This document shows positions 1 to 64,000 of a stretch of DNA of 64,000 bases, one piece after another (the stretch's first letter is position 1; the number at the start of each line of letters is the position of its first letter). The stretch comes from Verrucomicrobiota bacterium. Lineage in GTDB: Bacteria > Verrucomicrobiota > Verrucomicrobiia > Chthoniobacterales > SZAS-18. The DNA is taken from contig JAFEGM010000003.1 of assembly GCA_018240025.1 (NCBI GenBank), positions 138,806 through 202,805 on the forward strand, read 5' to 3'. Both the position numbers and the translations under genes were made by a program. Under the pieces are notes generated by a model, which saw nothing but the letters and a program-made list of their open reading frames with translations, searched no databases and had not been told where the DNA came from.

Positions 1-693
1 ATGGACGACGACCTGCAGAATCCGCCGGCCGAGGTGGTGCGGCTGCACGCCCACGCCCGGGCGACCGGCAGCGACGTGGTTTACACCCGCTATCCGAGCA
101 AACAGCACGCCGCCTGGCGCAACCTCGGCAGCTGGCTGACCAACCGCCTGGCGGACTGGCTGCTCGACAAACCCAAAGGACTCTATCTCTGCAGCTTCAA
201 GTGCCTGAGCCGCTTTGCGGTCCAGCAGATCGTCTCCTACCGTGGGCCCTTCCCCTACGTGGACGGCCTTGTGCTGCAGGTCAGCCAGCGGCTCGAGACG
301 CTTGAGGTCTGCCACCATGAGCGGACCACCGGCGCCAGCGGTTACAGTCTGCGCAAGCTCGTCCGGCTCTGGCTGAGCATGTTCGTGAATTTCTCCGTCA
401 TGCCGCTGCGGCTCTCCACCCTGCTCGGCGGCTGCCTCGCCGCGGCCGGCTTGCTGGCGGCGCTCGTCGTCATCTTCGAGGCCGCGTTCACCTCCACCCC
501 CAGCGGCTGGGGCTCGCTCATGGCCAGTGTGCTGGTCTTCTCGGGCATCCAGCTGATCATGCTCGGTCTGATGGGGGAATACCTTGGCCGGATCTATCTG
601 ACATTGAATCAAAAACCTCAATTTGTCGTGCGGCGGGTGGTGCCGCCGGGCGGACCGCCGGCCCCGGCCGACGACGCGGGGGCTCAGACGTAG
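1..693 (+). CDS. Family 2 glycosyltransferase, 5'-truncated by the window edge
   Basis: This is the C-terminal part of a DPM1/ArnC-type GT2 transferase, which moves a sugar from an NDP-sugar to polyprenyl phosphate at the inner membrane. The visible start, MDDDLQNPP, is the internal metal-binding DDDLQ motif that normally lies near residue 90, so the true start is upstream of base 1. Two hydrophobic helices follow, around residues 135-160 and 175-200. The family's closing MGEYLGRIY motif comes next. The gene converges on the epimerase gene and overlaps it by 10 bp. A GT39-type membrane transferase lies just beyond, which suggests the lipid-linked sugar made here feeds an envelope-glycan modification pathway (inference). 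Confidence 0.9.
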   Translation: MDDDLQNPPAEVVRLHAHARATGSDVVYTRYPSKQHAAWRNLGSWLTNRLADWLLDKPKGLYLCSFKCLSRFAVQQIVSYRGPFPYVDGLVLQVSQRLETLEVCHHERTTGASGYSLRKLVRLWLSMFVNFSVMPLRLSTLLGGCLAAAGLLAALVVIFEAAFTSTPSGWGSLMASVLVFSGIQLIMLGLMGEYLGRIYLTLNQKPQFVVRRVVPPGGPPAPADDAGAQT

Positions 694-1673
694 TGCGCCA
701 GATTAGCCGCGAAGTAGCCCAGCGTGCGCTGCAGCGTCTCGCGCAGCGAGTGCCGCGGCGTCCAGCCCAGCTCGGCGCGGATCGCGGCGAAAGAGCCGTG
801 GTAGTCGCCGATGTCGATCCTCGCCCGATTCTCCGGGAACTCGCGGATCCGGTATTCCCCGCGTCCGTGCAGCTCGATCATCATTTCAGCCAGCGCCTGC
901 AGGCTGATGGGCGGATCGGCACCGAGATTGTAGGCCTGGCCGATGGCGGCGGGTGACTGGGCGGCCAGCAGGAAGGCGTCCACCACGTCCTCCACATCGT
1001 TCAGATCGCGCAACTGCCGACCGCCCCAGACTTCGATGGGCCGGCCCTCGAGCAGCGCGCGGATCCAGCTGCCCACGAAGGTCTGCCGGGCGTCCTTGAT
1101 GCGCATCCGCGGGCCGATCGTGTTGGTCAGTCGGAGCGAGCAGGCGCGCAGGCCGTACACCCGGGCATAGAGGAGATGATAAGCTTCGCCGGCCAGCTTG
1201 TGAATGCCGTTGACGTCCACGGGGTGGAGCGGATGCGCCTCGTCCACGGGCAGGTAGCGCGGCCGTCCGTAGATCTGCCGCGTGCTGGCGAAAACCACCC
1301 GCACCTCCGGATTGACCCGGCGGCAGGCCTCGAGGATCGAGAGCTGGGCGCGGCAGTTGATGTCGAGATCGGTCGCCGGGTCCTCCATCGCATCGAGGTG
1401 GCTGTTCTGGCCGGCGAGATTGAAGAGGAAATCCTGCCCGGCCACGAGCTGCTGAAGACTGAAGGGATCGCGCACGTCCGAGACGTTGAGCCGCACGGCT
1501 GAGCCGGCGGGCGCGAGATTGAAGAGATTTCCGCCGTATTCGGGAATGAGACTGTCCACGACCGTCACATCCGCGCCGGCGGCGAGCAGACGGAGCGCGA
1601 GATTGGAGCCGACGAAGCCGGCCCCGCCCGTGATGAGCACGCGCCGACGATGAAAAGGGGCGGCGGCGTTCAC
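684..1673 (-). CDS. NAD-dependent epimerase/dehydratase (extended SDR)
   Basis: A 329-residue extended short-chain dehydrogenase that probably acts on a nucleotide sugar. The Rossmann motif GGAGFVGSN lies at residues 14-22. The sugar-specific substrate is not predictable. The start is a GTG whose bases overlap the TGA of the upstream membrane transferase (GTGA, 4 bp), so the two are translationally coupled. The usual catalytic YxxxK reads NGIHK in the segment VDVNGIHKLAGE, so the tyrosine position holds Asn. Either this is a subfamily with altered chemistry or another residue serves. The family is clear; the reaction is not. Confidence 0.88.
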   Translation of the reverse strand: MNAAAPFHRRRVLITGGAGFVGSNLALRLLAAGADVTVVDSLIPEYGGNLFNLAPAGSAVRLNVSDVRDPFSLQQLVAGQDFLFNLAGQNSHLDAMEDPATDLDINCRAQLSILEACRRVNPEVRVVFASTRQIYGRPRYLPVDEAHPLHPVDVNGIHKLAGEAYHLLYARVYGLRACSLRLTNTIGPRMRIKDARQTFVGSWIRALLEGRPIEVWGGRQLRDLNDVEDVVDAFLLAAQSPAAIGQAYNLGADPPISLQALAEMMIELHGRGEYRIREFPENRARIDIGDYHGSFAAIRAELGWTPRHSLRETLQRTLGYFAANLAHYV

Positions 1674-3754
1674 GGCACGGCGGCGCACATCTGCTCGCGT
1701 CGGTACAGCAGCACCCCCGGGAGGAGCAGGAGGATGCCGAGCCCGAGCAGGTAGGGCCAGCCGGCAAAGAGCCGGGCGGACTCGGGCAGCGAGGTGCGCC
1801 GCACGGGCGCGACGAAGCCCTCCGGCAGCACGCGCACCATGGTGAAGGCGTGGGTGCCCCAGCCGTCCTTCACATCCTCGTGCAGGGCGAAGGGAAAGCG
1901 CTCCTGGAGGAGCTTTTTGCATTCCACCGGGGCGTCGCGGAAGAGGAGGAAAGCGGTCGGTTTCGTGAGCTCCAGTGGCTGGGCCAGGAAATCGGCCGGG
2001 GCGATGTCGCGGCCCTCGGTGTCCGGGCAAAAGAATTGGAAAGCCGCGTGGTCCCAGCGGGTGTTGGTACTGACCAGGACGACCCGGTAGTAGGATTCGA
2101 GGTCCTGGATCTCCCGCATGGCCAGGACACGAGCGCTGACATGGCGGGTCGCGAAGTCGAAGTAGACAATGAAGTTCTGCGCGCCCGAGAGAAGGAGGGC
2201 GACCGCGACCGCCCACGGCACCGCGATCCGACTGATCGGGCGGTCGTCGGCGACAAAGAGCCGGGCGAAGCGCTCGGCGCCCACCGCGCCGAGCAGCGAC
2301 ATGGCCGGTAGCGCCACGTTGAGGTGCGGCCAAAACGGGGGATCGATGGTCAGGATCCCTCCGCAGAGGAACGTCAGACCCAGCCAGGCGAGCACGTGGA
2401 GGAAGGCTGGCTGCACGGCCCGGCGGAGGCCGAAGCCCAGGCCGAGGACGAGGAGAAAGCCGGCCAGCGAACCGAGCATCGGCTCGGTGAGATGGCAGAT
2501 GCTGCCGGAATCGGGGTAGAAAAACGGTGCCAGCAGCGTGCGCCGGCATTGCTCGAAGAGGACCACGTCCCAGCCGCCGCCATACGTCTCAGTGGCATGT
2601 TTCCAGGCCACCGCGTTCCACAGGATGACCGAATTCCCGCGGCCGTTGTAGCTGTGGAGGTTGGTGGCCGCGTACACGAGATTCGGTCCGAAGGCTGCCG
2701 CGGCCCCGGCGAGCGCAAGGGCGGTGTAGCGCAGCCGGGTGAGAAAATCGGGATCGCGCGACCGCCACAGGTAGCCGAGCAGCACGACTCCGAGCACGAC
2801 GATGCCGACGCGGCCCGAGTAGTAACCGAGCAGGCCGGCACCGGTGGCGACGCCAGCGAGGGCGAAGCTGACCGGCGACTGGCGACGGATGCCGTGGAGG
2901 CAAAACAGGCAGGCAAGCGCCAGGAAGAGCGTGGTGATCGGGCCGAAGAGGATGCGCGAGAAATGGATGTGGACGTGATTGAAGGCGAGCAGGGTGGCCG
3001 CGATCAGGCCGACCCACCGATTCCAGCAGACGCGGCCGATGAAGTACACGACGGCCGTGGTGGCGGTCCCCGCCAGCACACTCCCGATGACCAGCCCGTA
3101 GTGCCCTGTCCCGAAGAGCCGCATCCCGACGGCGAGCAGCTGATGCTCGGAGTATTGATGCGAACTCGACGACATCCCGACCCACGTGTGGTTGTTGGCC
3201 AGCACGAGCTCACGCGTGAAGGATCCCATGATGGCCACGTCGTTGTCGGCGTGGAAGGGGAGGTCGGTCAGATAGAGATAGCGCAGGGCGAAGGCGATCC
3301 CGACGATCGTGAGCAGCAGCAGGTACTCCCACAGCGGGAGCGGCCAGAAATCGCGCCGATCGAAGGTTGGCAGCAGTGGCAGCACCAGGGCGGGCAGGGA
3401 AAGAAGCCAAAGCCAGCGCACCAGGCTCGACTCGCCCTGCCACAGATAGAGCGCATTGGCGCCCACCCAGGTGAGCAGGAAAGGCAGGAACCACCACCAG
3501 GCCGCGATGCGGGGAGTCGCTCTCGGGGCCTCCGCCGGCGGATAGTCGTCGCGCCTGGCGAAGGCCAGCGTCGCCAGGATCAGGGCGAGCACGAGGAGCA
3601 CGGAGGCCAGCGTCTGCCGCCAGGTCCAGACGTGGGTGTCGAGGTGCGCGAAGCGGCTGAACCACTCCCCGGTGAAGAAGTAGTTGCTGCAGATCGCGCA
3701 AACGAACGCCGCAAGATGGAGGAGCGGGCGCCGGCGGCTTTCGCTGGGAGCCAT
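1670..3754 (-). CDS. GT39/ArnT-like polytopic glycosyltransferase
   Basis: A 694-residue integral membrane protein with about a dozen hydrophobic helices. An extracytoplasmic loop in the first third holds an acidic ADND motif (FHADNDVAIMG), typical of PMT/ArnT-type enzymes that take a sugar from polyprenyl phosphate. Start MAPSESRRR was chosen because the reading frame upstream is low-complexity and lacks hydrophobic structure. It overlaps the epimerase by 4 bp, so both are probably made together and work on the same envelope glycan. The acceptor cannot be read from sequence; protein or lipid A-like glycosylation are both possible. Confidence 0.82.
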   Translation of the reverse strand: MAPSESRRRPLLHLAAFVCAICSNYFFTGEWFSRFAHLDTHVWTWRQTLASVLLVLALILATLAFARRDDYPPAEAPRATPRIAAWWWFLPFLLTWVGANALYLWQGESSLVRWLWLLSLPALVLPLLPTFDRRDFWPLPLWEYLLLLTIVGIAFALRYLYLTDLPFHADNDVAIMGSFTRELVLANNHTWVGMSSSSHQYSEHQLLAVGMRLFGTGHYGLVIGSVLAGTATTAVVYFIGRVCWNRWVGLIAATLLAFNHVHIHFSRILFGPITTLFLALACLFCLHGIRRQSPVSFALAGVATGAGLLGYYSGRVGIVVLGVVLLGYLWRSRDPDFLTRLRYTALALAGAAAAFGPNLVYAATNLHSYNGRGNSVILWNAVAWKHATETYGGGWDVVLFEQCRRTLLAPFFYPDSGSICHLTEPMLGSLAGFLLVLGLGFGLRRAVQPAFLHVLAWLGLTFLCGGILTIDPPFWPHLNVALPAMSLLGAVGAERFARLFVADDRPISRIAVPWAVAVALLLSGAQNFIVYFDFATRHVSARVLAMREIQDLESYYRVVLVSTNTRWDHAAFQFFCPDTEGRDIAPADFLAQPLELTKPTAFLLFRDAPVECKKLLQERFPFALHEDVKDGWGTHAFTMVRVLPEGFVAPVRRTSLPESARLFAGWPYLLGLGILLLLPGVLLYRREQMCAAVP

Positions 3755-3900
3755 AACCCAGTTCTGGCATGGCGGCGCGCCGGACGCAATGGGGCCGCGC
3801 ATTACATCCCGGCAAAGCTCGGCCGCTCCGCCTGGGCGGTGAGCGGTGGGCGCTGGGAAGGCCCGTGGCCAAATCCTGGCGAACGGCGGGCGGGGACGGT

Positions 3901-4200
3901 CTAGCCGTGGCCGAGCTGGGTTCCGCACTGCCGGCAGCGCGTCGCGCTCTTTCCCACCTTGATCCCGCAATTCGGGCAGGCCGGGTCGAAATTGAAGAGA
4001 CGTTGCAGGATCAGGTAGACCACCGCGGCCGGAATCACGCCGCCAATCGTGGGGATGCGGAAAAAATAGCTCAGCGCTGCCGGCACGATCGTGGCCGAGA
4101 TGACCGCGATAACGATGGCCGAGTAGATGGCTCGCTTGCGGGCTTTTTCCGCCTGCGCGATTTCGGTCGCCGTTGGGTCTGGAGGAGGAGAGGGGGGCAT
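3901..4200 (-). CDS. Small membrane protein with C-terminal zinc ribbon
   Basis: A 99-residue protein of unknown function. The N-terminus is Pro-rich, followed by a charged helix (residues 10-25). Two hydrophobic helices lie around residues 26-48 and 51-68. A cytoplasmic-type zinc ribbon closes the protein: CPNCG, then 8 residues, then CRQCG. Such short 2-TM zinc-ribbon proteins are common and uncharacterised. It lies 2 bp downstream of the SprT-like gene on the same strand, so cotranscription with sprT and cysE is likely. The longer frame upstream of MPPSPP overlaps the SprT gene and was rejected. Confidence 0.75.
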   Translation of the reverse strand: MPPSPPPDPTATEIAQAEKARKRAIYSAIVIAVISATIVPAALSYFFRIPTIGGVIPAAVVYLILQRLFNFDPACPNCGIKVGKSATRCRQCGTQLGHG

Positions 4201-4202
4201 GA

Positions 4203-4928
4203 CTAGGTCACTACTAACCGGAAGCGCGCATCGTAGCGTCCGCCGTTCCAGCGGTTGCAGCAGGGGGCGCACGCCAGCGGCCGGCGGATGGGCCGTACGC
4301 GCGGGAACTCCCGGCCGCAGCCGGGACAGACGTAATGATAGCGCCGGGCCAGCCGGCGGGCTTGCAGGGCTTCGAGACGATGAGTCCGCTCCTCGCCGTC
4401 GATGCCGAGATCGGCGCAGGCCTGCTGCCATTCCGGGCCATGCGGCTGGATGCGCCGGCGCTGGGCTTGGGCGGCGCGATGATGCGCCACGAGGTGCGCG
4501 AGCTCGTGCCGCAGCGTGCGGTCGATCTCGTCCGGGGCGCATTCGGTCAGCAGCGGATTGAGTTCCACTTTGCCCGACTGACTCCAGGCGCGTCCGGCGG
4601 TGGAGCGCATGCGCGGATTCCAATGCACCTGCAGCTTGGGCAGGAGGCCGGCGCAGTCGCCCAAGGCGGCGACGAGCGTTCGGCTCTGCGCCTCGAGGAC
4701 GGCATCGCGCCCGCTCGGGCGGCGCTGCGGGGGCTCGACGACCGGGGGCGCCGGCTCGAGCTCGAGCACGGGCGGCTCCGGGGGCTCGGCCGGGAGGGGA
4801 ACGGCCGCCGGCAACTCCGCGGGCGCGGCAGCAACCGTCGCCTCACCCGCCAGCCACGGGAACAGCAGCTGGAGAAATCGCGGCGGGCCGGGACTTCTTC
4901 GGGAGGATGCGGAGTTGCGTTTCCTCAT
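4203..4928 (-). CDS. SprT-like zinc metalloprotein
   Basis: A 241-residue protein whose centre carries HELAHLVAHH, the HExxH motif of the SprT/Spartan-like metallopeptidase fold. A C-terminal zinc ribbon follows (CPGCG ... CAPCC). The first 80 residues are Pro/Ala-rich and look disordered. Family members are thought to cut proteins crosslinked to DNA or to act as transcription elongation-linked peptidases; here this is only a family inference. The ATG used makes an 86-bp overlap with cysE. No ATG or GTG avoids it; only internal CTG codons do, so the exact start is uncertain. Confidence 0.78.
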   Translation of the reverse strand: MRKRNSASSRRSPGPPRFLQLLFPWLAGEATVAAAPAELPAAVPLPAEPPEPPVLELEPAPPVVEPPQRRPSGRDAVLEAQSRTLVAALGDCAGLLPKLQVHWNPRMRSTAGRAWSQSGKVELNPLLTECAPDEIDRTLRHELAHLVAHHRAAQAQRRRIQPHGPEWQQACADLGIDGEERTHRLEALQARRLARRYHYVCPGCGREFPRVRPIRRPLACAPCCNRWNGGRYDARFRLVVT

Positions 4929-5766
4929 AGTAGACGAGCGAATTCGCGGGCACGCTCTGCGTCAAGAAGACGTTGGCGCCGATGGTGCTGCCCGCGCCGA
5001 TGACGGTGTCGCCGCCCATGATGGTGGTGCCGGCGTAGATGGTGACGCCGTCCTCGACGGTCGGGTGCCGCTTCTGCCCGCGCAGCGCCTGCCCGCCGGC
5101 CAGCGAGCGGGCGGTGAGCGAGACGCCTTGGTAAAGCTTCACATGGGAGCCAATGACCGAGGTTTCTCCGATCACTACGCCGGTGCCGTGGTCGATGAAG
5201 AAATTCCCCCCGATCTCGGCCCCGGGATGGATGTCCATGCCGGTGCGGGCGTGGGCCCACTCGGTCATGACACGCGGCAGGATGGGCACGCCCAGCCGAT
5301 ACAGCACATGGGCGCAGCGCTGGATGCCGATGGCCTCGACATAGGGGTAGGCGAGGATGACTTCGTCTGTCCCGCTGGCCGCCGGATCGCCCTCGAAGGC
5401 CGACTGGATGTCGGTGGCGAGGAGCGCGCGGACGGCCGGCAACTCGGCCAGGAAATGCTGGGTGTGCGCCTGACTGAGCTGATTGGGGCATTCTGCGCCC
5501 GAGCGCGTGCGCAAGGCCTTGCAGGTCTCGGCTTGGAGCTGCAACGCCAGCCGCGCCAGTCGCTCGCTCGTGACCAGCCCGAGTTGCGCTTCGGCGATCG
5601 GTGCCGTGTCGAGATAACCCGGAAAGAGCAGCTGCAGCAGGCCTTCGCAGATCGCATGCACCGCGCGCTTGGAGGGCAGATTGGCGTTCTCGGCCAGATT
5701 GGCCGCGCCGGTTTCGCGATACGAGGCCAGCAGCCGCTCCGCGAGGTGGACGAATTTAGGATCCAT
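4843..5766 (-). CDS. cysE: Serine O-acetyltransferase
   Basis: A 307-residue acetyltransferase making O-acetylserine from serine and acetyl-CoA, the first step of cysteine synthesis. An N-terminal helical domain (residues about 1-170) precedes a left-handed beta-helix of hexapeptide repeats (DIHPGAEIGG..., GVVIGETSVIG...). The active-site DIHPGA and DHGTGVVIGET segments are intact. The length fits the long EpsC-like bacterial class. It heads a minus-strand group with the SprT-like and zinc-ribbon genes. A 371-nt repeat-rich gap lies upstream. Confidence 0.95.
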   Translation of the reverse strand: MDPKFVHLAERLLASYRETGAANLAENANLPSKRAVHAICEGLLQLLFPGYLDTAPIAEAQLGLVTSERLARLALQLQAETCKALRTRSGAECPNQLSQAHTQHFLAELPAVRALLATDIQSAFEGDPAASGTDEVILAYPYVEAIGIQRCAHVLYRLGVPILPRVMTEWAHARTGMDIHPGAEIGGNFFIDHGTGVVIGETSVIGSHVKLYQGVSLTARSLAGGQALRGQKRHPTVEDGVTIYAGTTIMGGDTVIGAGSTIGANVFLTQSVPANSLVYYEETQLRILPKKSRPAAISPAAVPVAGG

Positions 5767-5838
5767 CGGGTCGGTAAAGTGCAGGGGTGGCGAGGGTTGG
5801 AAAGGGGAGATTGGCGGGCTGACGGGCGGGAGCGAATT

Positions 5839-5919
5839 GGAGATCGGAGATCGGAGACTGGAGACTGGAGATTGGAGACAGGAGATTGGAGACAGGAGAT
5901 TGGAGATCGAAGATCGGAG
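5839..5919 (+). repeat. Heptamer tandem array, GGAGAYN type
   Basis: About eleven head-to-tail 7-bp units of consensus GGAGA(C/T)N lie in the 371-nt gap between cysE and the next gene. Units vary at positions 6-7 (TC, CT, TT, CA). No gene is visible in the gap. The same heptamer occurs on the other strand at 42190-42272. Confidence 0.9.
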
Positions 5920-5937
5920 CGCGAAGCGCCGTGGACT

Positions 5938-5978
5938 GCTCCAGCTTGCTGGAGCCGTCGAGCAGGCAGCTTGCTGCC
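5938..5978. repeat. Pair of short hairpins after TGGACTGCT
   Basis: Two perfect palindromes sit side by side: GCTCCAGC-TT-GCTGGAGC (5938-5955) and GGCAGC-TT-GCTGCC (5965-5978). The preceding TGGACTGCT and the second palindrome recur in nearly the same arrangement at 61598-61644. This suggests a dispersed palindromic element. The rest of 5980-6137 holds a weak GCAAA-rich repeat and nothing else I can recognise. Confidence 0.75.
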
Positions 5979-6137
5979 GTGGAGCGCAAAGGAGTGTACG
6001 AATCGATCGGAGCGAGCCTGCCGTGCGAGCTCGCAGCCGGGCCTCTCATTCCAGCGCCGCCGAACCGCTGACACAGAGATTGAGATGAATTCGCAGAAAG
6101 AAATTGCGACTAGGCCGCAAAAGGCGTTATTGCACCG

Positions 6138-6557
6138 ATGTCTCAATGGACGATCGCGGTTCCCGACCTGCTGCCGGTCCGCGCGCAGGTGCAAGCCTTG
6201 TTGCTCCATCCCGAGGTTCTGGCTTCGGCGCCGCGAACCGATGCCGCCTGCGATCTGCTCCTCGCGCTGGCGGTCGCGTCCGAGCCCGAGTCCGTGCTTC
6301 GAGCCGCCGGAACGTTGCGCCAGGCCTGCGGGGCCGCCTGCTATCTGCCTCTGTATCGGCTCCGCCGCTGGCTCGAAGCGGTCGTGGAGGTGCGGGTTGG
6401 CGACGCGGACTGGGCAGCCCCGGATCTGCTCGACCCCGATCTCGACCGCTGCGCGCGTCGCTGGCAGGCGCACCACTGGGAGATGGATCTGAGCTTCGCC
6501 ACTCCGGCCGAGATCGAGGTCGAATTCCGCTGGCGCCTCGCGCCGCTGCCCGTCTGA
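6138..6557 (+). CDS. Conserved-looking protein of unknown function
   Basis: A 139-residue soluble protein that I do not recognise. It is Leu/Ala-rich with alternating hydrophobic and charged residues in the first 80 positions, consistent with helices. The Trp-containing C-terminal half ends in an alternating pattern (EIEVEFRWRLAPLPV) that suggests a beta strand. It has no signal peptide and no metal motif. It ends 4 bp before the next start, so the two small genes are probably one transcription unit with dps. Codon and base composition match the neighbours. Confidence 0.6.
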   Translation: MSQWTIAVPDLLPVRAQVQALLLHPEVLASAPRTDAACDLLLALAVASEPESVLRAAGTLRQACGAACYLPLYRLRRWLEAVVEVRVGDADWAAPDLLDPDLDRCARRWQAHHWEMDLSFATPAEIEVEFRWRLAPLPV

Positions 6558-6561
6558 CGCC

Positions 6562-6825
6562 ATGCCACGAACGCTTTGCGAATGGGACAAACGCGACATC
6601 GAGCGCGACCTCGGCAAGCTCGCCCGGGTCATCGGTGAGCCTCGATTCGTCTGCCGGAAATGCGCCCGTTCGGCGGAGGATCCGCGCTATCTCTGCAAAC
6701 CCATTCGGCTGCCGCGCGAGGCATCCGTGGGCGGGTCGACTTGCGAAACGGAGGCACCGTTGATGTCACCCAAATCGCTTGCCTTGGCCGGGGTCGACCA
6801 GAGATTTTCCGCTCTCTCATCATGA
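6562..6825 (+). CDS. Small cysteine-containing protein
   Basis: An 87-residue protein. Residues 1-50 look like a genuine small domain, with a helical start (CEWDKRDIERDLGKLARVI) and then CRKC and a later Cys (YLCKP), probably a zinc or iron knuckle. Residues after about 50 look random, so the frame may run on beyond the original stop. The TGA overlaps the dps ATG (ATGA), so dps may be translationally coupled to it. Function unknown. Confidence 0.55.
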   Translation: MPRTLCEWDKRDIERDLGKLARVIGEPRFVCRKCARSAEDPRYLCKPIRLPREASVGGSTCETEAPLMSPKSLALAGVDQRFSALSS

Positions 6826-7289
6826 AAACTGCCACCGCTGCCTCCACCCAGACCGATCCCGTCGCCCAGTCCCTCGCCAAGTTGCTGGCCAATACCTACG
6901 CGCTGCTGGCCCAGACACAGCTGGCGCATTGGAACGTCGAGGGGCCTGATTTCTTCGCCCTCCACGAGGCGTTCCAAAAGCAGTACGAGAGCCTCTTCGA
7001 GGCGGTCGATGAGATCGCCGAGCGCATCCGCGCCCTAGGGCACTACGCCGAGGGCGGCGTGGAGCGCTTTGCTGCCGCCTCCGATCTGTCGCCCATGCCC
7101 GCGGGCCGCCAGCCGGCCAAGGATTTCGTGGCCCAGCTCATCGATGGCCACGAAAAGGTCTCGGCCAGCGCCAAGGCCGTGGAAGACGCCTCCGCCAAGG
7201 CCGAGGATCTGGAGACGCAGGATCTGGCCATCAAGCGCCGCCAGGAGCACGAGAAGACGCTCTGGATGTTGCACGCGGTCCTGAAGTGA
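6822..7289 (+). CDS. dps: Dps/ferritin-like DNA-protection protein
   Basis: A 155-residue Dps: a dodecameric ferroxidase that stores iron and shields DNA from peroxide. The ferroxidase signature is intact: HWNVEGPDF, then H in ALHEAF, then D and E in VDEIAERI. The start was set at MKTATAAS because the frame upstream is non-hydrophobic and overlaps the preceding gene. It overlaps that gene's stop by 4 bp. A stable hairpin follows 8 bp after the stop. An iron or oxidative-stress role for the small upstream Cys protein is possible but unproven. Confidence 0.93.
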   Translation: MKTATAASTQTDPVAQSLAKLLANTYALLAQTQLAHWNVEGPDFFALHEAFQKQYESLFEAVDEIAERIRALGHYAEGGVERFAAASDLSPMPAGRQPAKDFVAQLIDGHEKVSASAKAVEDASAKAEDLETQDLAIKRRQEHEKTLWMLHAVLK

Positions 7290-7297
7290 CGCGTCCG

Positions 7298-7323
7298 GCC
7301 GGCTCGTCGCGGGGCGAGCCGGC
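7298..7323 (+). terminator. Hairpin downstream of dps, probable terminator
   Basis: Perfect 9-bp stem GCCGGCTCG / CGAGCCGGC with an 8-nt loop, starting 8 nt after the dps stop. The T-tract that follows is weak (TTGCTTC), so it could act as an mRNA-stabilising hairpin instead. Confidence 0.55.
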
Positions 7324-7358
7324 TTGCTTCGGGAGGAGCGTTCTGCCTTCATCGAGGC

Positions 7359-8216
7359 ATGTCGGACGACGCTCCTCCGCCGGAATCCCCGCTCACTCCG
7401 CTCATCGTGCAGCTTTTGTACGACGAGCCGCCGCAGTTGCGGATCGAGGAGCTGACGGAGTTGGTCGACCGCTACTGCGGTCGGACCGATCCCGACTACC
7501 GCCCCGAGCCCGGCGCCGACCATGCGCAGTACTTCATGCTCGATGCGATGGTCGAGACCTCGGAAGGCGCGCTCCCGTCGCAGCTCTGCGTCTCCATCGG
7601 CGAGGGCCCGCGGCCGGAGCACCTCGACGCGGGGCTGGCGCAGACCTGGGACTGGCCTGAGGCCGAGTCGGTCGTGCGCGGCTGCTCCCACATGCTCGTG
7701 GCCAACGACCTGATGGCCGCCGGGCTCGATCACAAGGTGCGGAGCGCGCAGTTCCGGGCCTTTCTGCGGGCCATTCACGAGCTGGCTCCCTGCCGGGCCA
7801 TGCATTTCATCCACGCCGAGAAGATGGTCGATCCGAACCTTTTCGCGGCCAATCAGGACGGGCAGTTGGGTGAGCAGCTTTATGGGTCGATCAATGTCCG
7901 CTTCTACCGCGTCAGCAGCGGCGGCGAGGAAGGCGACTGCCTCATGGACACGCGCGGGCTGACGGTGCTGGGCCTGCCCGATCTGCAATGCCACTATCGC
8001 GACCTGGACTTCGGAGCCGTGGCGCGGGCGCTCTTCGGCACCGCCTTTTACATGTACGATGTGGGCGACGTGATCCAGGACGGCGACACGATCGCGGGCA
8101 TCGAGGAGACGGACCGCTGGGTCTGCCGGCGCGAGATGTCCCTCTCCGGCCCGGAACGGACGGTGCTGGACATCAATCCGGGTCCCCCCTACGCGGCCGG
8201 CAATCGCGGAGATTGA
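7359..8216 (+). CDS. DUF4261-type protein
   Basis: A 285-residue soluble protein resembling DUF4261 proteins, whose function is unknown. The C-terminal third matches the pattern I associate with that domain: hydrophobic strands, LMDTRGLTVLGLPDLQCHY, then MYDVGDVIQDGDTI. The N-terminal half resembles the generic companion domain with WPEAESVV. No signal peptide or membrane helix is present. It stands alone between dps and terC. The family identification is from memory of motif layout and should be treated as moderate. Confidence 0.62.
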   Translation: MSDDAPPPESPLTPLIVQLLYDEPPQLRIEELTELVDRYCGRTDPDYRPEPGADHAQYFMLDAMVETSEGALPSQLCVSIGEGPRPEHLDAGLAQTWDWPEAESVVRGCSHMLVANDLMAAGLDHKVRSAQFRAFLRAIHELAPCRAMHFIHAEKMVDPNLFAANQDGQLGEQLYGSINVRFYRVSSGGEEGDCLMDTRGLTVLGLPDLQCHYRDLDFGAVARALFGTAFYMYDVGDVIQDGDTIAGIEETDRWVCRREMSLSGPERTVLDINPGPPYAAGNRGD

Positions 8217-8279
8217 CCGTCTGGCCAGGCATCCGCAGGCCGGGCTTGTCGCGCTTCGCCGGCCCGGCTATGACGCCGC

Positions 8280-9014
8280 ATGGATTGGCTCCTCGACCCC
8301 AACGCATGGCTCAGCCTGCTCACGTTAACCGCGCTCGAGATCGTTCTCGGCGTCGATAACATCATCTTCATTTCCATCCTGGCGGGAAAACTCCCGCCGG
8401 ATCAGCAGGCCAAGGCGCGCCAGATCGGCCTCATGCTGGCGCTCATCACGCGGGTCATGCTGCTCTGCTCGATCTTCCTCCTGACCAAGCTGACCACGCC
8501 GCTCTTCAACCTCTTCGGGCACGGAGTGAGCGGCAAGGACCTCGTCCTCATCCTTGGCGGGCTCTTTCTCATCGGCAAAAGCACGCACGAGATCCACGGC
8601 AGCCTGGAGGGCGTGGAGCACGAGAAGAGTTCGCAGGTGAAGGCGGCGCTCGGCGCGGTCATCACGCAGATCGTCATCATCGACATCGTCTTCTCGCTCG
8701 ACTCCGTCATCACCGCAGTCGGCATGGCCCAGCACATCGGGGTCATGATCACGGCGGTCATCCTCGCCATGATCGTCATGCTGGTGGCGAGCAAGAGCAT
8801 TGCCGATTTCGTCAATCGCCGGCCGACCGTGAAGATGCTGGCGCTCTCGTTCCTGCTCTTGATCGGCGTCGTGCTGGTGGCCGACGGCTTCGGCCAGCAC
8901 ATCTCGAAGGGCTACATCTACTTCGCCATGGCCTTCTCGTTCGGCGTGGAAATGCTGAACCTGCGCCTGCGCGCGAAGGCGGCGGCGCCGGTGGAGCTGC
9001 GCAAACAGTATTGA
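8280..9014 (+). CDS. TerC-family integral membrane protein
   Basis: A 244-residue polytopic protein with about seven hydrophobic helices. The two TerC signature acidic motifs are present: EIVLGVDN near residue 20 and FSLDSV near residue 140. Family members (TerC, Alx, YkoY/MeeF) move metal ions such as Mn2+, often to metallate exported enzymes. It has no riboswitch-like leader that I can identify and no other ter gene beside it. The VWA/PP2C/kinase cluster at 30.8-38.3 kb is 22 kb away, so linkage to it is not implied. Confidence 0.9.
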   Translation: MDWLLDPNAWLSLLTLTALEIVLGVDNIIFISILAGKLPPDQQAKARQIGLMLALITRVMLLCSIFLLTKLTTPLFNLFGHGVSGKDLVLILGGLFLIGKSTHEIHGSLEGVEHEKSSQVKAALGAVITQIVIIDIVFSLDSVITAVGMAQHIGVMITAVILAMIVMLVASKSIADFVNRRPTVKMLALSFLLLIGVVLVADGFGQHISKGYIYFAMAFSFGVEMLNLRLRAKAAAPVELRKQY

Positions 9015-9088
9015 GCGGCGAGTCCGCAGGCGGAGGCCCGGTTTCTTGCTATTGCCTAGCGCGTCCGCACTTCGTATCACGGGCGGCG

Positions 9089-9421
9089 ATGAAACTCTCT
9101 CACCTCCTCCCGCTCGCGCTCTGCGCACTCGTCTCCACCGCCGTCGCCGCCGACAAGACGTATCAGGTCACCGGCACGGTCGTCGAAGTCTCCGACTCGA
9201 AGATCATTGTCCTGAAGGGCAAGGAGAACTTCGAGATGGCCCGCAACGCCGGCACCAAGGTGACCGGCGACGTGAAGGTCGGCGGCAAGGTGACCGTCTT
9301 CTATTCGATCACGGCCACCGAGATCGAGTCGAAGGACGCGCCCAAGAAGGACGACAAGGCGGCCGCGAAGAAGGACGAAAAGCCCGCCGCCAAGAAGGAA
9401 GCGGCGCCGGCCAAGAAGTGA
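9089..9421 (+). CDS. Secreted small protein with lysine/alanine-rich tail
   Basis: A 110-residue exported protein. A signal peptide covers residues 1-20 (cleavage near AVAA-DK). A small all-beta segment (residues 22-72, YQVTGTVVEVSDSKIIVLKG) resembles an OB-like or DUF5666-type fold. A very basic tail of KKD/AAKK repeats follows. The tail could bind nucleic acid or acidic polymers; that is speculation. Start chosen at the ATG that opens the signal peptide. A strong terminator follows. Confidence 0.72.
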   Translation: MKLSHLLPLALCALVSTAVAADKTYQVTGTVVEVSDSKIIVLKGKENFEMARNAGTKVTGDVKVGGKVTVFYSITATEIESKDAPKKDDKAAAKKDEKPAAKKEAAPAKK

Positions 9422-9464
9422 TTTGATCCCAGCACCCGCCGCCGGTCGGCGGACGCGGTTCCAG

Positions 9465-9509
9465 GCGGCAGGCGTGACTCCCCGCGGGGCGCTCCTGCCG
9501 CTTTTCTTT
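9465..9509. terminator. Bidirectional-looking intrinsic terminator
   Basis: Stem GCGGCAGG / CCTGCCGC (9465-9472 with 9494-9501) encloses a nested GC hairpin and is followed by TTTTCTTT. It sits between two convergent genes, the small secreted protein and pgsA. It fits best as the terminator of the plus-strand gene. Confidence 0.7.
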
Positions 9510-9517
9510 GCGCCGGC

Positions 9518-10099
9518 TCAGCGATCCTCGATCAGCTCGCGGTGCTTCCAGACGTAGAGGAGTCCGGAGCCGAGGGTGAGGACGACCGTCACGGTGATGC
9601 CGCCGTAGCCGATCCACTGCATCGTGGGCATGAGCCAGGAAACGCCCACCCGCTCGAGCGTCCCGGTGAATTCCTGCACCGCGAGGAAGAGCAGGAAGTA
9701 GAGGATGGTGCCGATCTGCCAGGAGGTCTTGTGCTTGCCGAGGTTCTCCGAAGGCAGGACGACGCCCTTGTTGATGGCCAGCAGGCGGAGCCCGGTGATG
9801 AGGAACTCGCGGGAGATGACGATGATCGCCACCCAGGCCGGCATCACCCCGCGGGGAATGAGGGCGATGAAGGCCGCCGCGGTCATGATCTTGTCAACCA
9901 GCGGATCCATCAGGATGCCGAAGTCGGTGATCAGGTTGTTCCGCCGGGCGATCTCGCCGTCGTAGTAGTCCGTGATGGTCGCGATCGTGAAGAGCACGAA
10001 GGCGATGGTGTGGTGATACGGGAAGTCGAAGCTCAGGACCGCGACGAAGACGAGCGTGATCGCCAGGCGGGCGACGGTCAGTCGGTTCGGCAGGTTCAT
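9518..10099 (-). CDS. pgsA: CDP-diacylglycerol--glycerol-3-phosphate 3-phosphatidyltransferase
   Basis: A 193-residue membrane enzyme making phosphatidylglycerol-phosphate. The CDP-alcohol phosphotransferase signature is complete: DG-x2-AR-x8-G-x3-D-x3-D, seen as DGEIARR ... DFGILMDPLVD. About five to six helices flank it. Start MNLPNRLTVARL is the standard one for this family; 16 further upstream codons are Pro/Gly-rich and were rejected. Divergent from the Rrf2-type gene across a 232-nt region. Confidence 0.94.
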   Translation of the reverse strand: MNLPNRLTVARLAITLVFVAVLSFDFPYHHTIAFVLFTIATITDYYDGEIARRNNLITDFGILMDPLVDKIMTAAAFIALIPRGVMPAWVAIIVISREFLITGLRLLAINKGVVLPSENLGKHKTSWQIGTILYFLLFLAVQEFTGTLERVGVSWLMPTMQWIGYGGITVTVVLTLGSGLLYVWKHRELIEDR

Positions 10100-10264
10100 G
10101 CAGTCGGGCGGCCGCGGGGGAGGGCGGCACCCTCCTCCCAAACCCAAAAGGGGCGCAGCGTCCAGCAGGATGTTCCAGCCGAAGGGTCGGGGGCCCCGTG
10201 GGTCGGCCGCCGGCGGACGGAAAGCGGGCGTCGAGCACCATTCGGAGTCATGGGTCGATTAAAT

Positions 10265-10310
10265 TTTGGATGCAGAAGTCCAATTAATTATGGACAAAGC
10301 TGTCCAATTT
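10265..10310. promoter_or_regulatory. Candidate operator array upstream of the Rrf2 regulator
   Basis: An AT-rich patch holds alternating half-sites TTGGA / TCCAA with 11-13-nt spacing. TTGGA-N8-TCCAA is followed by GTCCA-N8-TGGAC (10278-10295) and TGGACA-AAGC-TGTCCA (10291-10306). The last is a perfect 6-bp inverted repeat. It lies 25-65 bp before the chosen ATG, where an autoregulating Rrf2 protein would bind. This is inferred from symmetry and position. Confidence 0.6.
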
Positions 10311-10331
10311 GTGCATGAACGGAGCAGCACC

Positions 10332-10811
10332 ATGTTTGGCCTCTCCCAGAGTGTCGGCTACGCCATCCAGGCCCTGACGTTCCTCGGCGATCGTCACGGG
10401 GGCGAGGCGGGGCTGGTCCGCTCGGTGGCCGCGGAGTCGGGAGCGCCCGCGCCCTACCTGGCCAAGCTGTTCAAGAAGCTGGTCGACGCCGGCATCGTGG
10501 AATCGAAGCGCGGCTTCCGCGGAGGCAGCCGGCTGGCCCGGCCGGCCGAGGAGATTTCGCTCTTCGACATCAGCGCCGCCATCGACGGCAGCGAATGGCT
10601 GGGCGCCTGCATGCTGGGGCAGGCGGAGTGTTCGGACGCCCGCAGCTGCCCGGCCCACGGATTTTGGAAGGATGCGCGCCGACGGATCGAGGACCGGCTG
10701 CGCCGCACGACTTTGGCCGACGTCATCGCCTTCGAGCGGCATCGCCGCGCGCAGAGCACCCCCAGCGCGGAGCCCGTCCGCCGCAGATCGCGCCGACTCG
10801 CCACGCCTTAG
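10332..10811 (+). CDS. Rrf2-family Fe-S transcriptional regulator
   Basis: A 159-residue winged-helix repressor of the Rrf2 family (NsrR/IscR-like). The recognition region is LAKLFKKLVDAGIVESKRG, and three cysteines (93, 100, 106; C-x6-C-x5-C) suit an Fe-S cluster that senses NO, O2 or redox state. An earlier in-frame ATG would place the operator-like palindromes inside the gene, so I chose ATG 10332. It precedes an Fe-S/molybdopterin oxidoreductase operon by 27 bp and is its likely regulator. Confidence 0.86.
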   Translation: MFGLSQSVGYAIQALTFLGDRHGGEAGLVRSVAAESGAPAPYLAKLFKKLVDAGIVESKRGFRGGSRLARPAEEISLFDISAAIDGSEWLGACMLGQAECSDARSCPAHGFWKDARRRIEDRLRRTTLADVIAFERHRRAQSTPSAEPVRRRSRRLATP

Positions 10812-10838
10812 CCCCACCAACTCCCAGCCCCGCCCGCC

Positions 10839-11768
10839 ATGAACCCGGATACGACCTCCACCCCCCAGGAAGCACCCGCGGAAACCGGTTTCACCCGACG
10901 GGACGCCACCAAGCTGGCCGTCGTCGCCGGCGGCCTCGGGCTGGTCGCCCTGGCCGGCAAGACACTTTCCAAGCTCAAGACGACCGCCGCGAGCCAGCAG
11001 CCGCGCGGCCCGCAGACTGTGCGCGAGGTCGCACCGCTCGGCACCGTGCCCGTCGACGGCCAGGAGGACGTCCTCGTGCGCATGCAGGACGAACTGCGCC
11101 GGGCCATGGCCAAGCCCATCGAACAGCGTCGCTGGAAGATGGTCATCGACCAGCGCAAGTGCGTCGGCTGCCACGCCTGCACCGTCGCCTGCATCGCCGA
11201 GAACAAGCTGCCCAGCGGCGTGGTCTACCGGCCGGTCATGACCGAGACCACCGGCACCTTTCCGAATCTGGCCACGCGCTTCACGCCGCGGCCCTGTATG
11301 CAATGCGAGAATCCGCCCTGCGTGCCGGTCTGTCCGGTCGAGGCGACCTATCGCCGGCCCGACGGCATCACGGCCATCGATTACGACCACTGCATCGGCT
11401 GCGGCTACTGCATCACCGCCTGCCCCTACAACGCCCGCACCCGCGATCTCGGCGAGAACTACACCGCCGGCACGCCCATGGCCGGCCGGGCGCCGTATGA
11501 AAAGCTGAGCAGCAACGAATACGGCAAATGCTGGGATCGGCAGAATCACGACTCGCCGGTCGGCAACGCCCGCAAATGCCAGTTCTGCGTGCACCGGCTG
11601 GAGGAGGGGCTCCTGCCGCAATGCGTCACCACCTGCATCGGCCGCGCCAACTTCTTCGGCGACGCCAACGATCCCGACAGCCTCGTGGCGGAGATGGCCG
11701 CGAAGGCCAGCGCCCATGTGCTCCTGCCGGAGATGGGGACCAAACCGAGTGTCGTTTACCTGAGCTGA
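10839..11768 (+). CDS. Four-cluster ferredoxin subunit of a molybdopterin oxidoreductase (TtrB/PsrB-like)
   Basis: A 309-residue electron-transfer subunit. The N-terminus has a twin-arginine signal ([10 protein letters not shown], residues 19-28) and a hydrophobic stretch. Four cysteine groups each suit a [4Fe-4S] cluster: [37 protein letters not shown] and CQFC ... QCVTTC. It would pass electrons between the membrane subunit and the catalytic subunit encoded just downstream. The order B-C-A and the twin-arginine B subunit match ttrBCA (tetrathionate) and srdBCA (selenate) operons. Confidence 0.9.
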
Positions 11769-11775
11769 TACCGCC

Positions 11776-13023
11776 ATGAACCCTGCAATCGCACCCTACC
11801 GATTCCTCCTCTGGGCCGGCTGGCTGGGGCTGGCCGTGCTCGGTGGCTGGGGCGTCTTCGAGCGCCTCTTCCACGGCCATGGCCAGGCCAACTACGGCAG
11901 CTACGTGGTCTGGGGCCTCTGGGTCTCGGGCTACATCTACTACATCGGCCTCTCGGCCGGAGCCTTCCTGCTCTCGTCGCTCATCTACGTCTTCGGCGTG
12001 CACAAGCTCGAGCGCATCGGCCGCCTCGCGCTGCTCGTCGCCGTCATCACCCTGGCCATGGCGCTGGTGGCCATCTTCTTCGATCTCGGCCGCGAGTGGC
12101 GCTTCACCCACGTGTTCCTGAGCCCGAACTTCAGTTCGATGATGGCCTGGATGGTGTGGCTCTACACGGCCTACTTCCTCGTCCTGCTGCTCGAGCTCTG
12201 GTTCGCCCTGCGCCCCTCGCTGGCGCAGTGGGCGGGCGAGGAAGGCCTGCGCGGTCGGTTGGGCAGAATGCTCTCGGGCAGCCGTGCGCCGCTGACCGAG
12301 GCGCAGTGCCGCGAAGGCGCCGGCTGGCTGCGCGCGCTGGCCACGGTCGGCGTCCCGCTGGCGGTCACCTTCCACGGCGGGGTGGGGGCGCTCTTCGGCA
12401 CGCTCTCGGCGCATCCCTCATGGCACACGCCGCTCATGCCGGTACTCTTCCTGACCGGCGCCCTCGTCTCGGGCGGAGGGCTGATGGCCTTCACGGCGGC
12501 GGCGTTCTGGCCGCAGCAGGACCGCGTCTGGCGCGAGAGTCTGACGCTGATCGGCAAGGCCGTGCTCGGGCTGCTCCTCTTCGACCTCATGCTGGAGTGG
12601 GCCGAGTTCTCGATCCCCATGTGGTACGGCGTGGGCGGCGAGTACGACCACCTCATGAACGTGCTCTTCGGCGAATACTGGTACGTTTTCTGGGTCTGCC
12701 ACATTCTGCTCGGCACGCTCGTGCCGCTGGCGCTGCTCGCCTTCCGCGGGCGCGAGCCGTGGGCCATCGGCACCGCCGGACTGCTGATCGCGTTCACCTT
12801 CGTGGCGGTGCGACTGAACATCGTCATTCCGGCCCTGACCGATCCCAACCTGGTCGGGCTGGAAAGCTCGTTCACCGACGCCCGCCTGCGCTTCAGCTAC
12901 CTGCCCAGCTTCTTCGAGTGGCAGGTCATCGCCGGCATCGTCGCGCTCGGCTGCGCGCTCTTCTACCTCGGGCTGCGCCTGCTGCCCGTCACCACTCCCG
13001 AACCCCAACCCAAAGCGCCATGA
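11776..13023 (+). CDS. NrfD/PsrC-type membrane quinol-oxidising subunit (TtrC-like)
   Basis: A 415-residue integral membrane protein with about nine helices, of the NrfD/PsrC family. It anchors the complex and exchanges electrons with quinol at the periplasmic side. It starts 7 bp after the ferredoxin gene, and its TGA overlaps the ATG of the catalytic subunit (ATGA). The paired acidic and Trp-rich loop residues (LMLEWAEFSIPMWYG) resemble the quinone pocket of this family. The subunit has no haem ligands that I can assign. Confidence 0.9.
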   Translation: MNPAIAPYRFLLWAGWLGLAVLGGWGVFERLFHGHGQANYGSYVVWGLWVSGYIYYIGLSAGAFLLSSLIYVFGVHKLERIGRLALLVAVITLAMALVAIFFDLGREWRFTHVFLSPNFSSMMAWMVWLYTAYFLVLLLELWFALRPSLAQWAGEEGLRGRLGRMLSGSRAPLTEAQCREGAGWLRALATVGVPLAVTFHGGVGALFGTLSAHPSWHTPLMPVLFLTGALVSGGGLMAFTAAAFWPQQDRVWRESLTLIGKAVLGLLLFDLMLEWAEFSIPMWYGVGGEYDHLMNVLFGEYWYVFWVCHILLGTLVPLALLAFRGREPWAIGTAGLLIAFTFVAVRLNIVIPALTDPNLVGLESSFTDARLRFSYLPSFFEWQVIAGIVALGCALFYLGLRLLPVTTPEPQPKAP

Positions 13024-16000
13024 ACCCGGAATCGCAGCAACCTCCTCCTGCGGAGATGAACCTCGGCCGCCGTCAGTTCTTGCGCTCGCTGCTGCTGGCC
13101 GGCGCACCGGCCGCGGCCAGCGTGGCCGGCGAGGAAGCCCAGGCCGCGGTCGCCGGCGCCATCCTGCGCACGACCCGACCCGATCGGAACCTCGACCTGA
13201 ACAACCCGCGCAACTTCCTCTACAGCGCCTGCATGCAGTGCAACACGGGCTGCGGCATCAAGGTCAAGATCCAGGACGGCGAGGTCGCCAAGATCGACGG
13301 CAACCCCTACAACCCCTGGTGCGTGGTGCCGCATTTGCCGATGAAGACGGCGGTGCCGGATGCGGCGCGCCTCGACGGCGCGCTCTGCCCGAAAGGCCAG
13401 GCGGGACTGCAGACACACTACGATCCCTACCGCATCGCCCGAGTGCTGAAGCGCGCCGGGCCGCGGGGCGACGGCCGCTGGGTCACCATCCCGTTCGACC
13501 AGGCGATCACCGAAATCGTGGAGGGCGGCAAGCTCTTCAGCCAGGTGCCCGGCGAGGAGAATCGGGTGGTCGAGGGCCTGCGCTCGATCATGGCGCTACG
13601 CGACGATGCCGTGGCCAAGGCCATGGCCGCCGACATCGCCGCGCTTTGGGACGAGAAGGACGCGGAGAAGAAGAAGGCGCTGGCCGAGGCCTTCCGGCAG
13701 AAGCATGCGGCGCATTTGGACAAGCTGATCGACCCGGCGCACCCGGATTTCGGTCCGAAGAATAATCAGTTCATCGTCTCGTGGGGCCGGCTGAAGGGCG
13801 GTCGCTCGGACTTCATCAAGCGCTTCGGCGCCGGCTACGGCACGACCAACCTGCACGGGCACACGACGGTCTGTCAGGGCTCGCTCTATTTCACCTGCAA
13901 GGCCATCAGCGAGCAGTACCTGGCCGACAAGTTCAGCGGCGGCGAGAAGTTCTACTGGCAGACCGATCTCGAACACGCCCGCTACGTGCTCTTCGTCGGC
14001 GCGAACCTGTTCGATGCCAACTACGGCCCGACCAACCGCACGGTCCGGCTGACCGACAATCTGGCCAGTGGGCGCACCCACATCGCGGTGGCCGATCCGC
14101 GCTTCACCAAGCTCGCGGCCAAGGCGGGCGTCTGGCTCCCGCTCAAGCCCGGCACCGACGCCGCGCTGGCCATGGCGATCATCCGCCGACTGATCGAAAC
14201 CGGGAAGATCGACCAGAAGTTCCTGGCCGCGGCCAACAAGGCGGCGGCGACCGCCGCAGGCGAGCTCTCGTGGACCAACGCGAGTTGGCTGGTCGAGATC
14301 AAGAACGGGACGCCGGGCAAGTTCGTCCGCGGCGCCGACGCCGGCGTGGTCGCGGCCGAGAAGCGGACGCTGCCTGATCCGAAGGACCCGAAGAAGACGC
14401 TCGAGTACGAGGAGAAGTTCCTGCTCGTGCTGCAGAACGGCCAGCCGGTGGCGTTCGATCCGAACGACAAGACGAATGCGGTTGCCGGCGAACTCTTCGT
14501 CGACGCCGCCCTGCCGAACGGCACGAAGGTGAAGAGCAGTCTGCAGATCCTCAAGGAGGAGGCCTTCGCGAAGACGATCGCCGAGTGGTGCGAGATCGCC
14601 GGCGTGCGGACGAAGGATGTGCTCAAGGTCGCCGACGCCCTCGGCGCGCACGGGAAGCAGGCCTCGGTCGACATCCACCGCGGGCCCGCCCAGCACACGA
14701 ACGGCTTCTACAACGTGCTCTCGTGGATGGCGATCAACATGCTGCTCGGCAACTACGACTGGGCCGGCGGCATGAGTAAAGCCACCACCTTCGGCTACGA
14801 CGGCAGCAAGGGCGGGCCGTTCGACCTGAACCGCGTGCCCGGCAAGCTGACAGCCTTCGGCATCAGCTCGATCCGCCACGACCTCGCCTACGAGAAGACC
14901 ACGCTCTTCGCCGGCTATCCGGCCAAGCGGAACTGGTTCCCGCTCTCGAGCGACATCTACGAGGAGGTCCTGCCCAGCATCGAGGACGCCTACCCGTATC
15001 CCATGAAGGCGATGTTCACCTACATGGGCGCCAGCGCCTACTCGCTGCCGGCCGGGCACACCAACATCCCGGTGCTGGCCGACGTGCGGAAGCTCCCGCT
15101 GCTGATCGCCTCGGACATCACGGTCGGCGTCAATTCGCGCTACGCGGATTACATCTTCCCGGACACCGACTACCTCGAACGCTGGGAATTCCAGGGCAGC
15201 CATCCGAACATGGCCTGCAAGGTCGCGCCCATCCGCCAGCCGGTGGCCAAGCCGCTGCCGGAGATCGTCACGGTCTTCGGCCAGGCGCAGCCGATCTGCC
15301 TGGAGAGCACGCTCATGGCCATCGCCGAGAAGCTCGGGCTCAAGTGCTTCGGGCCCAATGCGTTCGCAGAGGGCCAGCCCTGCAGCCATCCCGACGACTA
15401 CTACTTGCGCGCCGTGGCCAACGTCGCGGCCGGCGAAGCGCCCGACGGCTCGAAGGCCGTGCCCGATGCCAGCGCGGAGGAGATCGAGATCTTCCGCCAG
15501 AGCCGTCGGCACCTGCCGCCCGCCGTCTTCGACCTCGCCCGCTGGCAGAAAATCGTGGGCGAGAAGTTGTGGCCGAAGGTCGTCTACGTGCTCAATCGCG
15601 GCGGCCGCTACGAAGACCACGCCAAGGGCTTCAACGGCAAGAAGCTGGCGAACGCCTACGGCAAGCTGCTCAATCTCTATCAGGAGAAGACGGCCGGCGT
15701 GATCCATGCGGGCACCGGCAAGAAGCACTTCGGCACCGCACGCTACCTGCCGATCGCCGACTACACCGGCCAGGCGCCCGATGCCTATCGCCAGAACCAT
15801 CCGCTGCAGCTCATCACGCACCGCACCATTGCCCAGACCAAGAGCCGCACGTGCACGAACTACTGGCTGCTCCCGCTCATGCCGGAGAACGGGCTCGTCC
15901 TGCATCCGCACGATGCCGCCGCGCACGGCCTCTCGCACGGCGACGAAGTCCGGGTGGTCAGCGCGACCAATCCCGCCGGCGTCTGGGATCTCGGCCGGGG

Positions 16001-16319
16001 CGGGAAGAAGGAAATGCTCGGCAAGGTCATCGTCAGCGAAGGCATCCGCCCGGGCGTGATCAGCTTCGCCCTCGGATTCGCCAACTGGGCGACCGGCGTG
16101 GCCGATGTGACCGTCGACGGCAAACTGATCGCGGGCGACGCGCGGCGCGGCCGCGGCATCCATGCCAACGCCGCCATGTGGACTGATCCGACGATCAAGA
16201 ACACCTGCATGTTCGATCCCGTGGGCGGCAGCGTCAGCTTCTACGACAGCCACGTGCAGCTGGTGAAGACCGGCCGCCGGGCCAGCCACGCCGAGAGTGT
16301 CGCGCTGCGGGCGCTCTGA
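13020..16319 (+). CDS. Catalytic molybdopterin oxidoreductase subunit (TtrA/SrdA-like)
   Basis: A 1,099-residue DMSO-reductase-superfamily enzyme. A twin-arginine signal (GRRQFLRSLLLAG, residues 16-28) exports it folded. An N-terminal [4Fe-4S] motif uses Cys71, Cys74, Cys78 and Cys123. The segment HGHTTVCQGS offers a Cys at the position where Mo is usually ligated. The long inserted region and the 'PKGQAGLQTHYDPYRI' block fit tetrathionate or selenate reductase-type enzymes better than nitrate reductases. The substrate cannot be settled from sequence; sulfur oxyanion, selenate or arsenate are options. A strong terminator follows, so 10332-16319 is a self-contained unit. Confidence 0.88.
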   Translation: MNPESQQPPPAEMNLGRRQFLRSLLLAGAPAAASVAGEEAQAAVAGAILRTTRPDRNLDLNNPRNFLYSACMQCNTGCGIKVKIQDGEVAKIDGNPYNPWCVVPHLPMKTAVPDAARLDGALCPKGQAGLQTHYDPYRIARVLKRAGPRGDGRWVTIPFDQAITEIVEGGKLFSQVPGEENRVVEGLRSIMALRDDAVAKAMAADIAALWDEKDAEKKKALAEAFRQKHAAHLDKLIDPAHPDFGPKNNQFIVSWGRLKGGRSDFIKRFGAGYGTTNLHGHTTVCQGSLYFTCKAISEQYLADKFSGGEKFYWQTDLEHARYVLFVGANLFDANYGPTNRTVRLTDNLASGRTHIAVADPRFTKLAAKAGVWLPLKPGTDAALAMAIIRRLIETGKIDQKFLAAANKAAATAAGELSWTNASWLVEIKNGTPGKFVRGADAGVVAAEKRTLPDPKDPKKTLEYEEKFLLVLQNGQPVAFDPNDKTNAVAGELFVDAALPNGTKVKSSLQILKEEAFAKTIAEWCEIAGVRTKDVLKVADALGAHGKQASVDIHRGPAQHTNGFYNVLSWMAINMLLGNYDWAGGMSKATTFGYDGSKGGPFDLNRVPGKLTAFGISSIRHDLAYEKTTLFAGYPAKRNWFPLSSDIYEEVLPSIEDAYPYPMKAMFTYMGASAYSLPAGHTNIPVLADVRKLPLLIASDITVGVNSRYADYIFPDTDYLERWEFQGSHPNMACKVAPIRQPVAKPLPEIVTVFGQAQPICLESTLMAIAEKLGLKCFGPNAFAEGQPCSHPDDYYLRAVANVAAGEAPDGSKAVPDASAEEIEIFRQSRRHLPPAVFDLARWQKIVGEKLWPKVVYVLNRGGRYEDHAKGFNGKKLANAYGKLLNLYQEKTAGVIHAGTGKKHFGTARYLPIADYTGQAPDAYRQNHPLQLITHRTIAQTKSRTCTNYWLLPLMPENGLVLHPHDAAAHGLSHGDEVRVVSATNPAGVWDLGRGGKKEMLGKVIVSEGIRPGVISFALGFANWATGVADVTVDGKLIAGDARRGRGIHANAAMWTDPTIKNTCMFDPVGGSVSFYDSHVQLVKTGRRASHAESVALRAL

Positions 16320-16343
16320 CCCGCCGCGACCCTCCGGCCAAAG

Positions 16344-16377
16344 AAAAGGCCTGGGCGCGAGCTGCGCCCAGGCCTTT
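16344..16377. terminator. Strong intrinsic terminator after the oxidoreductase operon
   Basis: A perfect 11-bp stem, GGCCTGGGCGC / GCGCCCAGGCC (16348-16358 with 16364-16374), has a 5-nt loop. It is preceded by AAAA and followed by TTT, so it could serve both converging genes. Confidence 0.88.
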
Positions 16378-16397
16378 CCAAAATCCTCAAAGCGGGC

Positions 16398-16724
16398 TCA
16401 AAGCTGGCCGCGCCGACCGCCGCGGGCGGGACGGACTTTCTCGAGGATGGAATCAATGCCGGGGTCGGCCTTCCGCATGGCCGCGAGCCGGGCCTGCCGG
16501 ATGGCCTTCCGGTCGCCCGATTTGCGGGCCTCGATAAACGCCGGGTCGTTGCGCGCCGCCATGGCCGCCTTGCGCAGGCGCACGCGATCCTCCTGCGGCA
16601 GCGCCTTGAGGCGTTCGCGGCGCGCCGCCCGGCGCGGATTGTCGGCGGCCAGGTCACCGGCCTGTGCGAGCGTGGCCGTGCCGAGAGAGAGCGTGAAGAC
16701 GGTCAGGAGGAAGAGCGATTTCAT
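16398..16724 (-). CDS. Small basic exported protein
   Basis: A 108-residue protein with a clear signal peptide (residues 1-22, cleavage near AQA-GD). The mature part is highly charged and helical, rich in Arg/Lys/Ala with two similar segments (DRVRLRKAAMAARNDPAFIE and DRKAIRQARLAAMRKADPGI). Similar short, basic periplasmic proteins occur in this phylum without known function. It shares the terminator with the oxidoreductase operon but is read from the opposite strand. Confidence 0.68.
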   Translation of the reverse strand: MKSLFLLTVFTLSLGTATLAQAGDLAADNPRRAARRERLKALPQEDRVRLRKAAMAARNDPAFIEARKSGDRKAIRQARLAAMRKADPGIDSILEKVRPARGGRRGQL

Positions 16725-16784
16725 GGGATGAGTGTGGCAGCTTTCAGGCCGATGGAACCCGCTGCGCGCGGGAAAGTTGCGTCC

Positions 16785-16938
16785 GTCGTCCGCACTCTCC
16801 GAGCGCGGCCGGAGCCGTAGTCCGCACTCTCCGAGTGCGGCTGGAGCCGTAGTCCTCACTCTCCGAGCGCGGCCGGAGCCGTAGTCCGCACTCTCCGAGC
16901 GCGGCCGGAGCTGTAGTCCGCACTCTCCGAGTGCGGCT
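16785..16938. repeat. Five-copy, 32-bp palindromic array
   Basis: Five units with an exact 32-bp period contain the hairpin CCGCACTC-TCC-GAGTGCGG (some with GAGCGCGG) joined by GGAGCCGTAGT. It occupies the 515-nt gap between the basic exported protein and mnmE; no gene is visible in that gap. The same unit appears in reverse orientation at 17061-17235 and singly at 42053-42077. Confidence 0.92.
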
Positions 16939-17060
16939 GGTGACGGACGGGCCCCTCGTCGCCTCCGGCAATGGAGCGACTGCGACGCTGCTGACGAGTC
17001 ATCGAATCGTCGCACCTGCGGCATCCCGGACCGGCACGTGATGCTCACTGCCGGCCACCC

Positions 17061-17235
17061 AGCCGCACTCGGAGAGTGCGGGCTACGTGCGGGTCGCGCG
17101 TCGACGATGGCGGTGCCGGGACACCGCTTGTGCAAGCCGCACTCGGAGAGTGCGGACTACGTGCGGGTCGCGCGTCGACGATGGCGGTGCCGGGACACCG
17201 CACGTGCAAGCCGCACTCGGAGAGTGCGGACTACG
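17061..17235. repeat. Three-copy array, 74-bp period, same palindrome reversed
   Basis: GCCGCACTCGGAGAGTGCGG occurs at 17062, 17136 and 17210, always followed by (A/G)CTAC. The first two are separated by an almost identical 54-bp spacer with its own short palindromes (GTCGCGCGTCGAC, CGGTGCCGGGACACCG). The spacers are conserved rather than variable, so this is not a CRISPR. It ends 5 bp from the mnmE stop codon and might act as its terminator. Confidence 0.9.
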
Positions 17236-17239
17236 GCCT

Positions 17240-18586
17240 TCACTTCCCCAGGCAAAACGTCGCGAAGATCCGGCCGAGGATGTCCTCGACGTCCGTGCCG
17301 CCCACGACCTCGCCTAGGGCGCCGAGGGCGATGCGCAGATCGAGCGCAACGAATTCGGGCGACTCGCCGGCGGCCAACGTAGCCAGCGCGTGCTCGAGCG
17401 CCTCGGCACAGCGTTCGAGGCAGGCGCGGTGGCGGGCATTTACCGCGATCAGCTCGCGGCCGGCCCAGGCGGCCTCGCCGCTCGTGACGGCGGTGTGGAT
17501 CGCCTCGGCCAGCTCGCGCACGCCGGCACCGGTGCGGCAGGAGACGCGCAGTCCGGGTTGGCCGCGCCAGGCGGGGTGCTCGCCGAGATCGACCTTGTTC
17601 AAGACGCGCAGCCGCGCCGCGCCCTCGGTCGACGCAACCGCGTCCGCCGCCGGGGGCAGCGTGGCATCGATCACCTCCAGCGCGAGATCGGCCTCGGCCA
17701 GCGCGCGCTGGGTGCGGGCGATGCCGGCCTGCTCGACCGCATCGTCCGAGGCGCGCAGGCCGGCGGTGTCGATCAGCCGCAGCGGCAGTCCGCGCACGGC
17801 GATGAACTCCTCGATCGTGTCGCGGGTCGTGCCTGGAGTCGCGCTGACGATGGCGCGGTCGAAGCCGGCCAGCGCATTGAGCAGGCTGCTCTTGCCTGCA
17901 TTGGGCGCACCGAAGAGCACGGTGCGCACGCCTTCGCGCAGCAGCCGGCCGGGGCGGGCGGTGTCGAGCAGCGCGGCCACGCCCTCGCGCACGGCCTCGG
18001 CGCGGGTGCGCAGGGCGACGCCGGTCTCGGGGCTGATGTCCTCGTCGGGGAAATCGATGTACGCCTCGACGTGCGCCACCACGTCGAGCAGCGCTTCGCG
18101 CAGCTGCTCGATGCGTTCGCGCAGTCCGCCGGCCAGCTGCTGCCGCGCGGCGCGCAGGGCCAGATCGCTCTGGGCGCGGATGAGATCCATGACCGCCTCG
18201 GCCTGGGTCAGATCCATCTTGCCGTGCAGAAAGGCCCGCTGGGTGAACTCGCCCGGTTCGGCCGGCCGGGCGCCCGCGGCGAGGAAGGCCTCCAGCACGC
18301 GCCGCGCGACTTGCGGGCCGCCGTGGCCGCTGAATTCCACCACCTCCTCGCCCGTGTAGCTGGCGGGCGCGGCGAAGCGCGTGGCCAGGCCGTCGTCGAG
18401 CACCTCGCCGTCGGGCGCGTGCACCCGCACGCGCACGGCGCGCCGCGGCTCCAGCGGTCGACCCGCGCGGCGGAAGACGGTCTCGGCGATCTGCGCCGCG
18501 GTCGGGCCGCTCACGCGCACGAGGGCCACCGCCGCTTCGCCCGGCGCGGTGGCGAGCGCGGCGATCGTCTCGTCGTGGCGGCTCAT
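17240..18586 (-). CDS. mnmE: tRNA uridine-5-carboxymethylaminomethyl(34) synthesis GTPase
   Basis: A 448-residue GTPase that, with MnmG, modifies the wobble uridine of certain tRNAs. An N-terminal folate-binding domain (GEFTQRAFLHGKMDLTQAEA) precedes the helical domain with an inserted G domain: GAPNAGKSS, the switch threonines in TPGTTRD, DTAGLR and NKVD. The C-terminus is FCLGK, with the family's catalytic Cys. The ATG overlaps the hisH TGA by 4 bp. Confidence 0.97.
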   Translation of the reverse strand: MSRHDETIAALATAPGEAAVALVRVSGPTAAQIAETVFRRAGRPLEPRRAVRVRVHAPDGEVLDDGLATRFAAPASYTGEEVVEFSGHGGPQVARRVLEAFLAAGARPAEPGEFTQRAFLHGKMDLTQAEAVMDLIRAQSDLALRAARQQLAGGLRERIEQLREALLDVVAHVEAYIDFPDEDISPETGVALRTRAEAVREGVAALLDTARPGRLLREGVRTVLFGAPNAGKSSLLNALAGFDRAIVSATPGTTRDTIEEFIAVRGLPLRLIDTAGLRASDDAVEQAGIARTQRALAEADLALEVIDATLPPAADAVASTEGAARLRVLNKVDLGEHPAWRGQPGLRVSCRTGAGVRELAEAIHTAVTSGEAAWAGRELIAVNARHRACLERCAEALEHALATLAAGESPEFVALDLRIALGALGEVVGGTDVEDILGRIFATFCLGK

Positions 18587-19215
18587 GCGCGCGCCGGGGT
18601 GAGCGTGCCGAGGAAGTTGGCCAGCAGCCCGAGCCCGGCCGCCTGGCTCTTCTCGGGATGGAACTGCGTGGCCAGCAGCCCCGGCCGCGCGACGGCGGCG
18701 GCGAAGCGTCCGCCGTAGTCGCATTCCGCCGTCACCAGCGCGGGCTCGGCCGGCTCGGGGAAAAACGAGTGCACGAAATACATGTGCGGCTGCGGCCCGA
18801 GCCCCTGCCAGAGCGGCGCGGCGGGATCGCTCGGCAGGATCTCGTTCCAGCCGATCTGCGGCACCTTCACGCGGGTTGGATCGAACCGCCGCACGCGGCC
18901 GCCGAGCACGCCGAAGCCGGCCACGCCGGGCGATTCCTCGCTGGCCTCGAAGAGCAGCTGATAGCCCAGGCAGATGCCGAGGAACGGCCGCTCCGCGCGC
19001 AACCAGGCCGCCACCGGCTCCCACAGCCGGCGCGCGTGCAGTTGGGCCACGCAATCGCCGAACGCGCCCACGCCGGGCAGGACGAGCAGCTCGGCAGAGT
19101 CTTCGAGCGCGCCGGGTTCGGAAGCCAGGCGCACCTCGGCGCCCACGCGCTCCAGCGCCTTGGCCACGCTGCGCAGGTTGCCGCTGCCGTAGTCGATGAG
19201 GACGGCGGGGACCAT
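18583..19215 (-). CDS. hisH: Imidazole glycerol phosphate synthase, glutaminase subunit
   Basis: A 210-residue class I glutamine amidotransferase that supplies ammonia to HisF in histidine synthesis. The triad is visible: Cys in GICLGYQLLF, and His and Glu in TQFHPEKSQ. Start MVPAVLIDYGSGN fits the family. It lies 4 bp after hisB and overlaps mnmE by 4 bp, giving a hisB-hisH-mnmE unit. hisF is not in the window. Confidence 0.97.
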   Translation of the reverse strand: MVPAVLIDYGSGNLRSVAKALERVGAEVRLASEPGALEDSAELLVLPGVGAFGDCVAQLHARRLWEPVAAWLRAERPFLGICLGYQLLFEASEESPGVAGFGVLGGRVRRFDPTRVKVPQIGWNEILPSDPAAPLWQGLGPQPHMYFVHSFFPEPAEPALVTAECDYGGRFAAAVARPGLLATQFHPEKSQAAGLGLLANFLGTLTPARA

Positions 19216-19219
19216 GGCG

Positions 19220-19831
19220 TCAGACGAGCACGCCCTTGGTGCTGGGCACGCCGAGCACGCGCGGATCCTTCCGCAGCGCGGCGTCGAGCGCCCGGGCCAC
19301 GCCCTTGAAGACGGCCTCGGCCGCGTGGTGCAGGTCGCGGCTGCGCAGGACATCGACGTGCAGGGTTACGCCGCCCTCGTTGCAGAAGGCGCGCAGAAAC
19401 TCCTCCACGTACTGCAGCGGGAAATGCCCGCCGATCCGCTCGAAACGCTGGTACTGCAGCGACTCCGGCAGGTGGTATTCGAGAAACGGCCGCCCGCTCA
19501 GATCGAGCGCCACCCGGCAAAGCGTCTCGTCCATCGGCAGGAGAAAGCTGCCGTAGCGCACGAGCCCCTGCTTGTCGCCCACTGCCTGGACCAGGGCCTG
19601 GCCGAGCACGAGGCCGGTGTCCTCGATCGTGTGGTGGGAGTCGACTTCGGTGTCGCCCTCCGCGGCCACGATCAGATTGGTCAGCGAATGCCGCGCGAAG
19701 AGCGTCAGCATGTGGTCGAAGAACGGCAGGCCGGTGGCGATCTTGGATTCGCCCCGGCCGTCGAGCGACCACTCCACGGCGATCTTCGTCTCGGCCGTCT
19801 GGCGTTGGATCTCGGCGCGGCGGATGTGCAT
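19220..19831 (-). CDS. hisB: Imidazoleglycerol-phosphate dehydratase
   Basis: A 203-residue monofunctional HisB, histidine pathway step 6, a Mn-dependent 24-mer. Metal-binding motifs are intact: FFDHML, DSHHTIEDT and HHAAEAVFKG. There is no fused histidinol phosphatase. The start MHIRRAEIQRQT is usual for the family. It heads the hisB-hisH-mnmE unit and is divergent from the beta-strand repeat protein. Confidence 0.97.
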   Translation of the reverse strand: MHIRRAEIQRQTAETKIAVEWSLDGRGESKIATGLPFFDHMLTLFARHSLTNLIVAAEGDTEVDSHHTIEDTGLVLGQALVQAVGDKQGLVRYGSFLLPMDETLCRVALDLSGRPFLEYHLPESLQYQRFERIGGHFPLQYVEEFLRAFCNEGGVTLHVDVLRSRDLHHAAEAVFKGVARALDAALRKDPRVLGVPSTKGVLV

Positions 19832-19970
19832 GGCGGCGCGAGTAACGCCGCCGCGGCGAGGCCCGTCAAATCGGGCGCGTGGCATGGCATTCGCCCCGCC
19901 TCCGGGGTGGGCCGTCCTACTCCCAAGGCAGCATATCGGACCCGGCTGCGTGGTGCTTGGCTGGCCCACT

Positions 19971-22604
19971 ATGAGCGCTGCACCCTGCTTCCGGCTCCTC
20001 CTCGCTCTCGGCTGCGCTGGGCTCGCGAACACTCCGGGCCCGCTGACCGCCGCCACCTGGGACGGCGGTTTGTCGCACAACAACTTCACGGTCAACGACC
20101 TCTGGTCCACGCCGAACAACTGGGTCGAGGGCGCCGCGCCGGTCAGCTCGGCCACCACCGACATCACCTTCGCGCTCAGCGGTCTGCGCACGACCGCCAC
20201 GCAGAACATCGCCGGGACCTTCAACCTGAGGAACCTGACCTTCGCCGCGGGCGCCAATGTCACGCAGTTGAGCGGCAATGCGCTCAACATCGTCAGCGGA
20301 GGCGCCATCGCTCAGAACAGCAATACGGCCGTGCGCATCGCCCAGCCGCTCCAGTTCGCGGCCTCCACCAACATCACCGGCACCGGCACCGGGCGGCTGA
20401 CGCTGGACGGCCCGCTGGACGGTGCGGCCTCGATCCTCAACTTCTTCGGCGCGAACGGCAACCCGGGGAGCCTGTTGGTCACCCTCAGCGGAACCAACCG
20501 CACGGCCGCGGTGACACTGGGCTCGCCCACCGGCGGCATCACGCCGGTCGACCTCACGCTGGCCACCGACCAGGCGACCGGGGCGGGATCGGTGTTGTTC
20601 TACAATGGCAACACGCTCCGGGCGGCGGGCGTGCGCACGCTCGCGAACGGGCTGCTGCTCAATCACCAACCGAGCAACGGGCTGCCGAATGTCTATACTT
20701 TTGGCAGCGGTGGGGATTTGATCGTCGATGGCGTCGTCGCAGTCGCCTCCGCGGGCAAGACGCTGCGGATCGAGAACGCGCTGACGAACTTCCGCGGTAA
20801 CCTCTCGGGCAGCGCGCCGCTGACGAAGGCCGGCCCTGGGGACCTGCGCCTCGCCGGAACCAACAATACTGCGTTCAACGGCCGCTGGGTGATCAACGAA
20901 GGCAAGATCCTGCTGAAGGAAGCGAATGCGGTCAGCCTCAACCTGGTGGTCATCAATGTCGACAATGGGCTCGACCTGCAGGGCAATGCGGCCGTCACGC
21001 TGGGCGGACTCGGCGGCAGCGGGGCGCTCGCGCTCGGCAGCACGGCGCTCACCATCGGAAACACGGCTCTTACGGGCGTGGAGTACAGCGGCGCCATCAC
21101 CTCGTCCTCTCCCACCGTGGGATCGGTCCGGGTCGTCGGCGCCCAGCACGAACTCGTGCTGCGAGGGGTGAGTTCGTTCGGCGGGCTGATCGCGGAAACC
21201 GGCTCCTGCGTGCTCGGCGCCGGGGCGAGCGTCACCTTGGGCGGCGATGTCTCCGTCGGCTCCGAGACCAGCGTGCCGGGCACCCTGACGGTGCGGGATG
21301 GCGGCGTGCTGACGATGAACGACAGGACGCTCGTCGTCGTCGGCCCGACCGGCACCGGCCTGACCGTGACGGGGCAGGGCAGCAGCCTCAGTGGACCGTT
21401 TCAGATTGTGGTGACGGGATCGGGCACCGACACCGCCAAGCTCACCGTGGCCAGCGGAGGCACGGTCAATTCGCTGTTCGGGATCTTCGGCGCCAACAGC
21501 TCGAGCGGCACCGGCGCGCTCGAAATTCAGGCCGGCGGCACGCTCAACAATGCCGCCGGCATCGTCGGATTCATCAACGGATCGCCCGGGGTGGCGCGGG
21601 TGGGCGGATTTGGAGCGGTCTGGAATATGAACACCTCGCTGGGCATGGGCGGCTTCAGCGAGGCGCAGCGCGGTGGGGTGGGCTCGCTGCGGATCGAGCT
21701 GGGCGGGCTGGTGCAGACTCCGTCGACCACCTTTTGGACGGCGAATTGCCGCATCGATGCCGCCGGCGGCAAGCTCACCATCAACCGGCTGATCAACAAC
21801 GTGCCGGCGGGGGGCAGCGCGATCCTCGCCTTGAGCGATCCGGATGAGACCGTCTCGGCGCTGACGATCGGCGCGGACGGTTCCAGCTCGAACTTCACCG
21901 GCACGGTAACGAACAGCGATGTCGCCCCGGGCGGCCTGACCAAGTTGGGTGACGGCACCGTGGTGCTCAGCGGGCCGGTCAGCTACACCGGCACGACCCG
22001 GGTACTCGGCGGGAAGCTGTCGATTCCGCAGCTCAACTTCTTCGGCACCCTGCTCGAGATCGGCAATGGAGGCACCTACGAACTCAGCTCCATCTGGGGC
22101 ACGAACGGGGTCAGCCGCACGACCATCGCGGCCGGCGGGCGGCTCATCGGCTCGGGCGTGCTGCGCGGCAGCGTGAACAACGCCGGGCTCATCGAATTGA
22201 ACGGCAACATTCAGCAGATGATCATCGGCGGACCGTTCCAGAACAGCGGCCGTCTGCGGGTCGCGCGGGGCGCGAGATTCACGGCCAGTCAGTCGATGGT
22301 GAACACCGGCGTGCTCGACCTCATCACGGCCGGGGCCGTGGACCTGTCCCCGGACTTCGTGAATCAGGGCGTCATCCTCGATCGTCACAGCGTGAAGCTC
22401 GCGAGCTCGGTCGTGGGTTCCAACGTGACGGTGACGGTCACCGCCTTTGGCGGGCACACCTACCGCGTGCAGCGCAGCACCTCGCCGGACGCCGGCTTCG
22501 TGGACTGGAGCCAGCCGGTCACGATCTCGAGCGACAGCACGCTGACCATGCTCGATACCCTGCCGCCCTCGGGGAAGGCCTTTTATCGCGTGGTCATCGA
22601 TTGA
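19971..22604 (+). CDS. Secreted autotransporter-associated beta-strand repeat protein
   Basis: An 877-residue exported protein with a signal peptide at residues 1-28. The body is a Gly/Thr/Asn-rich parallel beta-helix. The best autotransporter-associated repeat is GGLTKLGDGTVVLSGPVSYT, followed by GTTRVLGGKL. The C-terminus is not an outer-membrane barrel. It is a short beta domain, YRVQRSTSPDAGF ... FYRVVID, seen on many secreted proteins of this phylum. It is probably a cell-surface or matrix fibre; no catalytic residues are evident. The start is the ATG opening the signal peptide. Confidence 0.85.
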   Translation: MSAAPCFRLLLALGCAGLANTPGPLTAATWDGGLSHNNFTVNDLWSTPNNWVEGAAPVSSATTDITFALSGLRTTATQNIAGTFNLRNLTFAAGANVTQLSGNALNIVSGGAIAQNSNTAVRIAQPLQFAASTNITGTGTGRLTLDGPLDGAASILNFFGANGNPGSLLVTLSGTNRTAAVTLGSPTGGITPVDLTLATDQATGAGSVLFYNGNTLRAAGVRTLANGLLLNHQPSNGLPNVYTFGSGGDLIVDGVVAVASAGKTLRIENALTNFRGNLSGSAPLTKAGPGDLRLAGTNNTAFNGRWVINEGKILLKEANAVSLNLVVINVDNGLDLQGNAAVTLGGLGGSGALALGSTALTIGNTALTGVEYSGAITSSSPTVGSVRVVGAQHELVLRGVSSFGGLIAETGSCVLGAGASVTLGGDVSVGSETSVPGTLTVRDGGVLTMNDRTLVVVGPTGTGLTVTGQGSSLSGPFQIVVTGSGTDTAKLTVASGGTVNSLFGIFGANSSSGTGALEIQAGGTLNNAAGIVGFINGSPGVARVGGFGAVWNMNTSLGMGGFSEAQRGGVGSLRIELGGLVQTPSTTFWTANCRIDAAGGKLTINRLINNVPAGGSAILALSDPDETVSALTIGADGSSSNFTGTVTNSDVAPGGLTKLGDGTVVLSGPVSYTGTTRVLGGKLSIPQLNFFGTLLEIGNGGTYELSSIWGTNGVSRTTIAAGGRLIGSGVLRGSVNNAGLIELNGNIQQMIIGGPFQNSGRLRVARGARFTASQSMVNTGVLDLITAGAVDLSPDFVNQGVILDRHSVKLASSVVGSNVTVTVTAFGGHTYRVQRSTSPDAGFVDWSQPVTISSDSTLTMLDTLPPSGKAFYRVVID

Positions 22605-22625
22605 GCATCGGGGCGAAAACTGCCC

Positions 22626-23930
22626 TCAACCTCCCGCCACCGCCGCTCCCGCCCGGCGCTGCTGTGCCCACCAGACGAGCGGCGGAAGCAGGATGAGCAA
22701 CCTCAGCCAAACCGGCTGCGCCCAGGGCAGCGGCTGCAGCCAGAGCAGGAAATAGGCAAAGGCGCTCACGCTGAAAATCAGCCAGCCGTGCGCCGCCGGC
22801 CCGCGCAGGGCGGCGAAGGGGAGAATCCAGGCCAGATACCACGGATGCAGCGCCGGGCTCAGCAGCAAGAGCGCGCCCAGCACCCAAAGCGTCGCTCGCA
22901 GCCAGTCGCGGCGGAACACCCAAGCCGCCAGGCCGCAGCCGACGGCGAGCGCGAGTTGCGGCAGCGCATTGGTCTCGAGCCGCAGCCCGCTGACCAATTC
23001 GAAGAGCCACCAGACGCAGTCGTTGGTCCGCGCCACGCGGCCGAAGGTGCGCAGGCCGGCGAGGGGATCGACCCCCGGCCAGCCGAGCAGCAGGGCGGTC
23101 ACCAGCGGCGGCACGGCGGCCAGCAACAGCCAGCCCGCGCGGCGCCAGCCGCAGGCCAGGAACCAGACCGGCAGCAGCACGAGGGGCACGAGCTTCAGCG
23201 CGATACCCACGCCGAGGAGCAGGGCCGATCCGCCCAGCGCCCGGCGCGAGGGTTGGGCGAGGTCGCGCTCCAGCAACCGCGCGGCCCCGACCAGCGCGAG
23301 GACCATGAGCACGTCGAAATGCACTGCGCCCGCGAAGGCGTAGATGGCGAGCGGATTCCAGCCGTAGATCGCAGCCACGCGCAGATCGGACCGACGCCAG
23401 TGGGCCAGCAGCGCCACGATGGCGAGATCGAGCCGGGTGAAGGCGAGCTTCCAGACCAGCGTCGGAAAGGCCTGCAGCGCGCGGAAGATGAGCTGCGCGC
23501 CCGGCGGATAGGCCGCCACGAAGCCCGGGTGATTGATCTTCGCCCAGTCGGCGTCGCGCAGCCCCGCCAGTTCGGGCGCGGCCGGTGCCAGGACATAGGG
23601 ATTGAAACCGGCGGCTTGGACCCGACCCTCCCAGACGTAGCGCCAGAAGTCGTCGCCCGGCTCGGCCGGGAGCAGCAGGAGGCGCGCGCCGATGGCCACC
23701 ATCCAAAGGCGCGTCGGGGTGATGGGGCCGCGCAGAGCCGCCAGGTAGACCAGCCCCGCCAGCAGGCCGAGCAGGGCGAAGCGGACCGGATTCCCCGGCG
23801 CGGTCAGATCGCTCGTCGCGCTCAGGCCGAGCGCGCAGGGCAGCAGCAGATACGGCGAAAGCGAGGCCGGAAGCCGGAAGCCGGCAGCGCGCGGGCCAGG
23901 CCCGGGCTGTCTGCTTCCTGGGTGCGTCAT
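22626..23930 (-). CDS. GT87-like polytopic mannosyltransferase
   Basis: A 434-residue membrane protein with about ten to eleven helices. The pattern of the first extracytoplasmic loop (PGDDFWRYVWEGR, residues about 91-103) with adjacent acidic residues matches GT-C polyprenyl-phosphate mannosyl/glucosyltransferases (DUF2029/GT87). Other family marks are NHPGFVAAYPPGAQL and SPALHPWYL. Its ATG overlaps the TGA of the ABC exporter by 4 bp, so the two are coupled, and an exported lipid or glycan is a reasonable shared theme. The acceptor is unknown. Confidence 0.75.
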   Translation of the reverse strand: MTHPGSRQPGPGPRAAGFRLPASLSPYLLLPCALGLSATSDLTAPGNPVRFALLGLLAGLVYLAALRGPITPTRLWMVAIGARLLLLPAEPGDDFWRYVWEGRVQAAGFNPYVLAPAAPELAGLRDADWAKINHPGFVAAYPPGAQLIFRALQAFPTLVWKLAFTRLDLAIVALLAHWRRSDLRVAAIYGWNPLAIYAFAGAVHFDVLMVLALVGAARLLERDLAQPSRRALGGSALLLGVGIALKLVPLVLLPVWFLACGWRRAGWLLLAAVPPLVTALLLGWPGVDPLAGLRTFGRVARTNDCVWWLFELVSGLRLETNALPQLALAVGCGLAAWVFRRDWLRATLWVLGALLLLSPALHPWYLAWILPFAALRGPAAHGWLIFSVSAFAYFLLWLQPLPWAQPVWLRLLILLPPLVWWAQQRRAGAAVAGG

Positions 23931-25828
23931 CCTTCCTCTTTCTCCGCGGGGCGGTTGGCCGCAAACTGCATCTCGGAAAGGCGCCGATACAACCCGCTGT
24001 CATTGCGCATCAGCTCCTCGTGCGTCCCGCTCTCGGCCACGCGTCCGTCCTGCAGCACGCAGATGCGATCGCACTCCCGCACGGTGGCGAGGCGATGGGC
24101 GATGATCAGGCTGGTGCGGTTGCGCATGAGGCCCTCGAGCGCCTCCTGCACCAAGGCCTCGCTCTCGCTGTCGAGCGAGCTGGTGGCCTCGTCGAGGATG
24201 AGAATGGCCGGGTCGCGCAGGATGGCCCGGGCGATGGCCACGCGCTGCTTTTGTCCGCCCGAGAGCCGCATGCCGCGTTCGCCCACGATGGTCTCGTAGC
24301 CCTCGGGGAAGCGGGCGATGAAGTCGTGCGCATTCGCCTTCTTGGCCGCCTCGACGATCTCCTCGCGCGAGGCGCCGGGCCGGCCGTAGGAGATGTTCTC
24401 CGCCACCGTGCCGCCGAAGAGCAGGACCTCCTGCGGGACCACCGCCATCTGACTGCGGAGATGCGCCAGCGGATATTCCGAGGCCGGACGGCCGTCGATG
24501 CGCAGCGTGCCCTGGTCAGGCTCGTAGAAACGAAGCAGGAGCGAGACGACCGTCGATTTCCCCGCGCCGCTGGGTCCGACCAGCGCGATGCGTTCGCCCG
24601 CTCGGGCCGAGAGCGAGAGCCCGCGCAGCACCGGCACCTCCGGCCGCCCGGGATAGGCGAAATGGATCTGGTCGAACTCGAGCTCGCCCCGCGCCCGTCC
24701 GCCGCCGGTGGGCGCGACCGGAGCGGCCACCGCCTCGGCCGAGAGCGCAGGCCGCTGGGCGTACTCGGCCGGCAGGACTGCCTCAGGCGTTTCGTCGAGC
24801 AGCTCGCGCACGCGCGCGGTCGCGCCGACCGTCTTTTGAATCTGACTGTACAGGTCGGCGAAGGAGGCCGTCGCGCCGCCCACGTACACCGTGTACAAAA
24901 TGAACTTGGCGAAATCGCCGAACTGGATCTTGCCGCTCTGCAGGTAGGTGGCGCCGAACCACATCACGAGCACGACCGCGCCGAAGAGGGCGAAAATGAT
25001 GAAGGCGATGAGAGCCGAGCGGTATTTCGCGCCCTGCAGCGTCATCTCGAGGAACTTGTGCAGCGTGCTGGAGTACCGCCGCGTCTCGAAGGGCTCGTTG
25101 GTGAACGACTTCACGTTGGCGATGCCCTGCAGCGTTTCCTCCACCACCGTGGCGCTCTCGGCCAGTCGGTCCTGCGCCTGGCGCGAGAAGGCGCGGATCT
25201 TCCGGCCGATGATGATGGCGGTCAGGATGATGACCGGCAGCGACCCCAGCATGACCAGCGTCAGCCGCCAGGAGGTGATGGTGACCAGCGCGCAGGCACC
25301 GACCAGCAGGATGAACTGGCGGAGGAATTGCGGGACCGAGAAGACCAGCGCCTCCTCCACCTGGGCGAGATCGGCCGAGAGCCGGCTGCTCAATTCGCCC
25401 ACCCGGCGCTTCGAATAGAACGTCATGGGCAGCGCGACCAGCCGCGCGTAGACCTCGCAGCGCAGGTCGTAGAGCCCCCGCTGCCCGCATTGGGCGAACC
25501 AGAGCGAGGAGAAGAACGAGCAGAACGCCTGCGCCGCCAGCGCGCCCATGAGCAGCAGCGCAGTCTGGTTGATGGCCAGCGCACCGAGATCGCCGGCCTG
25601 CCGGGCGTGATCGAGCATCTGGCCGATCAGAAACGGGAACGCCAGGCTGAAGGCGCTGGCGCCCATGTTCAGCAACAGCGCGACCGAAAGTCGGCCGCGG
25701 TAGGGCAGAAGATAGAGAAAGACCCGCGCGGCCTGGAACAGATTCTCCTTCGTCACGGGAACCTTCGGCGGGGTGGAATTTGCCCCCGTCGCTGGCGCGC
25801 CGGCTGCTGAGGGAGAGGATTCGGCCAT
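23927..25828 (-). CDS. ABC exporter, fused permease and ATPase (MsbA/ABCB-like)
   Basis: A 633-residue half-transporter that dimerises. The permease domain has six helices between residues about 38 and 330. The ATPase follows: Walker A GPSGAGKS, signature LSGGQKQR, Walker B ILILDEATS and the H-loop IAHRLAT. It resembles lipid-flipping MsbA and ABCB10-like exporters; the substrate is unknown. It is divergent from the ankyrin lipoprotein across a 213-nt AT-rich region. Confidence 0.92.
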   Translation of the reverse strand: MAESSPSAAGAPATGANSTPPKVPVTKENLFQAARVFLYLLPYRGRLSVALLLNMGASAFSLAFPFLIGQMLDHARQAGDLGALAINQTALLLMGALAAQAFCSFFSSLWFAQCGQRGLYDLRCEVYARLVALPMTFYSKRRVGELSSRLSADLAQVEEALVFSVPQFLRQFILLVGACALVTITSWRLTLVMLGSLPVIILTAIIIGRKIRAFSRQAQDRLAESATVVEETLQGIANVKSFTNEPFETRRYSSTLHKFLEMTLQGAKYRSALIAFIIFALFGAVVLVMWFGATYLQSGKIQFGDFAKFILYTVYVGGATASFADLYSQIQKTVGATARVRELLDETPEAVLPAEYAQRPALSAEAVAAPVAPTGGGRARGELEFDQIHFAYPGRPEVPVLRGLSLSARAGERIALVGPSGAGKSTVVSLLLRFYEPDQGTLRIDGRPASEYPLAHLRSQMAVVPQEVLLFGGTVAENISYGRPGASREEIVEAAKKANAHDFIARFPEGYETIVGERGMRLSGGQKQRVAIARAILRDPAILILDEATSSLDSESEALVQEALEGLMRNRTSLIIAHRLATVRECDRICVLQDGRVAESGTHEELMRNDSGLYRRLSEMQFAANRPAEKEEG

Positions 25829-25892
25829 GGGGTGGAATCTCTACATCTTGGGCTCGAACCCGTAAAATCCACCCTTGGGTAATTTTCCCGAT

Positions 25893-25923
25893 TTGACGTA
25901 AAAAACAGTGTCCGCCTTACAAT
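25893..25923 (+). promoter_or_regulatory. Sigma-70-like promoter for the ankyrin lipoprotein
   Basis: TTGACG (25893-25898) and TACAAT (25918-25923) are separated by 19 bp, slightly longer than ideal, in one of the most AT-rich patches of the window. The predicted leader is about 110 nt. It faces the plus-strand lipoprotein gene. Confidence 0.55.
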
Positions 25924-25983
25924 GTAATTCTACGCTGGACATTTTCAGGGAAGTCGTGCAACTCTCGCTGGGTTATTCACAGG

Positions 25984-26001
25984 ACTGCGGAAAATCGCAG
26001 T
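25984..26001. promoter_or_regulatory. Inverted repeat in the leader of the ankyrin gene
   Basis: ACTGCG-GAAAAT-CGCAGT is a perfect 6-bp inverted repeat 40 bp before the ATG. It may be an operator or an mRNA hairpin. Nothing else links it to a known regulator. Confidence 0.4.
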
Positions 26002-26041
26002 GACATTTTCGGTCCCCTCACCTCCACCTCCTAAACCTGTC

Positions 26042-27742
26042 ATGAATCTCAACCGAACCCTCGGTGCGCTCCTGTGCGCCTCGACGGTGGCCGCCGTACC
26101 GGTCCTCCTGACCGGCTGCGGCAAGTCCGCCGACCAAGCCAAGGCACGTCTCGCGAAAGCCAACGTGTCGTTCACGCCGGACGACTTCGTACGCGCCGCC
26201 GGCCAGGGCGATGTCGACCTGCTCGGCCTCTTTCTCCAGGCCGGCATGGACAAGAACGCGCAGGACGCGCGCGGCTGGACGGCCCTGATGAAGGCGTCTG
26301 AGGCCGGGCACAAGAAGGTGGTCAAGGCACTGCTGCAGTACGGCGCCAAGACCGAGCTGACCAACGCCGACGGCAGCACGGCGCTAATCCTCGCGGCGGG
26401 CAACGATCATCATGAATGCGTGCGCGCGCTGATCGACTCGGCCGCGGACGTCAACGCCAAGAACGCCAAGGGTTGGACCGCGCTGGCCATGGCCGCCTAC
26501 CGCGGACACGCGAAGACGACGGAGGTTCTGCTGAAAACCTCGCGCGATGCCCTGGCGAAGTCCGATGCCCTCAGTCGTGCGCTGATGGTCTCCGCACTGC
26601 TGGGCCACGCCGACATCGCCCGCCTGTTGCTCGACGCCGGCGCGCCGGTCAACACCACCATCGAGAAGCAGCAGACCGCGCTGATGTTCGCCGCCATGGG
26701 CGCGAAGAAGGATCTGGTGCAGCTGCTGCTCAGCCGCGGCGCCGATACCGCGCTGATGAATCAGGACGGTTCGACCGCCTCCATCCTGGCGCTGCAGAAG
26801 GGCCACACGGAGATCGCCAAGATCATCGACACCTACGCCGCCAACACGCCGCAAACGACCAATCGCAGCACGGTCCTGGCCGCCGCGCCTGCCGCGCCCG
26901 CCCCGGTGGCTCCGAGCGCTGCGGCAGCGCCAGCTGCTCCGGCCAAGGGTTCGTCGCCCGCGCCCGCGAGCGGCCTGACGCCGCCTACGCTCACGGCGAG
27001 TCCGTCGGCCAAGCCCGGCCAGGCGGTCGGTCCCGCGCCCAAGCCGGTGGCCGATCCCGCGGTCGTCGCACAGGCTGACGCCAATGCGGCCCGGCTCGAG
27101 CAGACGTTCCTCAAGGAGCGCAAGGTCGATCCGCAGGCGCTGCTCGCCGTCGATACCGGTCAGGATTCCGACGGCGACGGCTGGACCGATTCCGAGGAGG
27201 TCGCTTACGGCAGCAACCCGAACGATCCCGGCTCGCATCCGCCGCTCCACACCAAGCTGCGCATGGCCAAGCTCGATGCGCAGCCGTTCCCGGTCGTCTT
27301 CGAGGGCGTGGAGGGCAAGCGCGCCGTTATCACCATCCAGCACGGGCAGCTGTCCGAACGTCACGTTTTGGCGGTCGGTAACTCCGTCCCCGGCGAAGGC
27401 TGGAAGGTGGCCGGCATTCGCCCGCGCCGCACGGTCGACAAGTCGGGCACGACGCTCGACGTCTCCGAACTCGTGCTGCAGAGCCCGTCGACCGGCGAGA
27501 AGCTGGTTTTGGTGAAATCGATGCTGGCCAACGCGCCCGGCGGTTCCGCCACGCTCTCGCTCGAAGGCATGGATCGTGAGATCCAGGTGAAGGAGAAGCA
27601 GGTCTTTGCCCTCGGGCCCGACGAGAGCGAGCGCTACACCGTGCTCGACATTCGTCCCACCCAGGTCGTGTTGAAGGTGCACGGCACCGGCGACGTCATC
27701 ACCGTGACGATGCGCGAGCCGATGCCCCAGGCGCGACGCTGA
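26042..27742 (+). CDS. Ankyrin-repeat lipoprotein with calcium-binding and C-terminal beta domains
   Basis: A 566-residue envelope lipoprotein. The lipobox LTGC (Cys26) anchors it. Residues 45-275 form about seven ankyrin repeats (GWTALMKASEAGHKKVVKAL and similar). A Pro/Ala linker (280-360) is followed by a thrombospondin-type-3 calcium loop, DSDGDGWTD. The C-terminal 165 residues form two beta repeats (VFEGVEGKRAVITIQ ..., SATLSLEGMDREIQV ...), seen in pilus-associated or periplasmic proteins of this phylum. It is probably a scaffold at the cell surface or in the periplasm. The partner is unknown. Confidence 0.82.
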   Translation: MNLNRTLGALLCASTVAAVPVLLTGCGKSADQAKARLAKANVSFTPDDFVRAAGQGDVDLLGLFLQAGMDKNAQDARGWTALMKASEAGHKKVVKALLQYGAKTELTNADGSTALILAAGNDHHECVRALIDSAADVNAKNAKGWTALAMAAYRGHAKTTEVLLKTSRDALAKSDALSRALMVSALLGHADIARLLLDAGAPVNTTIEKQQTALMFAAMGAKKDLVQLLLSRGADTALMNQDGSTASILALQKGHTEIAKIIDTYAANTPQTTNRSTVLAAAPAAPAPVAPSAAAAPAAPAKGSSPAPASGLTPPTLTASPSAKPGQAVGPAPKPVADPAVVAQADANAARLEQTFLKERKVDPQALLAVDTGQDSDGDGWTDSEEVAYGSNPNDPGSHPPLHTKLRMAKLDAQPFPVVFEGVEGKRAVITIQHGQLSERHVLAVGNSVPGEGWKVAGIRPRRTVDKSGTTLDVSELVLQSPSTGEKLVLVKSMLANAPGGSATLSLEGMDREIQVKEKQVFALGPDESERYTVLDIRPTQVVLKVHGTGDVITVTMREPMPQARR

Positions 27743-27752
27743 GGGGGGGAGA

Positions 27753-28070
27753 AGCGGCCTGCGGCTTTGGTCGTTGCGAAGACGACGGCTGAGGAGCGGC
27801 CTGCGGCTTTGGTCGTTGCGAGGACGAGGACGACGACGAGGACGAGGACGATCTCGAGTAGCGGCCTTTGTCCGCGAGCTGTCGGTGACGCTGCCCTCGC
27901 CCACGACTAGTAGGGACGTGCTCCCGCACGTCCGCGAGCCGTCGGTGACGCTGCCATCGCCGACGACTGGTAGGGACGTGCTCCTGCACGTCCGCGAGCC
28001 GTCGGTGACGCTGCCATCGCCCACGACTAGTAGGGACGTGCTCCCGCACGTCCGCGAGCCGTCGGTGACG
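27753..28070. repeat. 60-bp tandem array with hairpins, preceded by a 42-bp duplication
   Basis: Two copies of GCGGCCTGCGGCTTTGGTCG (27754 and 27796) are followed by GAGGAC repeats. A partial unit and then three full units of exactly 60 bp come next. Each unit holds the hairpin GGACGTGC-TCCC-GCACGTCC (27914, 27974, 28034; the second copy has TCCT in the loop). The 338-nt gap contains no gene. Single copies lie at 29365-29384 (reversed), with variants at 63924-64000. Confidence 0.92.
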
Positions 28071-28080
28071 CGTCACCCCG

Positions 28081-29061
28081 TCACCCCCTCGCTCGTCGCC
28101 AGAAAGGCGGCACGATCTTCCCCCGCCGCTTGGCCATGACCGCCAGCACGATCCCGGTCGTGGTGCACAGGACGAGGGCGAGGATGGACGACTCGACGCC
28201 GAACTTGCCGCCGGTCAGCCATTCCGGGCCGCGCATGGTGGAACGGATCAGGCCCTGGGCGGGTTCGTTACCTGAGACGATGCCGGAGAAGATGGCGGAC
28301 TGGGTGTAATTCCACGCCACGTGGAATCCGATGCCGAGCCAGAGCCGGCGCGTCAGCATGACCGTGGCAGCCAGGAGAATGCCGGCTTCGACCGCGATGA
28401 AGAGCGCGCCTTCCATGGTCGCCTGCGGGTTCATCAGGTGGGTGAGGCCGAAGACCAGCGCGGAGACCACCAGCCCCGCCCAGCTGCCGAACCAGCTCTC
28501 GATCGAGCGGAAGAGTACGCCGCGGAACAGCAGTTCCTCGTAGACTCCGGAGCTCAGCGCCATCGCAATCGCCGGGATCATGAACGAGACCGGATTCAGC
28601 CCTTGTATCCGGTAGATGCCCAGCGCCATCAGAACGAGTTCGCAGGTGGCATACAACACGAAGCCGATCAGCAGGCCGAGCCCCAGCTCACGGCCCAGGC
28701 CGGTCAGCGCCAGCTCGGAGACCGGGCGCTGCTCGATGAAGGTGCCGTAGGCGCGGTAGACCGCGAAGCCGGCGATGGCCAGGGCCACGATGTGTTTGAC
28801 CGACTTCGTGGGATCCTTGGCGTAACTCGTCATCGCGTCCTCATTCAGCCCCATCATCATGAGCAGGGTGAATCCGAGCACCACGATGCGCGCCAGCGGG
28901 CAGCGCAGGATGCGCCGGGCGAGATTGGGCGTGGGGCGAGGCGTGGCCGGCGAAGCGGCGGTCAGCGGCGAAGAATCCACGGCGGGAGGAGCGAGAGATG
29001 GGCGTTGACGTGCGGCGGGTTCCGCCTCGGGCAGTCGTCTTCGGCGAGCGTCGCCAGACAC
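28081..29061 (-). CDS. CPBP-family intramembrane metalloprotease
   Basis: A protein of about 326 residues with roughly eight helices. The CPBP (Abi/Rce1-like) motifs are intact: EELLFRG (Glu-Glu and Arg), FGLTHLMN and HVAWN. Family members cleave prenylated or membrane peptides, or act in bacteriocin immunity. The start is uncertain. I use the GTG at 29061 because the reading frame further upstream runs through a degenerate palindromic repeat (29200-29250). The first 60 residues are Pro/Ala-rich and probably disordered. Confidence 0.78.
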   Translation of the reverse strand: MSGDARRRRLPEAEPAARQRPSLAPPAVDSSPLTAASPATPRPTPNLARRILRCPLARIVVLGFTLLMMMGLNEDAMTSYAKDPTKSVKHIVALAIAGFAVYRAYGTFIEQRPVSELALTGLGRELGLGLLIGFVLYATCELVLMALGIYRIQGLNPVSFMIPAIAMALSSGVYEELLFRGVLFRSIESWFGSWAGLVVSALVFGLTHLMNPQATMEGALFIAVEAGILLAATVMLTRRLWLGIGFHVAWNYTQSAIFSGIVSGNEPAQGLIRSTMRGPEWLTGGKFGVESSILALVLCTTTGIVLAVMAKRRGKIVPPFWRRARG

Positions 29062-29364
29062 GGGGCTGCCGCTCGCAAGAAGACCCGCAACAGAGGAGGG
29101 TCGAAAAAGGCTATCGGGCAGCCCACCGGAGGCAATGAGAATCCGGGTGGACGCTGTTGCGACACTCCGCGTCCGCGAACTGCCTATAATGCTACCGCCC
29201 AAGATCGGTAGGGACGAGTTCCGGAGCGCCCGCGAACATGGCCCGAAGCCGTCGTTGGCTCTTGTCGTGGTCGGGGATGCAGGTCCGCGAGCGTCTTCAA
29301 AGCCGTCTCCGTCCACGGCGGGCAGGCGGCACATGCGGGAAGGACCGCGTCGTGGACGGCTCGC

Positions 29365-29560
29365 GGACGTGCGGGAGCACGTCCCTACCGGTCTTGGGTG
29401 ACGGGGTGACGGGGTGACGGTCCGCAGATTTGGAGGATTCGGCGCAGATTTTGTGGGAAGGGAAGGCAGATGGGCCGCGGAATTGGGAATGGCGAGGCAG
29501 GCGGTTTACCCCTCGGCGCGAATCTGCGTCGAATCCTGCCCATCTGCGGATGTGCCTCGG
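29365..29560. repeat. Dispersed palindrome and ATCTGCG-type repeats
   Basis: The 659-nt gap 29062-29720 holds no gene that I can support. It contains a reversed copy of the hairpin GGACGTGC-GGGA-GCACGTCC (29365-29384). It also holds copies of a second repeat marked by GAATCTGCGTCGAATCC and ATCTGCGGA (29519-29550), which recurs at 30605-30650 and 30775-30805. Confidence 0.7.
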
Positions 29561-29720
29561 CGGTGCTTCCGTGAGCCAACGCGGCATGGCAGACGCCTTG
29601 ACCCGACGGCAAAAGCGGACATGTCAGGGGCAGTGAATGTGCCGGGGCGGCATTGTCTTTGAATTCGCAGCCGCTAGCCTCGGCCCCTTCGAGCACTTCA
29701 CCTTCACCGAGACCTTCACC

Positions 29721-30500
29721 ATGGCGCTTTCCACCACCGCTCTTCTTTCTCGCGCTTGCGCGCTCGCTCTGCTGGCCGCTCCCGCGAGTGCGGCCGTGCT
29801 CTTCGACCTTTCGAACTTCAATACGCTGCCGCTGGGCAACGGGGCCAATGGGGCCAACACGAGCGTCATTTCGACGGGCTCGACCACCTTCGGGCTCAAT
29901 GCGAACAGCGTCAGCAGCACGTTGCAGCTCGCGACGCCGTTCACGCTGGGCTCCGATGCGACCATCAGCTCGTTCACCTTCTTCGCCTACTCGACCAGCA
30001 CCTACGGCAATCCGCCGGTCTCGCCCTTCACCGGCGGCACCGTCTCGATCTTTACCGCCGACCCGGCGGCCGGTGGAACGGTGATCACCACGTCCACGAC
30101 GTTTGGCGGGTCGGCCTTCTCGGGCACCTACCGGGTGTCCTCGACGACCCTGACCAACACCCAGCGTCCGGTCTTCAGCCTGACGATCAATCTCCCCGAT
30201 TTCGCGCTGAGCGCGGGTACCTACTACGTGGCCTTCGCGCCTACGACGATGAACACCGCGGCCGGCGGCTCGACCGCTTCCGTCTTCACGCCGCCGGTGC
30301 TCAACGCGGATGGTTCGCTCTTCGCCGGAGGAGGCAGTCAGTTCAACACCGCCTGGGCTGCCACGACGGATGCCGCGCTGGGCACCCGCTACGCCTTCCC
30401 GATCATCGTAAACGGCACTGCCGTTCCCGAACCGTCGGTCATGGCGCTCGGGCTCGTGGGCCTCGGGGCTCTGCTCGTCCGGGCTCGCCGCCGGGCCTGA
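29721..30500 (+). CDS. PEP-CTERM sorted exported protein
   Basis: A 259-residue secreted protein with a signal peptide at residues 1-25. It has a Ser/Thr/Gly-rich beta body of the choice-of-anchor type. The C-terminal sorting signal is complete: VPEPS, a hydrophobic helix (VMALGLVGLGALLV) and a terminal RARRRA. Such proteins are processed by an exosortase and sent to the envelope or matrix. The exosortase is not in the window. It is similar in layout to the protein at 45445-46194. Confidence 0.88.
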   Translation: MALSTTALLSRACALALLAAPASAAVLFDLSNFNTLPLGNGANGANTSVISTGSTTFGLNANSVSSTLQLATPFTLGSDATISSFTFFAYSTSTYGNPPVSPFTGGTVSIFTADPAAGGTVITTSTTFGGSAFSGTYRVSSTTLTNTQRPVFSLTINLPDFALSAGTYYVAFAPTTMNTAAGGSTASVFTPPVLNADGSLFAGGGSQFNTAWAATTDAALGTRYAFPIIVNGTAVPEPSVMALGLVGLGALLVRARRRA

Positions 30501-30808
30501 GCGTCGGCGCGGCGCTTGCGCGCACTGCGGGTGTCAGAAATTCTGCCTCAAAGAACACAGAGAACGCAAAGAAAAGGCAGCCCGCAGCACAAACACTCGC
30601 TGCCACCGATCATCTGCGTCGAATCCGGTAAATCTGCGGACCTGCTCGACGGCGCCGTTAGCGCCCACGCGGCACGTTTCTTCGGATGTGGGGATGGGAG
30701 TTATTGCCTCAAAGAGCGCAGAGAACGCAAAGAGAAGGCAGGCGGCCGTCGTTCCGCCTGCGCTTCCCCGGAAATCTGCGTCGAATCCCGTAAATCTGCG
30801 GACTTCCG
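30501..30808. repeat. Two copies of a compound dispersed repeat
   Basis: The 308-nt gap holds two copies of the same compound unit. Each begins with a GCCTCAAAGA...GAACGCAAAG block (near 30543 and 30708). Each ends with an ATCTGCGTCGAATCC ... AAATCTGCGGAC block (near 30610 and 30775). The CAAAGAACGCAAAG type recurs at 63834-63865. No gene or terminator is obvious. Confidence 0.75.
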
Positions 30809-32236
30809 TTACGGCGCGTATTCCCGCCAGCGCGGCCACAGGCCGGCCAGCGCGGCGCCGGTGAGCAGCAGGGTGAGCCAGCAGGCGGATTGCCCGAGCG
30901 AGCTGGAGGCGGCCTGGCCGCGGGCGAGGGCGCGCTCGAACTGGGCTTGGTTCACGTCCAGCGCCTGGTTCAGGGCGGACTCGAGGCGGGTGAAGGCGGC
31001 GTTCGAGCCATCGCGCTCGTGGCTGAGGCAGAGGCGGATGGCCTCGGCGCGGCGGTCGCTGGCGGCGAGTTGGCGGATGACGCCGTCGGTCTCGGCGTAG
31101 CGGGCGAATTCCTGCGCGGCATTCAGCAGTGCCTCGCGCTCGTCGGGGTAGGTGACGTTGCGCAGGGCGACGGCGAGAGTGCCGTCGAAGCCGCTCGTGC
31201 CGCGCGGGCCGTCGAGCTCGGCGAGGACGCGGGTCCACGGCACGCCGGCGGGACGGCGCAGGATATGGGCGAGCGCGACGTCGGTCTCGCCGAGGGCCAC
31301 GGCTGCGACCGAGGGATCGAGCAGCGCGCGGCTTTCGAGACGGTTGGCCTCGGCAGCGCTGGCGCGGGTCTGCCAGAGCGCGGCGATCGAGGCGAACGCA
31401 TCGGCCCGTGCTTCGCGCAGGGCTTCGCTGGCGCGGTAGTGGCGCGAGCCGGCGATGACCGCGAGCAGCACCCAGAGCGCACTGGCGGCGAGCAGGCCGG
31501 GATTGAGCAGGCGCCGCGTGCGCCGCTGGAGATAGACCTGCGCTCCGACCAGCGCGGCCGCGGTCAGGCCGAAGGCGCCGAACATGGCCCAACCCTGGCG
31601 CTCGGCGGCGTCGTGGCCCTGGCGACAGGCGGCTTCGAAGGCGTCGGCATTGACCCGCGCCAGCGCCTCGGCCGCGCTGCGCAACGGACCGCGCAACAGG
31701 TTCTGCCCGAGCGCGGCGGCCTCGATCGCGCCGTCGTGGTGACCGAGGCGTTCGAGCGTCTGCGCGCGCATCATCTCGGCTTCGTATTGACCGAGTCCGG
31801 CGACGAGGCGCACCAGGGGCTCCTTCTCGGCCGCGCCGAAGGTGACGTTGCCGGCCGCCTCGACCAGGAGGGTTCCGAGTTCGGTGCGGAGGCGATGCAT
31901 CTCGCGCCGGGCGAGGTCGAGATCGCGCGGATCGGCCGCGGTCAGGAACTGGTCGACCAGGCTGGCGTCGAGCGCCGACAGCGCCACGCGCAGCCGCCAG
32001 GCGGCCACGATGGACGGCGCGCAGTCGTAGCCGACCGCGCGCAGGGTTGCGCGCTGACTGCCGGCGGAATGCGTCAGCGTGAGCGCCAGCAGAAGGGCCG
32101 CGCCGACGATGGCCGCGCCGAGCTGCAGGAGGCGGGCGGGCGTGGAGCGAGCTCGTGCGACCGTGGCCAGCGGAGCATCGTGCAGGCTGGCGGGAGCGAA
32201 GGCGGAGAGCGCGGGACGAAGGGCGAGCGTTTTCAT
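30809..32236 (-). CDS. GlnX-like four-helix membrane sensor
   Basis: A 475-residue membrane protein with two similar halves. TM1 is about 37-55 and TM2 about 216-236, enclosing a 160-residue helical extracytoplasmic domain. TM3 is about 246-264 and TM4 about 447-466, enclosing a second domain of about 180 residues. This topology and its place beside a PknG-type kinase match actinobacterial GlnX, which relays binding of amino acids by the lipoprotein GlnH to PknG. No GlnH is encoded here. Sequence similarity to GlnX cannot be judged by eye, so the assignment rests on topology and context. It overlaps the FHA gene by 4 bp and ends the operon. Confidence 0.6.
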   Translation of the reverse strand: MKTLALRPALSAFAPASLHDAPLATVARARSTPARLLQLGAAIVGAALLLALTLTHSAGSQRATLRAVGYDCAPSIVAAWRLRVALSALDASLVDQFLTAADPRDLDLARREMHRLRTELGTLLVEAAGNVTFGAAEKEPLVRLVAGLGQYEAEMMRAQTLERLGHHDGAIEAAALGQNLLRGPLRSAAEALARVNADAFEAACRQGHDAAERQGWAMFGAFGLTAAALVGAQVYLQRRTRRLLNPGLLAASALWVLLAVIAGSRHYRASEALREARADAFASIAALWQTRASAAEANRLESRALLDPSVAAVALGETDVALAHILRRPAGVPWTRVLAELDGPRGTSGFDGTLAVALRNVTYPDEREALLNAAQEFARYAETDGVIRQLAASDRRAEAIRLCLSHERDGSNAAFTRLESALNQALDVNQAQFERALARGQAASSSLGQSACWLTLLLTGAALAGLWPRWREYAP

Positions 32237-32898
32237 CGTTGGCGCAGCAGGAGTTCCGTCCAGCGACCGAGCTGCAGGCGGTCGCCGTCGTGCAAGGCGA
32301 GAGGGATCTGCGCGGGCACGGGCGTGCCGTTGCGGAGGGTGCCGTTGGCCGAGCCGAGGTCGATCAGCTCTACTCCGTCGGCGTGGACGCGCAGGCGCGC
32401 GTGGCGGTGGGAAATACCGTCGTCGTCGTCGAGCGCGATCTCGGGCTGGATACCACGCCGCGCGCTGTGCCGGCCGACGAGCTGGTCCGGCAGATCGAGC
32501 GGAAAGACCCGCGCGACGGCCCGCAATTCCGCCGGCGCGTCGTCGCCGAGGGCGCGCGCCTCCACGTCCCAGCGGAGCGTGGCAACCGGCTCCGACGCGG
32601 GCACGGCAGCGGGCTCGCGAGCCGCGCTCGCGGGCGGCTCGACCGGCACCAGCGCCGCGCTGGCGAGGCCTTGGGCGGCCAGTTCGAAATGGCAGCCGCA
32701 TTCCTCGCAGTACGCGCTGTCGGCCGCGCCGCGCGGCGCGTGGCAGACGGGGCATTCGCCCGCCGCAGTCGCGGGCGGAGTCGGTGTCGGCAGCGGCGCG
32801 GATGCCGCGGCGGCGGCCACGGGCGCTTCGAGGGCGAGACCGCAGACGCTGCAGAAGTCGTCCGTGTCGGACCAGTGCTGTTGGGGACAATGCGGCAT
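32233..32898 (-). CDS. Zinc-ribbon FHA-domain protein
   Basis: A 221-residue cytoplasmic protein. Two zinc ribbons (C4 ... CSVCG 16-20; CPVC 49-52 ... CEECG 64-68) precede a low-complexity linker. An FHA domain follows at about 138-212 with its core residues: GRH, SHRHARL and LGSANGT. FHA domains bind phosphothreonine. In actinobacteria the FHA proteins OdhI/GarA are the main PknG substrates and control 2-oxoglutarate dehydrogenase. Here no ETTS-type phosphosite precedes the FHA domain, so it is more likely a reader of the kinase's other targets. It starts 1 bp after the VWA stop. Confidence 0.85.
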   Translation of the reverse strand: MPHCPQQHWSDTDDFCSVCGLALEAPVAAAAASAPLPTPTPPATAAGECPVCHAPRGAADSAYCEECGCHFELAAQGLASAALVPVEPPASAAREPAAVPASEPVATLRWDVEARALGDDAPAELRAVARVFPLDLPDQLVGRHSARRGIQPEIALDDDDGISHRHARLRVHADGVELIDLGSANGTLRNGTPVPAQIPLALHDGDRLQLGRWTELLLRQR

Positions 32899-32899
32899 G

Positions 32900-34180
32900 T
32901 CAGGCGAGGCGGCGGGTGCGGGTGGAGCGGGTGTCGAGCGCCATGGCATCGGCCTCGTCGATCTCGCGGCGGAGCTTCACGGTGCCCTCGCGCTCGTCGA
33001 CGATGTCGACCACGCGGCGGAGCAGACGGGTGGTGGCGTCATGCCCGTGCGCGGCGGCCAGTTGGACGGCGCGGCCGAGTTTGCGCGTGGCGGCCTCGGC
33101 GTCGCCGGCCTGGCGCGCGGCCAAGCCTTCCTGGATGGCTTGGGCGAGTTCGCCCTGGCCGGTGTAGTGCGCCACGGTGCGGTCGATGACGGCGGTCCGC
33201 TCCTCGTCGTCGGTCCAGATGGCCAGGACCTGCGCCTCGGCTTGGCGCGGGGCGTCGGGGGCTTCGGAGAGGACGAGGCCGACCTTGCCCGCGAGCATGC
33301 GCTGGCCGAGCTGGCCGGGCTTCACGCGCAGGGCGAAGTGGTAGTCGCGCGTCTCGCGGCCCGCCCACGAACCGGTCGGGTAATCGCGGATCTGCCCCGT
33401 GGTGCCGGACGCGGGCGCGAGGTCGAGAATCTCGGGCGCGACCTGCCGGCAATAGAGCACGCTGGCGCCCTGCGGGGTCCAGAGCCGCAGGCGGACGTCG
33501 GCCACCGCGCGTTCCAGCGCCTGGCCGAGGATGGCACGGAAGTCGGCTGCGAGCAGCGCGGGCTCGGGCACGATGTCCACGGTGCCGAGCAGGCGTTGGC
33601 CGATGAGCCGCAGCTCGGCCACCTGCCAGTCCACACCCACGCCGCGGGCGTGGCATTCGAAGACCCCGGCGCAATGGCGCAGCGCGGCCTCGAGATCGTC
33701 CTGCCCGTCGTTCTTGCCGTCGGTCAGGAGCAGAGCCTGACAGATGAGCGCGCCGCGCGACTCGCGCAGCGCCTCGAAATGCTGCTGGGCCAGCCGCAGC
33801 CAGGTCGACATGCGCGTGCCGCCGCCGTGCTGCAGCGCGCGCACGGCCTGGATGGCGGCGGCGCGATTGGCCGCGGTGGCGCGCTGCGGCAGCACCAGCG
33901 TCTCGGCCCGCTCGCGGCCGAGCACGACGAAGAAATGGCAGTCCTCGCGCAACAGCTCGAGTGCCTCGACGACCGCGGTCTTGGCGCAGCGCAGCCGCTC
34001 GGCGCCGTCGTCGCCCATCGAGCCCGAGACATCGAGCAACAGCCCGAAGGCGAGCTCGCCCGCGGGCGCGGCCTTGCCCGCCTCGGCCGCGGAGGCCTGC
34101 ACGCTGACGATGGCGTGGACCTCGTCCGCGCCGCGCGGGAGGTAGGGGTTCTGGAATACCTGCGAGGTGAATGTGGGCAT
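32900..34180 (-). CDS. VWA-domain protein with metal-binding site (TerY-like)
   Basis: A 426-residue soluble protein. The VWA domain (residues about 22-230) has the MIDAS motif DVSGS at residues 50-54, a Thr in GGGTRMS and an acidic LLTDGKND motif, so it can bind a metal-coordinated ligand. A beta-rich central domain (240-330) and a helical C-terminus (340-426) follow. VWA, PP2C and kinase genes together define the TerY-P triad described in bacterial stress-response clusters. It lies 12 bp after the phosphatase gene. Confidence 0.88.
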   Translation of the reverse strand: MPTFTSQVFQNPYLPRGADEVHAIVSVQASAAEAGKAAPAGELAFGLLLDVSGSMGDDGAERLRCAKTAVVEALELLREDCHFFVVLGRERAETLVLPQRATAANRAAAIQAVRALQHGGGTRMSTWLRLAQQHFEALRESRGALICQALLLTDGKNDGQDDLEAALRHCAGVFECHARGVGVDWQVAELRLIGQRLLGTVDIVPEPALLAADFRAILGQALERAVADVRLRLWTPQGASVLYCRQVAPEILDLAPASGTTGQIRDYPTGSWAGRETRDYHFALRVKPGQLGQRMLAGKVGLVLSEAPDAPRQAEAQVLAIWTDDEERTAVIDRTVAHYTGQGELAQAIQEGLAARQAGDAEAATRKLGRAVQLAAAHGHDATTRLLRRVVDIVDEREGTVKLRREIDEADAMALDTRSTRTRRLA

Positions 34181-34192
34181 GGTCGGGATGGG

Positions 34193-35089
34193 TTAGGAAA
34201 TCCGGGCGAGCGCGACGGTGACGTTGTCGCGTCCGCCGCAACGGCAGGCGGCCTGCACGAGCAGGCGGGCGAGTGCGAGGAGCGGCTCGGCGGCGGCGGC
34301 GGTGTCGCGCTCGGCGGCGCGGAACAGACGCGCCAGCAGCGCGGGATCGGGGTGATAGCGCCACCAGCCGTCGGTGCAGAGCAGCAGCCAGCCGGGGCCG
34401 GGCGCGTCGAAACGCACGAGCTCGGGCTCATCCGGCAGATCGTCGGCCTGGAGCGGCCCGCCGAGCGTACGCAGGACGCAGGCGGCGTCGGGATGCGCCC
34501 GCGCCTCGGCGGCGGTGAGCTGACCGCTGGCGATCGCCTCCTCAGCCCAGGAGTGATCGCGCGTCAGCGGCAGCGCGGGGCCTTCGGCGCCGACGAAATA
34601 AGCGCGGCTGTCGCCCAGCCAGGCGAGTTCGACGCGGCGCTGGCGCAGGCGGGCGGCCACGAGGGTGCATTCGGGGGGATCGAGGTGGGCGGGCACGTCC
34701 GAGGCGGCCGCGAGCGTGCGCACCGCGGCTTCGGCGGCCGCGACCCCGCCGGAGAGTCCGTGGCCGGCCAGCAGGGCATCGAGACACACCGCCGCGGCGC
34801 GCTCGGCGGCCTCGGCCGGCCGATGCGAGCGCGAGACACCATCGCAGACGACCAGGCAGCGCAGTTCGCCCGTCGCGCCGAGCGCGCAGGCATCCTCGTT
34901 GGCGGCGTGGCGCAGGCCGCGGTCGGAGACGGCGGCGAGGTCTGCGCCGACGGTGCGTTCGAGATGTGCGCGCGGATCGGCCGGCCGCTCGGGCGCGGGC
35001 GCGGGCAGCGCGCGCAGCGGCGCACCGCATTCCTCGCAGAAGTTGGCGGGCGAACGGCTCTCGCCCGCGCGGCAGAGGGTGCATTCCAT
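34193..35089 (-). CDS. PP2C-family Ser/Thr phosphatase with zinc ribbon
   Basis: A 298-residue phosphatase. An N-terminal zinc ribbon (CTLC ... CEECG, residues 3-22) precedes a PP2C domain from about 50. Metal-binding residues are present: SDRG...NEDA (55-67), CDGVS (Asp83), WLGDSRAY, DGWW and GGRDNVTV. It probably reverses phosphorylation by the neighbouring kinase. The larger frame upstream overlaps the kinase gene; ATG 35089 was chosen because it gives the zinc ribbon at residue 3 and a 7-bp gap. Confidence 0.92.
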   Translation of the reverse strand: MECTLCRAGESRSPANFCEECGAPLRALPAPAPERPADPRAHLERTVGADLAAVSDRGLRHAANEDACALGATGELRCLVVCDGVSRSHRPAEAAERAAAVCLDALLAGHGLSGGVAAAEAAVRTLAAASDVPAHLDPPECTLVAARLRQRRVELAWLGDSRAYFVGAEGPALPLTRDHSWAEEAIASGQLTAAEARAHPDAACVLRTLGGPLQADDLPDEPELVRFDAPGPGWLLLCTDGWWRYHPDPALLARLFRAAERDTAAAAEPLLALARLLVQAACRCGGRDNVTVALARIS

Positions 35090-35096
35090 GGCGGAA

Positions 35097-37298
35097 TCAG
35101 AACAGGGTGGTGGGCCGCACTTCGTTGGCGCGGTCGATGAGCCAGACCTTCTCGCGCGGATCGGCGCGCAGGCGGGCCAGCTCGCGGTAGGTCCGTTCGA
35201 GCGCGCGCCGCAGCGGCACTTCGTCGAACGGCGCGCCGAGGAGATCCGTCTGGGGCGAGGCCGGGAGCTGACCGGCCACGAGCGTGGCCAGCGCCTGGGC
35301 GTGCAGCTCGATGCCGAGCCGGTGCCGGCATTCGGGCTCGAGCGCGAGTCCGCTGGCGACGGTCGATGCCGCTGCGAAGGCGTCGGCATCGGCCGCGCCC
35401 TCGGCCAGGCAGCGGGCCAGGGCGAGCTGGGCGCGACTGCGCAGCAGCGCCTCGGGCGGCACGCTGCCGAGCGCGCGAGCCGCGCTGGGGCGGTCGTCCC
35501 CGGCCAGCGCGCAGCGCGCCCAGCCGAAGCTGGCGCCGATCGCGCCGCGATCGGCCAGGGCGAGTAGTTGGTGCAGGCCGAGCGCCTGGGCCGATTGCCC
35601 GGCCACCTCGTGGGCCAGGGCGAGCGCATACTTCGGCGCGCTCTCGCCGGGCAATTCCGCCACCACCGCATCGAAGGCCGCGATGGCCTCGGCGCAGCGT
35701 TCGCGCTGGAGCGCGAGGCGTCCGCGCAGCCAGGGGAGGCGCCAGTCATCGGGGGCGTCGAGCCGGCCGAGCGTGCGCTCCGCGACCTCGAATTCGCCGG
35801 CCTGCCCGAGCGCCTGCACGAGCGCAAGCAGCGCCTCCGCGCTGTCCGGAAAGCGCTCGACCGCGCGGCGCCGCATTTCGAGCCGACGCGCCGGCAAACG
35901 GAGCGACGACTGGCTGAGCAGAAATCCGGCGGCCGGATCGTCCGGATCGACGCGCCAGCCCGGCAGGCATTCCACCGCGAGCTCGGAGCGGAGGGGACGC
36001 CCGAGCAGCGGATCGGTCCCGCGCACCAACTCGGGCGCGGCGAAGAGGAGCGGATCGGCCGTGAAATACAGACTCTCGGCCGCGCGGGGCTCGGCGCCGT
36101 CCACCGCCACGACCTCGCGGAGCACGCCGGCGAGCTGCGCGGCCATCTCGTCGGCACTGGCGAAGCGGCGGGCGGGATCGAGGTGGGTGGCCTTGCGCAG
36201 GAAGGCATGCAGCGACGGATGCTGCGCGAGGAGCGGCTGTTCGTCGGGCGGCTGGAGCGTGAATTCGTAGAGGCCCTGGAAGCCTTTGAAATCGAGCAGC
36301 AGCACCGCCAGCGTGCGGCCGAGCGTGAAGAGATCGCCCGCGATCGACGGACCGCGGGTCGACTCCGGCGCGCTGTAGCCGCGGGTGCCGAAGAGATCGC
36401 CGCTCTCGTCGTCTGCGCGGCGGACCGCGCCGAGATCGATCAGCTTCACGTCGCCGCCTTCGAGCATGATGTTCTCCGGCTTGCAGTCGCAGTAGATGAG
36501 CGGCGGCTCCTGCGCGTGCAGATAGGCGAAGGCGCCGAGGATGCGGTGGACGTAGGCGATGGCCTCGGCCGGCGGCAGCGGCCCGCGTTCCTTGCGCAGC
36601 GCGCGCAGCGTGCGGCCGCCGACGTATTCCATGACGATGTAGCCGTCGGCGCCGTGGCGGACGAAGTTGTAGACGCCCACGATGTTGGCGTGCTTGACCG
36701 CGGCCAGGAACTGCCGCTCGGCCACCGCGGCGGCGGCGCTGGCTTCGTCGCGCGCATTGAGCAGACCCTTCAGCACGACCCAGCGCGAGAGGAGTCGGTC
36801 CTGAGCGAGGAAGATCCAGCCGAAGCCGCCGTAGGCCAGCGGGCCGAGAATCTCGTACTGCTCGGCCACGACCTCCCCGGCGTGGAGCGGCGGGAGGAAG
36901 GAATAGGCCTGACCGCATTTCGGGCAGAAACCTTTCTCGCGGCGCAGCTTCTCGTCGCAGGCCGGACAGATGCGACGCGCCTCGGGCACGACGGCGTCGC
37001 GCAGGATGACCGTGGCCGGATCGAGCGCGGGCAGTTCGGGCACGTGCACCAGGCCGAGGCCGAGCGCGCGCCGCGAGGAGGCCGTGCGGGTCGTGCGGCG
37101 CGTACTGCCGCCGCTGTGCGCACTGCCGGAACGGGCCGTGGTGGAGCCGGTGGCCGCGGTGCCGGAAGTCACGGCGGTGACGCGTCGCGAGGAGGCGGCG
37201 CCGAGCGCGCCTTCGAGGCCGCAGGTGGTGCAGAAGCCGTCCTCGACCTGGCCGAGGCAGGCGGGGTTCGAACAGCGGGCGGTGGGGTCAGTGGACAT
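35097..37298 (-). CDS. pknG: PknG-type Ser/Thr protein kinase
   Basis: A 733-residue soluble kinase with the PknG layout. A zinc ribbon (C9, C14, C23, C26) and a Ser/Thr/Arg-rich linker precede a rubredoxin-like CPAC/CPKC pair (Cys111, 114, 125, 128). The kinase domain is about 148-400 and a TPR-like C-terminal half is about 480-700. Catalytic residues are intact: P-loop YGGFG, Lys177 in VVLKG, Glu194, Asp271 and Lys273 in YCDCKPEN, and a DLG Asp288. The catalytic loop lacks the HRD arginine, as in PknG. The end ANEVRPTTLF closely matches the PknG tail. In actinobacteria PknG senses amino acids and redox state. Confidence 0.95.
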   Translation of the reverse strand: MSTDPTARCSNPACLGQVEDGFCTTCGLEGALGAASSRRVTAVTSGTAATGSTTARSGSAHSGGSTRRTTRTASSRRALGLGLVHVPELPALDPATVILRDAVVPEARRICPACDEKLRREKGFCPKCGQAYSFLPPLHAGEVVAEQYEILGPLAYGGFGWIFLAQDRLLSRWVVLKGLLNARDEASAAAAVAERQFLAAVKHANIVGVYNFVRHGADGYIVMEYVGGRTLRALRKERGPLPPAEAIAYVHRILGAFAYLHAQEPPLIYCDCKPENIMLEGGDVKLIDLGAVRRADDESGDLFGTRGYSAPESTRGPSIAGDLFTLGRTLAVLLLDFKGFQGLYEFTLQPPDEQPLLAQHPSLHAFLRKATHLDPARRFASADEMAAQLAGVLREVVAVDGAEPRAAESLYFTADPLLFAAPELVRGTDPLLGRPLRSELAVECLPGWRVDPDDPAAGFLLSQSSLRLPARRLEMRRRAVERFPDSAEALLALVQALGQAGEFEVAERTLGRLDAPDDWRLPWLRGRLALQRERCAEAIAAFDAVVAELPGESAPKYALALAHEVAGQSAQALGLHQLLALADRGAIGASFGWARCALAGDDRPSAARALGSVPPEALLRSRAQLALARCLAEGAADADAFAAASTVASGLALEPECRHRLGIELHAQALATLVAGQLPASPQTDLLGAPFDEVPLRRALERTYRELARLRADPREKVWLIDRANEVRPTTLF

Positions 37299-38343
37299 GG
37301 CGATGGAGGCGTTGCTGGCAACGGGCGAGCAGGGTCTGCACGCGCGGGAGGGCGGTAGGCGGCGTGAGCAGCAGGCGCTGCGCTTCGAGCGCGGCGGCGC
37401 TGAACTGCTCCCACTCACTCAGCCGCCGCGCGCCGGCCTGGGCCTGGAGCGCGCGCAGCCAGCCGCGCAGACGGCGGCGTTCGGCCAGCGCGTCGTCGGC
37501 CGCGCGGGCGGCGGCCTGGCAGGCGGTGGCGAATTCCGCGGCGCGCGCATCCCAGGCGGAGAGACTGCGCGCGGCCAGGTCCCAGCGTTGCGCGGCGGCG
37601 ACGCGATCGAGCCGCTCGCGCCAGTCGGCCAGCGTGCGCAAGGCCACGGGCGAGGGGAGCGGCGGCGCGGCAAGGTCGAGAATGCGCGCCTCGCGCTCGC
37701 CGACCCGCCCGGCCGTGGTGGCGAAGAGCGCGCGCAGTTCGGTCAGGCGTGCGGGCAACCCAGCCAGGCGCGCCGCGGTGGCGGTGCGGACGCGCTCGGC
37801 GGCTGCGCCCGCAGCGCGCAGGCTGCGGAGCGCGGGCTCGATTTCGTCGCTCAGCGCGGCGGCGACGCCGAGGGGATCCGTCGGCAGCGCTGCGCGGAGC
37901 GAGTCGAGTCGCTGCGCGAGGGCGTCGAGTGGCGCGGCGTCCGCCGGGCGACCGCCGCCGAACGCCGCCGCGCCGCGCAGGGCGGCGAGCTGGCGTTCGC
38001 CTTCGGCCAACTGCGCCGGCAGACGTTCCCAGGCCTCGGCGAAGCGCGCGAGGCAGGTCTGCGCCGAGGCGGTCTCGCGGCGCAGCTGCCGGGCCCGCGC
38101 TGGCAGTTCGGCGGGCGCGAGGGCGAGTTCCTCGAAGTGCGTTAGCGCGCCGCGCACGGCCGCGACCGCGGTCGCCGCAACGGCCTGGGACGCGCCGCCC
38201 AGCGCGAGCGCGGGTGTGTGCAGATCGCCCGCGAGGCGACGGTAGACGGGGTGTTCGTAGAGCGCCGTGACCCGCGCGGCTAGGGCCGTCAGCAGGTCGG
38301 CAGCGTCCCGCCCCCCCGCCTCCAGCAGGTGGGTGGTGGACAC
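37288..38343 (-). CDS. Helical protein of unknown function, first gene of the PknG operon
   Basis: A 351-residue Ala/Arg/Leu-rich, almost wholly helical soluble protein. It has no signal peptide, membrane helix or cysteine motif beyond scattered Cys. I do not recognise it. Long amphipathic stretches (residues about 75-125 and 165-230) suggest coiled coils or a helical-repeat scaffold. It overlaps the kinase start by 11 bp, so it is translationally linked and is probably a partner or scaffold of the kinase. A 259-nt gap upstream contains a perfect TTTGCGCAAA palindrome (38457-38466). Confidence 0.65.
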   Translation of the reverse strand: MSTTHLLEAGGRDAADLLTALAARVTALYEHPVYRRLAGDLHTPALALGGASQAVAATAVAAVRGALTHFEELALAPAELPARARQLRRETASAQTCLARFAEAWERLPAQLAEGERQLAALRGAAAFGGGRPADAAPLDALAQRLDSLRAALPTDPLGVAAALSDEIEPALRSLRAAGAAAERVRTATAARLAGLPARLTELRALFATTAGRVGEREARILDLAAPPLPSPVALRTLADWRERLDRVAAAQRWDLAARSLSAWDARAAEFATACQAAARAADDALAERRRLRGWLRALQAQAGARRLSEWEQFSAAALEAQRLLLTPPTALPRVQTLLARCQQRLHRHVH

Positions 38344-38602
38344 GTGGGGATCCTCAGCGCGGGCTGCAGGAAGTCGGGCGGCTCACGTCGCGGACGGCTC
38401 GTCCGGGGAAGAGGAAGGTCCTCATAGTGGACGCAATTTTCTCACGCGAATTCGACTTTGCGCAAATCGGCCCCGGCCCGCGCCGAGTTTGGCGTGCAGG
38501 TTGCTTCGCCCACGCGGAGTCAGTGTGGCAGACGGTCGCGGCGCAGCGCGGAGAAGGCGCGCAGGAGGCGGCGAAAATATTTTTTCGCGGGGGTCCGCGC
38601 CT

Positions 38603-38950
38603 TTAGTTTTCGGTGCAGGAATCGTCTTCGCCGAGCCCGTGTTCCTGCAGCGCATCCGCCCACAGCAGGTCGGCATTTTCGCGCAGGTAGCTCCGCAGCA
38701 GGTGCGCAATCTCGGGACCTTCCAGCGCGTCGTGCGCGACCGCCTGCAGCAGTTTGGCCGAAGCCGGGCCGCTCAGGGCGCGGAAAGGCCGTTCGCAGCA
38801 GCCATGGCCATCGAACGAGATGCGCCGGAGGACGACACGGCCGTCGGTCTGGAGATCGAAATCGGCGAAGACGCGATCGCCCTGCAGGCTGAGCGCGAAG
38901 CGGCACGGCCGGCTGGGCTCCGGCTGCGCGAGGCGGATCGAGAGGGGCAT
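38603..38950 (-). CDS. Unrecognised small soluble protein
   Basis: A 115-residue protein. The first half alternates hydrophobic and polar residues (CRFALSLQGDRVFADFDLQT), consistent with a beta sheet. The second half is helical and acidic, ending EHGLGEDDSCTEN. It has no export signal. It lies upstream of the PknG operon on the same strand but is separated by 259 nt, so membership is uncertain. Function unknown. Confidence 0.55.
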   Translation of the reverse strand: MPLSIRLAQPEPSRPCRFALSLQGDRVFADFDLQTDGRVVLRRISFDGHGCCERPFRALSGPASAKLLQAVAHDALEGPEIAHLLRSYLRENADLLWADALQEHGLGEDDSCTEN

Positions 38951-39105
38951 CGCGGACGCTACGTCCGGCCGACCGAGCGCGGCAGAAAAATCTCCTCCGG
39001 TGCGATATCGCCGTAACCCGGGTGCCGCGGCGGTTCATAGGAGTACGACGTTTCCTACTCGGTCGCCTCGGGCGGCCCGACTCAGGTGCGGATAAACCTC
39101 TGGCC

Positions 39106-39627
39106 ATGTCTGAACTCACCCCTGCGCAGCGCACCTGGAACCAACGCCGGGTCATCAGCCGCATCGTCGGGCTCTTCGCCATCGTGGCCGCGCTCATCCT
39201 TCTGCCCGTCTCGGCGGGTGACTGGAAGCGCGGGCACGACAGCGCCACCTGGCCGCGGGCGAACGGGAGCATTACGTCGTCGGAGGTCCGCACCGATCGC
39301 GTGCGGCGACGGACGGTGTACCGACCGTTCATCGCGTACCGCTTTCAAGTCGACGGTCGCGAGTTCACGGGGAACCGGCCGTTTTTTGGGAGCACCTCGT
39401 TCGCTCGGGAAGAGGAAGCGCGGGCCTATGCGGCGAAGTATCCCGTCGGGAAAGCCGTGGAGGTCCGCTACGAGCCCGGCCAGCCGGAGAGTTGCGTGCT
39501 AGAGCCGGGCCCGCCTCGGGACGGCGCCTTTCTGCTGAGCATCGGAGTCGTTTGTCTGCTCCTGGCCATCGCCGCGATCTGGTTCGGCTTCCGGCGTCGG
39601 CTGGCCCGACCGGGCGATCCGGAGTGA
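39106..39627 (+). CDS. DUF3592-type membrane protein
   Basis: A 173-residue protein with one N-terminal helix (residues about 20-38) and one C-terminal helix (about 142-160). The extracytoplasmic domain between them has the DUF3592 pattern: WPRANGSITSSEV, YRPFIAYRFQVDG, and a closing VRYEPGQPESCVLEPG. The function of this family is unknown. Start MSELTPAQRTW was preferred over an earlier start with no supporting structure. Confidence 0.78.
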   Translation: MSELTPAQRTWNQRRVISRIVGLFAIVAALILLPVSAGDWKRGHDSATWPRANGSITSSEVRTDRVRRRTVYRPFIAYRFQVDGREFTGNRPFFGSTSFAREEEARAYAAKYPVGKAVEVRYEPGQPESCVLEPGPPRDGAFLLSIGVVCLLLAIAAIWFGFRRRLARPGDPE

Positions 39628-39785
39628 GGCGATGTGGTCGCTTCGGCTGATCGCCGGAGCGCGCGAGACGATCCCGCGAGCAGCAGCCTTCCCGGAGGCC
39701 CCGTTCGCAGCTGCTGACGAGAAGCGACGTAACCCTGCCAGCGGATCCGTTCATACGTCTGCAATCCACCGCATCACGCTCCGCC

Positions 39786-40316
39786 ATGAAACTCGCTCTC
39801 CTTTCCTCGCTCGGACTCTTCGCCTTGGTCCACCTTGCTCCCGCCAACGTCGGATGGACCGAGGCGCAAATGCGCGCCGCCTTCGGCAAGGGCACGGAGT
39901 CGGATTCGCAGATCGGCCTGGCCCGTACGAAGCTGGGGCTCAGGGAGATTTCCTACCGACTCCCGAAGGCCCAATTCGCCGAGTTGCACCAGCTCGGCAT
40001 CACCGAGGTGAGCGTGGAGTTGTTGGATGGAAAGGTGGTGACGGTGCGCCTGCAGACCAGCTCGACCTGGGAGAAAAAGGCCTTTATTCCCTACGAGAAG
40101 GGCAAGCGCGCGGCTCTGCGCTTCCTCGGCGAAAAGCCCGAGGCCGCGTCCATCACCGCGGAGCAGTTGCCCGCCGATCCGAAGAACGGACGCGGCGAAT
40201 TCCGTTACGGAGGCTGGCGCGTGACGTGGGAGCCGCAGGAGGTGGCGATTCTCCCGCTGCCGGAGAGTCCGGAGGCGAAGCGGCTGGCGGAGATCGTGCG
40301 GCAGACGGCGGGTTGA
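39786..40316 (+). CDS. Exported protein of unknown function
   Basis: A 176-residue protein with a signal peptide (residues 1-20, cleavage near APA-NV). The mature part begins with a segment that resembles a small regulatory or binding module (GWTEAQMRAAFGKGTES). A mixed alpha/beta domain with repeated VTVRL and GKRAALRFLG segments follows. It has no cysteine and no membrane anchor. It stands before prfC with a 101-nt gap. Confidence 0.6.
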   Translation: MKLALLSSLGLFALVHLAPANVGWTEAQMRAAFGKGTESDSQIGLARTKLGLREISYRLPKAQFAELHQLGITEVSVELLDGKVVTVRLQTSSTWEKKAFIPYEKGKRAALRFLGEKPEAASITAEQLPADPKNGRGEFRYGGWRVTWEPQEVAILPLPESPEAKRLAEIVRQTAG

Positions 40317-40417
40317 GTGTTTTCAACGTCGGTCCTCCTCGTAGTCACCTGCCGCTTCTCCCGCGCGCGGGACCCGATTCTGGTGTATGGACGCGGCCCG
40401 CCGTTCCCGAAAGCCGC

Positions 40418-41998
40418 ATGTCTCCCGCCGAAGAAATCCAACGCCGCCGCACGTTTGCGATCATCTCGCATCCGGACGCGGGCAAGACGACGCTGACCGA
40501 GAAGCTCCTGCTCTACGGCGGCGCGGTGCAGCTGGCGGGGTCGGTCACGGCGCGCAAGTCGCAGCGGGCGGCCACCTCGGACTGGATGGAGCTCGAGCGC
40601 AAGCGCGGCATTTCCATCACCTCCACGGTGCTGCAGTTCGACTACCGCGGGTTCCGCATCAACCTGCTCGACACGCCGGGGCATCGCGACTTCTCCGAGG
40701 ACACCTACCGCGTGCTGACGGCGGTCGATGCGGTCATCATGGTGATCGACGCGGGCAAGGGCATCGAGGCGCAGACGCGCAAGCTGTTCGAGGTCTGCCG
40801 CCAGCGCGGAGTGCCGATCTTCACCTTCATGAACAAGCTCGACCGGCCGACCAAGGACCCGCTCGAGCTGCTCGACGAACTGGAGCGCGTGCTCGGCATC
40901 GGCGCGTATCCGGTCAACTGGCCGCTCGGCACGGGCTTCGAGTTCCGCGGGGTCTACGACCGGCAGGCGAAGCAGGTGCATCTGTTCGAGAAGATCCCGG
41001 GCGGCGGCCAGTACATGCCGCCGGTCAACGTCACCGGACTCGACGCGCCGCTGGTGCGCGAGAAGCTCGACGAAAGCAGCTACGCCCGCACCTTCGAGGA
41101 GCTGGAGATGCTGGAAATCGCGGGCGTGGAGTATCGCGAGGAGGAAGTGCAGGCCGGGCGCCAGACGCCCGTCTTCTTCGGCAGCGCGATGAACAATTTC
41201 GGCGTGCAGCTGCTGCTCGATGCCTTCGTCGAGCGCGCGGCGCCGCCGGGGCCGCGCACCGCGGGCGAGGCCGGATTGATCGAGCCCGCGCGGCCGGACT
41301 TCAGCGGTTTCATCTTCAAGATCCAGGCCAACATGGATCCGCGGCATCGCGACCGCATCGCCTTCCTGCGCGTCTGCTCGGGCCGCTTCGATCGCGACAT
41401 GCAGGTGGTGCATTCGCGCACGAAAAAGAAGGTCCGGCTCTCGAATGCGCACCGGCTGTTCGCCAAGGATCGCGAGACGATCGAGGAAGCCTGGCCCGGC
41501 GACATCGTGGGCCTGGTCGGCTACCACGACTTCGGCATCGGCGACACCCTGAGCGAGGACGGCGGCGTGGTCTTCCACGAGATCCCGCGCTTCCCGCCCG
41601 AGTGCTTCGCGTTCCTGCACAATCCGAACACCGCCAAATTCAAGCAGTTCCGCCAGGGGCTCGATCAGCTCCTGCAGGAAGGCGTGGTGCAGCTCTTCCA
41701 CATCGTCGGCTCGCTGACCAAGACCCCGCTGCTGGCGGCGGTCGGTCCGCTGCAGTTCGAGGTCGTGCAATATCGCCTCGAAACCGAATACGGCGCCGAG
41801 TCCCGGCTGGAGAACGCCAGCTGGGAAGCCGCCCGCTGGCTGCCGCCTGACGTCGAGTTGAGCAAGCTCAAGCTCCCCACTGGCGTGAGCGCGGCCGAGG
41901 ACAGCAACGGCGGTATCGCGCTGCTCTTCCCGAGCGACTGGACCCAGCGCTATTTCCGCGAGACGAATCCGGGCGTCGAACTGCGCGAGCTGGCTTAG
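40418..41998 (+). CDS. prfC: Peptide chain release factor 3
   Basis: A 526-residue translational GTPase that recycles RF1/RF2 from the ribosome. G-domain motifs: SHPDAGKTTLTE, DTPGHRDF and NKLDRP. The length equals the family norm of about 529. The ATG at 40418 gives the expected N-terminus MSPAEEIQRRRTFAIISH; the frame extends upstream but without homology. A 306-nt repeat-filled gap follows. Confidence 0.97.
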   Translation: MSPAEEIQRRRTFAIISHPDAGKTTLTEKLLLYGGAVQLAGSVTARKSQRAATSDWMELERKRGISITSTVLQFDYRGFRINLLDTPGHRDFSEDTYRVLTAVDAVIMVIDAGKGIEAQTRKLFEVCRQRGVPIFTFMNKLDRPTKDPLELLDELERVLGIGAYPVNWPLGTGFEFRGVYDRQAKQVHLFEKIPGGGQYMPPVNVTGLDAPLVREKLDESSYARTFEELEMLEIAGVEYREEEVQAGRQTPVFFGSAMNNFGVQLLLDAFVERAAPPGPRTAGEAGLIEPARPDFSGFIFKIQANMDPRHRDRIAFLRVCSGRFDRDMQVVHSRTKKKVRLSNAHRLFAKDRETIEEAWPGDIVGLVGYHDFGIGDTLSEDGGVVFHEIPRFPPECFAFLHNPNTAKFKQFRQGLDQLLQEGVVQLFHIVGSLTKTPLLAAVGPLQFEVVQYRLETEYGAESRLENASWEAARWLPPDVELSKLKLPTGVSAAEDSNGGIALLFPSDWTQRYFRETNPGVELRELA

Positions 41999-42019
41999 CC
42001 CGCCTCGCTGAGGCTCGGC

Positions 42020-42077
42020 ATAGGCGATAGGCGATAGGCGATAGGCGATAGCGTAGTCCGCACTCTCCGAGTGCGGC
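42020..42077. repeat. GCGATAG heptamers and a single palindromic unit
   Basis: Four 7-bp units of GCGATAG (42020-42051) are followed directly by one copy of the palindromic unit GTAGTCCGCACTCTCCGAG, closing with TGCGGC. That unit is in the same orientation as the 16785-16938 array. The 306-nt gap 41999-42304 has no gene. Confidence 0.88.
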
Positions 42078-42189
42078 CGTGTGGCAGAGGCGCCGACGGT
42101 AGACGATAACCCCAGACGTAGCATCGAGGACGCTCCGAAGTCCCGCCGCGAGCTTCTGTCCGGCCAGACTTCGCACTTCGCCGCCGCCG

Positions 42190-42272
42190 TCCCGTCTCCG
42201 ATCTCCCGTCTCCCGTCTCCCGTCTCCCGTCTCCCGTCTCCCGTCTCCCGTCTCCCGTCTCCCGTCTCCCGA
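42190..42272 (-). repeat. Heptamer tandem array, GGGAGAC type on the minus strand
   Basis: About eleven 7-bp units (CCCGTCT on the plus strand) run almost up to the endonuclease V start. On the minus strand the unit is a rotation of GGAGACG, the same family as 5839-5919. Confidence 0.92.
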
Positions 42273-42304
42273 CGCCGCTTGCCGGACTAGGAAACTTCCC
42301 GAGG

Positions 42305-42826
42305 CTGGCGGGGATCCTAGCGTTCGACGTCCACTACGAGCCGAACGCGACGCGTGTGGCGGCGGTGGGGTTCGTCGCTTGGAGCGATGCCCAACCGTCA
42401 TGCGAGCGGGTCCGGCTGCTCCCGCCGGCGGCGCCGTATGTCCCGGGGGAATTCTACCGGCGGGAACTGCCGCCGATCCTCGCGCTACTTGACGAACTGG
42501 CCTGGGAACCGGCGGTGCTCGTGGTCGATGGTCACTTCTGGCTGCAACCGGGTCGGCCGGGCCTGGGCGCGCATCTGCACGCCGCGCTGGGCGGCCGGTC
42601 GCCGGTCGTCGGTGTGGCCAAGTCGGTCTTCGGGGGAGTCAGCGGGGCTTGGCGGGAAGTGCGGCGCGGGCGCAGCGCGCAGCCGCTGTGGGTCGATGCC
42701 GTCGGGCTCCCGGACGAGGCGGCCGCGGCCGCGGTGGCCTCGATGCACGGGCCGTTCCGGGTGCCGACGCTGCTGCGTCGGGTCGATCAGCTGGCGCGCG
42801 GTCTGGTGGAACCGGTCGATCCCTGA
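42305..42826 (+). CDS. nfi: Endonuclease V (nfi family), non-ATG start
   Basis: About 173 residues. This enzyme nicks DNA beside deaminated bases such as hypoxanthine. The family motifs are present: LAFDVHY with the catalytic Asp, AAVGF, PYVPGEFYRRELP, VLVVDGHFWLQPGRPGLGAHL and VVGVAKS. The catalytic Asp lies upstream of the first in-frame GTG (42356), so that start would give a dead enzyme. No ATG, GTG or TTG lies in frame between the repeat array and the Asp; CTG at 42305 or ATC at 42314 are the candidates. The true start is uncertain. Confidence 0.82.
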   Translation: MAGILAFDVHYEPNATRVAAVGFVAWSDAQPSCERVRLLPPAAPYVPGEFYRRELPPILALLDELAWEPAVLVVDGHFWLQPGRPGLGAHLHAALGGRSPVVGVAKSVFGGVSGAWREVRRGRSAQPLWVDAVGLPDEAAAAAVASMHGPFRVPTLLRRVDQLARGLVEPVDP

Positions 42827-42871
42827 CGTCGAAACGGCCCCGCGCACGCCCGCTGCGGTCGGCGGGCCGCC

Positions 42872-44725
42872 TCACTCCACGCTCATCAGAAACGGCATCC
42901 GCGCATAGACGGCGCGCGGATCGTTCAGGGCCTCGAGCTCGCGCAGCGGGCCGGCCATTTCCTTGGCCAAACGGCTGGCGGGCGAACTGCCCCAGATGCG
43001 CGCGAGGGGGTTGCCTTTCTGATTGAGCGCTTCAGCCAGCTGCTCGGCGAACTCCTTCTCCTTGGGCCATTCGCTGACGGCGGCATTGGCGGGCAGGCTG
43101 GCCTTCTCCTTGGCGAAGGCGATGGCCTTTTCGAGCGAGCCGACTTCGTCGCAGAGGCCGAGGCGCACGGCCTCGGAGCCGGACCAGACGCGGCCTTGGG
43201 CGATCTCCTTCACCTTCGACGGCTCCATCTTCCGGGCCTTGGCCACGTGGTCGATGAACTGGTCGTAGATGCGGTCCACGAAACCCTGGATCTGGGCCAG
43301 CTCCTCGGGCGTCTTGGGGTATTTGATCGACTCGATCGCCCCGTATTTGCTGGTCTTCACCTGATCGAACGTGACGCCCCAGCTGTTGGCGAAGTCCTTC
43401 ACGTTGGGCAGGATGCCGAACACGCCGATGGACCCGGTGATCGTGTTGGGCTGGACAAAGATGCGGTCGGAGGCGCAGGCGATGTAGTAGCCGCCCGAGG
43501 CCGCCACGGTGCCGAAGCTGACCACGACCGGCTTGCCGGCGTCGCGGGCGAGCTTAAGCTCCTGCAGCATCACTTCGGAGGCAAACGCACTGCCGCCCGG
43601 GCTGTTCACGCGCAGGACGATGGCCTTGACGTTGTTGTCCTGGCGCAGCTTGCGCAGCTGCCGGGCGAAGCGGTCGCCGGCCACATTGCCCTCGGCGCTG
43701 GAGCTGCCGTCGATGATGTTGCCCTCGGCATAGACCACCGCCACGCGGGTGCGGGTGTCTTCAACGCCGGGCTGCGTCGGGTCGCCTTCCTTTCGCTTGA
43801 TCTCGCTGGCGTAGTAATCCTCGAACTTCACCTGCCGGAAGGTGCGCGGATTCTCGGAATCGCTGCCGGCCAGCCCGCGCAGTTCCTCCAGCACCTGCGG
43901 GAGGTGGGCGGAATGCGTGGCCAGGTTCAGCTTGATCGCATCCTCGGGGTACACGATCGGCTTGGTGTCGCTCAGCTCCTGCAGCTTGGCGGCGGGGATC
44001 TTGCGGGCCTGCTCGACGCCGGCGCGCCACTCGGTCCAGAGGTCGCCGAGGAGCTTGGCGATCTGCTCGCGATTTTCCTCGCTCAGGTTGTTGCGGGTGT
44101 AGGGCTCGACCGCGCTCTTGTATTTGCCGACCCGCGTGACCTGCACGCCGATGCCGTACTTCTTGAACATGTCGGCGTAGAACTGCGGCTCGCTGGCGAA
44201 GCCGGTCAGGTCGAGGGCCGAATAGGGATTGAGGTAGATGCGGTCGGCCACCGAGAGCAGGTAGTAGTCGCGCTTGCTGGCGTAGGCCACGTAGGCCACG
44301 ACCAGCTTCTTCTTCGCCTTCACCTCCTCGAGGGCCGCGCGGATTTCGCGCAGGGCGGCGAAGCCGGCGCCGTAGCCTTCGGGCTGCAGGCTGCCGGTCA
44401 GGTAGACGCCGCCGATGCGGCTGTCGCTGGCGGCCCGCTGGAGGGACGAGACGATCTGGCGCAGCGAGTACGTCTGCGCGTCGCCCTCGCCGCTGAGCTT
44501 GTTGAGGAGCTTCTTGAACTCCGAGGGCGGCGGCGCGTCGGTGATGTTGGCCGAGAGATTGAGCACCAGGAAGGCGCCCTGGGCCACGCTGATCTCTTTC
44601 AGGTTGGCCTTCGAACCGGCCGAGGCCGCGGCGGCAAAGAGCCCGATGAGCAGCGCCAGGCCGAGGAAGGCGAAAAGGAAGAGGCCGAAAATCGTGCCGA
44701 GGCAGGAGGCGAAGAAGTTCTTCAT
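42872..44725 (-). CDS. sppA: Signal peptide peptidase SppA, long form
   Basis: A 617-residue S49 protease that degrades leftover signal peptides in the periplasmic face of the membrane. One N-terminal helix (residues about 10-33) anchors it. Two tandem SppA domains follow. The catalytic dyad is visible: Lys203 in GKYKSAVEP and Ser410 in VAASGGYY, matching E. coli Lys209/Ser409. The start MKNFFASCLG opens the anchor; further upstream codons are not membrane-like. Confidence 0.95.
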   Translation of the reverse strand: MKNFFASCLGTIFGLFLFAFLGLALLIGLFAAAASAGSKANLKEISVAQGAFLVLNLSANITDAPPPSEFKKLLNKLSGEGDAQTYSLRQIVSSLQRAASDSRIGGVYLTGSLQPEGYGAGFAALREIRAALEEVKAKKKLVVAYVAYASKRDYYLLSVADRIYLNPYSALDLTGFASEPQFYADMFKKYGIGVQVTRVGKYKSAVEPYTRNNLSEENREQIAKLLGDLWTEWRAGVEQARKIPAAKLQELSDTKPIVYPEDAIKLNLATHSAHLPQVLEELRGLAGSDSENPRTFRQVKFEDYYASEIKRKEGDPTQPGVEDTRTRVAVVYAEGNIIDGSSSAEGNVAGDRFARQLRKLRQDNNVKAIVLRVNSPGGSAFASEVMLQELKLARDAGKPVVVSFGTVAASGGYYIACASDRIFVQPNTITGSIGVFGILPNVKDFANSWGVTFDQVKTSKYGAIESIKYPKTPEELAQIQGFVDRIYDQFIDHVAKARKMEPSKVKEIAQGRVWSGSEAVRLGLCDEVGSLEKAIAFAKEKASLPANAAVSEWPKEKEFAEQLAEALNQKGNPLARIWGSSPASRLAKEMAGPLRELEALNDPRAVYARMPFLMSVE

Positions 44726-44822
44726 GGAGTGCGGGCTGACATCTGCGGAGGCGCGGGCGAAAGACAAGGCGAATCCCCGTCTGCGTTGACAGCCCCGGGG
44801 CCTTTTGTTCAGCTGCGCCGCG

Positions 44823-44990
44823 ATGATCCGAAAGCTCGTTCCGCTGGCCCTGTGTGCCGCTGTTCTCCTGAGTCTGGGCGCCTGCGCCACCCCCGCCAAC
44901 CGGCGCGCGCTCTACTCGGACACGCCGCCCAAGGGGCCCTGGACCGAGCTCGCGAAAAAGCAGGAGGGGCAGGGCGCGGCCACGCGCTGA
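44823..44990 (+). CDS. Small lipoprotein
   Basis: A 55-residue protein with a lipoprotein signal ending in lipobox LGAC (Cys21). The mature peptide has only about 35 residues and is charged (RRALYSDTPPKGPWTELAKK). It is divergent from sppA. No function can be assigned. The size and type resemble short envelope lipoproteins in other Gram-negatives. Confidence 0.65.
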   Translation: MIRKLVPLALCAAVLLSLGACATPANRRALYSDTPPKGPWTELAKKQEGQGAATR

Positions 44991-45015
44991 AGGGGTCGCT
45001 CGGCCCCGCCGCGCC

Positions 45016-45360
45016 ATGCCGGCTTCGCTGCAGCGGGTGCGGGAATTGGCGCTGGCCCTCCCCGGCGTGGAGGAGGGCGTCTGCTTCGGCACCCCGGCCT
45101 TCTATTGCCGTCGGAAGCTGATGCTCCGGCTCCGCGACGAAGACGGTCTGCTGGTCGTGAAATACCCGCGGGAGCAGCGCGAGGACCTCATCGCCGGCCA
45201 GCCCGATGTCTTTTCGGTCACCGAGCATTACCTCAATTACCCCTGCGTCCTGCTGGATCTGGCGGCGGTCGACGAGCCCACGCTGCGCCGGATGATCGAG
45301 GGCGCCTGGCGGATGCTCGCCTCGCGCAAGCAACAGGCCGCCTGGGACGCACGGGGCTGA
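45016..45360 (+). CDS. MmcQ/YjbR-family DNA-binding-like protein
   Basis: A 114-residue protein of the MmcQ/YjbR fold (double-wing motif). The characteristic pattern is LPGVEEGVCFGTPAFYCRRK, then LLVVKYP, and LDEPTLRRMI-like C-terminal helices. Function of the family is unclear. It starts 25 bp after the lipoprotein stop. Confidence 0.83.
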   Translation: MPASLQRVRELALALPGVEEGVCFGTPAFYCRRKLMLRLRDEDGLLVVKYPREQREDLIAGQPDVFSVTEHYLNYPCVLLDLAAVDEPTLRRMIEGAWRMLASRKQQAAWDARG

Positions 45361-45444
45361 CTCCGGGTCGGGCGCTCGTCACAGATTCCGTGGCGCTGGT
45401 CACTCCGGGCGGGTGCGATGGGCCCGCTGCGCTATCAAGCAGCC

Positions 45445-46194
45445 ATGCCCGCCCACCTTCGACTGCCCGCTCTCTGCGCCGCTCTGCTGCTCGCCGCTAC
45501 CGGTCCTCTCGGCGCGCAGATGCTGGTTAACCAACTCGATCCCTCCATGGCGTCGGTCAGCTCGGGCAATGCGCAGATCTTCGAGGCTTCGTTCGTCAGT
45601 TCGAACGGCCTCATGGTGGACGACTTCACGCTCTCCTCCGGTAGTCTGCTGACCCGGCTCGATGCGGCCTTCACGTCGAATCGATCCGGCACCGGTTTCG
45701 AGAACGTGCTGGGGTTCCAGATCAGCATCTTCAGCTCCCTGAGCGCGGTCTTGACCGCCGGCAACGCCCTGCTGGGGAACGTGGCCTCGATCTTCGTGCC
45801 GGTCGGCCTGACCACTTCCGCACCGTTCAACGCCTACAACGGCAGCTCGACCGTCTTCCAGATTCCGCTCTCCCTGTCGCTGCCCGCTGGCACCTACTAT
45901 CTCGGCGTGGCGCCGCGGGTGGACTTCCTCCCGACCGGCTACCAGACCTTCATGCTGCAGCATTTCGGCCCGGGCGGAAACAACGCGTATTTGTTTGTCC
46001 CCGGCCAGGGGATCATCAATTTCCGCAACTCCGACACCACGTTCGCGCTCTATGGCACAGTCGCGGTTGTCCCGGAGGCGTCGACCTGGGGGGTCGGATT
46101 GCTGGCAGCGGTGTTGCTACTCGCTCGTCAGGGTGGTTGGCGTCGGGTTTTGGGTCGGAACCCCTCCGGTTTGATCACGGCGCGGTCGAAATGA
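45445..46194 (+). CDS. PEP-CTERM-type exported protein with a tail extension
   Basis: A 249-residue secreted protein. The signal peptide is at residues 1-24 (cleavage near LGA-QM). A beta body of choice-of-anchor type has FEASFVSSNGLMVDDFTL and LPAGTYYLGVAP. The sorting signal is VPEAS, then a hydrophobic stretch (GVGLLAAVLLLA), then RQGGWRR. Unlike the usual ending, 14 further residues follow (VLGRNPSGLITARSK region), so the stop codon may have moved. It may still be recognised by the exosortase. Confidence 0.82.
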   Translation: MPAHLRLPALCAALLLAATGPLGAQMLVNQLDPSMASVSSGNAQIFEASFVSSNGLMVDDFTLSSGSLLTRLDAAFTSNRSGTGFENVLGFQISIFSSLSAVLTAGNALLGNVASIFVPVGLTTSAPFNAYNGSSTVFQIPLSLSLPAGTYYLGVAPRVDFLPTGYQTFMLQHFGPGGNNAYLFVPGQGIINFRNSDTTFALYGTVAVVPEASTWGVGLLAAVLLLARQGGWRRVLGRNPSGLITARSK

Positions 46195-46225
46195 ACCGGG
46201 CGTCCGCTGGAGCCGACTGCGCGCT

Positions 46226-47500
46226 CTAGAGAACCAGCAGGGCACCCACGGCCAAGCCGCCGACCACCAACGCGGCGGTGGCGAGGCCGGTGCAGGCTTT
46301 GTCGCGCAGGGCCACGATCTGACGCATCGCTTCGTAGAGCGAGACCTTGGCGGCGCCTTTCTCCGTGTGGGCCACGCCGAGTTCGCGGCCGGTCAGGGCG
46401 GCGCGGTAGTTCTCGGTGCCGCAGTAGCCGCAGAGGGTGGAGAGGGCGCGACCGCGATGCTCGATGCCGCCGGCGCAGGTGGTGCATTGCGCCGTCGTGG
46501 TGGTCTCGGCGGGCGCAGCCACGGGCACCGGCAGGATCGACTGGACCTCGCCGAGATAAAAGGCGTAGCCGAGCAGGGCCGCGACCAGGCTCAGGCCACC
46601 GAGGAAGGCGGAGGCGCCGACGAAGGCGGTGGACAGCCTGACCGCGAAGAGGGAGTCGCCCAGGCGGCTGAAGAGGCCGATGCCCACCAGCACGAGCAGG
46701 ACGAGCGCGAGCAGGGTCAGGCTGAGCCGCACCGGGGCGGCGGAGACGAGGCGGGCGCGCTCCCACAGACGTTCGGCGCGGGCGAGCAGCTCCGCGGTCT
46801 TCTCGCGCAGGGTGATGGTCTTCTTCCACTCGGCGGGGGCGGTCGCGGGCGTGCCGCAGGAGGGGCAACGCATGCCATGGAGCCGCAGGGGGACGGAGCC
46901 GCCGCAGGGTCCGCACTTGATCGGCTCGAGCGTGGGCAGCTGGTCCGCGCCGCTCGGCTGTCGGCCGATGGCGGGCGGATGGGCGTAGAAGCGGGGCAGG
47001 AAGCGACCCGCCAGAAAGCTCGCGCCGATCAAGAACGGCAGCAGCCAGCCCGCGGCGCGGGCGATCTTGTAGCAGGCGAACTGGAAGCGATGCTTCGAAG
47101 TCAGCGGCCAGCCTTCGTCGATCAGCAGGCGGAGCGCGTAGCCGCGACGGCCGGCCAGCGCGAGATCGAAGGCGGTGTCGCCGTTCGTATCGGTCACGTC
47201 GCGGCGCGCGCCGCGCCCGGCCAGCAGGCGCATGGTGGCGGCGTCGCCGAGCGAGGCGGCCAGCAGATAAGGCGTGCGGCCGTCGGCATCGCGCGCTTCG
47301 AGATCGGCCCCGCGCTCGACGAACTCCCGCACCCGCTCGGGCCCGCCCGGCAGGGGCTTGCTGTCGGTCGAGTAGAACCCGCGGCGGATCGCCTCATGCA
47401 GGTTGCGCGGCGGCGGCTCGGTCCGCGGCGCAGCGGGCGCGGAAGCGGCGACGAGCACCAGGGCGAGCAGACCGAAGCGACGACGAAGGAGGCGAAGCAT
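46226..47500 (-). CDS. Ankyrin-repeat membrane protein with zinc ribbons
   Basis: A 424-residue envelope protein. A signal-like helix (5-24) is followed by two to three ankyrin repeats (residues about 55-130, GRTPYLLAASLGDAATMRLL). A membrane helix (about 150-168) precedes a zinc ribbon (CGPC ... CPSCG, about 196-220). Two helices lie at about 256-310, then a second Cys cluster (CTTC ... CGYCG) and a final helix. It may be a membrane stress sensor. No family was recognised for the whole protein. Confidence 0.72.
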   Translation of the reverse strand: MLRLLRRRFGLLALVLVAASAPAAPRTEPPPRNLHEAIRRGFYSTDSKPLPGGPERVREFVERGADLEARDADGRTPYLLAASLGDAATMRLLAGRGARRDVTDTNGDTAFDLALAGRRGYALRLLIDEGWPLTSKHRFQFACYKIARAAGWLLPFLIGASFLAGRFLPRFYAHPPAIGRQPSGADQLPTLEPIKCGPCGGSVPLRLHGMRCPSCGTPATAPAEWKKTITLREKTAELLARAERLWERARLVSAAPVRLSLTLLALVLLVLVGIGLFSRLGDSLFAVRLSTAFVGASAFLGGLSLVAALLGYAFYLGEVQSILPVPVAAPAETTTTAQCTTCAGGIEHRGRALSTLCGYCGTENYRAALTGRELGVAHTEKGAAKVSLYEAMRQIVALRDKACTGLATAALVVGGLAVGALLVL

Positions 47501-47683
47501 GCCTCCCTATTACCGCTTCCGGACCCGCGGTGACCGGCACGGCCGGGCGATCGAAGAGCGTCAGGACCGCTTACCACGTAGACTCGTCGACTGATCCCGC
47601 CCTTTGGCCATTTGGCCAAATTTGGAAATTTGGTATCTCCTTCCGCCCTCCGCGCCCTCTTCCGCCCTCTGCGCCCCGCGCGC

Positions 47684-50200
47684 CTAATTAAACTGGATGA
47701 CCGGCGGCGGCTCGACGCCGTTCTTCGGCAGACCGACGTCGGCATCGAGCGGGCCTGCGGCCTTGGCGCGACGGACCTCGGTGGTGCCCGACTGACCGGG
47801 CTTGAGCGGACCGCCGGAGTTGGTGACTTGAACCACGGCCACGGGTACATCGTTCGGGGGACGCACGCTCCGGTAGGGATCGTTGGGATCCAGCACCGCC
47901 GTGCTGCCGATGGGCACGACCGGGATGGAATCGAGATCGACCGTGCGCACTGCCACCACGGCGCCTTCCTGCGGGCGATCGCGCTGGCCGCGCTGCGAGG
48001 CCAGCGGCCGCACGCCGCCGACATGATACAGGCACTCCTGCTTGGGTTCCTGCCTGGCGGTCAGGTACTCGAAGTAGGTCGTGCGCCGCCGGGGCGCGCC
48101 GGCCGTGTCGCTGATCTCACTGCATTTGTCGGTCGCCTTCTGTCCGCTGTAGTAGCAGATCTCCACCCGCTTCAACCCCGGCGGCTTGGGGAACTCGACC
48201 GCCTTCATGGTGGTGTAGGCGGCGTTCATCACATCGGACCAGACCGGCAGCATCAGGTCGCTGCCGAACGCGCCGCGGAAGATCGACTGCGGCTTGTCGA
48301 AGCCGGCCCAGACCGCGCAGGTGATGCTGCTGGTGTAGCCGATGGTGCTGACGTCGGTCGAGTTGTAGGCGGTGCCCGTCTTGGCGCCGGCGGGGAACGG
48401 CTTGAGGCCGTATTTGCGACTGGCCTCCGCCGCCGGACCCCACTTGAGGCTCTCGGCCAGGCCGTTGTGGACCTGGAAGGCGGAGTTTTCGTCGGTCACG
48501 CGCGTGCGGCCCGGGCTCTTGGCCTGGTAGAGGACCTTGCCCTCGCGATCCTGGATCTGCTTGACGATGTAGGTGTTCTGCGGCCGCCAGCCGGCATTCG
48601 GGAAAATGGTGTAGGCCATGGCCAGTTCGGAGAGCGTGATCTCGCTCTGGCCCAGGAAAGTCGCCGGGTAGGCGCGCATCTCGCTCTTGATCCCGGCCTT
48701 CTTGGCGAAGGCGAGCACGTTCTCCAGTCCCACCTCGTTGCCGAAGCGGACGGTGGCGCCGTTCTTGCCCCGGACGAGGGCGAAGGAGGCCGGCATGAGG
48801 CCGTCGTAGCGGTTGTCCACCCGCTCCACGCCCCATTCGCCGAGGATGCCGGAGACGCCGCCGATCATGACGAGGCGATTGTCCATGAGCGCGTCCTGCA
48901 CCAGCGTGTTCGGACCGATGCCCTTTTCGTAGGCCGCCGCGTAGACGAGCGGGGTGAAGGCCGTGCCGAACTGGCGGCGCGAGGAGTTCGCGCGGTTGAA
49001 CTCGCTGTGCTTGAACTCGCGTCCGCCGATCAGCGCGATGATGCCGCCGTCGGCATTGTCCACCGCGATGAGCGAGCCCTGGATGTACTCGGGCGGGGAG
49101 ATGAGCGTCGACGGAGGCACCGGCGTGCCCTTCTCCTTTTGGATGGCCTGGGCGCGTCGTTCGGCGTCGCGGAAGATCTCGGAATACTGCGCGTGCGTCT
49201 GCCGCCGGGTGCCGTCGGGACGGGTGAGGTAATCGGGCCGGCTCTCGATCTCCTCCATCTTCTTCTTCATGGAGGCCTCGGCCGTGCGCTGTACCTGGGT
49301 ATCGAGTGTGGTGAAGACGCGCAGGCCCTGGCTGGTGGCGCGCTCGAAGCCGACCTTCGAGATGACCTGCTGGCGCACCGCCTCCATGGCGTAGGAGTCG
49401 GCCGTGGCGAAGGTGCGCTGCTTGATGACCAACTTCTCCGCCAGCGCCGCCTCGCTCTGCTGCGGCGTGATCACGCCCGTCTCGAGCATGCGAGCCAGCA
49501 CGTTGCCGCGGAATTTCTGCGCGGTGGCTTCGTTGCGCCACGGATTGCGCTTGTTCGGGCTCGGGATGAGTCCGACCAGCGTGGCGCATTCCGCCAGGGT
49601 CATCTGCTTGGCCGGCTTCCCGAAATAGCCGCGCGAGGCCGATTCCACGCCGTAGTGGCCGCCGCCGAGGTAGATGCGATTGAGGTAGAGCTCGAGGATC
49701 TTCTGCTTGGAGAGATTGGCCTCGATGCGCCAGGAGACGTAGGCCTCGAGGAACTTGCGGTAGAGCGTCTTGTCGTAGAGCCCGTAGGTGTTGCGGGCCA
49801 GCTGCTGCGTGATGGTGCTGGCGCCCTGGACCGAGCGGCCGGCGAGCAGGTTGCGCCAGAAGGCGCGCGCGATGCCGCGGAAATCGATGCCGCCGTGCTC
49901 GTAGAAGCGCGCGTCCTCGGAGGCGATGACCGCCTTGATCATGTCCTCGGGAATGTCCGCCAGCGTGACCGGATCGCGGTTCTGCAGGTAGATGTGGCCA
50001 AAGGTCTGGTTCCAGCGGTCGTAGATCGTGCTGGCCGACTCCATGCGGCCGAGTTCCTCAAGATCCTTCTTGAGGGCCTCGACCGTGAAATGGCGGTGCG
50101 CGATGTAGGCGCCAATCAGCGCCAGAACCGCGACATTGACCAGGATGACGACCGTCTTGAAGAACCAGGGACGGCGATGAATCGGCAAACGCTCCGGCAT
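47684..50200 (-). CDS. Class A penicillin-binding protein with degenerate transpeptidase site
   Basis: An 838-residue PBP1A-like protein. TM anchor 14-33; GT51 domain 60-240 with the catalytic Glu95 in SEDARFYEHGG and the GASTITQQLARN motif (126-137), both intact. The transpeptidase domain has KTGT (607-610). However, the catalytic SxxK motif reads TAFT (413-416, in RQFGTAFTP), and SxN reads GKN (478-480). The nucleophile Ser and both Lys/Ser partners are therefore missing. It can polymerise glycan but probably cannot crosslink. The C-terminal 150 residues are a Pro-rich tail. Confidence 0.92.
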   Translation of the reverse strand: MPERLPIHRRPWFFKTVVILVNVAVLALIGAYIAHRHFTVEALKKDLEELGRMESASTIYDRWNQTFGHIYLQNRDPVTLADIPEDMIKAVIASEDARFYEHGGIDFRGIARAFWRNLLAGRSVQGASTITQQLARNTYGLYDKTLYRKFLEAYVSWRIEANLSKQKILELYLNRIYLGGGHYGVESASRGYFGKPAKQMTLAECATLVGLIPSPNKRNPWRNEATAQKFRGNVLARMLETGVITPQQSEAALAEKLVIKQRTFATADSYAMEAVRQQVISKVGFERATSQGLRVFTTLDTQVQRTAEASMKKKMEEIESRPDYLTRPDGTRRQTHAQYSEIFRDAERRAQAIQKEKGTPVPPSTLISPPEYIQGSLIAVDNADGGIIALIGGREFKHSEFNRANSSRRQFGTAFTPLVYAAAYEKGIGPNTLVQDALMDNRLVMIGGVSGILGEWGVERVDNRYDGLMPASFALVRGKNGATVRFGNEVGLENVLAFAKKAGIKSEMRAYPATFLGQSEITLSELAMAYTIFPNAGWRPQNTYIVKQIQDREGKVLYQAKSPGRTRVTDENSAFQVHNGLAESLKWGPAAEASRKYGLKPFPAGAKTGTAYNSTDVSTIGYTSSITCAVWAGFDKPQSIFRGAFGSDLMLPVWSDVMNAAYTTMKAVEFPKPPGLKRVEICYYSGQKATDKCSEISDTAGAPRRRTTYFEYLTARQEPKQECLYHVGGVRPLASQRGQRDRPQEGAVVAVRTVDLDSIPVVPIGSTAVLDPNDPYRSVRPPNDVPVAVVQVTNSGGPLKPGQSGTTEVRRAKAAGPLDADVGLPKNGVEPPPVIQFN

Positions 50201-50278
50201 GGGCAACAAACAGGGGAGAGCAAAGGGCGACGGTGGGCAGAAAGGCGGCGGACGCAAGCGGGGGAAGCGCGGGGGGAA

Positions 50279-50557
50279 AGTTCGAAGCTCGAAGTTCGAA
50301 ACTCGAAGGAAGCTCGAAACCCGAAGACCGCAGGCGCTGCTTTGCGGCCCGAGCGAACGGGCCCGCGGGATCGCCGTGCCCCTTCGTCTTCCGTTACTGC
50401 ATGCCGAGCCAAGCCAGAACGGAGCTTCGAACTTCGAACTTCGATCTTCGAGCTTCCTTCGAGTTTCGAACTTCGAGCTTCGAACTTTCTTCCGTCGGGT
50501 TTCGAACTTCGAGTTCCGAACTTTCCCGTCCCGCGAGTTTCGTGTTTCGAATTTCGG
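50279..50557. repeat. RYTCGAA heptamer arrays, two blocks
   Basis: Block 1 (50279-50326) is made of 7-bp units of pattern (G/A)(T/C)TCGAA. Block 2 (50421-50557) is the complement (TTCGAAY / TTCGAGY). Between the blocks lies about 95 nt of unremarkable sequence. The 379-nt gap separates the PBP and ATP-grasp genes, which are divergent. No promoter was recognised. Confidence 0.88.
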
Positions 50558-50579
50558 CGTTCCCCGCTATCTCCGGCCC

Positions 50580-51779
50580 ATGTCCGCTCCCAAAACCATT
50601 CTTTGTCTCGCCAGCTTCGAAAAGGGTCACGCGTTTCTGCGGGAGGCGAAGCGGCAGGGGTGGACGGTGTACCTGCTGACCAGCAAGAGCCTCGAGCACG
50701 CGCCCTGGCCGCGGGAGTCGCTCGACGACATCTTCTACATCCCCGATCAGGACAAGGAGTGGAAGCTCGACGACGCCCTCCTCGGCGTGAGTTTCCTGGC
50801 CCGGCGGCATCGGATCGACCGCATCGTGGCGCTGGACGATTACGACGTCGAGACGGCCGCCGCGCTGCGCGAGCACCTGCGGGTGCCGGGCATGGGCGAC
50901 ACCACGGCGCGCTATTTCCGCGACAAGCTGGCCATGCGCGTGCGGGCGAAGGAGGCGGGCATCCCGGTGCCGGAGTTTGCGCCGGTGATCAACTACGATG
51001 ACCTGCGCGAATACATGCGCACGGTGCCCGGCCCGTGGCTGCTCAAACCGCGCTTCGAGGCTTCGGCGCTGGGCATCAAGAAGATCCGCCGCGAGGAGGA
51101 CCTCTGGCCCGCGCTCGACGCGCTCGGCGACGATCAGTCCTACTACGTCTTCGAGCGCTTCGTGGAGGGCGCGGTTTATCACGTCGATTCCATCATCTCC
51201 GAGCGGCAGGTCGTCTTCGCCATTGCCTGTCGCTACGGCGCGCCGCCCATGCAGGTGGCCCACGGCGGCGGCATCTTCTCCTCCCGCGTGCTGGAGTACG
51301 GCTCGGACGACGAGCAGAAGCTGCTGGCGGCCAATGCCACCGTGCTGCAGGCGATGGGTCACGTGCGCGGCGCGTCGCACACCGAGTTCATCAAGAGCGC
51401 GGACGGCACCTTCCATTTCCTCGAGACCTCCGCGCGGGTCGGCGGGGCCAACATCATGGACCTCGTCGAGGCCGCCTCCGGCCTGAATCTCTGGGCCGAG
51501 TGGGCCAAGGTCGAGACCCAGGAAGCCGCCTACCGACTCCCGGCCGTGCGGCGCGATTACGCCGGCCTGCTCGTCTCGCTCGCCCGACAGGAATGGCCCG
51601 ATCTGCAGGCCTTCGACGATCCCGAGGTCGTGCTGCGCATCCCGAAGAAGTATCACGTCGGCCTCGTCTGGAAGTCCGACTCCGTGGCGCGGGTGGAGGA
51701 GTTGCAGCGCAAGTACATCGAGAAGGTGCAGGCCGACTACCACGCCAGCGCGCCGCTCCCGGCCAAGGCGACGGAGTAG
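50580..51779 (+). CDS. ATP-grasp enzyme of unknown substrate
   Basis: A 399-residue ATP-grasp protein with the carboxylate-amine ligase fold. N-terminal domain 1-100 is Rossmann-like (TILCLASFEKGHAFLREA). The ATP-binding domain follows: RDKLAMRVRAKEAGIPVPE, WLLKPRFEASALGI and VFERFVEGAVYHVDS. The C-terminal metal/ATP motif is FLETSARVGGAN. It probably ligates an amine or amino acid to a carboxylate. The neighbours do not reveal the pathway. The start is the ATG directly after the heptamer region. Confidence 0.85.
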   Translation: MSAPKTILCLASFEKGHAFLREAKRQGWTVYLLTSKSLEHAPWPRESLDDIFYIPDQDKEWKLDDALLGVSFLARRHRIDRIVALDDYDVETAAALREHLRVPGMGDTTARYFRDKLAMRVRAKEAGIPVPEFAPVINYDDLREYMRTVPGPWLLKPRFEASALGIKKIRREEDLWPALDALGDDQSYYVFERFVEGAVYHVDSIISERQVVFAIACRYGAPPMQVAHGGGIFSSRVLEYGSDDEQKLLAANATVLQAMGHVRGASHTEFIKSADGTFHFLETSARVGGANIMDLVEAASGLNLWAEWAKVETQEAAYRLPAVRRDYAGLLVSLARQEWPDLQAFDDPEVVLRIPKKYHVGLVWKSDSVARVEELQRKYIEKVQADYHASAPLPAKATE

Positions 51780-51782
51780 GTA

Positions 51783-52083
51783 GCCGCGCCCTGCCGCTTT
51801 GGCGTGCGAGCCGAGCTTGAATGCACCCCGCGCCCCGGACGTTGACTCCGCAGGACGCGTCGATCGGTGCCCCGACCTCGCTCACGAAGCGAGGAGGAAA
51901 CTACCGCGCCCTGCGTCAGCGGCTCACCTTCCGGCAGACACGCCCATCCCAAAACGTCACCGACGCACGCTACGGGATGTACGCCGACCTCGTTCTCCGC
52001 GCTTCGTCGAGGCGGCCCCGATGGCTGCTCGTGCGCCACACCGAACGCCGCGCCGCTCGCACGCGAAAGCGGCAGGGCGCGGC
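51783..52083. mobile_element. About 300-bp element with 29-bp terminal inverted repeats
   Basis: The 29-nt left end (51783-51811) and right end (52055-52083) are inverted copies with one mismatch; the shared core is GCCGCGCCCTGCCGCTTT. Inside are further short palindromes, including CCTCGCTCACGAAGCGAGG (51877-51895). There is no transposase gene. No target-site duplication is visible at the ends. It fills most of the 413-nt gap before panB. It looks like a MITE-like or structured dispersed repeat. Confidence 0.6.
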
Positions 52084-52192
52084 CCTGACGGGTCGCGCCG
52101 CTTCCTGCCGCACTCCGAAGGGTCGGTAGCGATTGCGTCACACTCGGTCTGGCGTTTTGCTTTTCGGCGCGGCGGCGTAGTGGTGCGGGGAC

Positions 52193-53020
52193 ATGCCTTC
52201 CCTCGCGGCCCCCGAAGCCCCGTCCCGCACGGCGCGAATCACCCCCGCAGCCATCCGCGCCCGCAAGTTCACGGGGCCACGGCTGGCGGCGCTCACGGCT
52301 TACGATTACCCCACGGCCCGGCTGCTCGATGAAGCGGGGGTCGATCTGATCCTCGTGGGCGATTCGGTCGGCATGGTCGTGCTGGGGCATCCGGACACCA
52401 CGCACGTGACCATGGCCGACATGGTGCACCACACGCGTATCGCGGCCCGTGGGGTGGAGCGGGCGCTGGTCATCGGCGACCTGCCTTATCGCAGCTACGA
52501 AACCCCGGCGCAGGCGGTGGAGAATGCGCGCCGGCTGATCGACTGCGGCGCCCAAGCGGTGAAGCTCGAAGGCGGCGTGGCCATGCGTCGGCAGATCGAG
52601 GCCATCACGCAGGCCGGCATTCCGCTGGTCGGCCACATCGGCATGCTGCCACAGCACGTGCTCGAGGAAGGCGGCTACAAGCGCAAGGGCAAGGACGAGG
52701 CCGGCATCCAGGCGCTCCTGGCGGATGGCCGGGCGGTCGAGGAGGCCGGCGCGTTCGCCGTGGTGCTCGAGATCGTCGACCCGCCGGCGGCCGCGCGGGT
52801 GACGGCGGCGCTGGAGATTCCCACCATCGGCATTTCCTCCGGGCTCGACGTCTGCGACGGCGAAATCCTCGTCACGCACGATCTGGCCGGCCTGTTCCCC
52901 TGGTTCACGCCCAAGTTCGTCCGCCAGGAGGCCCAGCTCGGCCGCGAGCTGCGGGCCGCCGCCGAGCGCTACGTCGCGCGGACACGCGAGGTTCTTGTCA
53001 GTCCGCCGGCCGGCCGGTAG
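52193..53020 (+). CDS. panB: 3-methyl-2-oxobutanoate hydroxymethyltransferase
   Basis: A 275-residue TIM-barrel enzyme that makes ketopantoate from alpha-ketoisovalerate for pantothenate/CoA synthesis. Metal and substrate motifs: LTAYDYPTARLLDEAG, VGDSVGMVVLG, GDLPY, VKLEGG, GHIGMLPQ and the catalytic Glu in VLEIVD. panC is not in the window. It ends 9 bp before the nuclease gene. Confidence 0.97.
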   Translation: MPSLAAPEAPSRTARITPAAIRARKFTGPRLAALTAYDYPTARLLDEAGVDLILVGDSVGMVVLGHPDTTHVTMADMVHHTRIAARGVERALVIGDLPYRSYETPAQAVENARRLIDCGAQAVKLEGGVAMRRQIEAITQAGIPLVGHIGMLPQHVLEEGGYKRKGKDEAGIQALLADGRAVEEAGAFAVVLEIVDPPAAARVTAALEIPTIGISSGLDVCDGEILVTHDLAGLFPWFTPKFVRQEAQLGRELRAAAERYVARTREVLVSPPAGR

Positions 53021-53029
53021 CGTGCGGGG

Positions 53030-53482
53030 ATGTCGAAGCCGGTCGTCAAAGTGCAGGTCAAGGCGGTGCTCCCCACCAAGGAGGGCTGCGCCGTTTTTTT
53101 GGGCAATGACGACAAGGCCTTCATCATCTTCGTCGACCAAAGCATGGGTGCCGCCATCACGATGTTCATGCGCGAGACACCGAAGGAGCGGCCGCTGACG
53201 CACGACCTGATGGCTGACCTCCTCACCGCCATGGGCGCGAAGGTGCAGCGCGCGGTCATCAACAACATCAGCGAGTCGACGTACTACGCCCGCCTGATCG
53301 TCGAGGTGCAGAACGAGATCACGCGGCAGCGCAAGATCGTTGAGCTCGACTCCCGCCCGAGCGACGCCATCGCGCTCGCCATCCAGCAGAAAGCGCCGAT
53401 CTACGTTTCGCAGAATGTCTGGGACGATGTCGAGGACATGTCGGACAAGCTGCGGGAGATGGAAGGCGATTTCGAGGTCTAG
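53030..53482 (+). CDS. Bifunctional nuclease family protein (DUF151)
   Basis: A 150-residue protein of the DUF151/BFN family (bifunctional RNase/DNase). Family pattern: CAVFLGNDDKAFIIFVDQSMGAA, INNISESTYYARLIV and DSRPSDAIALAIQ. It probably acts on nucleic acids, but its biological role is unclear. It lies 9 bp after panB and may be cotranscribed with it. Confidence 0.9.
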   Translation: MSKPVVKVQVKAVLPTKEGCAVFLGNDDKAFIIFVDQSMGAAITMFMRETPKERPLTHDLMADLLTAMGAKVQRAVINNISESTYYARLIVEVQNEITRQRKIVELDSRPSDAIALAIQQKAPIYVSQNVWDDVEDMSDKLREMEGDFEV

Positions 53483-53535
53483 GGTCCGGTCCGAGGCCGG
53501 GAGGGACGTAGGTTCGGCGTTGAGCCTGACCGGGA

Positions 53536-53583
53536 AGTTCGAAACTCGAAGTTCGAAACTCGAAGGAAGTCCGAAGCTCGAAG
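53536..53583. repeat. RYTCGAA heptamer array
   Basis: Seven 7-bp units (GTTCGAA, ACTCGAA and variants) lie 50 bp after the nuclease stop. They are the same family and orientation as 50279-50326. This is the first repeat in the 707-nt gap 53483-54189. Confidence 0.85.
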
Positions 53584-53766
53584 GTTGAGGAACTCGCGCG
53601 ACTCCCTTTGCCGCTCCCAGGCTAGTCTGAACTCAGCAGCCGGCCTGCACGGCCCGGGCGTTAAGGCGATTCGGCAAGCGAAACGCGGGCGAATTCCGGG
53701 GCTGACGGGCTTTGGCCAGGCAGCGAGGCGTCCCTGAAGCGCCACTCTGGATGCGTGGCCGGCAAA

Positions 53767-54045
53767 CGCGCCGCGTCTGGGCTACCTAATGCCGTGCGCG
53801 GGGGCAGGCGCGCCGCATCTGGGCGGTCGAACACGATTCGCTGGCACAAACGCGCCGCGTCTGGGCTACCGAACGCCGTGCGCGGGGGCAGGCGCGCCGC
53901 ATCTGGGCGGTCGAACGCGATTCGCTGGCACAAACGCGCCGCGTCTGGGCTACCGAACGCCGTGCGCTGGGGCAGACGCGCCGCGTTTGGGCGGTCCAGC
54001 GCCGTCCGGCGGACCGAAAGGGCGCCGTCCGGGCCGTCGAACGCC
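53767..54045. repeat. 42-bp tandem array with alternating subunits
   Basis: Six units of exactly 42 bp start at 53767, 53809, 53851, 53893, 53935 and 53977, with a degenerate seventh. Two subunit types alternate. Both begin CGCGCCGC(G/A)TCTGGGC, then differ: A has CTACCGAACGCCGTGCGCGG, B has GGTCGAACGCGATTCGCTGG. The period is a multiple of 3, so both strands stay open in some frames, but no start or signal supports a gene. Confidence 0.9.
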
Positions 54046-54110
54046 GAAGAATCTCAAGGCCTGGCCCCGGTGCCGGGGAAGGAACATCTGCAGTCGAGTG
54101 CCGGAGAGGG

Positions 54111-54172
54111 ACTTCGAGTTTTGCCCTTCGAGCTTCCTTCGAGTTTCGAGTTTCGGGCTTCGAACTTCCCGA
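54111..54172. repeat. TTCGAG heptamer array, reverse orientation
   Basis: 7-bp units of TTCGAGY / TTCGAAC (complement of RYTCGAA) end 18 bp before the stop codon of the ArsR-methyltransferase gene. The array closes the 707-nt gap, so that gap has RYTCGAA-type arrays in opposite orientation at each end and the 42-bp array between them. Confidence 0.82.
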
Positions 54173-54189
54173 AGAGATGGCGTTCCTCC

Positions 54190-55131
54190 CTACTTCCTCC
54201 CTCCCGCCAGCACGGTCTGGAACGGATACGGCTCTTCCTCCTTCGCGACCACCGCCGCGTGGGTGGAGCGGAAGCCGGCCGCCTCCAGCATCTGCAGCAG
54301 TTCGACCTCGCTGAAGCCGAGCCAGAGGTCGGCATAAAGGTCGCGGGCCTGCTCGAACGTATGGGCCAGCAGATCGAGGATGAGGAGGCGGCCGCCGGGC
54401 TTCAGGATGCGATGCGCGGCGACCAGCGCGCCGCCGGGATTGGCGGCGTGGTGCAGCGCCTGGCTGAAGATGGCCAGATCGACCGATTCGGCGTCGATGG
54501 GCGGATTCTGAATGTCGCCCAGGCGGTACTCGACATTGCCGCAGCCGTGCGCGCGGGCCGACTGCGCGCCGAACTCGACCATCTTCTCGGAGCTGTCGAC
54601 GGCGATGACCTTCTGCGCGCTGCGGGCCAGCAGCTGCGCCAGTTCGCCTTCGCCGGCCCCGAGGTCGGCGATGACGAGCGGGGGCGTCAGCGCGAGGAGC
54701 AGATGGGCCAGTCCGCGCCACGAACGACCCGGGCAGTGGCTCTTCCCGTAGCGGCCGGCGATGCGGTTGAAGTAGTCCCGCGCCCGATCCTCCCGCTTGC
54801 GCAGCACCAGCGTGAGCGCGGCGCTGTCCGCCGCGGCCTCGGGGATCTCGCTGGCGCTGGCCTCGACCAGATCGCGCAAACGTGCCAGCGCGCTGCTGCC
54901 GGCCGGGCGCTGGGCGGCGCCGTAGTAGATGTTCTTCCCCGCGCGGCGGTCGCGTACCAGGCCGGCGGTCTTGAGCTGGGCGAGGTGGGTGGAAATGCGG
55001 CTCTGCCCCATGCCGAGGATCTCCTGCACCTCGGCCACCGTCAGCTCGGCGCGCTCGAGCAGGAGGAGCAGCCGCAGGCGCGTGGCATCGGCCAGGAGGC
55101 GGAGCGATTTGACGAGCGAGGCTTCGGGCAT
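54190..55131 (-). CDS. ArsR-type regulator fused to a SAM methyltransferase
   Basis: A 313-residue fusion. Residues 1-85 form an ArsR winged helix (LLADATRLRLLLLLE, GMGQSRISTHLAQLKTAGLV). Residues 110-313 form a class I methyltransferase with the SAM motif VIADLGAGEGELA, then VIAVDSSEKMV and LKPGGRLLILDLL. Such fusions occur near methionine/SAM cycle genes in other bacteria, where they are proposed regulators; no such genes are adjacent here. ATG 55131 is preferred over a GTG four codons upstream. Confidence 0.9.
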   Translation of the reverse strand: MPEASLVKSLRLLADATRLRLLLLLERAELTVAEVQEILGMGQSRISTHLAQLKTAGLVRDRRAGKNIYYGAAQRPAGSSALARLRDLVEASASEIPEAAADSAALTLVLRKREDRARDYFNRIAGRYGKSHCPGRSWRGLAHLLLALTPPLVIADLGAGEGELAQLLARSAQKVIAVDSSEKMVEFGAQSARAHGCGNVEYRLGDIQNPPIDAESVDLAIFSQALHHAANPGGALVAAHRILKPGGRLLILDLLAHTFEQARDLYADLWLGFSEVELLQMLEAAGFRSTHAAVVAKEEEPYPFQTVLAGGRK

Positions 55132-55187
55132 GGCGGCAGACACGTCACCTTTCCGGGGCGGTCGGGCCAGCGAAATGGCGCGGTCGC

Positions 55188-55976
55188 CTACTCAAACCGG
55201 AGCGCGCTGACCACCTCGTCGTGGCCCGCCCGTTCCACCAACGTGAAGGGCAGGCCGTGCGTCTCGGCCAGCTCGCGGCCTATGCGCGGCGGAATGAGGG
55301 TGTCTTCCCCGCCGTGGAAAATGCGCACCGCCGGCTTGGGCGAGGCGGCCAGGACCGCGGCGAGGGCGGTCCGATTGTCCCAGCGCTCGGTCAGGACCTG
55401 GCAGAGCGGCCAGCCGACGGTGCGCTGCGCCATGTCGAGCATCGAGGTGAACGGTGCCGCCAGGGTCAATTCTCGCACTGGCTGCCGGCGGGCGAATTCC
55501 AGCGCCGCCGCGCAGCCGAGGGAATGGGCGGTCACGCGCAGGCGCGAGCCGAGGTCCGGAAAGCGTTGGCGCAGCACCGGCAGGAAGGCGTCGAGCGACT
55601 CGCGCGCGCGAGCCAGCGACATCGAGCCGCCGTTGCGCCCATAGCCGGGGTACTCGTAGAGCACGTACCAACCTCGGCGACCCGCGGCCGGCACCCGCCC
55701 GAGCCAGTCGAGCGCGCGGGTGGCGTTGCCGCCGAAGATGACCGTGATGGGCGCGGTGGCGGGATCGCCCGTCTGCGGCGCCAGCACGTAGGCGAACTGG
55801 GCGAGATCGGCGGTCTGCCACGTCAGCGTTTCGAGGCCCGCGCCGGCGTCCCGACTGTACCCGCGGGGGAAGTACATCATGCGGTTCTGCGCCAGGTAGA
55901 GCAGCGCCGCCAGGGTCAGCCCGAGCACGAGCAGGAGGCGCAGCAGGATCACGCTGGTTTGCAGAAAAAGTCGCAC
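55188..55976 (-). CDS. Membrane-anchored alpha/beta hydrolase
   Basis: A 262-residue serine hydrolase with an N-terminal helix (residues 6-28) and the hydrolase fold facing the periplasm. The triad can be placed: Ser in AHSLGCA, Asp in HGGEDTLIP, His in ERAGHDEV. The lid residues fit the BEM46/YqkD-type family. The substrate is unknown. It lies 56 bp after the regulator gene in the same direction and divergent from the DACNV gene. Confidence 0.88.
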   Translation of the reverse strand: MRLFLQTSVILLRLLLVLGLTLAALLYLAQNRMMYFPRGYSRDAGAGLETLTWQTADLAQFAYVLAPQTGDPATAPITVIFGGNATRALDWLGRVPAAGRRGWYVLYEYPGYGRNGGSMSLARARESLDAFLPVLRQRFPDLGSRLRVTAHSLGCAAALEFARRQPVRELTLAAPFTSMLDMAQRTVGWPLCQVLTERWDNRTALAAVLAASPKPAVRIFHGGEDTLIPPRIGRELAETHGLPFTLVERAGHDEVVSALRFE

Positions 55977-56062
55977 GCTCGAAAAATTGCGCTTGGGCTC
56001 GATTCCGGCGAGTTCAGGCGTGAATAATTTTCCGCGCCGCCTAGTCTGCGCGCTCCCCTGCC

Positions 56063-57394
56063 ATGGCGATCGAACTCTCCAGCCCCCGCGACCTCGCGGC
56101 GCTCATCGACGAGCGCTGGCCGCAGGAGCCTGGGAGCGAGGCGGACCGGGCCGATCTGCGACCGGACCGGGCCACGCTGACGGAGCTGATCCGGGTGTGT
56201 TTTCAGGCCAGCCTGCTGCGCGAGGAAGCGCGGCCGGTGACCTTCCGACTGATTCTGGCGGAGCCGGGTCGATTCCCCGCCGAGCAGGGACCGCCGACGG
56301 GGTTGCATCGGCTGGAGCTGGGCGACTCGCGGCCGCTCAATCCGCTCGAGCTGCGTCGACTCTCGCCCGCGGCCAACGTGCATCGCAGCATGATCGGCGT
56401 GCGGGTCGATCCCGAGGAGGGCCTGCGCATCTGGGGCATCATCCACAGCGGGCTGAACTGGCTGCAGAACATCTACGGCGGTCGCGGCCACACGCAGGTG
56501 CTGCCGGAGGAACTCGTCGTCACCGTGACCGGCGCGGGCCGACTCGCGGTCGGCTTCGGCGCGGACATCATCGCGCGCTTCGACGGCACCCGCATTACCG
56601 GCCCGTCGCTCAACATCTACCAGGCCAACTGGCTCTCGCGCACCTTCGCCGAGTCGAGCGAGGAGCTGATGGAAATCCACAGCGCCGCCCGCGCCAAGGC
56701 CGGGGTGGAATGGGCGCAGCTCGACCCCGGGCTCATCCGCACCATCGCCACCCACATGATGCGCCGCATGATCAGCGCGGTGCGTTCCTCCGGGCACGGC
56801 GGCACCATCGTCATCATCCCGCCGGAGATGGCCACGGAATGCTGTGGGTCGAATCAGTTCATCAACGTCAAATACCGCCTGGCCGAGGGCGAGCCGCGGC
56901 GGCGTTTCCGCTCGCTGCTCAACGGCATCATGAACCGCCTGGCCTCGCTCCATGGCGAGGGTGGGGAGGTCGAGTGGGATCGGGCCCAGCCGGTCGGTTG
57001 GAAGGAGTATCTTTGCTGCAGCGACGAGAAGCTGAGCGCGATGGACGACGGCATTTTCGAGATGGCCCATCTCATCGCCGGCTGCACCGAAGTCGACGGC
57101 GCCGTGGTCCTAACCAAGCGCTTTGAGCTGCTCGGCTTCGGCGGCGAAATCAGCGGCCTCCTCCCCAACGTGGAAGTCGTGCACAAGGCCCGCGACATGG
57201 AGGGCCTCGTCTTCGAGGAGGAATCCACCGAGAGCGTCGGCACGCGCCACCGCTCCACCTACCGTCTTTGTCGCGCCATCCCCGAGAGTCTGGCCATCGT
57301 TGTCTCCCAGGACGGCGGCGTGCGCTTCGTCAAATACGAGGCCTACGGCGTGACCTTCTGGGACCAGAGCAGCACGAGCTCGCTAGACGTGTAA
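56063..57394 (+). CDS. DACNV-type (diadenylate cyclase-like) protein
   Basis: A 443-residue soluble protein. The N-terminal 300 residues contain an alpha/beta sensor-like region (NVHRSMIGVRVDPEEGLRIW, VTVTGAGRLAVGFGADIIA). The C-terminal about 110 residues resemble the DisA/DAC nucleotide-binding fold: DGA at 345-347 and GTRHR at 393-397, the two motifs that bind ATP and metal in c-di-AMP synthases. Proteins of this type are named DACNV and are predicted sensors rather than synthases. Here both motifs are intact, so cyclase activity is possible. The function is unproven. Confidence 0.75.
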   Translation: MAIELSSPRDLAALIDERWPQEPGSEADRADLRPDRATLTELIRVCFQASLLREEARPVTFRLILAEPGRFPAEQGPPTGLHRLELGDSRPLNPLELRRLSPAANVHRSMIGVRVDPEEGLRIWGIIHSGLNWLQNIYGGRGHTQVLPEELVVTVTGAGRLAVGFGADIIARFDGTRITGPSLNIYQANWLSRTFAESSEELMEIHSAARAKAGVEWAQLDPGLIRTIATHMMRRMISAVRSSGHGGTIVIIPPEMATECCGSNQFINVKYRLAEGEPRRRFRSLLNGIMNRLASLHGEGGEVEWDRAQPVGWKEYLCCSDEKLSAMDDGIFEMAHLIAGCTEVDGAVVLTKRFELLGFGGEISGLLPNVEVVHKARDMEGLVFEEESTESVGTRHRSTYRLCRAIPESLAIVVSQDGGVRFVKYEAYGVTFWDQSSTSSLDV

Positions 57395-57398
57395 GAGA

Positions 57399-57441
57399 AG
57401 GAAGAAGGAAGAAGGAAGAAGGATGAAGGATGAAGGATGAA
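57399..57441. repeat. GGAWGAA heptamer array
   Basis: Six 7-bp units, three GGAAGAA and three GGATGAA, start 5 bp after the DACNV stop. The complement array lies at 57569-57637, giving an inverted pair about 130 bp apart that encloses a weak GCAAA-type repeat and a GC hairpin. The arms could pair in RNA. Confidence 0.88.
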
Positions 57442-57568
57442 GGCGGGACCACAGGAAACGCAGAGGGCGCAAAAAATCTGGCGGACGGGACGAAGCGCGC
57501 GGAGCAGAGGCTCTTTTGCGCCTTTTGAATGTTCTGTGGTCGGATGTTCCTGCCCGCTCCCGGGCGCC

Positions 57569-57637
57569 TTCATCCTTCATCCTTCTTCCTTCTTCCTTCT
57601 TCCTTCTTCCTTAAGCCTCATCCTTCTTCCTTGAGCC
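57569..57637. repeat. TTCWTCC heptamer array, overlapping a gene end
   Basis: About eight 7-bp units (TTCATCC, TTCTTCC) run across the stop codon of the TPR membrane protein, so the last residues of that protein (KRLKEEG) are encoded by repeat sequence. Confidence 0.88.
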
Positions 57638-59387
57638 TTTTCAGCAGTGCGTTGTGCTCCGGGAGTCGGTCGGCAGCGGGGAGTTTCTCGACGATCTCCC
57701 GCGCTTCTGCGCGGCGGCCGAGGGCCTGCAGGGCGAGGGCGCGCTCGAAAGTGAGGGCGGGATGCTTCAGGCCGCGGGTGTCGGCCTCGTCGAGAACGCG
57801 CAAGGCGTCGGCGGGGCGGCCGAGCAGGCGCAGGGAGCCGGCGTAGGTGCCGACGTACACGATGCCGCCGGGCTGGGAGTTGTAGTTCTCCAGGGCGATC
57901 TGCGCGGCGCGGGCCATGTCCTGGCCGAGCAGCAGATTGGCCGTGGCGTAGTCGTTGCGGATCTGGAGCGAGTTCTCGCCCGCGGCCAGGAGGGCGCGGG
58001 CGGCATCGGCCACGTTGACGGTGTCGCGCTGCACGGCGGCGAAGTCGTACCAGGCGCGGAGCGCGACCCGATCCTGCGGGGAGAGCACGCCGATCTCGCG
58101 CAGGACGGCGAGTTGCTCCCGCGGCCAGTTCCACTCCCGCGTGCAGCGCTGCAGCACGGGCAGCGCGGCAGGTTCCTTAACGGCCAGGGCGAGCGCCCGC
58201 GTCCAGCGGTCGCGCCGGGCCGGCGGATCGCGTTCCCACTCGGCCTGCCGCGCGGTGCAGGCGAGGCGAAAGGCTTCCTGCAGGCTCCAGTCGCCGCGCC
58301 GCAGCAGATCCTTCAGCCGGGCCAGATCGTCGGCCCGGCGGGTCAGGAGCAAGCCGAGCACGGGCACGAACTCGCGCGCGGTCCAGAACTCGGCCGGCAG
58401 CGCCTGCTGGAAGAGCAGGGCGCGCTCGTGCTGACGCTGCTCGACCAGCCAGACGAGGAGCGCGAGCGAGGCGCGCCGATCCCGCAGGGTGAGGGGAATG
58501 GCCTCCTGCAGCGCGGCTTCCAGACCGGTCTCGTCCTTCGTCTCGCGCAGCAGGTCGAGCACGCGCGGCAGATCCACCGGCTCGGCATTGCGCGCCGCGG
58601 CCAGTTCGCGGGCCAGCGTCAACGCGGCGGGGTAGTCGGCCCGCCGCCGCGCCGCCTCGATGAGCAGCAGCGTGGCCGCGCGCCGGAAGCGCGGATTCGT
58701 CCGCAGGTCCTCGAGAACGCTGCGGCCCTCGGCCTCGGCATTCGACATGACGAGCAGCCGACCGAGCTCCAGCCGCGTGACCAGATCCGAGGCATCGAGC
58801 CGCGCCGCCTCGCGGATGGCCGCCTCCGCGGCGCGCGCATCGCCCTTGAGATAGACGAGCATGCCGCTGGCCAGCCGGCCGCGCGCCGAGGCCCGTCCCG
58901 CCTCGCTCACGAGTTGAAACTCCTTGGCTGCCGCCTCGCGCTGATCGGCTCGCAGCAGCGCGATGACCCATTCGATCCGCACCGCCTCGTCCTCCGGCGT
59001 CTGCCGCACGAGATCGGCCCAGGCCGCCGCCGCGCCGGGGAGATTGTAGGCACTCATCAGCCGCGCCCGCAGCCGCAGCACGGACGGACGCACCGGGGCC
59101 AGCGCGCCGGCCGACTCCATGCGTTTCATCGCCTCCTCGAACTCGCCGACCGCGAAGAGGGTCTCGCCCTCGCGCACGAGCGAGTCGGCATGACGGCCCT
59201 TGATGTAGCGCGAGACGGGGCGCGCCGCGAACCAGGCTATCAGCCCCACCACGAGCGCGGCGACGAACAGGAGGCGCCAGCGCCGGGCCGCGCGCAGGCG
59301 GTCGGCCTCATACTCCGGGTCCATGGAAATCCGGCGGGTCCCCAGGCCAAGGAGCTTGCGGACGAAGCTGACGAAGTCGGACCACAT
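57618..59387 (-). CDS. TPR-rich membrane-anchored protein
   Basis: A 589-residue protein. A short cytoplasmic start and one helix (38-55) anchor it. The rest is a superhelix of TPR-like pairs (for example GEFEEAMKRMESAGALAPVR, GDARAAEAAIREAARLDASD). No enzyme domain is seen; a scaffold at the membrane is likely. The start MWSDFVSFVRKL was chosen because codons further upstream look non-coding. The C-terminus lies in the heptamer array. It is divergent from the DHS-like gene. Confidence 0.82.
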   Translation of the reverse strand: MWSDFVSFVRKLLGLGTRRISMDPEYEADRLRAARRWRLLFVAALVVGLIAWFAARPVSRYIKGRHADSLVREGETLFAVGEFEEAMKRMESAGALAPVRPSVLRLRARLMSAYNLPGAAAAWADLVRQTPEDEAVRIEWVIALLRADQREAAAKEFQLVSEAGRASARGRLASGMLVYLKGDARAAEAAIREAARLDASDLVTRLELGRLLVMSNAEAEGRSVLEDLRTNPRFRRAATLLLIEAARRRADYPAALTLARELAAARNAEPVDLPRVLDLLRETKDETGLEAALQEAIPLTLRDRRASLALLVWLVEQRQHERALLFQQALPAEFWTAREFVPVLGLLLTRRADDLARLKDLLRRGDWSLQEAFRLACTARQAEWERDPPARRDRWTRALALAVKEPAALPVLQRCTREWNWPREQLAVLREIGVLSPQDRVALRAWYDFAAVQRDTVNVADAARALLAAGENSLQIRNDYATANLLLGQDMARAAQIALENYNSQPGGIVYVGTYAGSLRLLGRPADALRVLDEADTRGLKHPALTFERALALQALGRRAEAREIVEKLPAADRLPEHNALLKRLKEEG

Positions 59388-59526
59388 GGCGGGCACGAAC
59401 CGAGCGCAGGCGGACCGGGCAGCAAGCCGAATCGCACGGCAATCGCACCCACCGTTCGACCCCAAAACTTCCGCTCCGGCGCGGGTTTCGGATTTCGAAC
59501 CGCGGAATTCCGACTATAAGCCCGCC

Positions 59527-60531
59527 ATGCAATCCCCGGGTCCCGTTTCCCAGTTCCTCGCGCACCATTATCGTCACTTCAATGCCGCGGCCCTCGTCGA
59601 TGCCGCCAAGGGCTACGTCACGCACCTCGACCGGGGCGGGAAGATGCTGGTCACGCTGGCCGGCGCCATGAGCACGGCCGAGCTGGGGCTCTCGCTCGCG
59701 GAGATGATCCGGCAGGACAAGATCGCCGCCATCTGCTGCACGGGCGCGAATCTGGAGGAGGACATCTTCAATCTCGTGGCGCACGATTTCTACGAGCGCG
59801 TGCCGCATTACCGCGACCTCACGCCGCAGGACGAACAGGGCCTGCTGGAGCGGCACATGAACCGGGTGACCGACACCTGCATTCCGGAAATGGAAGCCAT
59901 GCGCCGCATCGAGTCGGCCGTGCTCGAGGAGTGGGTCGCGGCCGATCAGGAGGGCGAGCGCTACTTCCCGCACGAGTTCATGTACAAGATCCTGCGCAGC
60001 GGAAAGCTGAAGGATTCGTATCAGATCGACCCGAAGAACTCCTGGATGGTCGCCGCCTGCGAGAAGAATCTGCCGATGTTCGTGCCCGGCTGGGAGGATG
60101 CCACCCTCGGCAACATGTACGCCGGCCACGTCATCAGCGGCGACGTCAAGAACGTCCACACCGTGCGCACGGGCATCGAGTACATGATGTCGCTGGCCGA
60201 GTGGTACACGGCCCAGTCCCAGCAGCTGTCCGGCGCCGACGAAGGCGTGGGCACGATCGGGTTCTTCCAGATCGGCGGTGGCATCGCGGGCGACTTCCCC
60301 ATCTGCGTCGTGCCGATGCTGCATCAGGATCTGCAGCGCACCGGCGTGCCGCTCTGGGGCTACTTCTGCCAGATCAGCGACAGCACCACCAGCTACGGCA
60401 GCTACTCCGGCGCGGTGCCCAACGAGAAGATCACCTGGGGCAAGCTGGGCATCGGCACGCCGAAGTACGTGATCGAGAGCGATGCGACCATCGTCGCGCC
60501 GCTCATCTTCGCGCACGTGCTGGGCTGGTAG
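59527..60531 (+). CDS. Deoxyhypusine synthase-like protein lacking the active-site lysine
   Basis: A 334-residue protein of the deoxyhypusine synthase (DHS) superfamily. The NAD-binding and C-terminal motifs align well: AGAMSTAELG, CTGANLEEDI, ITWGKLG and ESDATIVAPLIFA. At the place of the eukaryotic GGGVVKHH, where the Lys forms the spermidine imine, this protein has GGGIAGDF (250-257), so the Lys position is Gly255. Bacteria of this group have no hypusine-modified EF-P that I know of. It is probably a polyamine-linked or other NAD enzyme. The start MQSPGPVSQF is supported by the following domain. Confidence 0.9.
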   Translation: MQSPGPVSQFLAHHYRHFNAAALVDAAKGYVTHLDRGGKMLVTLAGAMSTAELGLSLAEMIRQDKIAAICCTGANLEEDIFNLVAHDFYERVPHYRDLTPQDEQGLLERHMNRVTDTCIPEMEAMRRIESAVLEEWVAADQEGERYFPHEFMYKILRSGKLKDSYQIDPKNSWMVAACEKNLPMFVPGWEDATLGNMYAGHVISGDVKNVHTVRTGIEYMMSLAEWYTAQSQQLSGADEGVGTIGFFQIGGGIAGDFPICVVPMLHQDLQRTGVPLWGYFCQISDSTTSYGSYSGAVPNEKITWGKLGIGTPKYVIESDATIVAPLIFAHVLGW

Positions 60532-60545
60532 GCTCCGCCCCGCCG

Positions 60546-60926
60546 ATGAACTCCGCGCTCCAGCTGTTCGGCGTCTTCTGCGCGGTCGTCGTCGTGGGGG
60601 TGGTGGCGTTCCTGCTGCTGCGGCAGCTGCACAGCTCGCTGGTGCGCTTCGTGTACTTCCCGCTGGCCCGCCGACGCTGGCGGCGCCGCGGTCTCGAGCC
60701 GGTGCGCTGGAATTGCTGGCCGGAGATCGATCCGCACGGCGGCAAGACGGAGTCGACCATCGTGGTGGCGGAGTGCATCGACCGGCATGGCCAGCTCGAC
60801 GTGCAGCAGCTGCGCGTCTGGATCTTCGGCGTGCGGGGCGAGCACCGCACCCCCGCGCCGGCCGGCGTGCTGGAGGCGCTGACGCGCACCGAAGGGTGTC
60901 GGAAGGCGGCGGGTGCGGTAGGTTGA
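60546..60926 (+). CDS. Small membrane-anchored protein of unknown function
   Basis: A 126-residue protein with one N-terminal helix (residues 7-28), a basic stretch (RRRWRRRG) and a C-terminal soluble domain with ESTIVVAECID and VQQLRVWIFGVRG strands. It has no recognised family. It starts 14 bp after the DHS-like stop and ends 3 bp before the next start, so the three genes are probably one operon. Confidence 0.6.
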   Translation: MNSALQLFGVFCAVVVVGVVAFLLLRQLHSSLVRFVYFPLARRRWRRRGLEPVRWNCWPEIDPHGGKTESTIVVAECIDRHGQLDVQQLRVWIFGVRGEHRTPAPAGVLEALTRTEGCRKAAGAVG

Positions 60927-60929
60927 ACC

Positions 60930-61589
60930 ATGAGTTCGTGGTTCCTTGCTCTGCTCTGCGCCTCGCTCGGTCTGGTTAACGGCGCCTCTGCGCAGAAGGT
61001 CGTGGTCGAGAGCGGCGCCGTCGTCTTCACCGCGCCGGACGGCGTCAAACGTCGGCTGACGAGCGGGCCGCACGATTCCGAGCCGGCCCTCGCGCCGGAC
61101 GGCCGGTCGGTCGCCTTCCTGCGCACGCTGCCCGGGAAGACCATCGCCGCCGGCTCGGGCGAGGTGCCGGCACGCGAGCTGTGGCTGGTGCCGGTCGATG
61201 GCGTGGGCAAGGCCCGCCGCCTGGTCGAGCCGCGGGACGACGCCAAGGTCGAGCGCCTGCTGGCCGGGCTGCAGAATCCGCAGTTCTCGCCCGATGGGCG
61301 CGAGATCTTCTTCGAGAGCGCCGCCTGGGCCACCTCGGGCGCGATCCACGCCGTCGACGTCCGCACCGGCCGCGAGCGTTTCGTGGTCGCCGGCTTCTCC
61401 TTCGCCGTAGTCCCGCGCGGCGAATACGCCGGCTGCCTCATCGCGCTGCAGCATCGCTACTTCCTCGGCGGCGGCTCGTTCGATTGGTACTGGCTCTTCC
61501 GCCCGGACGGACGCGAGATCGGTCCGATCGGCGAGAACGACGACCTCTTCCGCGAGCAGCAGGAGATGCCGACGCGGGCGGCGCGGTAG
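60930..61589 (+). CDS. Exported TolB-like beta-propeller fragment protein
   Basis: A 219-residue secreted protein with a signal peptide (1-21, cleavage ASA-QK). It has two PD40/TolB-type blades with typical SEPALAPDGRSVAFLR and NPQFSPDGREIFFESA motifs. A full propeller needs six blades, so this is short; it may oligomerise or be partial. The C-terminus ends REQQEMPTRAAR. Two hairpins follow the stop. Confidence 0.72.
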   Translation: MSSWFLALLCASLGLVNGASAQKVVVESGAVVFTAPDGVKRRLTSGPHDSEPALAPDGRSVAFLRTLPGKTIAAGSGEVPARELWLVPVDGVGKARRLVEPRDDAKVERLLAGLQNPQFSPDGREIFFESAAWATSGAIHAVDVRTGRERFVVAGFSFAVVPRGEYAGCLIALQHRYFLGGGSFDWYWLFRPDGREIGPIGENDDLFREQQEMPTRAAR

Positions 61590-61603
61590 GATGACCCTGG
61601 ACT

Positions 61604-61644
61604 GCTGCCGCCTGCGGCAGCCCTCTTCCCGGCAGCCTGCTGCC
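61604..61644. terminator. Two hairpins after TGGACTGCT, probable terminator
   Basis: GCTGCCGC-CT-GCGGCAGC (61604-61621) and GGCAGC-CT-GCTGCC (61631-61644) follow the propeller gene by 14 bp. The layout repeats that at 5938-5978, so they are a dispersed element that may also end transcription. There is no long T-tract. Confidence 0.55.
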
Positions 61645-61800
61645 GTTGGCCCACCGCCTAAACGCCGTCCCGGGCAAGCGCCGGCGCCGGGCCGCCTTAC
61701 GGCCACATGGCGAGGTCACCCCGACTCCGCACGCCCAAGTTGAGAATTGCCGCGTGCGCCCGGTCACGTTCGGCATCAGATAGCGCAGAATCGTTCGGCC

Positions 61801-63756
61801 ATGCTGCGCCTCCGACCCGCTCTGCCCGCCCTCTCGCTCAGCCTCGCCGTGGCCGCGGCGGTCGGCGCGGCGGACCGCTATGTCGATCCGGTGGCCGGCA
61901 ACAACGCCAATCCCGGCACGCTCGGGCAGCCGTGGCGGACCTTTCAATTCGCGGCCTCGAACGCGCTGGCGGGCGACGTGGTTTATCTGCGCGGCGGTAC
62001 CTACAGCGAGCGGATCACGGTCAACGTCAGCGGCACGGTCGGCGCACCGATCGAGTTTCGGGCCTACGCGGGCGAGTCGCCCCTGATCGACCAGACCGGC
62101 GTCACGCCGCCCAACGGCGACAGCGCGCTCCTGCTCGTCTCCGGCCGCTCGAATTTGATCTTCCGCGGCCTCACGTTTCAAAACTACCGGACCAGCTCGA
62201 GCGCGAAGACGCCCCTCGGCATCTGGCTCAATGGCCCCTGCCAGAACGTCACCATCACGGGCTGCGTCATCCATCACATCGAGCAGAACAGCCCGACGCT
62301 GAACGATTTCAACGCCAACGCCCACGGCCTGCTCGTGTACGGCGACTCGACCACGCCGATGCGCAACATCGTGCTCGATGGCAACGAGCTGCACTCGCTC
62401 CGCCTGGGCGCGAGCGAGGCGCTGACGGTCAATGGCAACGTGGACGGCTTCGCGGTGACCGGGAACTCGGTGCACGACTGCAACAACATCGGCATCGATA
62501 TCGTCGGCTTCGAGGGAGCCTGCCCCGATCCCGCCCAGGACCGCGCCCGCAACGGCCTGGTCGCGCGCAACGTCGTGGCGCGCATCGACAGCGCGTTCAA
62601 TCCGGCCTACGGCGGCAGCTTCACCACCGGCGGTGGCGCGCGCGCGGCGGCCGGCATCTACGTCGACGGCGGCACGCTCACCGTCATCGAGCGCAACCAC
62701 GTCCATCACTGCAACTTCGGCTTCGAGATCGCGAGCGAGAACGCCGGCGGCCGGGCCGATTTCATCGTGGTGCGCAACAACCTAGCCCAGCGCAATCACG
62801 GCGCGGGGCTCATCCTCGGCGGCTACGATCACGCCCGCGGCGAGACGCGCGACTGCCAGTTCGCCAACAACACGCTCTACCTCAACGACACCGCCGGCGA
62901 CGGGCACGGACAGATCACGCTGCAGTTCTACGTTTCGCGCAATGTGTTCCGCAACAACCTCCTTTGGGCGCAGTCGGGCACGAAGCTGCAGGTGGCCCAC
63001 GTGACCGAGTTCGACAGCGGCGCCACGCCGGCGCAGAAGCAGCTCGGAACCGGCAATGTCTTCGACTACAACCTGTATTTCTGCGCCGCCGGCAGCGCGA
63101 CCGACCTGGCCTTTTCTCTCACTGCCAACGGCGGCGGGTATCAGGCGCTGACCACGCTGGCCGCCTGGCGCAGCGCGATCGGCGGGGACGCGCAGAGCAC
63201 CTTTGGCAATCCCGGCTTCGTGACCGCTGCGCCCACGGACACCGCCGTGGCCGATGACTTCCGCCTGAGCGCCGCCTCCGCGGCCATTCAGACCGGTCAG
63301 CCCGCGCCCGGCTTCGTGCCGGCCGTCGGGGAGAAGGATCTGTTCGGCCAAAGCCGCGTGGCCGGGGGCCGGGTGGATCGCGGGGCGCACGAATACCTCA
63401 CGCCGTTGCAGCAGTGGCTCGAGACCAATTTCGGTACGCCCGAACCGACGGGAAACGCCGAGCTGACGGCCGATCCCGACGGCGATGGCGCGAGCAACCT
63501 GCTCGAGTACTCCCAGGGCCTGAACCCCCAACGCCCCGACGCCGCCGGGCTCCCGCAGCTCAGCGTGGGGGGCGGAAACGTGCGCTTCACCTATCGGAAG
63601 GCCGGGATCGGCCTCACCTACACCGTCCAGACGAGCGGCAATCTGCAAAGCTGGTCCGCCACCGCCGCCGCCGAGCAGACCGATGGAGCCGACAACTACT
63701 GGCGCGACTTCCCCCTCGGCCCCGCGCCGTTGTTCCTGCGTCTGCAGGTGCAGTGA
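61801..63756 (+). CDS. Secreted right-handed beta-helix protein
   Basis: A 651-residue exported protein with a signal peptide at residues 1-23. A parallel beta-helix covers about 25-470 and is rich in Asn/Gly turns, with DUF1565-like WRTFQFAASNALAGDVVYLR and GGTYSE. A choice-of-anchor-type segment follows (DDFRLSAASAAIQTG). A calcium-binding DPDGDGASN (about 558) and a C-terminal beta domain (FTYRKAGIGLTYTVQTSG) end it. Such proteins bind or cleave surface polysaccharides; no catalytic residues can be assigned. It stands alone. Confidence 0.82.
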   Translation: MLRLRPALPALSLSLAVAAAVGAADRYVDPVAGNNANPGTLGQPWRTFQFAASNALAGDVVYLRGGTYSERITVNVSGTVGAPIEFRAYAGESPLIDQTGVTPPNGDSALLLVSGRSNLIFRGLTFQNYRTSSSAKTPLGIWLNGPCQNVTITGCVIHHIEQNSPTLNDFNANAHGLLVYGDSTTPMRNIVLDGNELHSLRLGASEALTVNGNVDGFAVTGNSVHDCNNIGIDIVGFEGACPDPAQDRARNGLVARNVVARIDSAFNPAYGGSFTTGGGARAAAGIYVDGGTLTVIERNHVHHCNFGFEIASENAGGRADFIVVRNNLAQRNHGAGLILGGYDHARGETRDCQFANNTLYLNDTAGDGHGQITLQFYVSRNVFRNNLLWAQSGTKLQVAHVTEFDSGATPAQKQLGTGNVFDYNLYFCAAGSATDLAFSLTANGGGYQALTTLAAWRSAIGGDAQSTFGNPGFVTAAPTDTAVADDFRLSAASAAIQTGQPAPGFVPAVGEKDLFGQSRVAGGRVDRGAHEYLTPLQQWLETNFGTPEPTGNAELTADPDGDGASNLLEYSQGLNPQRPDAAGLPQLSVGGGNVRFTYRKAGIGLTYTVQTSGNLQSWSATAAAEQTDGADNYWRDFPLGPAPLFLRLQVQ

Positions 63757-63882
63757 GTGTGCGCTGTGAGGTGCGCTGTGAGGTGCGCGGCAGCTCGGCT
63801 CCTGCCCGTCGGCGAGCCGCCGAGAGATTCTTGGCCTCAAAGAACTCAAGGAACGCAAAGAAGCCGCCGCAGAGACCGCAGT

Positions 63883-64000
63883 CCCGCGCGTCCGCGAGCC
63901 GCCCAAGAAGACCGCGTTCGCCCGGTAGGGACCGCGCTCCCGCGCGTCCGCGAACCGCCCAAGAAGACCGCCTTCGCCCGGTAGGGACCGCGCTCCTGCG
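63883..64000. repeat. 56-bp array of the GGTAGGGACC palindrome type
   Basis: Two clear starts of GTAGGGACCGCGCTCC (63925 and 63981) and an earlier partial copy give a 56-bp period, cut by the window end. It is a variant of the 60-bp family at 27871-28070. A CAAAGAACTCAAGGAACGC block of the dispersed type lies just upstream (63838). Confidence 0.75.

Follow-up and report, generated by a model that had tools for sequence, protein, structure and literature searches.

A PknG-type kinase operon from a Verrucomicrobiota bacterium and a putative phospho-switch acting through the tail of a VWA protein

Which signal does a PknG-type protein kinase relay, and to which partner, when its gene stands in a Verrucomicrobiota genome next to genes for a phosphatase, a von Willebrand (VWA) protein, an FHA protein and a membrane protein related to GlnX? 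In the portions of the published accounts available to us, the PknG pathway consists of GlnH, GlnX and GarA/OdhI, so that much of this gene set falls outside it. We addressed the question in a 64,000-nucleotide stretch of contig JAFEGM010000003.1 (the window). From the combined analysis we predict that the operon encodes a nutrient-responsive phospho-switch that would act through the C-terminal tail of the VWA protein, the FHA protein and the PP2C phosphatase, a reading that we judge to have about an even chance of being right. If it is right, with the VWA tail as substrate, the FHA protein as reader and PP2C as eraser, the partners encoded in many PknG loci become directly testable in laboratory strains that are harmless.

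The operon and its gene products

ORF coordinates and domain searches confirmed six minus-strand genes at positions 30809-38343, which encode, from 5' to 3', a helical protein, PknG, PP2C, VWA, FHA and GlnX-like proteins. The genes lie head to tail with gaps of 1-12 bp or overlaps, just as the initial annotation had described: an 11-bp overlap is followed by gaps of 7, 12 and 1 bp (the last between the VWA and FHA genes) and by a 4-bp overlap. A sequence scan of the operon region found no promoters, and no RNA family was matched in an Rfam search. A weak terminator-like hairpin (30738..30761, minus strand) is positioned about 48 bp past the GlnX-like stop codon, in a region where the terminator scan found hairpins at chance level.

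The kinase (35097..37298, minus strand; 733 aa) carries an N-terminal Cys motif and, as seen by inspection of its sequence, a Thr/Ser-rich linker, followed by a rubredoxin-like domain, the kinase domain and a TPR region. Its Pfam matches (PknG_TPR, 1.8e-47; Pkinase, 3.8e-31; PknG_rubred, 7.6e-15) lie above cut-off and follow the order rubredoxin-kinase-TPR (PF16919, PF00069, PF16918) of PknG. The PknG structure 2pzi was matched over residues 78-733 with 393 bits, as compared with 80 bits for the best PknB, and K177, E194, D271, K273, N276 and D288 are invariant in all 70 aligned rows. Domain order, structural match and catalytic residues thus bear out the identification as PknG in the initial annotation, and each of the elements it had named (Lys177, Asp271, Lys273, the DLG motif at Asp288 and the tail VRPTTLF at 727-733) was verified. 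At least 25 PADLOC kinase models match the protein, and these 25 are not specific for PknG.

The PP2C-type phosphatase (34193..35089, minus strand; 298 aa) matches PP2C_2 at E 9e-9, has a zinc-ribbon-like Cys motif at its N-terminus and retains five Asp positions in every ungapped row of a 75-row alignment. The FHA protein (32233..32898, minus strand; 221 aa) has an ArnA-like layout, with two N-terminal zinc-ribbon-like motifs in front of an FHA domain (1.4e-14; 54.7 bits, above cut-off); the zinc-ribbon model DZR scores 22.6 bits, below its cut-off of 27.3, with the Cys motifs legible. Gly142, Arg143, Ser163, His166, Asn185 and Gly186 are present in 47/47 aligned rows. Equating this protein with OdhI/GarA is contradicted by a score of 33.9 bits against the OdhI NCBIfam equivalog (cut-off 200) and by a pattern search of the protein, in which the ETTS-type N-terminal phospho-motif [LIVM][DE]TxS was not found. 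Nor did any other gene of the genome exceed the 200-bit OdhI cut-off: the best of seven FHA matches, one of which is the operon gene, reaches 44 bits.

The first gene of the operon (37288..38343, minus strand; 351 aa) encodes a protein of an unnamed family that matched no Pfam family above cut-off and, in a structure search, no fold at E <= 0.001; its sequence-profile matches are weak (best E 0.0011). The model is mostly helical (mean pLDDT 80.7), with a poor N-terminal part. A profile built from 74 actinobacterial proteins encoded directly upstream of PknG matched it at E 1.7e-7, while the best of 1000 shuffles gave 0.2. Judged by this similarity, the protein is akin to a family known from actinobacteria, a point missed in the initial annotation.

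GlnX has four transmembrane helices and two periplasmic helical bundles. The last protein of the operon (30809..32236, minus strand; 475 aa), whose C-terminus bears a conserved R-x-x-EY motif, is matched by the GlnX subfamily model over residues 30-473 (E 7.7e-57); its 193.3 bits fall short of the curated cut-off of 250 (NCBIfam NF058618), and we therefore file it as GlnX-like and not as a GlnX member. It had been described as a four-helix membrane protein; its membrane nature and likeness to GlnX hold, and of the four helices only a part was seen, a simple hydropathy scan giving three hydrophobic segments. In 12 other genomes of the order, weak GlnX matches span about 80 of the 413 positions. 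No GlnH gene adjoins the GlnX-like gene in the window, and GlnH is absent from the operon, which the initial annotation had overlooked. The best GlnH match in the genome is an apparent ABC-transporter binding protein, with two weaker matches besides, and the contigs examined of genomes G025 and G002 gave no match.

The VWA protein and its resemblance to ArnB

The VWA protein (32900..34180, minus strand; 426 aa) matches Pfam VWA_3_C at E 7.3e-19 and contains the MIDAS motif DVSGS at D50-S52-S54. Its predicted structure combines a VWA domain, a beta-sandwich and a C-terminal helix bundle, as in ArnB: residues 1-423 of the model align with residues 2-379 of the ArnB chain, and the sequence-profile match to ArnB (8s05_A; E 9.6e-11) is confined to residues 47-209. 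The VWA-FHA pair resembles the archaeal ArnB-ArnA pair, a likeness that had gone unnoticed. ArnA-ArnB, which regulates the archaellum of Sulfolobus together with the kinase ArnC and the phosphatase PP2A, shares with the operon this predicted ArnB architecture, a partner with zinc ribbon and FHA domain, a Ser/Thr kinase with a TPR region, a phosphatase and a hydrophobic-E/D-T motif, which is phosphorylated in ArnB and is located elsewhere in the window protein. It differs in using PP2A where the window has PP2C, in the position of the TPR region (N-terminal to the kinase in ArnC, C-terminal in PknG) and in lacking the membrane sensor GlnX that the window adds; sequence similarity is limited to the VWA domain, and nutrient control is known for ArnAB only. 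According to the authors of PMC12852372, the ArnB fold is widespread and for the most part unconnected to multi-phosphorylation.

The motif of the window protein lies in its conserved C-terminal tail (residues 415-426, LDTRSTRTRRLA; 32903..32938, minus strand), a candidate phospho-acceptor. The tail aligns near the C-terminal end of ArnB, closer to T375 than to T353, and is not positionally equivalent to SIETT; its likeness to the phospho-motif extends over 5 residues. In the model, a helix at residues 409-418 takes in part of the tail, so that T417 may be less exposed than in a free peptide, and the tail lies partly inside the VWA_3_C domain. The solved relative 4fx5 has Val-Val where the tail has Thr-Arg (LDVVSTKT); the T417 position is therefore not universal. 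The VWA sequences compared were the best 120 of 7731 homologues, a sample that leans to close relatives, and 9/80 actinobacterial loci were dropped from the tail comparison because they had no VWA match above 200 bits.

A putative phospho-switch

In the proposed mechanism, the GlnX-like protein would sense a periplasmic signal and pass it through its conserved C-terminus to the TPR domain of PknG, on the model of published GlnX-PknG work. PknG would then phosphorylate the conserved tail of the VWA protein; the phospho-tail would serve as a docking site for the FHA protein, and PP2C would remove the mark. The contact between the VWA and FHA proteins might thereby change, in an ArnA-ArnB-like manner, from a loose one (zinc ribbon on VWA) to a tight one (FHA on the phospho-tail). 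By analogy with its counterparts in M. tuberculosis and C. glutamicum, PknG also likely autophosphorylates its Thr/Ser-rich N-terminal linker, a step that would draw in the FHA protein. Since GlnH is missing from the operon, the GlnX-like protein may sense its ligand directly or borrow a binding protein from a transporter; this GlnH-less version raises the question of sensing by GlnX alone. The membrane-to-cytoplasm phospho-switch put forward in the initial annotation thus stays the best reading of PknG, GlnX-like, PP2C, VWA and FHA proteins encoded in one operon; its amino-acid signal is unsupported here, because the GlnH partner was not found.

More tentatively, and with the chances rather against it, the bacterial PknG locus and archaeal ArnA-ArnB-ArnC might be versions of one ancient nutrient switch. 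In this switch, an ArnB-type VWA protein would carry in its C-terminal part a hydrophobic-E/D-T motif for phosphorylation by a TPR kinase; the mark would be gripped by a zinc-ribbon FHA protein and removed by a phosphatase. On this view GarA/OdhI would have branched off late in a simplified form, with the motif on the FHA protein itself, and in the window the switch would be linked to GlnX but lack GlnH. Were this so, GarA/OdhI control would seem to derive from an older VWA-FHA switch, and a bacterial nutrient pathway would be tied to archaeal motility control.

The locus in other genomes and competing explanations

The initial annotation had proposed a gene-neighbourhood survey and a kinase phylogeny. 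The survey, from which 14/80 actinobacterial loci with less than 5.5 kb on one side were dropped, found GlnX beside PknG in 65/66 loci and FHA in 61/66. Streptomyces and Kitasatospora loci hold the same gene set with GlnX-GlnH upstream, and the Actinomadura locus (hel-PknG-PP2C-VWA-FHA-GlnX-GlnH) has counterparts of 6/6 window genes in identical order, GlnH being its one addition. As the full set is already usual in the loci examined from these three genera, the notion that the operon merges two systems finds no support; the form that has been published, GlnX-GlnH-PknG, represents just one version of the locus. VWA and FHA genes stand beside PknG in most of these loci and in G025; in cyanobacteria and planctomycetes the PknG-VWA linkage rests on equal-sized contigs, and plasmid and viral collections held no DNA context of PknG from either group. 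Nor is PknG exceptional outside Actinobacteria, as had been implied: 6201 homologues were found at E <= 1e-40, and the best 120 of these 6201 include cyanobacterial and planctomycete names. Searches of the open literature, including the available part of PMC1262709, yielded no account of PknG with a VWA locus, and open-library publications found for PknG with ArnB concerned, by title, other subjects.

Could the VWA and FHA proteins instead be scaffolds and not the chief targets, with PknG directed at some other metabolic regulator or enzyme, as at OdhI/GarA in actinobacteria, and the VWA tail having a structural or docking role? The published pathway, as far as the sources were accessible, runs from GlnH-GlnX-PknG through OdhI/GarA to oxoglutarate dehydrogenase (PMC6069109, PMC9769921, PMC8546545), and the tail, being partly helical in the model and overlapping VWA_3_C, may be invariant for structural reasons. 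The window shares with this pathway, known from Mycobacterium and Corynebacterium, a PknG with rubredoxin-like and TPR domains (the rubredoxin part is absent from Corynebacterium PknG), a GlnX-like membrane protein, an FHA protein and a target-like motif [VL][DE]TxS. Its FHA protein, however, is not OdhI, OdhI is below cut-off throughout the genome, GlnH is missing, and four of the six window genes (those for the helical protein, PP2C, VWA and zinc-ribbon FHA) have no place in the pathway as given in the accounts consulted. With the VWA and FHA genes staying by PknG in most actinobacterial loci and G025, and VWA linked to it elsewhere through those equal-sized contigs, we regard scaffolding as unlikely, at roughly one chance in four. 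The TerY-P triad comprises a TerY-type VWA protein and the TerY-P kinase with a C-terminal zinc ribbon. A trio of this kind, governing complex assembly or a stress response with GlnX as an added input, would explain the adjoining kinase, PP2C and VWA genes, and a kinase-PP2C-standalone vWA trio is described, in the accessible part of the source, from actinobacterial GAP1-N2 neighbourhoods (PMC7159879). We consider it improbable, as the kinase here is a PknG with rubredoxin and TPR domains whose regular partners are GlnX and FHA, and a Pfam scan of four actinobacterial locus proteins and seven window flank proteins gave no Ter, GTPase or MoxR family.

A recent import from Actinobacteria that kept their amino-acid pathway is very unlikely, despite the gene order shared with Actinomadura, an overall GC of 74-75% and a patchy spread (2/213 genomes of the order and 1/387 of the phylum, the window counted in both). 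The window kinase falls outside an 18-row actinobacterial clade, the split having an SH-aLRT support of 100% in a tree that omitted 69/119 listed kinases and 65/80 fetched actinobacterial loci; for the kinase, import is already mostly refuted. The GC3 of the six genes (0.86-0.93) fits that of 21 other window genes (0.886 ± 0.029), the high GC reflects amino-acid make-up, and GlnH is missing. We therefore rejected a recent transfer from actinobacteria, on account of the tree in the case of the kinase and of GC3 in that of the operon; as to the suggested acquisition by transfer, the patchy spread agrees with either some transfer or extensive loss. An empty insertion site is not demonstrable, because the gene adjoining the operon has no relatives in 22 other genomes and the SppA neighbourhoods of G001, G002 and G004 share SppA alone with the window. 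SppA itself, about 4.5 kb from the operon, is closest to that of two same-genus genomes (63% and 56%), followed at 50-52% by three of the four genomes from the same family, the fourth being without a match. A 16S probe-site pattern sought in the assembly gave no match. Contamination is unlikely, and the contig seems to belong to this genome, since SppA similarity follows kinship.

Gene content and actinobacterial counterparts of the operon

Six minus-strand genes at 30809-38343 encode a helical protein (hel), PknG, a PP2C phosphatase, a VWA protein, an FHA protein and a GlnX-like membrane protein; their coordinates agree with the head-to-tail arrangement, with gaps of 1-12 bp or overlaps, described in the initial annotation. 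The domain order of the kinase, rubredoxin-kinase-TPR, is that of PknG, and its alignment with M. tuberculosis PknG takes in residue 78 through the C-terminal end of the window protein (393 bits); 70 of 70 kinases share its four rubredoxin cysteines and the six catalytic residues that were checked. The remaining proteins look intact as judged from their sequences, with five PP2C Asp positions retained in all ungapped rows of a 75-row alignment and FHA Arg143, Ser163 and Asn185 in 47 of 47 rows. We use the name GlnX-like because the NCBI GlnX subfamily model matches residues 30-473 of the membrane protein with 193 bits, below the curated cut-off of 250.

The best 80 of 556 PknG relatives fetched from named genomes were all actinobacterial by name. 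The locus described in the parts of the literature consulted is GlnX-GlnH-PknG (PMC6069109, PMC9769921), and the operon had been taken for a merger of this pathway with the TerY-P triad. This was not borne out, since the order in Actinomadura (hel-PknG-PP2C-VWA-FHA-GlnX-GlnH) is that of the window plus GlnH, the amino-acid-binding partner of GlnX, and the same partners recur in most of the 66 loci having at least 5.5 kb on each side (VWA, PP2C and GlnX in 65 each, hel and GlnH in 64 each, FHA in 61). Among these loci, 59 have GlnX on the upstream side of PknG and six on the downstream side; the remaining one has no GlnX match. The Nonomuraea locus holds hel, PknG, VWA, FHA, GlnX and GlnH, with no PP2C match in the same scan, and the surroundings of Nocardia farcinica PknG gave matches to GlnX and GlnH only. 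A profile of 74 actinobacterial hel proteins matches the first gene of the operon (E 1.7e-7; best of 1000 shuffles 0.2), which by this similarity is related to them. None of the single parts is new, and their order is nothing unusual among the actinobacteria examined; the literature searched yielded no GlnH-less form outside Actinobacteria, no VWA-tail motif and no PknG-ArnAB link.

Two Actinomadura loci carry an extra protein with a similar N-terminus after GlnH (L041:17101-18261, matching no Pfam family, and L112:17394-18647). In Nocardia sp. NBC_01327, a plasmid-borne PknG-like gene adjoins an amino acid permease, with no GlnX or GlnH match within the 13-kb locus.

Distribution and origin

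PknG was found at E <= 1e-80 in two of 213 genomes of the order and in one of 387 of the phylum, the window's own; VWA_3_C exceeded its cut-off in one of 288, again the window. A strong GlnX match occurs in three of the 213 genomes, namely that of the window, G025 and the congeneric G002, where GlnX is interrupted by a contig end; 12 further genomes gave weak, partial matches. In G025 the genes are split between two short contigs, PknG-PP2C-VWA and VWA-FHA-GlnX, each broken off within VWA. The contigs retrieved for G025 (4.3 and 4.0 kb) and G002 (12.7 kb) gave no GlnH match. In the window genome, the closest match to GlnH has 33% identity and looks like the binding protein belonging to an operon for an ABC transporter; two further matches are weaker. 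Genome G000 is rich in kinases: across its many contigs, the PknG query gave 25 matches, of which a single one spans its full length.

PknG is rare among the window's kin and common elsewhere: 6201 homologues were recovered at E <= 1e-40, the best 120 including, by name, Nostoc, Calothrix, Singulisphaera and Isosphaeraceae. The section consulted of Lisa et al. (2021; PMC8546545) describes PknG as mostly confined to Actinobacteria, with Ktedonobacter and Calothrix as exceptions. In a 70-row tree, silent on other kinase families because every row is a PknG relative, a branch with 100% SH-aLRT separates the 18 actinobacterial kinases from all other rows. The window kinase clusters with four proteins at 65-76% identity, next with G025 and one more, and is closer to the named planctomycete than to the named cyanobacterial rows. 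The six genes have an unremarkable GC3. Because of the patchy distribution, the kinase tree and the ordinary GC3, we read the operon as an old cassette, patchily inherited or passed around. The suggested acquisition by transfer is compatible with such passing; the fully supported split, for the kinase, and the GC3 speak against a recent actinobacterial gift.

Kinase and VWA genes travel together. Among the 119 listed kinases, 12 lie on a contig whose length exactly equals that of the contig of one of the 119 listed VWA proteins, against 0.41 expected; over 25 rows the correlation between the two distance matrices is 0.97. Vertical inheritance of linked genes also predicts this.

The VWA tail and a putative switch

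The motif L[DE]TRSxxT lies within the last 45 residues of 120 of 120 listed VWA sequences, including that of the window (example, ALETRSTKTTRIPK), and T417, R418, S419 and T422 of this tail (residues 415-426) are invariant across 47 chosen aligned rows. All 71 actinobacterial VWA proteins counted have [LIVM][DE]TxSxxT. A count of the core [LIVM][DE]TxS over the 43,974 residues that lie outside the last 60 gave a single instance; among the six window proteins, this core is confined to the VWA tail. One solved relative, 4fx5 (LDVVSTKT), is an exception at T417. The tail shares [VL][DE]TxS with the known PknG target, GarA T21 or OdhI T14 (PMC2784874, in the part consulted), which is the first Thr of VETTS in a printed peptide (PMC8546545).

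Genes, order, conservation and motif form the firm part of our model; the VWA fold is predicted. By analogy with actinobacteria, where the consulted parts of three reports propose that GlnX works PknG through its TPR domain (PMC6069109, PMC9769921, PMC8546545), GlnX would sense a signal and act on PknG in this way. A candidate PknG contact is the GlnX C-terminal [RW]x(2-3)EY, retained in 82 of 85 tails. PknG would then phosphorylate both itself, in the linker, and the VWA tail, the FHA protein would bind the marked sites, and PP2C would reset the switch. Control of oxoglutarate dehydrogenase is unsupported in the window genome because no OdhI exceeds the cut-off there. In Streptomyces PknG (e.g., L049), the rubredoxin-like domain is preceded by a Ser/Arg-rich linker (SRRSVSGRLSRS...) that hints at many phospho-sites.

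Surroundings of the operon

A PEP-CTERM-like protein (29637-30500; 20.5 bits, just below the Pfam cut-off of 20.7) adjoins the operon. Between the two, a 23-bp element, GATTTACGGGATTCGACGCAGAT, occurs twice (30612-30634 and 30774-30796, one copy with one mismatch); no such repeats are expected in shuffles. An ankyrin-repeat protein at 26000-27742 carries a bacterial TSP3 repeat, and tandem arrays are present at 27870-28071 (60-bp units) and 53763-53996 (84-bp units), as are 7-bp arrays, e.g., at 42190-42271.
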